In this document: in pieces, positions 1-35,953 of the stretch | Numbering within the stretch: position 1 is the first letter of the stretch | Layout of the letters: every line of letters starts with the position of its first letter | Source of the DNA: a virus | Length of the DNA: 35,953 bases | Virus record (IMG/VR): IMGVR_UViG_3300025594_000027 | Span: 1 to 35,953 of that record | Reading direction: 5' to 3' (one strand) | Position numbers and translations under genes: made by a program | Notes under the pieces: generated by a model | Database searches by the model: none | Seen by the model: only the letters and a program-made list of their open reading frames with translations | What the model was told of the DNA's origin: nothing

Positions 1-1
1 C

Positions 2-274
2 ACAGGTGAGAGGGTGATCAACACAGTCTTCCCAATCTACCAGAGTAGAACTGACAACGTAGGTGAATGGGCAGCAGGTGAAGTTGTAGGTCAAGCGCCT
101 GTACTAAGCTCTATAACAAGTATGGCAGGTGGTGTTGCTGACCTCATACAACAAGATACAGATATGGGCGTTAACAAACTACTTAAGGCCACACCAATAG
201 GGCCATTCACTGCACTCCGACACAAAGTTAGGGATGCTATAACTGGTAAGAATAAGAATGACTGGGAGATATAG
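2..274 (+). CDS. C-terminal end of a virion protein (partial)
   Basis: The reading frame is open from the left edge to the TAG at 272-274. A GTG at 14 lies inside this frame, but nothing there looks like a start, so I read this as the 3' end of a larger gene. The 91 visible residues include a Gly/Ala/Val stretch (AGEVVGQAPVLSSITSMAGG) and a basic tail ending KNKNDWEI. No domain is recognisable. It is followed after 9 bases by the large polymerase-like gene on the same strand, at the end of the late block, where podoviruses usually encode internal or ejected virion proteins. That role is inference from position only. Confidence 0.55.
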   Translation, partial: TGERVINTVFPIYQSRTDNVGEWAAGEVVGQAPVLSSITSMAGGVADLIQQDTDMGVNKLLKATPIGPFTALRHKVRDAITGKNKNDWEI

Positions 275-283
275 GAGAAAAGA

Positions 284-3200
284 ATGGCTAAAGTAAACAT
301 AACAAGTTCAACAGTTTCCTCTGGGGGTGTTTCAACAAGGGGTCAAAGTCTAGATGGACTTATTGAAGGCAGTCAAATGGGTTTGTTTGACACACCCGTT
401 GAAGAGAAAGATCAAATGATGCCAGTGGGTACCCCCGCAAGCACCTTAGAAGTAACAGCAGATGCCCCTCAAGCAATTGAGGGTGCACCTGTTTCAGACC
501 CTGTGGCTGATCAACAAGCAATAGAAGCTGGTCTCTTAGGTCAACTAGATGAAGAGCAAAAGATACTATTAAATAAAGAAGAAGTGGGTAGGCAGGACAG
601 ACTGTACGGTGATATCTCTAATCGACTCTTTCAAGAAAGCGGCCCATGGGACACCACCCAAGCTACTGAAGGAGAGGAGCAGCCTGATCAAGGGTTTAGA
701 ATTAGGGGCAGAGCTGTTGTCAACGCTGTTCGTGATGGTGGTTATAAGTTTGGTATGGAAAAGCAGACAATGGAGGGCAACCGTGTCCAAGGCGACAAGG
801 GGTTCAGTGTTCTTACAGATGTGATTGCTAATGACCACAAGGCATTTGACGCAAGCATTCCTGAGTGGGGTACAGGTTATAACCCTGACTACATTGCAGT
901 AGCAACAGCTGTTGCTGAAGATACCATGTTGAATAAGATGGAAGGTGTTGACACTGTGGAGAATGCAGCGACACGTATGTTCTCTGACACTGGAGAGCAA
1001 ACACAGATGGGTGCTCTTGAGAAACCCTTTGTTAAAAGCTCTATGAACAAGGAGCTTGGGAGGAACATCAACAGGGAGTGGAAGCTACTTACGGGTGGGC
1101 CAGAGAGTGTTACAGATATCTCTGATGAACAAGCAACTGTGCTTGGTGATGCGTTCTTAGAGATGTACTACAACGTCAACAAAGGTGCTCCGGGTGCCGA
1201 GTTAATGAGACGAGTGTCACCTACAGGTAAGACAGGTGAGGTTCAGTTCCACCTGACACCTCTGGGTATCACCCAACTAGCGGCTGGTAAGAAGCTCAGG
1301 AAGAGCATCTTCTTCAGACCCCCAGTGGAACCCTACAAGACACCACCACTGCCAAAGGGACAGGGTAAGTCACCTATATCTAGGTTCTTCATAAAGGCTG
1401 TTAAGAATATAAGAGGTGATAGAACAATCAAGGAGGCTATGTTCAACCTAAGCCAGATCCCACACGCTGTTGTACCTGCAAGGCTTAAGTTGATAACAAG
1501 TATTATACTACCAACACTTGCAGCAGCTCAGACTCCGGGGCAGGAGCTTACTCCACAGCAAGTAGTGTACGCTAACATCCTAGGGTTTGGCCCAAAGAAG
1601 ATGGCTGCATTCAGAGCTAAGGAGGCGGCAGCTACAGTAGATAAGCCTTACAGTGCAGATCAAGCAATGGGTGAGCTTCGCAACAGTATTGCACAGTACT
1701 ATCAAGCTCTTGCTAAAGATAGGAAGGGTGTTAACTATTTGACATGGGCTATGCAAGGCACTGGTAGAATCTTTGTAGAGCAGACTGGATTAGATCCTAC
1801 AAGTTCTAAGCTAGTCAGGTTTGCATTGGCTAACCCTGCTTATGTTACTGTAAAGCCTAACTCTCGACAGGAAGTTAACTTAAGGCAGATGTATGCAATG
1901 CACCTAGTAAACGATGCTGATATGATGTTGCCAGTTGAACGTGATAAGGCATTGGCTTTAGCAACTCCTCAGTTGCGGAAGTGGGGTCAGAGATTACAGG
2001 AAGTTCTCGATGCTACTATGTCTAATGCACAGTCTGATTCAATACATCAAGCTGTTCAGGATAAGACGGGCCTTAGAGACCCAGCGTTCCCACAGTTCAA
2101 CGAGCTTGCCCTTGATCCTGATAGGGATGCAGAGCTTCTTAGTGCTATAGATAAGGCAGGTGATGATGGTTTGCTGTACATGGATGGTCTCATGGACTTC
2201 GCTAAGTACTACCAACAGACTTTGGTAGGTAAGAAGCCTCACGTAACACAGTTCAATGCTTACATTGATGGTAAGACTAACGGACTAGCAGCTATGGGTA
2301 TGATGCTTGGTGATTTTGCATTGGCATTCCTCACAGGTGTTCTAAGAGTTGGTAACAAGAACCTGTTAGATGTTGGGGACATACGTGACAAGCTTAGGGA
2401 GACTTTGCTAGGTAATATAAACACTGTAGGCTTAGACTATGATGTGTATTCGGAGGCACCAGCATCCCTTACAGCAGTGGCAAGTAGGTTATTCTCTGAG
2501 AAGGATCTTAACAAGTATACTACAATGACTTTTGGTTATGGTCGTGCACTGCAAAGTATCAAGGGTACTATTAATGAGTTTGCAGGGATGATATATCAAG
2601 AGGCGCTAGATGCAGAAGCAATTGAAGATGCAACTAAGAGGGCTGCTGCACTTAAGGAGAGGAACCTTGTTGGTTTTAAGGATGCGTATGAAGCTTTGAT
2701 GAGGCAGGAATCTGATCCTAGTAAGATAGGTACTGTGTTACTAGAGCCTTATGTTTCTGGTTTGAAACAGGTAGTGTCTGAGGATTCTATTCGTGCCAGA
2801 GCTGCTATGAAAGCAGTGGCGTACTTAAGTGCACTGTCGGACTTACCATTAACAATAGTAGGCCCAGCTGGAATGGACTTAGAGATGGGTGGCTTTGTCA
2901 CAAGACCTAATGAACCTATACCTTACTCGATGACCAACAAGGAGGGTGTGCGTAGGCAAGTTAAGGCACAATCTTACAGTCCAGAACGTAGGACTGCTGC
3001 CTCTACTCAAGTAGTGGAGGGGCCATCTGGCCCTGAGAACAGGACAGGTATGCAAGCAGCTAACACATCTGTAGTGACACCACCACAGTCAACAGACGCT
3101 GCTGTTGTTGCTATCACTTACACTGGCTTCTCCATGGCTAGTCTAAATAATTCTAGCAATGGTAACCCATACGCCTTTCCAATCTACGATGCGTTTAAGA

Positions 3201-3754
3201 TGGATGCTAATGGTTTCGATGTTATTGTTAGGGAAACTAATAGGAACTGGATGAAAGCTACTATGGATTGGGATGTGTTCGGGGAGTATGAAGGTGCAAG
3301 ACAGAGAGCAGAGGTTGCCCTTAAGGATAAGCTTTCTAAGATGGCACCGAATGCACAGGTGTCTCTTGAAGTTAATGAAGAGTTCCAGATGATGGGATAC
3401 TTGACGGAAACTAAGAGAACTCAGGAGGCCTTTGACTTCCCACAGAACCTTGCTTACATGTTAGCAGAAGCTACAGACCCCGGCAGCGGTAGTAAGATTG
3501 AAGACATCAACCAGAAAGCCGCAGAGATGGCTATGGTTATAAAGAAGAAGATGGCTACTGATGTTGGCTTTACATTCGGATCAAAGACAGCAACACCTAA
3601 ACAGGTTCAGCACTTTAACAAGCTGTTGGAACAGTACTTAGATACAAGGCAGTTGCTTGGCAAGATCAAGAGAGATGCTAAGAAGGGTCAAGATAGGATA
3701 CGAAGTTTTATAAAGAAGTACAAGGGTGAGGTGTACCAATACTTCGCTCACTAA
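284..3754 (+). CDS. Second single-subunit (T7/N4-superfamily) RNA polymerase, candidate virion RNA polymerase
   Basis: The protein has 1156 residues; the start ATG at 284 follows GGAGAAAAGA. Residues 1-130 are low-complexity and acidic. The central and C-terminal parts carry the motifs of single-subunit RNA polymerases in the right order: QGTGR (491-495) where T7 has DWRGR; motif A IDGKTNG with D662; motif B K744-YTTMTFG-Y752-G753, very close to T7 KRSVMTLAYG; motif C IYDAF with D969, where T7 has HDS. The two metal-binding aspartates, the motif B lysine and the YG pair are therefore kept. It is longer than T7 RNAP (883 aa), close to the size of the N4 mini-virion polymerase domain, and clearly distinct from the other polymerase at 4790-6874. 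It is the last gene of the plus-strand late block, next to a virion gene, so packaging in the particle is a reasonable inference. Polymerase assignment is firm from motifs; promoter type and packaging are not shown by sequence. Confidence 0.82.
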   Translation: MAKVNITSSTVSSGGVSTRGQSLDGLIEGSQMGLFDTPVEEKDQMMPVGTPASTLEVTADAPQAIEGAPVSDPVADQQAIEAGLLGQLDEEQKILLNKEEVGRQDRLYGDISNRLFQESGPWDTTQATEGEEQPDQGFRIRGRAVVNAVRDGGYKFGMEKQTMEGNRVQGDKGFSVLTDVIANDHKAFDASIPEWGTGYNPDYIAVATAVAEDTMLNKMEGVDTVENAATRMFSDTGEQTQMGALEKPFVKSSMNKELGRNINREWKLLTGGPESVTDISDEQATVLGDAFLEMYYNVNKGAPGAELMRRVSPTGKTGEVQFHLTPLGITQLAAGKKLRKSIFFRPPVEPYKTPPLPKGQGKSPISRFFIKAVKNIRGDRTIKEAMFNLSQIPHAVVPARLKLITSIILPTLAAAQTPGQELTPQQVVYANILGFGPKKMAAFRAKEAAATVDKPYSADQAMGELRNSIAQYYQALAKDRKGVNYLTWAMQGTGRIFVEQTGLDPTSSKLVRFALANPAYVTVKPNSRQEVNLRQMYAMHLVNDADMMLPVERDKALALATPQLRKWGQRLQEVLDATMSNAQSDSIHQAVQDKTGLRDPAFPQFNELALDPDRDAELLSAIDKAGDDGLLYMDGLMDFAKYYQQTLVGKKPHVTQFNAYIDGKTNGLAAMGMMLGDFALAFLTGVLRVGNKNLLDVGDIRDKLRETLLGNINTVGLDYDVYSEAPASLTAVASRLFSEKDLNKYTTMTFGYGRALQSIKGTINEFAGMIYQEALDAEAIEDATKRAAALKERNLVGFKDAYEALMRQESDPSKIGTVLLEPYVSGLKQVVSEDSIRARAAMKAVAYLSALSDLPLTIVGPAGMDLEMGGFVTRPNEPIPYSMTNKEGVRRQVKAQSYSPERRTAASTQVVEGPSGPENRTGMQAANTSVVTPPQSTDAAVVAITYTGFSMASLNNSSNGNPYAFPIYDAFKMDANGFDVIVRETNRNWMKATMDWDVFGEYEGARQRAEVALKDKLSKMAPNAQVSLEVNEEFQMMGYLTETKRTQEAFDFPQNLAYMLAEATDPGSGSKIEDINQKAAEMAMVIKKKMATDVGFTFGSKTATPKQVQHFNKLLEQYLDTRQLLGKIKRDAKKGQDRIRSFIKKYKGEVYQYFAH

Positions 3755-3803
3755 TGATATCAAACCACACTAATACGGGGTTTATATATCACATCTGATA
3801 CAT

Positions 3804-3850
3804 AAAAATAGGGGAACCCAAGGCGCAATGCCCTAGGTTCCCCTTATTTT
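3804..3850. terminator. Bidirectional intrinsic terminator between convergent blocks
   Basis: An 8-bp stem GGGGAACC (3811-3818) / GGTTCCCC (3836-3843) is extended by an inner GGC/GCC helix around a GCAAT loop. It is followed by TTATTTTATTT on the plus strand and preceded by ATAAAAATA, which gives a U-tract for minus-strand RNA. It lies between the stop of the 1156-aa polymerase gene and the stop of thyX, so it can end both late (rightward) and early/middle (leftward) transcription. Confidence 0.9.
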
Positions 3851-4502
3851 ATTTCTCTAAAGCCTTAACAACATCAGGGAAGTGACCCCCTATGATACTC
3901 CAACACTGCTTAGCTACATCCATGTGCTCCTTCTGAGTACCGTTAGCCATACGTAGTTCACAGTAGTGTATCCAAGATCTCAATGACCCTGCCATATACA
4001 TGGTGGTCTGGGTATTACCTTCCGGTAGTACTGCCCTCGCCTGTTCCTTGGCAATCCCCCTATCCAATGCCCACTTATAAGCCTCCTTAGCCTTAAGGAT
4101 AACCTCAGCTTGCATCATGTTCCAAGACTCAGACAACATCTTGTCATCTGATTCAATTGAGTTCTGCCTGTTGACTGTATCCTGTAGTCTACCATCACGC
4201 TTTTCAAAGGTCTCACTCACAGCATACCGCTGGCTGAACTCTTGGAATGCAAAGGATCTATGTCGTAGTATCTGCCTACCAATATCTCTAGTGGTGTTGA
4301 TCTCCATTGTTATATGTACCATCTCAAAGGGAGACCAGTGGTTCTCTCTGACTAAGTACTGGATTAACTTAGGTGCGGTACTCAAGTTGTTCTGATTAGC
4401 TGGGTTACTCACACGGGCTGTGTATGCAACAAGGTCGCTTGCAGTGTTACAGTCTGTGGTAGCTGATGGTGTAGACAATGCTATTAACTTAACAGTACTC
4501 AT
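3849..4502 (-). CDS. thyX: Flavin-dependent thymidylate synthase ThyX
   Basis: Makes dTMP from dUMP using methylene-tetrahydrofolate and FAD, in the cytoplasm. The 217-residue protein has the normal ThyX length. It carries the signature RHRSFAFQEFSQRY at residues 80-93 (family pattern RHRxxSxxExSxRY; Ala-Phe replaces the first Ser region here). An N-terminal TARVSNP and a C-terminal RMANGTQKEH segment are also typical. It is the last gene of the leftward block, 10 bases after a small unknown gene, with AAGGGAA ahead of the ATG. With the class II RNR and MazG-like gene it supplies nucleotides for phage DNA synthesis. Confidence 0.95.
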   Translation of the reverse strand: MSTVKLIALSTPSATTDCNTASDLVAYTARVSNPANQNNLSTAPKLIQYLVRENHWSPFEMVHITMEINTTRDIGRQILRHRSFAFQEFSQRYAVSETFEKRDGRLQDTVNRQNSIESDDKMLSESWNMMQAEVILKAKEAYKWALDRGIAKEQARAVLPEGNTQTTMYMAGSLRSWIHYCELRMANGTQKEHMDVAKQCWSIIGGHFPDVVKALEK

Positions 4503-4512
4503 AGTGTTTCCC

Positions 4513-4779
4513 TTAGTGGACTTTACGCTTTAGTAGTTGTTTGATACTTGCCTTGGCTGTACTGTGGTACTCATTAGCTTTACTCAAGGCTTCCTTCTCT
4601 GGCATACCCTCTGACCTAAAGAACTCTAGGTTCTCCTGACGAACTGAGTCAAGCATTGCATCGTTAATACCGGGGGTGTAGGCCAGATCAGGGTTTAGTT
4701 TGAACTGCTCAATGTATTCCATGTCATCAATGTCTGCACCTTGTAATGCCAGTACGTTAAAGTTTGTATTCTTACTCAT
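4513..4779 (-). CDS. Hypothetical protein, 88 aa
   Basis: I chose the ATG at 4779 (MSKNTNF) because AAGGAG lies 6 bases upstream; a longer frame reaching 4797 would overlap the polymerase gene and lacks a good site. The protein is soluble and mixed-charge, with an acidic middle (GADIDDMEYIEQF) and a basic helix at the end (KASIKQLLKRKVH). No family is recognised. It sits between the T7-type RNA polymerase and thyX in the same leftward operon and is probably translated from their common message. Confidence 0.75.
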   Translation of the reverse strand: MSKNTNFNVLALQGADIDDMEYIEQFKLNPDLAYTPGINDAMLDSVRQENLEFFRSEGMPEKEALSKANEYHSTAKASIKQLLKRKVH

Positions 4780-4789
4780 GTAATTCTCC

Positions 4790-6874
4790 TTATGCAAAGA
4801 AGTAATCTGACTTCTCTACATCTTCTATGTTCAAGCTACCTAGCTCTGGCTGGTTAGCCGTGGCTTCTATTCTAGCTTGAATGTTATTGAAATAGTTATC
4901 CTCATTGTACATACCTATGAAGACACTCTTGGTTATTGTAAGTAGTTCTTCTACATCTGATGCGTGAGTGCTGAAGCTATCATGGACAGCTCCGAAGTCA
5001 CCATCGAACTGGTGTATAACTAAGCTCATGTGAGCTGCATCTTGTGAGTGAATGAAGTTGGGAGAGATCCCACACATGAAACCTCTACGGTCAGACACAC
5101 CAGTGTCTACCTTAGCTACGTGATTGATTTGCCCAATCCCACTGATGGTACCTCTTTGTTTCTCTGAGCGTTGATGATTGCAGGTGTAGATTACAGGGAA
5201 CCCTGAAGGGGATGTCCATGTGATGTAGCCATAGCCTTGTTCCAATCTATCATTAGCAAGTTGCTGTAAGAACTTCATAGTCTGAAGGGGGCCGGGGCAT
5301 ACCAGTTGGATAGCCTTAACTAGATCCCTTGCAAGACCCTTACAAACCTCCTCTGTTATCCCATACCTATCACAGTAATTATACTTACTACAGTCTTGGA
5401 ACATGTTCTCAGCGATCTTCTGTGCACCAGCGGAGTAAGCCCTTGTCATACTGCCTCTCTTACTGATGCCTTTCCTGATCTTCTTCATAGGCATACTCTC
5501 TAGTATGTTCCTACGAGTCTCATCTTTTGTTATAGATATCAACATCTTAGCTGTCTGTACATAGAAATCATTCTGTATCTCTACTGGTACTAGGCCAACA
5601 AGACCTGCTGTCTGCACATCCTTAGAGATAGCACCTAGGTGTTGCCATCCATTGTTGCTACCATCCACTGGTACAGGCAGATTAGAATAATAATGACCAT
5701 TGCTTTCCTTATACTTTAGTAGTTCTATACACACTGCTAGAAACGCTACTGGTTTCTCACAGTCATTCAAAGTTTTCTTCATTGCTGTCATGTACACCTT
5801 GGCATAGTTGTTCTCAACCCACAACTCCCTATCTCTCAATGTCATCTTGTCTACTGAGATGTCATCTAATCCCTCAGAATCTAGGTGATCCTTGTAGTTA
5901 GAAGTGCACCATGAGGGTATAGATCCCTTAGGATAGCTCTCGTTGTACGAGGAGGCACAATGTATCTTCAGCCAACGTAACCCACTGGGTGTAACCAACT
6001 GTGCCTTAGAGAAGCTTAGGAGGCTTCTGGCGAGGTCTGACCCTTGGAAGTTCATGTAGCTTTCCGCGTAGTAGACTCGTCCACGGTAGTCAATGTCCAG
6101 TGCATAGTAGAACTGATCAACCTCTGACAGTGCTGTTGCTTTAGCTATTGTGTACGCATAGTCAATCTTCTTCGACATGTTCTCAGGGGACTTATCATTC
6201 TCCTTGTAGAACAAGTAAGGGTTTTCACTAACAACCTTTAAGATATCCTTATTAATTACCCAAGGCACTTGTTGTAGTTTGTTAACTGCCTTAAGCGCCT
6301 CAGTCCCCAGTAGTTCTTTGAAGGGGCCATCGAGTACCTCATCCCACCTTTTAACAATACCCTTAACAAACTTATGGCTATCCCTCTTGAACTGTATGAT
6401 CTGCTCAGCCCTGTTAATATCTCTAGGGCGTTCACTCCACACACCATGCAAGGTCATCTTAGCTACAGCTGCTGGTAGTTCTGTTGGGAAGGTGTCGAGT
6501 AGTATTACCTCGGCAGGTTTAATTGATTTGAACACTGGCTTAATTACATCTACGTAACCCAGTCGGTAGTAAGCCTCAATGAATAGATCACCAAGGCGCA
6601 CTTGATCTTTCCAATCATGCCTCCTTGAGTTAGTCAGGGAGGTCAGGATTCGTTTACCTATAGCAATACTTGTTACTGTTAGTTTACATTGCACAACATT
6701 AGAAACACTTTTAACTTGGGTAGTGATTGCTGTGTGTGCTACAAGTATAAACTCTTGGAGCCTCTTATGAGACTCCGGGTATTTATTCAACAGCTTGACT
6801 CCATGAGAAGCCCTGCTCTGGTTTCCAGTAAGTTTTAATCTTAGGTATAACTCTATATTATCTAACCAATCCAT
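4790..6874 (-). CDS. T7-type DNA-dependent RNA polymerase
   Basis: This single-subunit phage RNA polymerase has 694 residues, short against T7 (883), mainly at the N-terminal side. Motifs: DYRGR at D262 (T7 DWRGR); motif A PVDGSNNGWQHLG with D404; motif B K472-RGSMTRA-Y480-S481; motif C AVHDSF with D632; and a C-terminal SDYFFA that resembles the T7 end SDFAFA, the foot that contacts the active site. The usual Gly after the motif B Tyr is Ser here. It follows the primase-helicase gene with 15 bases between them and has only a weak AGGT ribosome site, so it may be translated in part by coupling. Expected job: transcription of phage middle and/or late genes from phage-specific promoters, which are not identified with certainty in this window. 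Confidence 0.95.
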   Translation of the reverse strand: MDWLDNIELYLRLKLTGNQSRASHGVKLLNKYPESHKRLQEFILVAHTAITTQVKSVSNVVQCKLTVTSIAIGKRILTSLTNSRRHDWKDQVRLGDLFIEAYYRLGYVDVIKPVFKSIKPAEVILLDTFPTELPAAVAKMTLHGVWSERPRDINRAEQIIQFKRDSHKFVKGIVKRWDEVLDGPFKELLGTEALKAVNKLQQVPWVINKDILKVVSENPYLFYKENDKSPENMSKKIDYAYTIAKATALSEVDQFYYALDIDYRGRVYYAESYMNFQGSDLARSLLSFSKAQLVTPSGLRWLKIHCASSYNESYPKGSIPSWCTSNYKDHLDSEGLDDISVDKMTLRDRELWVENNYAKVYMTAMKKTLNDCEKPVAFLAVCIELLKYKESNGHYYSNLPVPVDGSNNGWQHLGAISKDVQTAGLVGLVPVEIQNDFYVQTAKMLISITKDETRRNILESMPMKKIRKGISKRGSMTRAYSAGAQKIAENMFQDCSKYNYCDRYGITEEVCKGLARDLVKAIQLVCPGPLQTMKFLQQLANDRLEQGYGYITWTSPSGFPVIYTCNHQRSEKQRGTISGIGQINHVAKVDTGVSDRRGFMCGISPNFIHSQDAAHMSLVIHQFDGDFGAVHDSFSTHASDVEELLTITKSVFIGMYNEDNYFNNIQARIEATANQPELGSLNIEDVEKSDYFFA

Positions 6875-6889
6875 TACAATACCTATAGT

Positions 6890-8539
6890 TTACATGATGT
6901 CGAACCCCGCTACTCCTGCTGATAAGCGAGTTGTCTTGGGGTCGTAGACTGCGGTACCTGCATCACCAGTGTTACCTGTGAAGCGTGACTTAAGTACCCT
7001 GAGTTTAATTGTGTTACGTTCGTAGTCCTCTTCAGCCACTAGGTTTCTAGCGAATGCAATGATGTCAAAGCTAATCTGCTTGATACTACCAGAGCCTTTG
7101 ATGTCATCAATTGATGGTAGCAATCCCTCCTCGAAGGACTTACCCTGAGACTTACGGAGGTGGCTGATCAAACCTAACCACACGTTGTGTTGTTTAACTA
7201 GCTTGAGTAAGTCAGACATCAACTTGTCAATAGCCTCATTGCCAGACAGACCATCAGTCCCTTCTGACACAGCAATGGTGATGTGGTCTAGCACAAGGTA
7301 CTTACAACCCATCAATGCCATGTACTCAATCTTATCTACAAGAGAGGCATCCGATACAGAGCCTTGGTGATCTAGTAGTACAAGACGTTCATCTTTGAAC
7401 ACTGCATCAAACCCTTGTCTCATCTCCCCCTCTGTCAATGGGGTTGTACCAGTTAGTGGTCGCTCCAATGACATACCAATGAACTTCTCAGCAGTCTCTC
7501 CAACAGATTCCTCTAAAGAGATCAAGCCAATCTTATCATCAGTGTTCTTAAGTAAGTCTAATACAATCTCTTTGATCACAGTAGACTTACCTGAGCCAGT
7601 ACCGCTGGTGAACAATGTGATCTCACCGTGACGCATACCATCAAGCTTCTCTGTCAAACCAGACAGGCACTCAGGGTACGGTACACTGACTACACTCTTG
7701 CGCTCCATGAACCTTTCCCAAACCTTCTCACCTGCTAGGATACCAGCTGGAGACCAAGGTTGTGCACCCCACATAGCCTCTAGGATAGCACCAGATCCAT
7801 GTTCTCTCAGCTCATCACATGGGTCTTTCTCTCGTAGCTTAGCGATACGAACCTTACCCATGCCAATCATACGGGCAGCTTGAGCAGCAGCTTCTTGACC
7901 GGGATCATCCATATCAAACATCAACACTACAGTTTGGAACTGACGCACCCACTCACGGTTCTTAAGGATAGATTGGATTGACTGAACACCATTGGGCAAT
8001 GAGACTACACTGTAGAACTTCTTATACTTATCAAAGTTAGCTTGGGCTACAGCCATTGCATCCAGCTCACCCTCCGTAATAACTAGGGTCTTACCTGAAC
8101 CTGCCATTGATTGTCCAAACAACTCAACATCTTTGAAGTCACCCATAGTACTGAAGGCTTTGGGTAACTTACGTACCTTGTAGGCCACTGTCATACCCTT
8201 CTTAGTGAACGGGTAGTAGTGGGCTTCAGGTCTACCATCAGTGTCTACTGCCATCTTTACATTGAAGTGATCAACTACTTCTTTACTGATACCCCTCGAT
8301 GATAGTGGATATGATCGGTATGTTGCTACGTCTTCGATTGTTTCTTGTTGGTAAGTCATCTCTTGGATGTCCTCAATATAATTAGTTTCTGTACTCTTAA
8401 AGTTAGTACAACAGCTGAAGCAGTATGCAGAGCCATCAGCTCGTACAGACTTAGCATCAGATGAACCACACTTGTCACAAGGTAAGTGCTTAGCGGTTAG
8501 GTCAGACGATTCGTATTGTCTAGTCATTTCTATTTCCAT
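6890..8539 (-). CDS. T7 gp4-like primase-helicase
   Basis: Unwinds DNA at the fork and makes primers. The 549-residue protein (T7 gp4 has 566) has an N-terminal zinc finger C21-x2-C24...C40-x2-C43, a TOPRIM primase core with VITEGELDAMAV (E156) and the acidic MFDMDDPGQ, and a C-terminal DnaB/RecA-type helicase with Walker A GTGSGKST (K318) and a Walker B-like region YLVLDHITI. The start at 8539 overlaps the end of a 45-aa gene; an internal ATG at 8527 (MTRQYESS) is an alternative. It works with the T7-like DNA polymerase and the SSB encoded upstream in the same block. Confidence 0.95.
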   Translation of the reverse strand: MEIEMTRQYESSDLTAKHLPCDKCGSSDAKSVRADGSAYCFSCCTNFKSTETNYIEDIQEMTYQQETIEDVATYRSYPLSSRGISKEVVDHFNVKMAVDTDGRPEAHYYPFTKKGMTVAYKVRKLPKAFSTMGDFKDVELFGQSMAGSGKTLVITEGELDAMAVAQANFDKYKKFYSVVSLPNGVQSIQSILKNREWVRQFQTVVLMFDMDDPGQEAAAQAARMIGMGKVRIAKLREKDPCDELREHGSGAILEAMWGAQPWSPAGILAGEKVWERFMERKSVVSVPYPECLSGLTEKLDGMRHGEITLFTSGTGSGKSTVIKEIVLDLLKNTDDKIGLISLEESVGETAEKFIGMSLERPLTGTTPLTEGEMRQGFDAVFKDERLVLLDHQGSVSDASLVDKIEYMALMGCKYLVLDHITIAVSEGTDGLSGNEAIDKLMSDLLKLVKQHNVWLGLISHLRKSQGKSFEEGLLPSIDDIKGSGSIKQISFDIIAFARNLVAEEDYERNTIKLRVLKSRFTGNTGDAGTAVYDPKTTRLSAGVAGFDIM

Positions 8540-8667
8540 TTCTTCTCATAGAGTTCTTCTTTAGATACCCGTTTCTTCCTACGCTTATCACTCTTAGCAA
8601 TCCTTAGAGCTTTAGCATCTGACTTAACAGGTGTAGGTTCTTCAACAATATCTTTACTATCCTTCAT
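8530..8667 (-). CDS. Small basic protein, 45 aa
   Basis: The short frame MKDSKDIVEE...EKKWK ends in TAG inside the first codons of the primase-helicase gene (10-base overlap), typical of translational coupling. AGGAT precedes the ATG at 8667. The C-terminal half is strongly basic (KSDKRRKKRVSKEE), which suggests nucleic-acid binding. No family recognised. It is the first gene after hairpin element copy 1, only 16 bases downstream of the hairpin. Confidence 0.6.
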   Translation of the reverse strand: MKDSKDIVEEPTPVKSDAKALRIAKSDKRRKKRVSKEELYEKKWK

Positions 8668-8677
8668 AACATTATCC

Positions 8678-8706
8678 TATAAAGAGACACACGAAGTGTG
8701 GCTCAA
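8678..8706 (-). promoter_or_regulatory. Hairpin element copy 1 (candidate promoter)
   Basis: On the plus strand GAG-a-CACAC [GAA] GTGTG-g-CTC folds at 8684-8704 with a 3-nt loop. The 29 bases 8678-8706 are identical to copy 2 at 16954-16982. It lies just after the stop of the MazG-like gene and 16 bases before the 45-aa/primase-helicase/RNAP genes, all read leftward. See the findings for the N4-like promoter hypothesis; a processing or termination signal is the alternative. Confidence 0.6.
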
Positions 8707-8709
8707 TCC

Positions 8710-9027
8710 TTAGTCTTTAACGAACACACCGTTAACCATTTTACCAGTACGCTTAGCGATCACTTCATACGCTGAGCCTAAGCAAGTCTTAAGGTCTACA
8801 CCCCAGATGTGTGCTTGCATTATAAGTGTCACTACAATATCACCGATAGCATCCACCACCTCATCATGGTCAGTGTCCTCGATAGCTGAGCATAACTCAG
8901 AGACTTCTTCTAGTGTCTTACTGAACTGCTTGGAAGCCTGACCGTTAGGTAGGATACCCTTCTCGTGTCCCCAGAAGATCACCTTGTTCTCTAGTTCATC
9001 AAGTGTATAGTTAACTACTGTTGTCAT
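8710..9027 (-). CDS. MazG-like nucleotide pyrophosphohydrolase
   Basis: 105 residues, all-alpha. It has the MazG-type metal-binding pattern EEVSEL followed about 14 residues later by DEVVDAIGDIVV (ExxE...ExxD type). Proteins of this family split NTPs or dNTPs to the monophosphate plus pyrophosphate; phage versions may adjust nucleotide pools or (p)ppGpp, which cannot be decided here. The start ATG at 9027 is preceded by AAGGAAAGG. It stands between the RNR side and the replication genes of the leftward block. Confidence 0.8.
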   Translation of the reverse strand: MTTVVNYTLDELENKVIFWGHEKGILPNGQASKQFSKTLEEVSELCSAIEDTDHDEVVDAIGDIVVTLIMQAHIWGVDLKTCLGSAYEVIAKRTGKMVNGVFVKD

Positions 9028-9050
9028 AATCCTTTCCTTAAATGTTGTAA

Positions 9051-9073
9051 CCCCACAGGGAATACCTATGGGG
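9051..9073 (-). other. Intergenic hairpin
   Basis: CCCCA-c-AGG [gaata] CCT-a-TGGGG forms a hairpin with one mismatch in the 115-base gap ahead of the MazG-like gene. There is no clear U-tract on either strand, so it may be a leader structure or weak pause site rather than a terminator. Confidence 0.4.
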
Positions 9074-9142
9074 CTACGTTAGTTTAATAAAACTTCTATC
9101 CCCGGCGTGATACTACCTAAACAACAACTTGTTTAAACCAGT

Positions 9143-9301
9143 TCACTCTTCGTGTAAGAACCTAGAGATCAACTCTAGTATCTCTTCTTTAGTTACTCTG
9201 TGCTTCTGACAGGCTTGGGATAGTGCTAGCCTACCCTCAACAACGTCAGTCATTGCTTTCATTACGGGGCCGTGGACAATGTTCCTCATATCATCAACCA
9301 T
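9143..9301 (-). CDS. Small protein with helix-turn-helix-like segment, 52 aa
   Basis: I start at the ATG at 9301 (MVDDMRNIV), which follows the stop of the RNR gene by one base; the longer frame to 9331 runs into that gene. The segment LALSQACQKHRVTKEEILELISRF reads like a helix-turn-helix (gain of Ala at the turn, Val/Thr at the second helix start). A role as small regulator is possible but only inferred from this pattern. Probably co-translated with the RNR gene. Confidence 0.65.
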   Translation of the reverse strand: MVDDMRNIVHGPVMKAMTDVVEGRLALSQACQKHRVTKEEILELISRFLHEE

Positions 9302-9302
9302 A

Positions 9303-11189
9303 CTAGACGATCTCACACGCACCACCAACACAGGCTAGCTCTTGAGAACCTGTAGTGTTATCTTCCATTTCAAAGTCACCTAAGTCAGCCCAGTCAATAC
9401 CCTTGGGCATAGCCTCAAGCAACTCAGTGTACTTCTCAGGGGTTATATCCTGATAGGGTGCCTGTTGGTATACATGATCGCTAACGGGCAGCAGAGAGAT
9501 CCCTGAGCACATATCGAAGTTGTCCCAGATCCATTGGCATACTTCTAAGAACTCATCATCAGTGTAGTAGACGGTGATGCTTGGCTTGTGTTCACAATAG
9601 AAGTTCTGATAGGCTTTCCATTGCTCAAGCTGAGCCATTGCACCCACCTCCTTGACAGTCACACTAGCTTCAGGTGCCTTGACAGGGAAGCTGAACACCA
9701 GTGAAGATTCACTATGAACGTCTTGCTCTACTGGGAATCCTTTTTCTTGCATGAAGATTGCCAGTGGGTCTTTCTTGTCTGAACGTACACTACGAATGTA
9801 ATGCTTAGAGAAGCGAGGATGAATGCCAGAAGCAGAATCGACAAGCTGAGATACAGTACCACTTGGCTTGACAGCTGTAATAGCAGCAGCCTGATTAATG
9901 CCAAGCTTCTTAGCCCACTTCTCATTAACTTTAACAGCAGCATCTCGCATTGTCTCAAGCCAGTCTTGTAGTTCACCATTAACACCACCCCTTGCATTCA
10001 GCACTGGGTGATCCATGATACCTGTAAGGCTCACACCAAGTAACGCTTCCTCTTCTGTGTTCTTCTTCCAAGACTTACGTAGGTAACGGAAGTCAGTTAG
10101 TGTAGCCTGTAGTGTACCGATGATAGCTGCCATCTCTATCTTAGATTTAAGGTCATCTAGTGTATCTTCTGCACGTACTACTACCTCGGAGAGGTTGCAG
10201 AACTGGTTACTGCGTAAGATTATTTCACTGCAAGGATTGGTTCCGAACTCATACGTAGCATCTCTCCGTCCGTTACGAGCAGCAATCTTCTGGGCTGCAA
10301 CACGACTGAAGATACCACGCTCACCAGCCTTAGACTCGTACATGTTCTTCATCTCATTAAGGAAGGCTTCAAAGTCTGGTTTCTCAGTGTACGCCACGCT
10401 GTTGTTAGCGAGTCTACGTTGACCTTCATTCAACCACCACTGTCCTGACTTAGCCTTAGCCATACGTTGATCTGATAGGTTAGAGAGGCTGATCAATGCA
10501 GACCTACGAACACCACCTACAACTACGATGTCAGCAATCTTACAACATACATCATGGCACTCAATGCTTGATAGCTTACGGCCCTTAGACTTCTGGAAGA
10601 GTTGCACACAGAAGTTGAAGAGATCTACTAGTGGCTCAGGCCCAGAGGCACGACCACCGAATGTCTTAAGACGTTCACCAGCACCACGTACTTTACTCAC
10701 ATCCCACTTAGGGATCTTACCAGCATAGAGCATAGCAATAAGCTCACGAAATGCTGAGGCCCAACCAATCTTACTGTCAGCTACAACAATCACAGTGTCT
10801 GTAGGGTGGAACTCTTCTGATACGATTGGTAGTTTGTTAATGTAGTTACGTTCAACACTGAAGCCCACACCTGTACCACACATGAGTACGTACATCAGCT
10901 CATCAAAGCTACGAGGGGAGTCAATGTGTAAGTAACTACAGTTAAACCCTGCTACATTATCTTTAGCTAGGGCAGTACCTGCTGTCATCATGCAACGCAT
11001 TGATGGCATAACCTTTAGGTCATGGATAGCATCAAACATTTGAGCCGCTGTCTCCTTATCTATTTGCCCCCGTCCTTCCCAGAAACCAACGTAACGGTTA
11101 ACTGTTTCTGCCCATGTCTCTCTACGTTTTGCTTCAGGCATCCAACGTGCGTAGCGGCTCTTGTGTATAAACTGTTGATACTGATCCAT
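9303..11189 (-). CDS. nrdJ: Class II (adenosylcobalamin-dependent) ribonucleotide reductase
   Basis: Reduces ribonucleotides to deoxyribonucleotides using a cobalamin-generated thiyl radical, without oxygen or a second subunit. 628 residues, monomeric type. Visible: C84 in the N-terminal GFNCSYLHI segment, the active-site block FGTNPCSEIIL (N318, C320, E322), AVKPSGTVSQL, and the C-terminal shuttle cysteines C620 and C625 (ACVGGACEIV). This set fits the one-chain NrdJ family rather than class I, which would need a separate beta subunit that is not seen here. The start at 11189 overlaps the preceding membrane-peptide gene as TAATG. A phage glutaredoxin gene (16277-16522) could supply reducing power. 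The enzyme ties the phage to hosts or waters that provide B12. Confidence 0.93.
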   Translation of the reverse strand: MDQYQQFIHKSRYARWMPEAKRRETWAETVNRYVGFWEGRGQIDKETAAQMFDAIHDLKVMPSMRCMMTAGTALAKDNVAGFNCSYLHIDSPRSFDELMYVLMCGTGVGFSVERNYINKLPIVSEEFHPTDTVIVVADSKIGWASAFRELIAMLYAGKIPKWDVSKVRGAGERLKTFGGRASGPEPLVDLFNFCVQLFQKSKGRKLSSIECHDVCCKIADIVVVGGVRRSALISLSNLSDQRMAKAKSGQWWLNEGQRRLANNSVAYTEKPDFEAFLNEMKNMYESKAGERGIFSRVAAQKIAARNGRRDATYEFGTNPCSEIILRSNQFCNLSEVVVRAEDTLDDLKSKIEMAAIIGTLQATLTDFRYLRKSWKKNTEEEALLGVSLTGIMDHPVLNARGGVNGELQDWLETMRDAAVKVNEKWAKKLGINQAAAITAVKPSGTVSQLVDSASGIHPRFSKHYIRSVRSDKKDPLAIFMQEKGFPVEQDVHSESSLVFSFPVKAPEASVTVKEVGAMAQLEQWKAYQNFYCEHKPSITVYYTDDEFLEVCQWIWDNFDMCSGISLLPVSDHVYQQAPYQDITPEKYTELLEAMPKGIDWADLGDFEMEDNTTGSQELACVGGACEIV

Positions 11190-11347
11190 TATTTTATATC
11201 CTTAAATGTAATTGCTTTGAAGCATTGTAAGTAAAAGCCTGTTATCTCATCTCTCTCTTGCCAGAGAATTAAAGCTGGAACATAGATCGGTGAGATAATT
11301 AAATTTAGAATACCAAGACCAAAGTATTTAAGTTTCTTTTGCATCAT
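11189..11347 (-). CDS. Small membrane protein, 52 aa
   Basis: Frame MMQKKLKYFG...ITFKDIK, with one hydrophobic helix (LGILNLIISPIYVPALIL) after a basic N-terminus, so a single-pass inner-membrane protein is likely. GAGG stands a few bases before ATGATG at 11347/11344; either Met may be used. Its stop overlaps the RNR start as TAATG and its start overlaps the upstream gene stop, so it is embedded in a coupled gene string. Function unknown. Confidence 0.6.
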   Translation of the reverse strand: MMQKKLKYFGLGILNLIISPIYVPALILWQERDEITGFYLQCFKAITFKDIK

Positions 11348-11523
11348 AATTCCTCGTGTTCAAATGTAAAGTGTTCATCAAAGCCGTTCATTATGTACTG
11401 TTCGATGCAGTGTTTAATTGTTTCTTCTATAGGTGTGTCAGTGTGCTTATGCGCCCTAAGATAACCTGCGTCCACACCTGACTCGACTATCTCTTGTATT
11501 AGTTTATACATTTTAACTTTCAT
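11344..11523 (-). CDS. Hypothetical protein, 59 aa
   Basis: The ATG at 11523 (MKVKMYKLIQEIVES) is chosen because GGAG lies 8 bases before it. It overlaps the end of the 126-aa gene by 11 bases. The protein looks helical and acidic at the C-terminus (FDEHFTFEHEEL). No family recognised. Coupled on both sides to its neighbours. Confidence 0.65.
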   Translation of the reverse strand: MKVKMYKLIQEIVESGVDAGYLRAHKHTDTPIEETIKHCIEQYIMNGFDEHFTFEHEEL

Positions 11524-11893
11524 TGCGATACTCCAACTCATTCTGCATGACCTTGTATATAGCTGGCCGCATGGTTTTCTTTTGAGTGTCTAGGCAAGCT
11601 TGCAAATGCTCTGTTGACATCTGACTTACGGTGACATACTTGAATGACTGGCACCCATCTTTCCCATAGGTACCCCACGCTGCTGACTCTCTGATAACCT
11701 CATGGTCATCGTCTGTATAAACAGTGAGCAGCTTCTCATCACCGTTAGCAGAGCATCTAACGTAGTCGCACCCACCATCTAGCATATACTCTTTGCCGTT
11801 AGCGTCTGTATGCGTAACATAGTCGTGACGATGCTTTGATTCTAGTATTGTTCCATCAGGTGTCTTCATTTTACTGCTTAATATAACGCTCAT
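11513..11893 (-). CDS. Conserved phage hypothetical protein, 126 aa
   Basis: Begins MSVILSSKMKTPDGTILESKHRHDYVTHTD and contains a DANGKEYMLDGG(C)DYVR segment. I recall proteins of this type in many tailed phages without a known function. GGAG precedes the ATG at 11893. The fold is probably a small beta-rich domain followed by a helical end (STEHLQACLDTQKKTM). It stands 17 bases downstream of the G-x-V-x repeat gene. Confidence 0.75.
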   Translation of the reverse strand: MSVILSSKMKTPDGTILESKHRHDYVTHTDANGKEYMLDGGCDYVRCSANGDEKLLTVYTDDDHEVIRESAAWGTYGKDGCQSFKYVTVSQMSTEHLQACLDTQKKTMRPAIYKVMQNELEYRNES

Positions 11894-11910
11894 AATTTAC
11901 CACTCCAACT

Positions 11911-12255
11911 TCAAGAGACTTTAGCGCTGCCATAAACATTGCCATAGACATCACCTTCAACATCACCGCAAACATCGCCAGCAACATCGCCACCAACATG
12001 GCCACAAACATCGCCAGCAACATCGCCACCAACATGGCCACAAACATCGCCAGCAACATCGCCACCAACATGGCCACAAACATCGCCATCAACATCGCCA
12101 TAAACATTGCCACCAACATTGCCATAGACATGGCCACCAACATCGCCAATAATTGAGCAGAGCACTTCTTTTATTACGATATGACCGGTCATGTCTTTAA
12201 CTATTGTTATGTTTTCTTTTACAAAGTCTAGGATTTCTTTATCTGTTAGTTTCAT
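11911..12255 (-). CDS. G-x-V-x tetrapeptide-repeat protein A, 114 aa
   Basis: The ATG at 12255 (MKLTDKEILDFV) has AAGGGTG upstream. Residues 1-32 form a head, LTDKEILDFVKENITI followed by KDMTGHIVIKEVLC, that is nearly the same as the head of the 228-aa protein at 20522-21208. The rest is an almost pure run of G-x-V-x tetrapeptides (GDVGGHVYGNVGGNVYGDVD...). Three exact 12-residue units come from a perfect 36-bp DNA repeat. Regular Gly/Val alternation points to an extended beta or beta-solenoid shape; function unknown. I know of no named family. Confidence 0.75.
   Translation of the reverse strand: MKLTDKEILDFVKENITIVKDMTGHIVIKEVLCSIIGDVGGHVYGNVGGNVYGDVDGDVCGHVGGDVAGDVCGHVGGDVAGDVCGHVGGDVAGDVCGDVEGDVYGNVYGSAKVS
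11971..12078. repeat. Perfect 36-bp tandem repeat, three copies
   Basis: Units 11971-12006, 12007-12042 and 12043-12078 are identical; diverged units flank them on both sides. Each unit is 12 codons, so gain or loss of a unit keeps the reading frame of the G-x-V-x protein. Slippage or recombination could change protein length. Confidence 0.95.
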
Positions 12256-12282
12256 TGTTTTCACCCTTAAGCTTTATTCTTT

Positions 12283-12639
12283 TCATGTAACACTCTCTAG
12301 TTCTTTGATATGTACGCTGATGTACTCCTCACCTTTCTTAACGATCTTTTTAGTGAGTTCTATATGGTACACCTTGTTGTCATTGAACTCCTCAAAGATA
12401 CCTTGGTAGGTATCTAAGAGAGGCTTTATTATATTGTCAAGGTCGGCACCCCTGTTAGACATGCCTCCCTCGATGGTGAACTCAACTTGATTCGTCCCGA
12501 AGGGCCACACTGCTGCCATCATCTCGTCCCGGATCTCCTCCTGATACCTCTTGTAGTCCGCTGTCTTGAAGGTTGTCCTCCCCTTCTTCGCAAACATCTT
12601 GTTCGCACTCAGGGGTTTCACCTTGTGTGTGTTCTTCAT
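12283..12639 (-). CDS. rusA: RusA-type Holliday junction resolvase
   Basis: 118 residues, matching RusA (about 120). The N-terminal KPLSANKMFAKKGRTTFKTADYKRYQ, and the catalytic-type block GADLDNIIKPLLDTYQGIFEEFNDNKV with conserved acidic D-x-D and a late D-K pair, fit the family. It would cut four-way junctions made during phage recombination and before packaging, in place of T7 endonuclease I. GGAGG is 7 bases before the ATG at 12639. The first 158 bases overlap the exonuclease gene in another frame. Confidence 0.85.
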   Translation of the reverse strand: MKNTHKVKPLSANKMFAKKGRTTFKTADYKRYQEEIRDEMMAAVWPFGTNQVEFTIEGGMSNRGADLDNIIKPLLDTYQGIFEEFNDNKVYHIELTKKIVKKGEEYISVHIKELESVT

Positions 12640-13408
12640 GTTCTTCCTCCAGTGGTATGGGGTCTTGCGCCCAGAACTCTTCTACTGACTTAGCATCTAT
12701 GTACTCAAGCAGTAGTTCGTTACCACCCTCAGCTTCATCAAAGGTAGTAGCCATCCATAGTAGCCTAGCGGAGATAAGCATTTGTTTCTTATCTGCCCAG
12801 CAGTTACTAACAGTTTGCCAACGTCTATCAAAGGGACAGTTGAGCAGTAGCTTCTCAGCTTTCTTTGGGCCTATACCCCTGACACCGGGGATGTTATCTG
12901 TTGCATCACCAATTAACATTTGCATCATAAAGTTATAGTGACCTCTCTCAAAGTCAACGTAGTACTCTTCTTTCTTTACGAAGTTGTAGTGATTACCGGG
13001 TATCATATTGAGGTCTTTGTCGATGTGCACAATGACGTAGGGTTGTTCATTCTGAATACACTCCCATGCCCAGATGGAGACTAGATCATCAGCCTCCATG
13101 TCATGGGCCATCACTGCACCGTACTTGTCAATCAAGTGTTGATGCCCATAGGCCAGAGCTTTCTTCTCACCGGGTTCTAACTCACGCTTACGGTTACCCT
13201 TATAGTCATCAGCAATGGCAGTACGGAAGTTCCCCTTGCCCTTAACGGCTATCCTCATGTCCACTGGTTCAATGACTGAGCACTTATCTTCTATATCCAT
13301 GAGGGTTTTACGTATGTTTACTCGCATATCCTTTTCTTTCTGGGTAGCCATCGCTATCCTAAAGTAGATTGAATCAGCATCAATCAGTACTTGTATTGTC
13401 TTGTCCAT
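12482..13408 (-). CDS. 5'-3' exonuclease (FEN/T7 gp6 type)
   Basis: 308 residues. It shows the acidic sites of the FEN/PIN-like family: LIDADS near the N-terminus, MEADDLVS, HIDKDLNMI, and GDATDNIPGVRGIGPKKA with the helix-3-turn-helix DNA-binding loop. It removes RNA primers and degrades host DNA in T7-like phages. The start at 13408 has GAGG 8 bases upstream and lies 11 bases after the DNA polymerase gene. The last 52 residues are acidic and low-complexity (EEEHEEHTQGETPECEQ) and are encoded out of frame on top of the rusA start, so this tail may be a late addition. Confidence 0.92.
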   Translation of the reverse strand: MDKTIQVLIDADSIYFRIAMATQKEKDMRVNIRKTLMDIEDKCSVIEPVDMRIAVKGKGNFRTAIADDYKGNRKRELEPGEKKALAYGHQHLIDKYGAVMAHDMEADDLVSIWAWECIQNEQPYVIVHIDKDLNMIPGNHYNFVKKEEYYVDFERGHYNFMMQMLIGDATDNIPGVRGIGPKKAEKLLLNCPFDRRWQTVSNCWADKKQMLISARLLWMATTFDEAEGGNELLLEYIDAKSVEEFWAQDPIPLEEEHEEHTQGETPECEQDVCEEGEDNLQDSGLQEVSGGDPGRDDGSSVALRDESS

Positions 13409-13419
13409 TGTCTAGTCCT

Positions 13420-15255
13420 CTAGTGAACATCTGCATAGGAAGTACCGATCATGGCATCGCCACCATCCATACACTCTACACCAAACCATTTAGGTGCTTC
13501 TTTGAAACTATCCTTTAGTATCTGACCAACACGATCAGCATCATCAGGGTGTACAGACCAAGCAGCTTCATCGTGGTAGAAGATACGAGGCTTAGCACGT
13601 AGTCCTTCTTCCTTGATCTTCTGCATTTGGTATGACACAGCTGCCTTACAAGTGATACCTTCTGCTGATTGCAGTAAGTAGTTGAGGCACTGATGCTCAG
13701 AGCCAATGAACACAGGCCTACCATCTAACCCATGAACCCAGCCGTTACCTTGAGTGTTCTGCTTACGGTTCCACTCACCCTCTACTTGCTTCTTGATCTG
13801 ATCCAGACCTTGGATAGCACTAGCAAAGTTAGCACGGGCTTCCTTACCGACCTTGGGGTTGCTCTTACCAGTCAACACTTGACCTAGCTTAGAGTCTCCT
13901 GCACCAAACAAGTAGGCATACAGGAATGACTTAGCTACTGAGCGTGAACACCCTAGTGCATCAGCATTACGTTGGTGTTGATCACCAAAGATAACTTCCT
14001 TAGTGAACTCTGCGTTACCTACGTAGTGGCATAGACCACGTAGCTGGTTACCGCTTGAGTCTGCACCTACAATAAGGTCACCCTCATCAGCAGCAAAGCA
14101 CTCACGTAACTCACGACCCCATGCAGCATGGACACCCGGCAGGTTAACAATCACCTCGTGTCTTGCTCGGAAAGAAGGAGTGCCTATAGTCCACATGTTA
14201 CCGTGGATACGACCATTCTTTAACTGTTCAAACCAACTCTCCATCACACTGATACGGTTACGTAGTGTGTAGTACTGGCCTAGCATTGCACCTACCTCTC
14301 CTAGTTTACTTAGAGAAGTCTCTGTGAACTTAGGAGCTACGTTGATCCAACCACGGGCAGTCTTCTTACGGGTGTACTCATCAGGTTTCCAACCCTTACT
14401 CTCTAACAACCACTCCTTAACAAGATCTATCTGACCTAGCTTAGTCTGCACTACCTTACTGCGCTGAAAGGGTGCACCAGCAGCCATCAAGTGTGTGTCT
14501 GTAGGTAGTACTTCTCTTCCATAGTAGTCAGACAGTAGACGTACAGTCACTGCTGTGTACTCTCCGCTCTTCTTGTACTTAGCAGTTTTAGGTACCTTAT
14601 CAATGTACACTGTGTGTGTACCAAGGTGTGGCTCGATAGCATCTTGTATCTCTTTAGCCCTAGCATTCATAAGTGCTAAGCTTGCCTTACCCTTCTTGGC
14701 ATCGAAGTTCCAACCCTGTTCTCTAACCATGGTGTTGAACTTGAACACATCGTGTTCTACCTCAAGACCCTTAGCAATCAATGGGAACTTTGCATGAAAC
14801 TGTTTAAATTCTTTCACTAGCTCTTCATATACCTGAGTGTTTAACTCTACATCTTGTATGCAGTAGGTCAACATCTCTGGTGTATACCTAGTCCAATCGC
14901 TGTAATCTAGTTTACTATCACCTAGTTTCTCACCCCAACCCTTCAATCCATGCCTGTGATTACGTTTATAACGTAGCATCTGGGACATTATCAGTGTGTC
15001 GTAGCACTTCTTATCTAGTAAGTCAATGCCTGTAACTATCTTTATTGCAGGTATATCATAGCCAATTATGTTGTGACCTATGAGAACATCAGCTGCTTGA
15101 AGATAATCAAGGCCAGCTTGGGTGCTTTGTAGTGTATCATCGTGATCTGAGAAGGAAATGATCTCTTTAGTGTCCACATTCTGGCATACGATACACCAAA
15201 TGGTAGAGATCTCTTCCAGTAAACCGTTACTTTCTATATCAAATACTAGTTTCAT
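13420..15255 (-). CDS. T7-like family A DNA polymerase
   Basis: 611 residues (T7 gp5 has 704), with 3'-5' exonuclease and polymerase domains. Exonuclease: VFDIESNG (D6, E8), IGHNIIGYD, YCIQDVELN. Polymerase: motif A D399-SSGNQLR, motif B R438-SVA-K442-SFL-Y446, motif C H561-D562-E563. Two choices stand out: Gln404 where T7 and Pol I have Glu (T7 E480), and Tyr446 at the position of Pol I Phe762 (T7 Y526). It would act with the primase-helicase and SSB; the thioredoxin-binding loop of T7 cannot be judged by eye. The leader ahead of it carries a 21-bp repeat and a hairpin. Confidence 0.96.
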   Translation of the reverse strand: MKLVFDIESNGLLEEISTIWCIVCQNVDTKEIISFSDHDDTLQSTQAGLDYLQAADVLIGHNIIGYDIPAIKIVTGIDLLDKKCYDTLIMSQMLRYKRNHRHGLKGWGEKLGDSKLDYSDWTRYTPEMLTYCIQDVELNTQVYEELVKEFKQFHAKFPLIAKGLEVEHDVFKFNTMVREQGWNFDAKKGKASLALMNARAKEIQDAIEPHLGTHTVYIDKVPKTAKYKKSGEYTAVTVRLLSDYYGREVLPTDTHLMAAGAPFQRSKVVQTKLGQIDLVKEWLLESKGWKPDEYTRKKTARGWINVAPKFTETSLSKLGEVGAMLGQYYTLRNRISVMESWFEQLKNGRIHGNMWTIGTPSFRARHEVIVNLPGVHAAWGRELRECFAADEGDLIVGADSSGNQLRGLCHYVGNAEFTKEVIFGDQHQRNADALGCSRSVAKSFLYAYLFGAGDSKLGQVLTGKSNPKVGKEARANFASAIQGLDQIKKQVEGEWNRKQNTQGNGWVHGLDGRPVFIGSEHQCLNYLLQSAEGITCKAAVSYQMQKIKEEGLRAKPRIFYHDEAAWSVHPDDADRVGQILKDSFKEAPKWFGVECMDGGDAMIGTSYADVH

Positions 15256-15298
15256 GTTAATTCCTTGAGTGCCACCCGGTATTGGGTTAGGCTTAGTT

Positions 15299-15319
15299 TA
15301 ATTAGGTACGGGTAATGTA
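15299..15319 (-). repeat. 21-bp intergenic repeat, copy a
   Basis: Plus-strand core TTAGGTACGGGTAATGTA, identical over 21 bases to 17142-17162. Both copies are in gaps just after the stop of a leftward gene. This copy is 44 bases ahead of the DNA polymerase start. Candidate binding site or phage promoter; function not shown. Confidence 0.6.
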
Positions 15320-15326
15320 AGGGGTG

Positions 15327-15563
15327 CTAGTATCCTAAGAAGGTGAGTTTGCTTACATCCATGATGTAATTGGTTTCCATGGTGTCATAAGCAGTCATTA
15401 TCTTGAAGTCATCATCATCACCTTCAACTTCTGCTATTAAGATGAACCTGCCTACTGTATCTTCATCAACTCCGGCACTTGCTAGTGCTTCATGTAGTAA
15501 GTCAAGCAGTTTCTTTGGTTCTGTTTCAGTAGTCTTACCGAAATCACCCTTAATTACTTCCAT
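15327..15563 (-). CDS. Hypothetical acidic protein, 78 aa
   Basis: The ATG at 15563 (MEVIKGDFGKTTETEP) has GAGG 6 bases upstream and overlaps the HNH gene by 14 bases. A longer frame to 15635 lacks a site. The protein is acidic, with a helix (KKLLDLLHEALASAG) followed by beta-like segments (RFILIAEVEGDDDDFKIMTAY). No family recognised. The gene precedes the DNA polymerase. Confidence 0.75.
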   Translation of the reverse strand: MEVIKGDFGKTTETEPKKLLDLLHEALASAGVDEDTVGRFILIAEVEGDDDDFKIMTAYDTMETNYIMDVSKLTFLGY

Positions 15564-15864
15564 TTGATACCTCTCTTTGTTGTTTTCTCTCAATATCATG
15601 CCTAATTCTGTGACAGTTAGAGCATAACAGGTCACATTTAGCTATCTCAGGCTCTAATACTGCCCATTTTCTACGTATCAGTGCACCAATAGAGAAGTCT
15701 TTAGCTGAGGGATCTCTGTGGTGGAGGTCATAGATTGGATGCTCAGATGCAACACCACAATCTTGACATTTCTTACCACCAAAGTACTCAAAGATCATCC
15801 CCCATCTCTTTCTTCTGAAGTCCCTGTCGTACTGAGACTTGTACTCGTGGCTTGATTTATCCAT
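15550..15864 (-). CDS. HNH endonuclease, 104 aa
   Basis: Small HNH protein with zinc cysteines CQDC and CSNC and the catalytic pair in IYDLHHRDP, closing with HRIRH. The ATG at 15864 overlaps the DUF3310 stop as TGATG, which supports this start over an upstream GTG at 15897. It may be a free-standing homing nuclease next to the polymerase gene or a nicking factor for packaging; position favours the former. It has no intron context that I can see. Confidence 0.85.
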   Translation of the reverse strand: MDKSSHEYKSQYDRDFRRKRWGMIFEYFGGKKCQDCGVASEHPIYDLHHRDPSAKDFSIGALIRRKWAVLEPEIAKCDLLCSNCHRIRHDIERKQQREVSNGSN

Positions 15865-16280
15865 CAGAGTGTCTCGAGCAGTCTGTTTAGGTACCACTGG
15901 GCCTTCAGGGTGTCCTCTTTAGCTTTTCCTTTATAGGACATCCTCCAAATGTATTTCATGCAGTTACCCTTGAGGTACCCTTGGAAGGCTTCCTTAGACA
16001 TACTAGCTTCAATAGCTTGGATTGCCTCCACACCACCTGTATTGTAGTGTGACGGGCTGTTAACAACGTCCTCTTTCTTCTTAATGGGTGTGTCTGGCAT
16101 CATATCATTAATCTCCTCACTACTTACACACCAACGTGACCACTTCTCTTTTAGTTTCTTTCTCTGTTCATCTTCTTGCTTTAAGACCAAGGCATCTCCC
16201 GATACCGTTTCTACTTCTAATGGCGGGTATGCAGTTCGTAGTCTATCCCAATCTAGTGGTGTTGCATCATTGATACTCAT
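15864..16280 (-). CDS. DUF3310 (SaV-like) protein
   Basis: 138 residues. The C-terminal 65 residues match DUF3310: SPSHYNTGGVEAIQAIE, GYLKGNCMKYIWR, KEDTLKAQWYLNRLL. The N-terminal 70 residues are variable and charged. The domain is common in phages and sometimes annotated as nucleotide kinase, but its activity is not established. Its ATG overlaps the glutaredoxin stop as ATGA and its stop overlaps the HNH start, so it is coupled on both sides. Confidence 0.88.
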   Translation of the reverse strand: MSINDATPLDWDRLRTAYPPLEVETVSGDALVLKQEDEQRKKLKEKWSRWCVSSEEINDMMPDTPIKKKEDVVNSPSHYNTGGVEAIQAIEASMSKEAFQGYLKGNCMKYIWRMSYKGKAKEDTLKAQWYLNRLLETL

Positions 16281-16522
16281 ACTGTTGGCCCTACTAGTAG
16301 TTCTCTGAGTTGTTCATAGCCACCTATCTTGGTGACCTCGGTGTTGCTCACTGTGATTATCTGAGGCACTGTTGTAGCATCGGGGAAGATACTCTTGAAG
16401 TCTGAGAGAGGGAAGTCCTCATCTAATACCATGTATATGTAATCTTTGTTTAATGTCTCAAGAAGCTCTATAGCTAACGTACAGTAACCACAGTCTTTCT
16501 TACCGTATACTTTGAATAACAT
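16277..16522 (-). CDS. Glutaredoxin
   Basis: 81 residues, thioredoxin fold. The active-site motif CGYC lies at the N-terminus (GKKDCGYCTLAIELLETLN) and the substrate-binding TTVPQIITV with cis-Pro follows, then GGYEQLREL. Likely reduces the phage class II RNR or host disulphides. The start overlaps the upstream gene stop as TAATG. Confidence 0.93.
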   Translation of the reverse strand: MLFKVYGKKDCGYCTLAIELLETLNKDYIYMVLDEDFPLSDFKSIFPDATTVPQIITVSNTEVTKIGGYEQLRELLVGPTV

Positions 16523-16929
16523 TATGATTTACCACCTATCAGTAGTTTAAGTTTAGCATCGAGTTCTGCATCAGACATATCTTCTGCTTTAACCTCAATG
16601 TTTGTTTGTTCAATCCTGCCTAACTTGGGTGTCTCAAACTCTGCGAGTGCTTTAGCAATGTCAACTGCTTGATCAGTATCTCCATTAGCTATTGCTTTAA
16701 CCATAGATAACCGCATTACATCCAGAGCTGTCAGGTTGTTAACTGCCATTAACTGGTCAGCGTCCATCTTAAGCTCTGCTGCTGTCAATGAGAGCCTCTC
16801 TCGTGCCTCCCTGTTAAGCTTACGGGAAGCTGCTGATGCTAGCTGTGCTTCTTTAGCATTCTCTGGTGTGAACCTTGGTGCTAGGTTAGCTAAACTGTTT
16901 GGATGTTGTTTAATCTTTTTGATTGTCAT
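16522..16929 (-). CDS. Candidate small terminase subunit, 135 aa
   Basis: The ATG at 16929 (MTIKKIKQHPNSLANLAP) has a perfect GGAGGT; the longer frame to 17019 would run through the hairpin element. The sequence starts with an HPNSLANLxP...FTPENAKEA segment, continues with a helical region (AASRKLNREARERLS) and ends MSDAELDAKLKLL. Such an arrangement is familiar from phage DNA-packaging small subunits, which bind the packaging site and guide TerL. No other small-terminase candidate is in the window, but the gene is far from terL and on the other strand. A general DNA-binding role is the alternative. Confidence 0.5.
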   Translation of the reverse strand: MTIKKIKQHPNSLANLAPRFTPENAKEAQLASAASRKLNREARERLSLTAAELKMDADQLMAVNNLTALDVMRLSMVKAIANGDTDQAVDIAKALAEFETPKLGRIEQTNIEVKAEDMSDAELDAKLKLLIGGKS

Positions 16930-16953
16930 GTTACCTCCTATGTTGCTTATTCT

Positions 16954-16982
16954 TATAAAGAGACACACGAAGTGTGGCTCAA
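16954..16982 (-). promoter_or_regulatory. Hairpin element copy 2 (candidate promoter)
   Basis: Same 29 bases as copy 1. The hairpin is 16960-16980, loop GAA on the plus strand. It stands between a leftward terminator (17092-17131) and the first gene of the next unit (ATG 16929), exactly where a promoter is expected; the preceding gene ends about 200 bases away, so it is not simply a gene-end terminator. Confidence 0.65.
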
Positions 16983-16991
16983 CTAAAGATG

Positions 16992-17010
16992 TCCTATAGG
17001 GACTAGCGAG
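16992..17010 (+). promoter_or_regulatory. CTATAGGGACT site, copy 1
   Basis: TCCTATAGGGACTAGCGAG is repeated with one change (R at G/A) on the minus strand at 23498-23516; a shorter relative is at 21944-21958. It contains CTATAGGGA, the initiation core of T7-type promoters, and the palindrome CCTATAGG, so direction is unclear. Candidate phage promoter or operator. Confidence 0.4.
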
Positions 17011-17091
17011 ATTGCCCACGAGATGCCTGTTGCGTGTTGTCGGTTACGTAAAAAGGGGCCAACGGAACGACTGTGAGCTATGTCGGTTACT

Positions 17092-17131
17092 TAAAAAACC
17101 TGAGGCACACCCAGCGTGAGCTGAGTGTACC
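17092..17131 (-). terminator. Leftward terminator
   Basis: Read on the minus strand, a 12-bp stem (GGTACACTCAGC / GCTGGGTGTGCC, with G-U pairs) closes a TCAC loop and is followed by TCAGG and six Ts. It ends the small-gene string that finishes at 17165 and separates it from the unit starting at 16929. Confidence 0.75.
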
Positions 17132-17141
17132 CCTATGATTC

Positions 17142-17162
17142 TAATTAGGTACGGGTAATGTA
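17142..17162 (-). repeat. 21-bp intergenic repeat, copy b
   Basis: Identical to 15299-15319. It starts two bases after the 50-aa gene stop and just before the terminator hairpin, as copy a starts just after the 78-aa gene stop. Confidence 0.6.
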
Positions 17163-17164
17163 GC

Positions 17165-17317
17165 CTACAAGCTACTCAAGAGTGCACCTGATACTAAAGC
17201 TAGACCTGTAAGTGCCCACCCTAAGATGGCCCAATCTTTACCTGTTCCAACGAAGAAGCAGAAGAATATTAAACATAATACAAAGAGAAAGCTAAACACT
17301 ATAACGTATTCCTTCAT
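17165..17317 (-). CDS. Small membrane protein, 50 aa
   Basis: Frame MKEYVIVFSF...LLSSL has two hydrophobic helices, about residues 4-24 (VIVFSFLFVLCLIFFCFFVG) and 29-48, joined by a short TGKDW turn. This hairpin-like topology occurs in small phage membrane proteins including holins, but nothing proves lysis function and it lies in the early block. It overlaps the upstream gene by 26 bases; no strong ribosome site, so coupling is likely. Confidence 0.55.
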   Translation of the reverse strand: MKEYVIVFSFLFVLCLIFFCFFVGTGKDWAILGWALTGLALVSGALLSSL

Positions 17318-17552
17318 CAATTTCTAACTTGAGGTTAGTTTTTACTGAGTTGAACACTGTTGCAACATCTGCATTAGGTTCTATCTTCAGTATCTCTGCT
17401 GCTATCTCATTACCAGCTGTTATGTAAGCATCCAGAAGGTTGGCTGCCAGTGACTCATTGTACTGGCTAGCCATTTGTCTGGCTTCTCTGTTTGCATCCA
17501 AGTACAACTGATCGAGTCTAGCTTCTATGTCGTACATTAGATCAGTTGACAT
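17292..17552 (-). CDS. Hypothetical protein, 86 aa
   Basis: Frame MSTDLMYDIEARLDQLY...IRYSV, a largely helical acidic protein (DANREARQMASQYNESLAANLLDAY). Its ATG at 17552 lies inside the end of the 56-aa gene (11-base overlap) and it lacks a strong ribosome site, so translation is probably coupled. No family recognised. Confidence 0.65.
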   Translation of the reverse strand: MSTDLMYDIEARLDQLYLDANREARQMASQYNESLAANLLDAYITAGNEIAAEILKIEPNADVATVFNSVKTNLKLEIDEGIRYSV

Positions 17553-17712
17553 CGTTACACCACGCTAGTGCTTTATCAAATAACTTTGAGCTGTACTTCT
17601 CTGTCAGCTCTAGGAAGACACTTATACCCTTTACTGCTGTCATTATTACATCTACACCAAATGCTATTGGCACTAGTATGATGTACTTGATTGATAGCTT
17701 TAAGTATTTCAT
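17542..17712 (-). CDS. Small membrane-associated protein, 56 aa
   Basis: Frame MKYLKLSIKYIILVPIAFGVDVIMTAVKGI...WCNDVN with one hydrophobic N-terminal helix and a charged C-terminal helix. GGAGG is 6 bases before the ATG, which overlaps the stop of the 71-aa gene as TAATG. Function unknown. Confidence 0.6.
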   Translation of the reverse strand: MKYLKLSIKYIILVPIAFGVDVIMTAVKGISVFLELTEKYSSKLFDKALAWCNDVN

Positions 17713-17927
17713 TAAGCACCTCCAAATAGTTCATCCATGCTTAGTTGCATGTCTGCATGGTCTTCTTCGTCTATGAAGGTTGTCACATAGGCTTCTGCAT
17801 CCCTTACCATTACCATTAACATACTGGCATAGTACTCATCATTTGTATCCATCCTGTCCTCACGGAGATCCGAGATGTTCCCTATCTCTATCATACGATC
17901 TATAACTCTATCATCTAAACTATCCAT
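17712..17927 (-). CDS. Hypothetical acidic protein, 71 aa
   Basis: Frame MDSLDDRVIDRMIEIGNISDLREDRMDTNDEYY, strongly acidic throughout, including FIDEEDHADMQLSMDELFGGA at the end. AGGATAAGG precedes the ATG. Strongly acidic small early proteins sometimes mimic DNA, but no specific feature supports that here. No family recognised. Confidence 0.7.
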   Translation of the reverse strand: MDSLDDRVIDRMIEIGNISDLREDRMDTNDEYYASMLMVMVRDAEAYVTTFIDEEDHADMQLSMDELFGGA

Positions 17928-17931
17928 AACC

Positions 17932-18015
17932 TTATCCTTCTGACATTGATTCTAGTAACGCATTAACTAATGCAATTGATATAGCGAAGTACATAATTGT
18001 AGATATGATTACCAT
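17932..18015 (-). CDS. Tiny hydrophobic peptide, 27 aa
   Basis: Frame MVIISTIMYFAISIALVNAL, then LESMSEG: one short membrane helix with an acidic tail. AAGGG is 6 bases before the ATG, which comes one base after the stop of the 120-aa gene; the peptide ends 4 bases before the next gene start. The tight packing and ribosome site argue for translation; the small size leaves doubt. Confidence 0.4.
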   Translation of the reverse strand: MVIISTIMYFAISIALVNALLESMSEG

Positions 18016-18016
18016 G

Positions 18017-18379
18017 TTAACCCTTATAAAGAACTTTACGATTAGTTAATTCAACCATGTCAGAACTTACAACAGGTTGTCTACTGTCAACATCAACAAA
18101 GGTCTTGTTACTATAAGGATTGTAAGTGGCTGATCGAGGTCTTGATGTGACCCAAGCAAATGGAATGTCAGTTGAGCATAGTGTGCCTTGGGCACCTGCA
18201 TGTACATTCTTCTGCTTGTCTCTGAGAACCCTTTGTCTACCTGCTTCTGATACCTTGAAGGTTACATTAGTGAGGATAACAGAGGACGCATGTTTGACCA
18301 CACGCCCTTTGTTAGTACCCTCTAATGCCTTCACGCTGAAACACTTCTTACGCAAGTTATAATACACGAAGACTCTCAT
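18017..18379 (-). CDS. Conserved phage hypothetical protein, 120 aa
   Basis: Frame MRVFVYYNLRKKCFSVKALEG with NKGRVVKHASSVILTNVTFKVS and RQRVLRDKQKNVHAGAQGTL. I recall this pattern (MRVFVYRNL...ALEGPNKGRV...KNVHAG) in many podoviruses and siphoviruses, without a known function. The basic, beta-rich sequence might bind nucleic acid. GAGGG lies upstream of the ATG. Confidence 0.8.
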   Translation of the reverse strand: MRVFVYYNLRKKCFSVKALEGTNKGRVVKHASSVILTNVTFKVSEAGRQRVLRDKQKNVHAGAQGTLCSTDIPFAWVTSRPRSATYNPYSNKTFVDVDSRQPVVSSDMVELTNRKVLYKG

Positions 18380-18527
18380 TGATCAGGCCCTCGTTATCTA
18401 CGCTTTTTAGTGCAAGGATCTCGCAATCAACACAAACGGCAGTGGTTGACGGTATATGCCAACCCATAGGTTTTAAACATACTTTGCAGTTTACTATAAC
18501 GTGGTCTCTCCAGTTTCCAATACTCAC
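18357..18527 (-). CDS. Zinc-ribbon protein with GTG start, 56 aa
   Basis: From GTG at 18527, 9 bases after GGAG, the frame reads MSIGNWRDHVIVNCKVCLKP...AVCVDCEILALKSVDNEG. C14-x2-C17 and C32-x2-C35 make a clear zinc ribbon. It overlaps the next gene by 23 bases. A competing open frame over the same bases (ending HCRLC) has no start site. Small zinc-ribbon proteins of this kind often bind RNA, DNA or host RNA polymerase; the target is unknown. Confidence 0.55.
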   Translation of the reverse strand: MSIGNWRDHVIVNCKVCLKPMGWHIPSTTAVCVDCEILALKSVDNEGLINESLRVL

Positions 18528-18562
18528 GATTTATTGCTCCATCAAAATTGTTTTTAGTTGCT

Positions 18563-18790
18563 TTATCCTGCGAAGTTCCACACTTGTTTAGCTGGACGGT
18601 TGTGCTCAAGAGCGATAGAGGTGCGTCCAAGGTGTAGCTGAGTGAATGTAGACTGACGTTGCAGTCCGTAACCACGAGACTTCTTCTTACGTAAAGCAAT
18701 GAAACCTGAGAAGCCTAGGGCAGTGAATCGGATACGACCGTTGGACTTCTTGGATACACGGAATGAGAACACTCTGTTTACTTTAAACAT
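18563..18790 (-). CDS. Hypothetical basic protein, 75 aa
   Basis: Frame MFKVNRVFSFRVSKKSNGRIRF...NRPAKQVWNFAG, rich in Arg and Lys, with GGAG 7 bases before the ATG. Likely binds nucleic acid by charge alone. No family recognised. Confidence 0.7.
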   Translation of the reverse strand: MFKVNRVFSFRVSKKSNGRIRFTALGFSGFIALRKKKSRGYGLQRQSTFTQLHLGRTSIALEHNRPAKQVWNFAG

Positions 18791-18816
18791 ATACTACTCC
18801 AATAATTACATTAAGG

Positions 18817-19050
18817 TTAAACTTCTTCTATCCAAAAGGTGTACCCTGCACGGGTACCATGGTTGTCTGTGTAGTCTTCTGTATACTCTACTGGGCACTC
18901 TTGCATCCACTTATGGAATGGAGAGTTCTCATAGAGATCATCCTGTACTACAACAGTTTCCTTCTTCTTACCAAAGATAGCATCGTACCTATCTTCGTAT
19001 GTCTCACGGGACACATTGAAAGGTCTTGCTTTGTCACCCTTACCGTTCAT
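18817..19050 (-). CDS. Conserved phage hypothetical protein, 77 aa
   Basis: Begins MNGKGDKARPFNVSRETYEDRYDAIFGKK. I recall this opening (GKGDxxRPxxVsxExxxxRxDxIFGK) in many phage early proteins of unknown function. The rest is acidic, ending TFWIEEV. The ATG overlaps the Gp88-like gene stop as TAATG. Confidence 0.85.
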   Translation of the reverse strand: MNGKGDKARPFNVSRETYEDRYDAIFGKKKETVVVQDDLYENSPFHKWMQECPVEYTEDYTDNHGTRAGYTFWIEEV

Positions 19051-19772
19051 TACATACCTCCAACAGCGATTACAGGGATTGATGATACATCAACAACGAA
19101 CCCGTTATCGTTATGTTTAGCTGGCCCCTTAGCTGTCAGACCTACAACTACACCCTTGGTGTTGACATTGACCCAATCACTGGCATCTCCGTCTATAACA
19201 TTACGACCTAAGAATGTAGCTGGGAATGGCCTACGGTTGAATACAACAGCAACAGCGGAGTCACTACCTGAGTCTAGGAAACTTAGTACTTGTTTCTTAT
19301 AGCTAGGTTTACCACTGTAGCTGAACATCAACCGATAGTTACTAGGCATACCCTTGTGGAACCTCTTAGCGACCTTAGAATAGTCATAGAAGCTAAGCTC
19401 GGGGAAGTCCTGTGGGATGTTATGGGTTTCCCAAGGGATGTCTGACAGTACGTTTAAGCGTACGACACCATGCAGTTCTTTCTTTACACACCACTTAACG
19501 TAGTTGGTTAGTTCCCTACGCAGTTGTACCAAGAAGCCTTCTTGATCTGATAGATAGAAGTCTGTCTTAGCTTGACGAGCTTGATTGACACTGGGGTAGA
19601 CACCACCGAGACCAGACTCTTTAAGACAATCATCCATACAACCAGCAGCCTTAGCACCAGCACAGATAGCATCATCAGGGTGCATTGATAGACCTGCAAA
19701 GTGTAGATCAATCTCTTTCTTATTGGTCTTGTTGAGTTTGGTGTTACCACCACTTCTATCTAATAGTTTCAT
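19050..19772 (-). CDS. Gp88-like phage protein, 240 aa
   Basis: Resembles the 'gene product 88' family seen in many phages. Visible: KLNKTNKKEIDLHFAGLSMHP, CAGAKAAGCMDDCLKESGLGG with closely spaced cysteines, RLNVLSDIPWE, FYDYSKVAKRF, MFSYSGKP, and VVFNRRPFPATFLG. The clustered cysteines could bind metal. Biochemical role unknown. AAGGA precedes the ATG. The family is usually found among early or accessory phage genes, as here. Confidence 0.75.
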   Translation of the reverse strand: MKLLDRSGGNTKLNKTNKKEIDLHFAGLSMHPDDAICAGAKAAGCMDDCLKESGLGGVYPSVNQARQAKTDFYLSDQEGFLVQLRRELTNYVKWCVKKELHGVVRLNVLSDIPWETHNIPQDFPELSFYDYSKVAKRFHKGMPSNYRLMFSYSGKPSYKKQVLSFLDSGSDSAVAVVFNRRPFPATFLGRNVIDGDASDWVNVNTKGVVVGLTAKGPAKHNDNGFVVDVSSIPVIAVGGM

Positions 19773-19785
19773 GGTTAATCCTTAG

Positions 19786-19848
19786 TTATTTTAATATTAA
19801 GAAGAAGGTAATTAACAGTACACTGAAGAACAATATGTCTGCATCCAT
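19786..19848 (-). CDS. Tiny membrane peptide, 20 aa
   Basis: Frame MDADILFFSVLLITFFLILK is one short hydrophobic helix with acidic start and Lys end. The ATG overlaps the preceding stop as TGATG and AGGA is upstream. It fills most of the gap before the Gp88-like gene. Support is limited by size. Confidence 0.35.
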   Translation of the reverse strand: MDADILFFSVLLITFFLILK

Positions 19849-20306
19849 CACTTAATATCCTGACTGTTTAAGTATTCAGCGACTTTCTCTGCTATCTCTA
19901 GCGTTGATACATGAGCAACATTTAAGACATTAACAAAAGAAGTAGCGACTATATTAGAGTCCCACCTTTTTAAGTAATGGCTATAAATAACTCCATATTT
20001 TGATTGGCATAAGTTTTCCCAATCAGGCACAAAATCAGGATCAAAGTTAAGACACGCTTGGATTACTAGGTTATACCTGCGCTGTAATACACTTGCTTTG
20101 CGTGCTAGGGCTTCAGTCTCGTAGACGTTATGATGGCTTACCGCTGCCCTGTTATTGGGGTTGAGACTCCTTACACCACCAGTCCAATCAACCATCCAGA
20201 AAGTGCCGCCCACGGCAGGCTCCCAAACACCCTCTGGCCGTTGTTTTAAACGCTCAATCTCTGCGCCCAGCTCTTTATACTTCTGCTCTAAGTCTTGTAT
20301 GTCCAT
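19848..20306 (-). CDS. Conserved phage hypothetical protein, 152 aa
   Basis: Start at the ATG at 20306 (MDIQDLEQKYKELGAEIERLK), with AGGAG upstream; an earlier frame to 20330 is less likely. An N-terminal coiled coil of about 22 residues is followed by a beta-rich domain (GVWEPAVGGTFWMVDWTGGV) and a helical end (STLEIAEKVAEYLNSQ). The WEP..GG..W...W.GGV...N...Y.TEALA arrangement recalls a family of phage hypothetical proteins with an ETEEEA-type segment. Function unknown. Confidence 0.75.
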   Translation of the reverse strand: MDIQDLEQKYKELGAEIERLKQRPEGVWEPAVGGTFWMVDWTGGVRSLNPNNRAAVSHHNVYETEALARKASVLQRRYNLVIQACLNFDPDFVPDWENLCQSKYGVIYSHYLKRWDSNIVATSFVNVLNVAHVSTLEIAEKVAEYLNSQDIK

Positions 20307-20333
20307 CAGTCTTCTCCTGAGTAATACCACCCA

Positions 20334-20522
20334 CTAGCCATTCTCTTCTACTTCACCACCACAGAGGTTGCAACTGTATTCATAGGAGTACATAGGTACT
20401 GACTGATCTCCATGAGGGACATGATCAACAGTCTCTAGCGTATTCACTTGCTCGTTCTTAATAGGCCCACATCTATCGCAGGTGTAGTCTGAGTAGTCGT
20501 AGTTGCTATAGGCCATAATCAT
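20334..20522 (-). CDS. Zinc-ribbon hypothetical protein, 62 aa
   Basis: Tyr- and Asp-rich N-terminus (MIMAYSNYDYSDY) then C-x2-C (TCDRCG) and a second C-x2-C (SCNLCG) about 36 residues later, followed by EVEENG. The start at 20522 overlaps the upstream stop as TGATG with AGGA before it. Zinc-binding is clear from the motif; function unknown. Confidence 0.7.
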   Translation of the reverse strand: MIMAYSNYDYSDYTCDRCGPIKNEQVNTLETVDHVPHGDQSVPMYSYEYSCNLCGGEVEENG

Positions 20523-21208
20523 CAATGTCCTGTTGCAATTGTTCCACCAACATTGCCAGCGATAGGACTTCCTATACTGCCCCAGACACTGCCTTTAACG
20601 TCACCTTTAACATCACCATCAACATAGCCATAGACATCACCTACAACATCACCGCAAACATCGCCTTTAACAGCACCACGAACATTGCCATAAACAGTGC
20701 CACGAACATTGCCATAAACACTGCCTTTAACATCACCATCTACATCTCCACCAACATAGCTTTCAACATCACAACCTACATAGCCTTTAACATTGCCTTC
20801 AACATTACCTCTAACATCTCCAAAAACGCTTCCTTTAACATCACCAGCAACATAGCCATAGACATCACCTTCAACATCACCGCACACAGCACCTTTAACA
20901 GCACCACCTACATCACCATCAACATAGCCTAGGACATCTCCAAAAACACTTCCTTTAACATCACCATCAACATTCCCACCAACATAGCTTTGAACATCAC
21001 CAGCAACATAGCCTTTAACATTACCTTCAACGTTACCACGAACATTGCCATAAACACTGCCACAGACATGGCCATCAACATCACCATAGACATGGCCTTC
21101 AACATCGCAGCTAACTTCTTTTAGTATGTAGTGACCGTTCCTATCTTTATCTAGTGTTAGATTCTCTCTTACAAAATCTAGTATTTCTTTATCTGTTAAA
21201 CTATTCAT
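20522..21208 (-). CDS. G-x-V-x tetrapeptide-repeat protein B, 228 aa
   Basis: Head (residues 1-34) MNSLTDKEILDFVRENLTL then KDRNGHYILKEVSC, matching protein A at 11911-12255. From about residue 35 to 220 nearly every fourth residue is Gly and every Gly+2 is Val: GHVYGDVDGHVCGSVYGN and so on, about 46 tetrapeptides. Unlike protein A the DNA units are diverged, so the pattern is kept by selection on the protein. GAGG precedes the ATG. The exposed x positions are mostly D, N, K, Y, E. Likely an extended beta or solenoid rod; cellular role unknown. Confidence 0.8.
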   Translation of the reverse strand: MNSLTDKEILDFVRENLTLDKDRNGHYILKEVSCDVEGHVYGDVDGHVCGSVYGNVRGNVEGNVKGYVAGDVQSYVGGNVDGDVKGSVFGDVLGYVDGDVGGAVKGAVCGDVEGDVYGYVAGDVKGSVFGDVRGNVEGNVKGYVGCDVESYVGGDVDGDVKGSVYGNVRGTVYGNVRGAVKGDVCGDVVGDVYGYVDGDVKGDVKGSVWGSIGSPIAGNVGGTIATGH

Positions 21209-21239
21209 CTATTCCTCATCCTCTGTAAATGTGTATACA

Positions 21240-21584
21240 TTAGGCATCTTCTAGTACCTCTCCAGTCTCTACGAAGTTATCTATAGTTTCAGCTAACTCA
21301 GGGAAATGGATGTAGTCCACTGAGTATACTTCATTACTTTGCTGATCTAAGAAGGTTACAGTGTATGTGTCATTGTAATGTAGCATGACCTCTACGGTAC
21401 CCTTGTGTTTGAAACCAGAGACATGGAACTCTAGACCACCCCAGTAGTCGTTGTAACCCTCCACTACTGATGCATGATCATAGGCCCAACACATCATCAT
21501 GTGTGCACCAGACGTACCCTTACTGTCTCTACCAGACTTTATCTGTGACTGGATGGTTGTTGCTACCTGTAATGGCTTAGGCAT
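21240..21584 (-). CDS. Conserved phage hypothetical protein, 114 aa
   Basis: Frame MPKPLQVATTIQSQIKSGRDSKGTSGAHMMMCWAYDHASVVE, then a beta-rich part (GLEFHVSGFKHKGTVEVMLHYNDTYTV) and an acidic end. It overlaps the 103-aa gene by 8 bases. Similar proteins with a Q..GR.....G...M.CWG segment occur in other phages; function unknown. Confidence 0.75.
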   Translation of the reverse strand: MPKPLQVATTIQSQIKSGRDSKGTSGAHMMMCWAYDHASVVEGYNDYWGGLEFHVSGFKHKGTVEVMLHYNDTYTVTFLDQQSNEVYSVDYIHFPELAETIDNFVETGEVLEDA

Positions 21585-21888
21585 GATAAGTGACCTCTAG
21601 TAGGTTAGGGAGAACATTGGATTGAAAGTACACCTTAGGCATACAGTACTCTATATGATTGTTAGAGTACCCTTGGAGATCAACACCAATAGCTACTCCC
21701 CTATAGACAGGGTTGATAGGTCTATCTAGTGTTAGTTCTACAAGTACTCTGTTAGGATTCATATAGCGACTAGCTACTGATGCACTATCAGCCCAGTAGG
21801 TACTACCTTGAGAACCAGTGTAGTCTACCTCTTCCATGAAGGTCTTCTGGAACTCTGTGAGAGCCATAGCTCTATAATATACATACAT
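21577..21888 (-). CDS. Hypothetical protein, 103 aa, ADP-ribosyltransferase-like look
   Basis: The ATG at 21888 (MYVYYRAMALTEFQ) has GAGG 8 bases upstream; a longer frame to 21945 runs through a GC hairpin and is rejected. The pattern YYRAM..TEF...., YWADSASVASRYM, VLVELTLDR loosely recalls small ADP-ribosyltransferase or RES-type folds (N-terminal Y/R, middle S/T with A..Y). No catalytic Glu can be assigned with certainty. It is the first gene after the structured gap 21889-22057. Confidence 0.6.
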   Translation of the reverse strand: MYVYYRAMALTEFQKTFMEEVDYTGSQGSTYWADSASVASRYMNPNRVLVELTLDRPINPVYRGVAIGVDLQGYSNNHIEYCMPKVYFQSNVLPNLLEVTYHA

Positions 21889-21930
21889 ACAACTACCTCT
21901 CTTAGATACTATACATATAGGGGTATTCCC

Positions 21931-21971
21931 GGGGGCTTCCCCCATTAGGGACTAGCGACAACTCTCGCTAG
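21931..21971. other. Two adjacent intergenic hairpins
   Basis: GGGGG [CTT] CCCCC at 21931-21943 and CTAGCGA [CAACTC] TCGCTAG at 21952-21971. They lie in the gap upstream of the 103-aa gene. The second includes the AGGGACTAGCGA element also present at 17000-17009. No T-tract follows on the minus strand, so a leader or regulatory role is more likely than termination. Confidence 0.5.
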
Positions 21972-22009
21972 GAATACAGTGTGGGTCTTGTCGGTAACCC
22001 AAGAAGCTA

Positions 22010-22042
22010 CGGAGTACCCAAGCGTGATGCCTGAGTACTCCG
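22010..22042 (-). terminator. Terminator-like hairpin after SSB gene
   Basis: CGGAGTAC (22010-22017) pairs perfectly with GTACTCCG (22035-22042); the 17-nt interior can pair further. It begins 16 bases after the SSB stop. Its interior (ACCCAAGCGTGA...TGAGT) matches that of the 17104-17131 terminator. The U-tract is weak (TTCTT), so termination may be partial. Confidence 0.5.
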
Positions 22043-22057
22043 AGTGTTCTTGAGTGA

Positions 22058-22567
22058 CTAGAAGAGGTCACCGGATGTTACAGAGTCCGATGCCACTGGT
22101 GAAGCTGCTGGTGTTTCTGACTCGATAGCTACGAAGTCATCAGATGAACCACCTGCGTATTCGATCAGGTTAGTGATCTGTACAGCTGTGAGTGAGCAAC
22201 CAGTGCCCTTGCGACCAGCAACATCGTAGGCGTATTGGTACACCTTGACGTTACCGATAGAGCCATTACCAATCATCACACCCTCTGGAAGAGGCTGGAG
22301 ATCAGCTGTAACAACCTTAGGCTTACCGTTGTCCTCACCGTTAGCCTTACGAGCTTTACGCTTGAGACCTACTGAGAACATACCGTCCTTCTCTTTGACA
22401 TTGAGGAAGTTAGCAGTCCATTCTTTAGCTACATCCTTGCTGTCCGTGGCAATCTGTAGCTCGTACTGCTCAGTGCCGAAGGGAGTTACTGGTTTATCTA
22501 AACGTGCCCAGTTAAGCTGAGCGTTACGGATGATGTAGTTACGTGGAGCTTCAATGATAGCAGTCAT
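22058..22567 (-). CDS. Single-stranded DNA-binding protein (gp2.5-like role)
   Basis: 169 residues. The middle has beta segments typical of an OB fold (YELQIATDSKDVAKEW, FSVGLKRKARKANGEDNGKPKVV, IGNGSIGNVKVYQYAYD). The tail is disordered and ends SDSVTSGDLF: an acidic residue followed by a terminal Phe, as in T7 gp2.5, where this tail contacts polymerase and helicase. AAGGTT precedes the ATG. It coats single strands at the fork and helps annealing. Family assignment rests on size, position and tail rather than a strong motif. Confidence 0.8.
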   Translation of the reverse strand: MTAIIEAPRNYIIRNAQLNWARLDKPVTPFGTEQYELQIATDSKDVAKEWTANFLNVKEKDGMFSVGLKRKARKANGEDNGKPKVVTADLQPLPEGVMIGNGSIGNVKVYQYAYDVAGRKGTGCSLTAVQITNLIEYAGGSSDDFVAIESETPAASPVASDSVTSGDLF

Positions 22568-22629
22568 AATGTTTAACCTTATGTTAAATTAAGAGATTAG
22601 ATGATACAGGATTGTACCTATCTACAAAA

Positions 22630-22650
22630 GAGACACACGCAGTGTGGCTC
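22630..22650 (-). promoter_or_regulatory. Hairpin element copy 3 (candidate promoter)
   Basis: GAG-a-CACAC [GCA] GTGTG-g-CTC on the plus strand: same stem as copies 1 and 2, loop changed at its centre. It is 62 bases ahead of the SSB start and 8 bases after the stop of the 53-aa gene. Flank ATCTACAAAAGAG resembles that of copy 4 (ATCTACCAAAGAG). Confidence 0.6.
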
Positions 22651-22658
22651 CCAAGGTG

Positions 22659-22820
22659 TTACTTGAATGTCCTACGTGTGGCACCACGAGGACGATTACG
22701 GTACTGCCGTGCCTTGTTCCAGTTGTGTAAGCCATCTGCTACTAGAGATGCAGTGAACCCTAAGGACACTAGGATGGCAACAGTGGTGAACGATAGTGCT
22801 AATAAAGTAATAGAATCCAT
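22659..22820 (-). CDS. Small membrane protein, 53 aa
   Basis: Frame MDSITLLALSFTTVAILVSL, continuing GFTASLVADGLHNW and a basic tail RQYRNRPRGATRRTFK. One N-terminal membrane helix with the positive tail in the cytoplasm. AGGAG is upstream of the ATG at 22820. It is the second gene of the leftward block. Function unknown; possibly a host-takeover peptide. Confidence 0.6.
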   Translation of the reverse strand: MDSITLLALSFTTVAILVSLGFTASLVADGLHNWNKARQYRNRPRGATRRTFK

Positions 22821-22882
22821 GAGGATACTCCTATTGAATTAAAAAGGATGATGCCCGAAGGCACCACCAAAGGGGAACTGTG

Positions 22883-23140
22883 TTAGCTTTTCAGCCAACG
22901 GTGTGACACTAACGACAGGCGGTGACCCTTGAGTGTTACCAAGGTGAGCTTACCGCAAGGTAAGATGGACACTGCCGCCTTGTAAGGCATAACAGTGAGC
23001 TTCTTACGTGAAACCACTAACTTCTTGTTGTGGCTAGGGTTAATGATGGTAACCATAGCATTGGCTCCACCAGTTGATTTAACTGCCATGAAAGCAGTCC
23101 CAGCATAAGACACGTATGTGCCTAGTTTTAAAGCAGCCAT
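22883..23140 (-). CDS. Small basic protein, 85 aa, first early gene
   Basis: Frame MAALKLGTYVSYAGTAFMAVKSTGG...VSHRWLKS, beta-rich and basic (NKKLVVSRKKLTVMPYKAAV). A perfect GGAGG lies 7 bases before the ATG at 23140. It is the first leftward gene, downstream of the hairpin array. An SH3-like small fold is possible from the VSYAGTAFMAV / VTIINP / LVVSRKKLTV pattern. No family recognised. Confidence 0.7.
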   Translation of the reverse strand: MAALKLGTYVSYAGTAFMAVKSTGGANAMVTIINPSHNKKLVVSRKKLTVMPYKAAVSILPCGKLTLVTLKGHRLSLVSHRWLKS

Positions 23141-23160
23141 GAGCCACCTCCAAAAGGGTT

Positions 23161-23397
23161 AGTGCTGTCGGGATTGACACCACTGATTAAAGTAAGCATG
23201 GGCATTACACCCATGGCCCCGGTGTTAACCGGCAGGACTTCGTACTTACAGGGGAAGCTAACTCCCCGACTTGGCTCAATGGCCAAGGTTTATATGCAAC
23301 CGAGCTTATCCGGTTACCCAGTGGTCAGCTGGTGGTGTTCGGATGTAGCTGACTAGGCTACAAACAATCTACCAAAGAGACACACAAAGTGTGGCTC
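23161..23397 (-). ncRNA. Array of nine consecutive hairpins (candidate structured leader RNA)
   Basis: Consecutive local inverted repeats: 23161-23184 (AGTG-c-TGTC/GACA-c-CACT), 23197-23215 (CATGGG), 23219-23232 (CCGGT), 23251-23267 (GGGGA), 23270-23287 (CTTGGC), 23298-23315 (AACCG), 23318-23332 (CCAG, weakest), 23344-23362 (TGTAGC), 23377-23397 (hairpin element copy 4). Stems are 4-9 bp, loops 3-8 nt, each of different sequence. Leftward transcription starting near copy 4 would place the whole row in the leader of the 85-aa gene. No tRNA pattern fits. Strand and transcription are inferred. Confidence 0.5.
23377..23397 (-). promoter_or_regulatory. Hairpin element copy 4 (candidate promoter)
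   Basis: GAG-a-CACAC [AAA] GTGTG-g-CTC on the plus strand; same stem, loop AAA. It is the most upstream copy, 236 bases before the first early gene, and so the best candidate for the first leftward transcript. Confidence 0.55.
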
Positions 23398-23497
23398 ACG
23401 ATGTCTACTACAGAGTACCATGTCTTCACTCTCAGGTTCCCACAGAACTCCACAGTACCCCACTGTAACTCCCGTAAACTCCACTGCTACCAAGCCC

Positions 23498-23539
23498 CTC
23501 GTTAGTCCCTATAGGAGAATGCACGATTACCCTATAGGA
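23498..23539 (-). promoter_or_regulatory. Two tandem CTATAGGG sites
   Basis: Read on the minus strand: TCCTATAGGGTAATCG (23524-23539) and TCCTATAGGGACTAACGAG (23498-23516), 23 bases apart start to start. The second equals the 16992-17010 site except for one base. The CTATAGGGA core is like the start region of T7-type promoters, but the sequence upstream of the core is not conserved between sites. Confidence 0.45.
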
Positions 23540-23876
23540 TTACCCTAGTGTGTGCCTAGAATCCCTCACAGGACTCTCTACGTAGCTCCATGCGCTGATA
23601 AAGAGGCGATACTTGTATCGACTATCAGAGCATCCCCAGCGCAAGCGACTGCCCCTCGGAACCCTCACAGAGCACCGAGAGAGAACTTGGGGGGTACCCA
23701 AAGTAACCAAGGGTACCTCAATACCCCTGACTTATAGACACACGCTCTGGGGCTAAGTCTTGCAATTGGTTGCACTCATAAGTAGGGGGGGTACCCAAAA
23801 GCTCTCACAGAACCCTACAAACCCCCACAGCACCACAAATATACCATGTAGCGCCCAGTCACCGAGGACTATAGCA

Positions 23877-25529
23877 ATGGATAAGACAGAATTAATAAAG
23901 CTTGTGAAGGAGAAGGAGAAGAGGAACCTACTAGAGGAGTACTCTCAGGACTTCACACGCTTCGCACAGGAACAGATAAGGATTGTGACTAAGGACTCTA
24001 GCAAGGGTTTTGTACCCTTCGAGTTAAACCAAGCACAGACCCTTATAACAGAACAATTAACAAAGCAGTTGGAAGAGACTGGTCGTGTTAGGGCTATCAT
24101 CCTTAAGGCAAGACAGCAGGGTATCTCTACGTACTGTGTAGGTAGGGTGTACTGGAAGTCATACTTCTCTCCTCATTCGAGGTCAGTTGTAATGGCACAT
24201 GATAGTGCTACTTCAGATGCTCTATTCAGTATGTCAAAGAACCTTATTAGGAATATGCCTAAAGAACTAGCACCCAAGGAGGAGCGTAGTAATGCCAAGG
24301 AAGTCATCATCAGCTCACCTTACTTCAAGGATAAAGAAGCTAAGGCTAGCTACCGTCTTTATACTGCTGGTGCACCTGAGGCTGGTCGAGGTACTACTCC
24401 AACAATCGCACACCTATCCGAGGTTGCCTTCTGGAACCACGATGAGAAGATACTTGCAGGTTTGTTCCAAGGTATCCCACAGACCGATGGTACCGAGGTA
24501 ATCCTAGAGTCTACCGCTAATGGTGCTCAAGGAGAGTTCTATAGATTATGGAAGGGAGCTGTTGCTGGGGAGAATGAATACTTACCTATCTTCCTCCCAT
24601 GGTTTCTTACGGATGAATACCGTAGACCACACCCGGAGGGGATGGAATTAACAGTAGAGGAAGAGAAGCTTGTCGAAAGGTTTGACCTAGACAATGACCA
24701 GCTCTACTGGAGAAGGCTGAAGATAGCTGAGGGGGGTGAACATAAGTTCCGACAGGAATACCCTACTACAGCTGAGGAAGCATTTCTAGTCTCAGGATCT
24801 AATGTCTTTGACATAGAGAAGCTGGAGCAGCTGGTACCAGAGACCCCGGAAAGCCACAGAGCGTGGGATGCTAACAGTAAGCAGTTTGAAGATAACCGTG
24901 AAGGCAAGCTACAGATCTTTAGCTACCCTAAGTGGGAAGACAACTATGTTATTGCTGCTGATGTGGCACTAGGTGTTGGTCAGGATTACTCCACTGCTGT
25001 TGTCTTAAACAAAGATTATAAAGTGATGGCATTGTACAGGGACAATAGGATAGACCCTAGTCTCTTCGGGGAACTACTGTTCTACCTAGGTCGCTATTAC
25101 AACAACTCACTCCTATGCCCAGAGTCTAACTCCATGGGTATTGCAACAATACAAAAGCTTGAATCAATGAACTATGTCAACCTCTATAAGCAGGTTAAGA
25201 AGGCTAATGTCAACCATGAGTCTTCTGCTCGTATAGGCTTCAGGACTACCTCAGCTTCTAAGCCAGCTATCATCGGTAACTTGAAGTCTCTCATAGAGAA
25301 CGAGGAGGTCAATGTACCTTCTAACATTATGATTCAGGAACTAAAAGATTACATCTCCACGGACACAGGGAAGACTGAAGCAGCAGCTGGCTGTAATGAT
25401 GACACGGTAATGGCATTAGCCATAGCCTGTGAAGTCTTACGTACCCACTGGGATAAGCTTCAGAGTAACAACGTACCGTGGTCAACCAGAGTCTCTCAGT
25501 ACAACGAGGATGAGACTGCATGGCTGTAA
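23877..25529 (+). CDS. terL: Terminase large subunit
   Basis: ATP-driven DNA packaging motor and nuclease; binds the portal. 550 residues from the ATG at 23877 (MDKTELIKL), with GAGG 10 bases before it; the frame is open upstream to 23760, but that part has no start site and looks non-coding. ATPase: Walker A-like K77-ARQQGIST, then acidic HLSE182 as Walker B region. Nuclease (RNase H fold): VIAADVALGVGQDYS with D362 and CNDDTVMAL with D508/D509. First gene of the late block; T7 gp19 has 586 residues. Confidence 0.95.
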   Translation: MDKTELIKLVKEKEKRNLLEEYSQDFTRFAQEQIRIVTKDSSKGFVPFELNQAQTLITEQLTKQLEETGRVRAIILKARQQGISTYCVGRVYWKSYFSPHSRSVVMAHDSATSDALFSMSKNLIRNMPKELAPKEERSNAKEVIISSPYFKDKEAKASYRLYTAGAPEAGRGTTPTIAHLSEVAFWNHDEKILAGLFQGIPQTDGTEVILESTANGAQGEFYRLWKGAVAGENEYLPIFLPWFLTDEYRRPHPEGMELTVEEEKLVERFDLDNDQLYWRRLKIAEGGEHKFRQEYPTTAEEAFLVSGSNVFDIEKLEQLVPETPESHRAWDANSKQFEDNREGKLQIFSYPKWEDNYVIAADVALGVGQDYSTAVVLNKDYKVMALYRDNRIDPSLFGELLFYLGRYYNNSLLCPESNSMGIATIQKLESMNYVNLYKQVKKANVNHESSARIGFRTTSASKPAIIGNLKSLIENEEVNVPSNIMIQELKDYISTDTGKTEAAAGCNDDTVMALAIACEVLRTHWDKLQSNNVPWSTRVSQYNEDETAWL

Positions 25530-25557
25530 AAGAATTCCATTAGTCCTCACCCAGTCT

Positions 25558-25591
25558 GGTATCGCTGGGGGAATAAACGATACCTTTTATT
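25558..25591 (+). terminator. Terminator-like hairpin after terL
   Basis: GGTATCG (25558-25564) pairs with CGATACC (25578-25584) and is followed by TTTTATT. A second hairpin GTCAC-AAGTACA-GTGAC follows at 25613-25629. They may lower read-through from terL into the portal genes or act as a processing site. Confidence 0.5.
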
Positions 25592-25688
25592 AACGAAGAC
25601 CGTACCTGCAAAGTCACAAGTACAGTGACAGGACATGTAGCAATAGTCTTCCTTATAACGATTGATAGATTGACCCTTGGAGGGAACT

Positions 25689-25826
25689 ATGCGATTTAAT
25701 GAAGAAGCACCTAAGCAGAAGCAAGTGAAGAAAGAGGCTAGTAAGAAGCCTAGAGAGATGACCAAAGCTGGCTCGTACTCTAGTAAAGAGCTAGAGAAGT
25801 CCAAAACAATCCCTTGGAGGCAGTGA
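25689..25826 (+). CDS. Small basic protein upstream of portal, 45 aa
   Basis: Frame MRFNEEAPKQKQVKKEASKK...KTIPWRQ with GGAGGG 4-5 bases before the ATG and a TGATG overlap with the portal start. Highly charged, likely disordered, ending in PWRQ. Coupling to portal suggests a helper or minor head role, but the family is not recognised. Confidence 0.7.
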   Translation: MRFNEEAPKQKQVKKEASKKPREMTKAGSYSSKELEKSKTIPWRQ

Positions 25827-28048
25827 TGAGTCACGGATATAAAGAGAAAGTAACGGATGAACAGCTATCTAATCTAGTTGAACAGGGTATTGCTAACAGT
25901 GTAGGCGATTGGTTGAACTCCTCAGACCTCTCTAAAGAGCGTGAGAAGAGCACCTATGAATACGCTGGCCTACCCCTAGGTCACTTGAAGCCACAAGGTG
26001 TAAGCACCATTGTTGATACGTCTACAACTGAAACTGTTGAAGCGTACACAGCTGTCCTATGTGACCTATTCCTAAACAATGGTAAGCTTGCTAAGTTCAC
26101 CCCCTATGCAGCCTCCCCCGGTGCACACAAACAAGCCCATGATGCCTCATTGGTAACTAACTACTGCTTGTTTAAACAGAATAACGGATGGGAGTTGATC
26201 CAAACATGGATTAAGTCTTCCCTCCTTTGGAAGAATGGTATCATTCGATGGGATTATGTAGAGGATTACTACACAACCTTTGAAGAATACGAAGTAATAT
26301 CACAGGCTAAGCTCGATGAGCTGCTGTCTGATGAATCTGTAGAGATCGTAGGTGATCTTGAGTTTGAGAATGAGGTAGATGCTACAGGTGATGCTGAACT
26401 TGTCTACGTAAATGTACGCATTAAGCGCACCATAGACCGTTCTAAGGTACGATTAGAGAATATCCCCCCGGAGAACTTCCGTATTTCCCGTGATGCTACC
26501 TCTATTGACGATGCTAACTTCGTTGGTATCCAGACAGACATGACACGCAGTGAGATACGCAAGTATTGGCCCGACATTGCTGAGAATATCAGTGATGATG
26601 AGTGGGATGAGCTAGGTGGTATGGCATGGTCGGGTAATACCCGGTACAGTCAGGACGTTGCTGCCCGTAAACAGACAGTTGGTATGTCTTATTGGCAGGG
26701 TGCTAGTGATAGTATGCCCGTAGAAGCTAACCGTGAGCTGTCTGTAACCGAATGCTGGATGAATGTTGACCGTGATGGTGATGGTATTGCTGAACTTAAG
26801 CGATTCATTATGATTGGTGGCAAGGTATTCCATGAAGAAGACTGTGATCTTATTCAGGTAGCCTCATTGTCCCCTATAGACATCCCTTACGAGTTCTATG
26901 GTCTATCCATAGCTGACCTTACCCGTTCGTCTACTTTGGCTGCTACGGCTATTCTAAGGGGCTTCGTGGAGAACACGTACCTCACTAACTATAGTCCTAA
27001 GCTAGCTGATCCAAACGTGGTAGATTTCTCTGCATTGCAGAACATGAAGCCTAAGCAGATCATCCCCACTAACGGATCACCACAAGGTGCTGTTGCTGCC
27101 CTACCTCCTGAGACTATCTCGACTGGTACTGTGCCGTTACTGCAACACCTACAGATTATTAAAGAACAAGCGACAGGTATGTCTAAGGCTGCTCAAGGCC
27201 TTAACGATACACTGTATGTCTCTGGTAATAGTGAAGGAAAGATGGCTGCTGTGCAGTCTGCTTCCCAGAAACGTATCCAACACATCGCCCGTAGGTTTGC
27301 TGAGACAGGTCTTAAGCGTCTATGTGAGGGTGTGTACTCAGCTATCCGTAAGCAAACCAAGCAGATGAACGTCTGTGTTGGTGGCATGACAGAGGTTGTG
27401 GATTGTGCTAGCCTACCAGACCGTATGGAATGTGATGTCATCTTGGACATCGGTGAGAACAGTAATGCTAACCTGATCAACAAGCTAACAACAGTAGGTC
27501 AACAGATCTTACCTAGCTTGAACTCAGCTGGAGCTGGCAGTATCATTAAGCCAGAGTCACCTGCGGTACTTGCGACTAAGTTGTTAGAAGCAATGGGACT
27601 ATCTAGTAATGACTTCTTAGAAGACTATACTACTGACGAGTTTAAAGAGAACGCTGCTAAGGCAGTCCAATCACAAACTGATAATGCCCAGAAGACACAG
27701 GGGCTTCAGAACAGAAAGGCTGCGGCTGATGTTGATCTATCAGAAGCTAATGTTCGTTACACTGATGCACAGAGTGCTAACACTGTACAAGACAACGCTA
27801 AGCAAATGGCAGTAGCCATTGATAAGCACTACCAAGAGTGGGCTGATCTAACGATCAAAGCACAGAAGGAAGGTGCTGTTATCCCTGAGCACCCAACGTA
27901 TGCTCAGATACTAGCAATGGTCTCTGAGGCTATGGGTGGTGGGGCTGAGCAACCAATGGAAGAGCCTATGCCACAGGAACAAGCCCCACAAGGCCAGATG
28001 TCTGAACAAGACATGATGGCTATGATGGAAGGTCAATTACCAATCTAA
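25826..28048 (+). CDS. Portal protein (P22-like)
   Basis: 740 residues from the ATG at 25826, with GGAGG upstream. P22 portal has 725 residues and the P22-type family pattern is visible: STIVDTSTTETVEAYTAVLCDLFL, KFTPYAASPGAHKQAHDASLVTNY, then IKSSLLWKNGIIRWDYVEDY, PPENFRISRDATSID, MNVDRDGDGIAELKRFIM, and a Gln/Met-rich C-terminal tail (GAEQPMEEPMPQEQAPQGQM). Forms the dodecameric ring at the capsid vertex, docks TerL and starts head assembly with the scaffold. It is unlike the 535-aa T7 connector, which shows that the head module is not T7-derived. Confidence 0.93.
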   Translation: MSHGYKEKVTDEQLSNLVEQGIANSVGDWLNSSDLSKEREKSTYEYAGLPLGHLKPQGVSTIVDTSTTETVEAYTAVLCDLFLNNGKLAKFTPYAASPGAHKQAHDASLVTNYCLFKQNNGWELIQTWIKSSLLWKNGIIRWDYVEDYYTTFEEYEVISQAKLDELLSDESVEIVGDLEFENEVDATGDAELVYVNVRIKRTIDRSKVRLENIPPENFRISRDATSIDDANFVGIQTDMTRSEIRKYWPDIAENISDDEWDELGGMAWSGNTRYSQDVAARKQTVGMSYWQGASDSMPVEANRELSVTECWMNVDRDGDGIAELKRFIMIGGKVFHEEDCDLIQVASLSPIDIPYEFYGLSIADLTRSSTLAATAILRGFVENTYLTNYSPKLADPNVVDFSALQNMKPKQIIPTNGSPQGAVAALPPETISTGTVPLLQHLQIIKEQATGMSKAAQGLNDTLYVSGNSEGKMAAVQSASQKRIQHIARRFAETGLKRLCEGVYSAIRKQTKQMNVCVGGMTEVVDCASLPDRMECDVILDIGENSNANLINKLTTVGQQILPSLNSAGAGSIIKPESPAVLATKLLEAMGLSSNDFLEDYTTDEFKENAAKAVQSQTDNAQKTQGLQNRKAAADVDLSEANVRYTDAQSANTVQDNAKQMAVAIDKHYQEWADLTIKAQKEGAVIPEHPTYAQILAMVSEAMGGGAEQPMEEPMPQEQAPQGQMSEQDMMAMMEGQLPI

Positions 28049-28061
28049 TAAGAGGAACAGG

Positions 28062-28376
28062 ATGAATAAGTACAAGCAGACAGCCGAGAAGCGGTTGAAG
28101 AATGTACATCCAGATGTCCTAGCTAAACAAGCCCTAGTGAATGCCCAGTTCGCTTCAAGAGAGCGTGAAGAGTTTTTCACAGGGGCTTATGGGGAGTTGA
28201 TGGTAGATTACTACCTTCAGTTCCTCAATACGGAACCCCATGAGAATAAGACCAGAGAGTTTATTTACTCCTGTGTCTTATCCTTGGGGGACGTTAAGTC
28301 CAAGCTAGCACAATACGAGATGTACGGAAAGAACATACCACACTTAGAAAGAGAGGTCGAGGACGATGGACAGTAG
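28062..28376 (+). CDS. Hypothetical late protein, 104 aa
   Basis: Frame MNKYKQTAEKRLKNVHPDVLAKQALVNAQF, helical and charged, with AGAGGAACAGG before the ATG. It overlaps the next gene by 11 bases. Found between portal and scaffold, so a morphogenetic or minor head role is likely by position. No family recognised. Confidence 0.75.
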   Translation: MNKYKQTAEKRLKNVHPDVLAKQALVNAQFASREREEFFTGAYGELMVDYYLQFLNTEPHENKTREFIYSCVLSLGDVKSKLAQYEMYGKNIPHLEREVEDDGQ

Positions 28377-28587
28377 AGCGATTAATTATGAAACCCTGCT
28401 AGAGAATGTAGTAGGGATGATTGGGTTATTAGAATATGATTCAATGCGTAGTGCAGGTAAATGTAAGTTAAACTCAAACAACTTGGTGAGCCTATATGCT
28501 CTCAAGGATCGTTATGAAGCTAACCTAGTACCAGTAACTAAACCAACTACGCAAAAGGTAGCAGCTAAGAAAGCTGTTGCTAAATAG
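28366..28587 (+). CDS. Hypothetical late protein, 73 aa
   Basis: Frame MDSRAINYETLLENVVGMIGLLEYDSMRS with a Lys/Ala-rich end (KVAAKKAVAK). Starts inside the end of the previous gene (GAGG upstream). Helical, small; the basic tail may touch DNA. Position between portal and scaffold suggests head assembly. No family recognised. Confidence 0.7.
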   Translation: MDSRAINYETLLENVVGMIGLLEYDSMRSAGKCKLNSNNLVSLYALKDRYEANLVPVTKPTTQKVAAKKAVAK

Positions 28588-28601
28588 AAGAGGAATTAAA
28601 T

Positions 28602-29702
28602 ATGACAGACAACACTACTCTACCCACTATGGATGACAATGTGCAGATGTCCGATAACGGTCAGACCGAACAGAGCCTCCTAGATGCCGTGCTAAGTAAC
28701 TCAGATTTCCTTGAGAACGAAGCTTCGCTACCTAATGAGGAAGTTCCAGAGGTTGACCCGGTGGAATCAGATGAAGTAGAAGACCCTGAAGAGTCTGATG
28801 AAACCGTTACTGAAGAGGGAGATGGAGAAGACGCAGAAGAAACAGAAGATGAGGATGATTCCGAAGAGGATTCTACCCAAGAGACTGATGTATTCACTGC
28901 TGACGATTTAGATCTGGACGCTAAAGTCCGTGTTAAGATTGATGGTGAAGAACTGGATGTATCCTTTGCGGATCTCCTGAAAGGCTATCAGACTGACAGC
29001 TCACTTAGTAAAAAGGGTCGTGAACTAGGCGAAGCTAAGAAAGCACTTGAAGACGAACGGGCACAAGCCCTCGCTGAAGTGCAAGAACTTGGTAACGCTT
29101 CTGCTGCAATTCTAGTAGGAACTGAACAAAACCTTGCTAAGGAATACCATGACATCGAGGCTAAGATTGATAAGGCTCGTGCTGATGGTGATACTTACGA
29201 GGTAAGCGAACTGAAGGATCAACGTGAACAAGTCCAGAAAAGATACTGGAATGCTCGCAAGCAGCGTGAAGGCTTACAAGAACAACTGAAAGTACAACAA
29301 CAATCTGTTCAGGAACAACTCTGGGAAGAACAACTAACTTACTTTAATGATAACATTGAAGCACAGTTGCCCGGGTTTAATGCTGAGATAGCTGCTGAGA
29401 TACGTAACTTTGCCGTAGGTGAGGGTGTATCTGAAGAGCTTGTAGATTCTATTGTTGATCCTAACATTGTTCGGCTATTGAATGATTACCGTGTGTTAAA
29501 GCAAGGTGTCACTAAAGGCCAAGCCAAACGTAAGGCTGCTCCTTCAAAGAAAGCAGTGCCTACCAAAAAGGCGAAGTCACCCAATCGTCAGAAGCAGGAC
29601 GCATCCAAGATGACGAAGGCAAGAGCCTTCCGTGAAGATGCTTCCTCTGATGACCAGATGGCTTTTCTGCGGGATTATGCAGCAAACTCTCTGAAACTCT
29701 AA
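28602..29702 (+). CDS. Scaffolding protein
   Basis: 366 residues, classic scaffold layout: an acidic, disordered N-terminal third (residues 40-100 nearly all E/D/S/T), a long coiled coil (about 130-250, KKALEDERAQALAEVQELG, EQVQKRYWNARKQREGLQEQL), and a basic C-terminal region (KAAPSKKAVPTKKAKSPNRQ) that would bind the capsid protein. AGAGG precedes the ATG. It lies directly before the major capsid gene, as expected. It guides procapsid assembly and leaves before DNA filling. Confidence 0.88.
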   Translation: MTDNTTLPTMDDNVQMSDNGQTEQSLLDAVLSNSDFLENEASLPNEEVPEVDPVESDEVEDPEESDETVTEEGDGEDAEETEDEDDSEEDSTQETDVFTADDLDLDAKVRVKIDGEELDVSFADLLKGYQTDSSLSKKGRELGEAKKALEDERAQALAEVQELGNASAAILVGTEQNLAKEYHDIEAKIDKARADGDTYEVSELKDQREQVQKRYWNARKQREGLQEQLKVQQQSVQEQLWEEQLTYFNDNIEAQLPGFNAEIAAEIRNFAVGEGVSEELVDSIVDPNIVRLLNDYRVLKQGVTKGQAKRKAAPSKKAVPTKKAKSPNRQKQDASKMTKARAFREDASSDDQMAFLRDYAANSLKL

Positions 29703-29723
29703 TTAAATATAAGGAATACTATT

Positions 29724-30791
29724 ATGGCTACAATTGGCGGTCGAGCTACCACAGGCCCAGCTGGAGGCGTTGCCTCTGGAACTAGTAACAGCAATGTTTC
29801 ACAACGTGAAGATCTTGCTAACTTCATCTCCCTTATCACTCGTGATGAGACTCCTTTCCTGTCGTCTATCGGCAAGAGCAAAGCTACTGCAATCTACCAC
29901 GAATGGCAGACTGACGAGCTAGCTGCACCCGGCAACTCTAAGCTGGTTGACGGTGCTGACTACGCACAGCCCGGTGCTTCTCAAACTGAAGGCGGTGCTG
30001 CGTTCAACCCTGTTGGCCCATCACGCACTCGCTTGGGTAACTACACTCAGATCAACGGTAAGACTATCGCTGTATCCGGCACCCGCCGTGCAGTAGATCA
30101 GGCTGGCGTTGCTGATGAGTACGCATACCAGTTAAAGAAGCGTGGTACTGAGCTTCGCCGTGACATCGAGCACGATCTGGTAAATGGCTATCAGGTTGCT
30201 AACGGCTCAGGTACTCGTACCATGGGTGGCTTCCAGTCATACGTAAATGACGAGAAGACTTGTACTTTTGCTTCTGGTACTGCTATTGGCGCTAACGCTG
30301 GTAAGGGCACTCACGCTCCTACTTTGCTTGCTGATGCTTCTCGTTCAGCACTGAGCCTGACTGACATTGATGGCACCATGCAGAAGATTTACGAGCAAGG
30401 CGGTAAGGCAACTAAGATCATGTTGTCTCCTAAGCTTCGCCGTGACTTCTCTGACCTGATGGTTGGTGACACTGGTGTTCAGCGTAACATTGATGCAGAT
30501 GGCAAGTTACGTCAGTCTGTTGATATCTACATGTCTGACTTTGGTGATCTGATGGTAGTTCCAAACTACATCATGGGTCTCCAGACTGGCACTGTTGGTA
30601 CTGCTAATGACTACTCTGATTCATGTGCACTTGTATATGATCCTCAGTGGTTTGCAGTTGCATCTCTGCGTCCTTTGGCCGAAGTAGATGTAGGTCAGAA
30701 AGGTGACTCTACTGTCGGTATGCTGGTAGAAGAGAACACGTTTGAAGTTAAGAACCCATTGGGTTGTGGTGCTATCTACGGTCTTAAGTAA
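29724..30791 (+). CDS. Major capsid protein (DUF5309/SU10 type)
   Basis: 355 residues. The N-terminal segment LISLITRDETPFLSSIGKSKATAIYHEWQTDEL is the signature of the DUF5309/SU10 capsid family, which has an HK97 fold. Further typical parts: RTRLGNYTQINGKTIAVSGTRRAVDQAG, KRGTELRRDIEHDLVNG, and C-terminal PLAEVDVGQKGDST. AAGGAA precedes the ATG. Codon use is richer in GC-ending codons than neighbours, as expected for the most highly expressed gene. An intrinsic terminator follows at once. Confidence 0.95.
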   Translation: MATIGGRATTGPAGGVASGTSNSNVSQREDLANFISLITRDETPFLSSIGKSKATAIYHEWQTDELAAPGNSKLVDGADYAQPGASQTEGGAAFNPVGPSRTRLGNYTQINGKTIAVSGTRRAVDQAGVADEYAYQLKKRGTELRRDIEHDLVNGYQVANGSGTRTMGGFQSYVNDEKTCTFASGTAIGANAGKGTHAPTLLADASRSALSLTDIDGTMQKIYEQGGKATKIMLSPKLRRDFSDLMVGDTGVQRNIDADGKLRQSVDIYMSDFGDLMVVPNYIMGLQTGTVGTANDYSDSCALVYDPQWFAVASLRPLAEVDVGQKGDSTVGMLVEENTFEVKNPLGCGAIYGLK

Positions 30792-30812
30792 GACTTTAGA
30801 GTAACATCTATG

Positions 30813-30848
30813 GGGGGAGTTGCTTTAGGGCTTCTCCCCCTTTTTTTT
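30813..30848 (+). terminator. Strong intrinsic terminator after capsid gene
   Basis: GGGGGAG (30813-30819) pairs with CTCCCCC (30834-30840), 14-nt loop, followed by eight Ts. Expected to set high capsid message levels relative to downstream genes. Confidence 0.92.
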
Positions 30849-30874
30849 ATTATTGCTTTAGGAGATAAGTAATT

Positions 30875-31102
30875 ATGATGGTAATTAAAGGTACAATTGG
30901 AACAACAGCTAATGGCTTCACAGCTGGAACACAATACAACCTCCCTGCTGAGGACTGCGTGTGGGTAACCGCAGACGCAACAGGTGGTGGTTATGAACTA
31001 ACATCAGGACGCTTCATTAAGGGTAGCATTGACTTTGTTATTGTTAACCCAGTGTTGGGTGTTATTGGTAAGACTGGTCGCTTTGTAGCGATAACTAATT
31101 AA
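30875..31102 (+). CDS. Hypothetical late protein, 75 aa
   Basis: Frame MMVIKGTIGTTANGFTAGTQYNLPAEDCVWV, beta-rich with many Gly and Thr. GGAG lies upstream of the first ATG. Its place right after the capsid gene suggests a head decoration or minor head protein, but no family is recognised. Confidence 0.75.
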   Translation: MMVIKGTIGTTANGFTAGTQYNLPAEDCVWVTADATGGGYELTSGRFIKGSIDFVIVNPVLGVIGKTGRFVAITN

Positions 31103-31121
31103 GATATAAGAGGTGGGACTA

Positions 31122-31439
31122 ATGGATTCTAAATACTATGGTATTAATACCGCAGGTGGAATGACAGGTGGTATTGATACAGACACAGGTGATTTCCAGA
31201 TTCATCAAGACGCTGCACCTTTTATAGCGCAAGCTAAAGCTGATCGAGAAGGAACCCGTATAGGGCGTAAAGACATTGGGTACAAGAAGGCATGTACTAT
31301 TCCTGATATCGTAGCTTTAGATATTTTAACTAAATACAAGATTGATGTACACGATGCAAACTTCATGCACGACCCTACCGCAGTTCGTAAGGTTATTGCA
31401 ATAATGAAGTCAGAGTATCCAGCATTAATGTCATACTAG
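31122..31439 (+). CDS. Hypothetical late protein, 105 aa
   Basis: The ATG at 31122 (MDSKYYGINTAGG) has GAGG upstream; a GTG at 31113 is an unlikely alternative. Gly-rich N-terminus, then DIGYKKACTIPDIVALDILTKYKIDVHD and a helical end. Virion or assembly role inferred from position only. Confidence 0.75.
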   Translation: MDSKYYGINTAGGMTGGIDTDTGDFQIHQDAAPFIAQAKADREGTRIGRKDIGYKKACTIPDIVALDILTKYKIDVHDANFMHDPTAVRKVIAIMKSEYPALMSY

Positions 31440-31448
31440 GAGGCAACT

Positions 31449-31724
31449 ATGGCTGAGAGAATTGATAAGAGCAAGATGAAAACTAATACACCAAAGAGAA
31501 CTCCTAGTCATCCAACTAAAAGCCATGTTGTCCTTGCGTCTAGTGGTGGCAAGCAAAAGCTAATACGGTTTGGAGAGCAAGGTGCCTCGACCGCAGGTAA
31601 GCCCAAATCAGGTGAGTCTGATAAGATGAAAGCTAAGCGTAAAAGCTTTAAAGCTCGTCACCAAAAGAACATAAGCAAAGGCCCAATGAGTGCAGCATAT
31701 TGGGCTAATAAAGTTAAATGGTAA
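31449..31724 (+). CDS. Conserved phage basic protein, 91 aa
   Basis: Frame MAERIDKSKMKTNTPKRTP, with HPTKSHVVLASSGGKQKLIRFGEQG and the end RHQKNISKGPMSAAYWANKVKW. I recall near-identical proteins (KAKRxSFKARHxKNIxKG.MSAAYWANKVKW) in many tailed phages. Very basic, function not established; found among head-tail genes. AGGAGG precedes the ATG. Confidence 0.85.
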   Translation: MAERIDKSKMKTNTPKRTPSHPTKSHVVLASSGGKQKLIRFGEQGASTAGKPKSGESDKMKAKRKSFKARHQKNISKGPMSAAYWANKVKW

Positions 31725-31737
31725 CAGGAGAAGCCCA

Positions 31738-32751
31738 ATGGCTACATATACAGATTTAGTAAGAATGGTACGAGATTGGGCTAACCGTGAAGACACGGTG
31801 CTTCCTGATTCTATTATACAATCAAGTTTAAGATATGCCGCAGATGAGTCATATCGCTACCTAGAGATCCCACCTTTGGAGTTCTCCCGGTACTATGTTA
31901 TCCGAAAGGATACAGCCCTAACCTACTGCGTAAAAGCATCTGAAGGTGTTTACACAGTAGCTGTTAGTAACAATATTAAAGATGCTAAGTTTGATAGCAA
32001 TGATACTAATCCTGATGTTGCAAACGCTAGTTTTGCAGTCCCCCATGATACAATCTCTTTCATTGTATTGAGATCTATGGGAACTATTAATAGACCAGAG
32101 ATAGGTTCTACTGTTGGTGGTGTAACGGTTACTGACGTTAACCAAAACAACTACGCAATCATACTGGCATCTGACACACCTAGTGTTCAGAACCACAGTG
32201 CTTATCAAGACACTGTATACAATGAAACTGTAGACACTAAGACTTTCTATGACTATAACGATAACACGCACAACAGTGGATACTTTACTCGTAAGGGATC
32301 AAACATTATAGTTGCTGGTCAACTAGTTAAAGAAGGCGATACAATTGAGTTGTTCTACTATCGTAGACTCGCTGCCCTAGATGCACGTAAGACCATACCC
32401 GCTACGGTTACACTTGCTGAGGCTCAAGCTGACAGTAACACCTATGAGGTGAAGACTGAGGTTGAGTATGAAGCACTTACAGTTTTGGAAAAGAGAACCT
32501 ATCAAGAGATTGAAGGTGAGTATGTCAGGTATGTCGCAGAGATTGGCAATTGGTTGAAAGATCAAAATGAGCGTGTACTACTGTTTGGTGCTTTGCATCG
32601 TTGCTTCGATTACTTACAAGAAGATCAACAATCAGAGAAATATAAAGCTCGCTTTGCAGAAGCTGTACAAGAGTTAAACAACGAAGAGAAGAAACGTAAA
32701 CTCTCCGCTGGTCAAGCTCATGTTAGTTTTGATGCAAGGGGATTAATCTAA
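31738..32751 (+). CDS. Head-tail adaptor / tail-connector protein
   Basis: 337 residues from the ATG at 31738 (MATYTDLVRMVRDWANRED), which has GGAG upstream; an open frame to 31690 overlaps the previous gene and is not used. The N-terminal YTDLVRMVRDWANR...LPDSIIQSSLRYAADESYRYLEIPPLE pattern is typical of podovirus adaptor proteins that sit under the portal. A beta-rich middle carries FYYRRLAALDA, and the C-terminus is helical (GALHRCFDYLQEDQQSEKYKARFAEAVQELN), as in such proteins. Confidence 0.75.
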   Translation: MATYTDLVRMVRDWANREDTVLPDSIIQSSLRYAADESYRYLEIPPLEFSRYYVIRKDTALTYCVKASEGVYTVAVSNNIKDAKFDSNDTNPDVANASFAVPHDTISFIVLRSMGTINRPEIGSTVGGVTVTDVNQNNYAIILASDTPSVQNHSAYQDTVYNETVDTKTFYDYNDNTHNSGYFTRKGSNIIVAGQLVKEGDTIELFYYRRLAALDARKTIPATVTLAEAQADSNTYEVKTEVEYEALTVLEKRTYQEIEGEYVRYVAEIGNWLKDQNERVLLFGALHRCFDYLQEDQQSEKYKARFAEAVQELNNEEKKRKLSAGQAHVSFDARGLI

Positions 32752-32760
32752 GGAGGCAGT

Positions 32761-35700
32761 ATGTCAGATATAACAGATGATAGCGCCCTTGGTGGATCTT
32801 TTGGAGGTTCCGGGGATGATCAAGTTCAAGTCATACCCACAAACCCTGTAGGGCCAGATCCTACAACGAACCTAGTAATTACAGATGATTCGTCATTAGG
32901 TGGATCTTTTGGAGAGAACGGCTCACCTGAAGCAATCACCGCTAACAATGCAGCCGTGGCTGCTGCTAATGCAGCTCAAGCCTCTCAAGTAGCTGCTCTT
33001 AACTCAGAGAATGCTGCGGCCACTAGTGCAACCAATGCGGCTACTAGTGCAACTGAGGCTGCTACAAGCGCCACTGAGTCTGCCACAAGCGCCACTGAAT
33101 CTGCTGCAAGCGCAACTGCTGCTGCTACAAGTGCTCTTGAGTCTTTAGACGCTAGTGCCCTTGCAAGCCAAAGTAAGTTTGAAGCAGAGACTCATGCCGT
33201 TGCTGCTTATAATAGCGAGTTAAGTGCTCTAGCTAGTGAAGCTGCGGCAGCGATAAGTGCTTCAAGTGCTGCCTCATCCGACATAAGTGCTACATCTGCA
33301 TCTGTTTCTGCTCAGCAATACTCTTTAACTGCTGTTACTGGTGCTGACAACAGTGCTGCTAGTGCCAGTGCAGCGGCTTCAAGTGCTGGGTCGGCAGCTA
33401 CTAGTTCCGGGGAAGCCAGCTTAAGTGCTGCCTCCGCAGCTTCAAGTGCAACAAGCGCAGCAAGCAGCTCAACATCATCTGCTCAAAGCGCCACTGAAGC
33501 CGCCACTAGTGAAGTTAACGCTGCTACAAGTGAAGCCAACGCTAGTCTTTCAGCAGGACAAGCTGTTGCAGCATCAACCAGTTCTCTTAACAGTGCAGAG
33601 GCTTCAAGCGCAAGTGCGAGTGCTTCAGCGGCATCTAGTATAGAAGCAGCAACATCTGCTACTTCTGCCTTAGCCAGTGAAGTTGCAAGTGCAAGCTCTG
33701 CTACAACAGCCTTAGCTAGTCAACAAGCTGCTGCTTTAAGTGCTACAGAGGCTGCTGCTAGTGAAGCTGGTGTAGCTCTGGATGCTAGTATTGCAACGTC
33801 AGCTGCCCTTGCTGCTGCTACAAGCGAGACTAACGCTGGTATCAGTGAGACCAATGCTGTAAACAGTGAAGCTAATGCTGCGTCAAGCTCTGTAAGTTCA
33901 GCCTCTAGTGCAGCAAGCTCTCAACTAAGCGCAAATGCTGCTACTGTAAGTGAAGCTAATGCTGCATCAAGTGCTGTTGAAGCTAGTGCGTCTGAGATAG
34001 CCGCAGCGGACAGTGCCGCAGTAGCAGATGCTGCTGAGGTTAGCGCCTTAGCATCTAAAGACGCTGCTGCTGCTAGTGCAACATCTGCAACTAGTAGTGC
34101 TAATGCTGCTGCTGCAAGTGCTGTTGCTGCTGATCAAAGCGACACTAATGCTGAAGGTCACATGAATGATGCTTTGACTTACGCAAACACTGCAAGCACT
34201 GCTGCAACTAATGCTGCTGCAAGTGCTACAAGTGCTTCTAACAGTGCCACCTCAGCTGCATCAAGCGAGACTGCATCAGCTGCTAGTGCATCCGCTGCTT
34301 CAACGTCAGCATCTGCGGCTCAAGCTGCACTTGTTGCCTTTGAGCAAGATTACCTAGGGAGCTTTGCAACGGAACCTACAACAGATAACCAAGGTGGTGT
34401 TTTAGTTGAAGGTGCTTTGTACTTCAACAGCACATCAAACAAACTGTTTGTGTGGAATGGAACGACTTGGGCATCTGTTGTCGATGAGGCTGCCGTACAA
34501 GCTATTGTAGATGCTGAGATTGCAGCACTAGTTGATGGTGCTCCTGCTAACCTAGATACGCTTAATGAACTAGCAGCTGCTATTGGGGATGATCCTATCT
34601 TTAGCACAACTGTCACTAATGCGTTAGCAACTAAGTATGGGGCTGGTGATGATCCAACCTTTGGTGCCTTAATAGCTGACTCTGTACAACTATCAGGTGG
34701 TACAGGCGCTCAAGGAACCCTCACTTGGAACCCAACAGATCAAACACTTGACCTTGTGTCTGATGGTATTACATATCAAATTGGTCAAGAGATGGCTATC
34801 CGTGTTCGTAATGACACAGGTGCTACTATTCCAAACGGAACCCCTGTGTATGTAACAGGTGCCTTAGGTAATAAGATCACTGTGGCACCAGCATCTAATG
34901 TTAGCGATGCGTTATCTGAAACTACTATTGGTGTTACTACAGAGACTATCCTTGATAACGGGGATGGTATGGTAACAACAGGTGGTTTAGTTCGGGGGTT
35001 AGACACCCTTGGTCTAATTGAAGGTGCTGTATTGTACTTAGGTGCCGCAGGTACAGTTACAACTACTAAGCCTGTTTCCCCAGCGCATGTAGTCCTGCTT
35101 GGTTATGTGACAAGAGTTCATCAAACTCAAGGTGCGTTTCTTATAAATGTAATTGATCAGGCAGGTTTGACTGATTTACATGATGTCCTTATTAATACAC
35201 CATTAAACCAACAAGCACTTATTTATGAGACCTCTACTGGTCTATGGAAGAACGTAACCCTTGACCTAGACTTAGTAACAGATGGTGGTGGTGTAACAAC
35301 TAACGATGTCGAGGTTGCTAACTTTACAGCTACAGGTAATGCTGTTGTTGAGGGTGACTTGACTGTTTTAGGAACTACTACTACAGTTAGCTCTCAAAGT
35401 CTTTCTGTTGAAGATAACTTAATCTACCTTAACAACGCATCAGATTTTACTAACGTAGATCTGGGTTGGGTGGGTGGTTACAACGATGGGACTTATGCTC
35501 ACGCTGGTCTGTTCAGGGATGCTACTGATGGATACTTTAAAGTATTCAAAGGCTACTTACCTGAACCCGATACATCAGCGGACATTAACACAGCAGACCC
35601 AAGCTTTGCACTAGCTGACCTTGAAGCTGAGAACTTTAGAGGTGCTTTAGTAGGTAATGCAAGCTCTGCAACAACTGCTAATGTTCTTACTACAGCTAGG

Positions 35701-35953
35701 AATATCTCTTTAACAGGGAATGTTACTGGGTCTATTTCTTTTAATGGCAGTGCAGATGTCTCTATAACTACCATAGTTACTAACGACAGTCACACCCATA
35801 ACACCCAGTACTACCCAAGAGCAGAGGCAGACACTACATTTGCCACTGTAACCCTAGACAATGTAGCCACTTTACCAGCTGGTGTAGTGACTCAGTTGAA
35901 GGGTGACAAGGGTCAGAAAGGTGAAGTTGGTGCTCAAGGTATTCAAGGCATTC
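32761..35953 (+). CDS. Tail fibre protein (partial, runs off window)
   Basis: Starts ATG 32761 (GGAGG upstream) and stays open to the window end, at least 1064 residues. Residues 1-58 contain two DDSxLGGSFG repeats, possibly the tail-binding end. About residues 59-525 are almost only Ala, Ser, Thr, Asn, Glu in units such as AATSATEAATSATES, a long stalk. Then a domain with ALYFNSTSNKLFVWNGTTWASV (about 540), later VEDNLIYLNNASD, SHTHNTQYYPRAEADTTFA (from 1010) common in phage fibres, and finally collagen-like G-x-y (GDKGQKGEVGAQGIQGI). Expected to bind the host surface. Confidence 0.9.
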   Translation, partial: MSDITDDSALGGSFGGSGDDQVQVIPTNPVGPDPTTNLVITDDSSLGGSFGENGSPEAITANNAAVAAANAAQASQVAALNSENAAATSATNAATSATEAATSATESATSATESAASATAAATSALESLDASALASQSKFEAETHAVAAYNSELSALASEAAAAISASSAASSDISATSASVSAQQYSLTAVTGADNSAASASAAASSAGSAATSSGEASLSAASAASSATSAASSSTSSAQSATEAATSEVNAATSEANASLSAGQAVAASTSSLNSAEASSASASASAASSIEAATSATSALASEVASASSATTALASQQAAALSATEAAASEAGVALDASIATSAALAAATSETNAGISETNAVNSEANAASSSVSSASSAASSQLSANAATVSEANAASSAVEASASEIAAADSAAVADAAEVSALASKDAAAASATSATSSANAAAASAVAADQSDTNAEGHMNDALTYANTASTAATNAAASATSASNSATSAASSETASAASASAASTSASAAQAALVAFEQDYLGSFATEPTTDNQGGVLVEGALYFNSTSNKLFVWNGTTWASVVDEAAVQAIVDAEIAALVDGAPANLDTLNELAAAIGDDPIFSTTVTNALATKYGAGDDPTFGALIADSVQLSGGTGAQGTLTWNPTDQTLDLVSDGITYQIGQEMAIRVRNDTGATIPNGTPVYVTGALGNKITVAPASNVSDALSETTIGVTTETILDNGDGMVTTGGLVRGLDTLGLIEGAVLYLGAAGTVTTTKPVSPAHVVLLGYVTRVHQTQGAFLINVIDQAGLTDLHDVLINTPLNQQALIYETSTGLWKNVTLDLDLVTDGGGVTTNDVEVANFTATGNAVVEGDLTVLGTTTTVSSQSLSVEDNLIYLNNASDFTNVDLGWVGGYNDGTYAHAGLFRDATDGYFKVFKGYLPEPDTSADINTADPSFALADLEAENFRGALVGNASSATTANVLTTARNISLTGNVTGSISFNGSADVSITTIVTNDSHTHNTQYYPRAEADTTFATVTLDNVATLPAGVVTQLKGDKGQKGEVGAQGIQGI

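Follow-up and report, generated by a model that had tools for sequence, protein, structure and literature searches.

Four copies of a hairpin-forming element in the window, by which we mean the whole 35,953-base IMG/VR virus record analyzed here, are probably template-strand hairpin promoters (a probability of roughly two in three, judged from sequence) for a stand-alone virion RNA polymerase (vRNAP), the 1156-aa protein P1 encoded by the same phage. The element and P1 would be a variant of the N4 virion-polymerase/hairpin-promoter system, lying outside the Schitoviridae by TerL and MCP families. To our knowledge, injected polymerases that read hairpin promoters have been described essentially only in N4 and the rest of its family. 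An earlier note on this DNA had proposed virion-initiated transcription; the polymerase half of that proposal is well supported, and the case for the promoter half is circumstantial, drawing on the C(GNA)G loop rule, a bias toward the early strand, covariation, and parallels in related clades.

The window comprises one leftward and one rightward block of genes. The leftward block (23140 to 3849) encodes an ssDNA-binding protein (SSB), DNA polymerase A, a 5′-3′ exonuclease, a B12-dependent ribonucleotide reductase (RNR), MazG, a primase-helicase, a 694-aa T7-like RNA polymerase (RNAP) designated P2 (4790..6874, minus strand), and ThyX, and is the early/replication operon. The rightward block opens with the terminase large subunit as the first late gene (23760..25529, plus strand) and runs through the portal (25814..28048, plus strand), scaffold, major head protein and others up to the right end; read circularly, it resumes at the left end and closes with P1 (284..3754, plus strand), the last gene of the late operon and convergent with P2. 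The two polymerase genes co-occur in this convergent arrangement in every related contig that carries P1. TerL belongs to phrog_2 here and to phrog_38 in N4, and MCP to phrog_1328 as against phrog_1357, whereas the portal family, phrog_1216, is shared. The hallmark combination of the Schitoviridae, a full-length vRNAP together with N4-family TerL and MCP, is absent from the window phage.

A pattern scan of the window bore out the claim that the element, GAGaCACACnnnGTGTGgCTC, is present in four copies, all in one orientation and all preceding a leftward gene. On the minus strand the 21-mers occupy 8684..8704 (copy 1), 16960..16980 (copy 2), 22630..22650 (copy 3), and 23377..23397 (copy 4); the coordinates 8678-8706 and 16954-16982 given earlier delimit a longer 29-nt stretch that is identical between copies 1 and 2. 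Direct reading likewise agrees with the distances of 16, 30, 62, and 236 bases reported from copies 1-4 to the leftward start codons, and with the reported order of terminator, copy 2, and gene. Copy 1 leads into a 45-aa ORF directly after it (8530..8667, with a counterpart in the relative G002), the primase-helicase (6890..8539), and P2. Copy 2 stands between, on one side, an intrinsic terminator (17102..17133; a 14-bp hairpin followed by AGGTTTTTTA, read from 17133 to 17102) and a class-A promoter-like site and, on the other, a gene for a 135-aa protein of no family (16522..16929). Copy 3 precedes the gene for the gp2.5-like SSB (22058..22567; phrog_112, 2.9e-20), and copy 4 lies in the divergent region at the head of the whole leftward operon, the first leftward gene after it encoding an 85-aa protein of no family (22883..23140); all these genes and the terminator are on the minus strand. 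Each copy has a conserved minus-strand tail: TTTATAGGA at 8675..8683, a candidate start region, TTTATAAGA at 16951..16959, TTTTGTAGA at 22621..22629, and TTTGGTAGA at 23368..23376. Past the stem, TTT and then, 7-9 nt on, (A/G)GA are conserved. Direction was assigned from this flank, GAGCCACACTNYGTGTGTCTC-TTTRNNRGA or similar, common to all four copies, because the palindrome alone is directionless. With at most one mismatch allowed, CACACNNNGTGTG matched the window nine times against 1.77 expected, a number reached in none of 100 shuffles; its four perfect matches are all the hairpin copies, and a reversed-pattern control for the 21-mer gave no match in the window.

An iteron-like repeat, (T)TTTTNNGTAACCGACAAARCGCA, is present in two copies at 17031-17099 on the minus strand, adjoining copy 2. 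Similar sites are found in G002, G005, G007, G008, G009, G011-G015, G017, G021, and G023, mostly as early-strand pairs spaced 33-43 bp apart, and are kept across clades whose P1 proteins are ~30% identical; they may mark an origin or be bound by a protein.

Some features of this placement count against a promoter. The previous stop codon lies only 5 bases before copy 1 and 8 bases before copy 3, and these copies could serve as gene-end hairpins; copy 2 lies just past the class-A promoter-like site, at a spacing constant in relatives, and would thus also sit in a 5′ leader. Both points favor a hairpin that acts at the RNA level between operon segments, whether in transcript processing, stability or attenuation, or by terminating weakly, as do an RNA hairpin energy of -7.2 kcal/mol and a consensus terminator scan that lists all four copies at its minimum stem. 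We regard such a role as unlikely. Just 3-4 T follow the stem, whereas the clear terminators of this phage have stems of 9-15 bp and TTTTT runs, and no leftward gene lies upstream of copy 4; on these grounds a plain terminator was rejected. In a terminator, moreover, there is no evident reason for a T-N-Y loop or for the conserved (A/G)GA that follows the stem by 7-9 nt.

As template-strand DNA hairpins, the elements have the 5-bp stem and 3-nt loop that would place them, as had been suggested, within the N4 range of 5-7 bp and 3 nt. The calculated energy of the DNA hairpin is -5.8 kcal/mol on the template (plus) strand versus -3.4 kcal/mol on the other. In N4, a C:G closing pair, a 5′ G, and a 3′ A in the template-strand loop are needed for extrusion, 5′-C(GNA)G-3′ forming a sheared G:A pair (PMC4496689). 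Copies 1-3 satisfy this rule, with plus-strand loops C(GAA)G, C(GAA)G, and C(GCA)G, while copy 4, C(AAA)G, breaks it, the loop being AAA or ACA in this copy and in the majority of its orthologues. Among relatives the middle base varies freely, and GTA, ATA, and ACA also occur.

This regularity was turned into a scan rule, C[TNC]G on the transcript strand with a stem of at least 5 bp, which was framed after inspection of the window and for which the relatives G003, G005, and G016 formed an untouched test set. In the first 12 kb of N4 the rule returned exactly three sites, at 95, 564, and 4553, preceding gene 1, gene 2, and genes 15/16, respectively, and none on the other strand; from their positions and the P2 sequence we take these to be the N4 promoters P1, P2, and P3. 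In the early zone of nine P1-bearing genomes there were 14 matches on the early strand and none on the late strand, with 1.23 expected. These 14 stem from four groups (the window clade, G003, G005, and G016) in which tandem copies are not independent events, and two of them fall within the coding sequence of a large gene (RNR in the window, P2 in G003). G003 carries four tandem copies of GTTGC[TTC]GCAAC, a 13-mer identical to the N4 P1 promoter hairpin at position 95, and G005 has two hairpin copies that differ by one compensated pair. The layout of 3 bp, a Y.Y mismatch, 5 bp, and a TNC loop is found again in G003 with an unrelated stem sequence, and with 2 bp in G016. The four G003 copies of the 13-mer belong to four tandem repeats, TTGTGTTGCTTCGCAACCCAACCTGACGTTT, near the head of the early region (57640-57860 of the oriented contig), which are seen also in L112 (11015-11193).

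The negative controls were imperfect, with one site in the terminal repeat of T7, three on the other strand in Buco, and one inside a gene in CRP-125. Transcript-strand TNC triloops are missing from noncoding DNA in three of the four control phages lacking a vRNAP, which also argues against the RNA-level role. The scan did not find strict C(GNA)G hairpins in the P1-bearing clades G004, G007, G015, and CRP-7. It likewise gives no noncoding early-strand site in the Schitoviridae phage Axy24, so that a missing hairpin in distant P1 clades is weak evidence, which weakens the promoter idea and does no more. The notion that every P1-bearing clade carries multi-copy hairpins was dropped, generic hairpin and 10-mer surveys having given mainly class-A promoters and iterons. 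A gap in the early operon of the G007 clade contains a row of three to four hairpins that differ from one another, for example AGAGATCT-TTT-AGATCTCT, AGGATTC..GAATCCT, and GTGACCC..GGGTCAC (oriented contigs: G007 18677-18740, G008 49732-49795, G012 1033-1095, G013 3348-3420), and these rows could be the equivalent elements of that clade. In G013, repeats at ~1-540 and 56880-57406 of the oriented contig are common to both contig ends and the early region.

Relatives of the element show that its stem is maintained through sequence change. An exact pattern scan of IMG/VR returned 17 stretches, of which those with readable context keep the flanks of the window clade at the same positions, with the exception of L008, which lacks the TTT tail. 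Copy 1 of G002, CACGC-TAT-GCGTG, has a compensatory A-T to G-C change relative to copy 1 of the window, and in L006 the C.T mismatch is swapped to T.C. Across 12 variants (including G003, G005, G016, and G004), 93.8% of cells are paired versus 70.6% after shuffling, a percentage that leans towards structure in that the set was picked by hairpin scans; double changes number 19, with no one-sided change and no G-U, and the window clade on its own contributes one compensatory pair. Although the sample is small, the missing G-U intermediates are more in keeping with a DNA than with an RNA hairpin, and their count of 0 among 90 paired cells speaks against the RNA-level explanation. Phages keeping the hairpins without the polymerase, which had been named as evidence that would tell against virion-initiated transcription, were not seen, yet many hairpin-bearing contigs are fragments short of the polymerase genes.

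Conservation of this kind also bears on the possibility that the elements are binding sites of a phage or host regulator, or replication or recombination sites, palindromic by chance. Operators often take the form of palindromic sites repeated ahead of operons, and conserved iteron-like TAACCGACA repeats adjoin copy 2; there is little reason, however, for a symmetric operator to retain a mismatch, a 3-nt GNA loop, and a single orientation as its stem sequence changes, and we consider this explanation quite improbable. Covarying arms are equally unnecessary to a duplex promoter of P2, the reading in which the elements are a class-A variant and to which we assign a very slim chance. Copy 1 reads GTCTCTTTATAGGATA, resembling a T7-type TATAGG start, but TATAGG is missing in the other copies (TTTGGTAGA, TTTTGTAGA), and there is a separate and better T7-like motif, class A (CGYTAGTCCCTATAGGA), in both directions: leftward as CGCTAGTCCCTATAGGACATCT at 16987..17008 (minus strand), upstream of copy 2, and rightward towards the late genes as CGTTAGTCCCTATAGGAGAATG at 23500..23521 (plus strand), with a weaker repeat at 23530-23538. 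Several relatives, belonging to other clades, have class-A motifs of their own. We infer that P2 uses class A and that P1 uses the hairpins.

That P1, the second polymerase of the earlier note, is a single-subunit RNAP is a point on which family profile, fold, and catalytic motifs agree. The RNAP family phrog_414 is matched by 16 of 22 members of the P1 family (best 3.7e-7) and by N4 mini-vRNAP (5e-6); P1 alone has no family match, phrog_414 being seen only via family members, and phrog_2206 (vRNAP) is absent from the families matched at E 0.1 by the P1 family. An AlphaFold model of P1 (pLDDT 73, pTM 0.71) matches T7 RNAP (5e-15) and N4 mini-vRNAP (8e-15) in a structure search, the highest query TM listed being 0.45, to N4 mini-vRNAP. 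By hhalign, the P1 profile matches Schitoviridae vRNAPs at 1.4e-5 over 515 columns and P2 at 0.002 over 57 columns, a sequence-profile comparison that suggests, with moderate strength, that P1 is nearer the N4 virion RNAP than the T7-like RNAP. Sequence-only searches of PDB and Pfam and a tblastn search against named phages gave no match with P1, nor did a guessed N4 peptide used as query, which carries no weight; the RNAP nature of P1 is visible only at the PHROG family, fold, and profile-profile levels. Its catalytic motifs are intact (R495, D662-G-K-T-N-G, K744...Y752-G753, and D969), and R495, D662-G-K-T, K744, Y752-G753, and D969 are invariant in the family and match R424, D559-G-x-T, K670, Y678-G679, and D951 of Schitoviridae vRNAPs, D969 and D951 having been paired by eye where the profile alignment stops before motif C. 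In the TX2GR/DX2GR block, GR (R495) is invariant; P1 has Q at the T/D position (QGTGR), which is variable among relatives. Any P1 counterpart of N4 W129, which serves -11 recognition, would fall outside the aligned part of the P1-vRNAP profile alignment.

N4 gp50 is, like P1, a cysteine-free single-subunit RNAP with R, D, K...Y-G, and D motifs, but its chain runs to 3500 aa, of which only the middle is catalytic, whereas P1 is 1156 aa alone; the 22 P1 homologues span 1116-1369 aa, none having the giant size of ~3400-3500 aa. Cysteines number zero in 21 of the 22 P1 family members and one in the remaining member, zero in N4 gp50, and 11-14 in P2. The absence of cysteine is a trait recorded for the vRNAP of N4-like Pseudomonas phages (PMC3715699). 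It is also a general mark of ejection proteins: the large late proteins adjoining P1 are likewise cysteine-free, and so is gp39 of the Zobellviridae phage CRP-4, which has no detectable likeness to P1 and was rejected as a homologue when it matched neither P1 nor N4 profiles. The lack of cysteine and a place in the late operon beside large cysteine-free proteins are indirect signs that P1 may be carried in the virion and ejected.

The sequence of events that we envisage is as follows. P1 would be ejected into the cell along with the incoming DNA, and negative supercoiling would extrude from the plus (template) strand a 9-position hairpin in which a C(GNA)G triloop caps 5 bp, with a purine-purine mismatch and a further 3 bp below. 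After binding this hairpin, P1 would initiate transcription toward the left, a few nucleotides beyond the stem and close to the conserved TTTRNN(A/G)GA. The early products would include SSB, the replication proteins, and P2, which may then use CGYTAGTCCCTATAGGA promoters for the rightward late genes.

Such a scheme resembles that of N4 in several respects. N4 promoters P1-P3 also have a 5-bp stem and a 3-nt template-strand loop, C(GNA)G, with a T-rich stretch after the hairpin, and are found on the early strand only. P3 (4553) precedes the RNAPII genes gp15/16, just as copy 1 precedes the primase-helicase and P2, although the second RNAP is a single chain here, with T7-like promoter motifs, and gp15/gp16 in N4. 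The N4 vRNAP is activated by SSB (PMC4496689), and here the SSB gene follows copy 3. The window element differs in its extra 3-bp lower stem with a mismatch and in base-specific features that argue against the promoter reading: the -8G of N4 is A in all copies; the -11 base, a purine in N4, is A, A, C, and A in copies 1-4; and at the N4 +1C position, eleven nt from the loop centre, the transcript strand has T. The nearest conserved purines lie 6-7 nt beyond the N4 +1 spacing, and a G start is missing 5 nt beyond the 5-bp stem. With neither -8G nor +1 spacing kept, the elements are not N4 promoters in detail.

Large cysteine-free virion proteins have been proposed as vRNAPs outside the Schitoviridae before, in Stenotrophomonas phage StenR_269 and the Zobellviridae (PMC10747016), a proposal based on their size, helices, and missing cysteines; these proteins resemble P1 in being large and cysteine-free. 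Among isolates, the 58-kb Roseobacter phage CRP-7 has a P2 RNAP that is 33-40% identical and, in the P1 position, a convergent 1235-aa cysteine-free protein with weak similarity to P1; it differs in lacking the CACAC or strict C(GNA)G hairpin and has its own class-A motif, TATAGTCCCYTATTAAAAGG. In CRP-7 (MK613349, 17859-29367), gp33-gp35 (1235, 1368, and 1223 aa) are consecutive, cysteine-free, and annotated as hypothetical, and are probably an ejection cassette with gp33 as the P1-like polymerase.

The chances are about even that these phages represent a widespread marine podovirus lineage outside the Schitoviridae that employs a stand-alone virion RNAP of 1100-1400 residues on template-strand hairpin promoters, followed by a one-chain T7-like RNAP with duplex promoters, a cascade for which the host RNA polymerase may be dispensable. 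If the promoter reading is true, a loop logic shared with N4 across differing stems in a second podovirus lineage would show which promoter features are essential, and a compact vRNAP one third the size of that of N4 would supply a natural enzyme of reduced size for single-stranded hairpin templates. It would also point to a way in which CRP-7-like marine podoviruses could begin transcription without the host polymerase.
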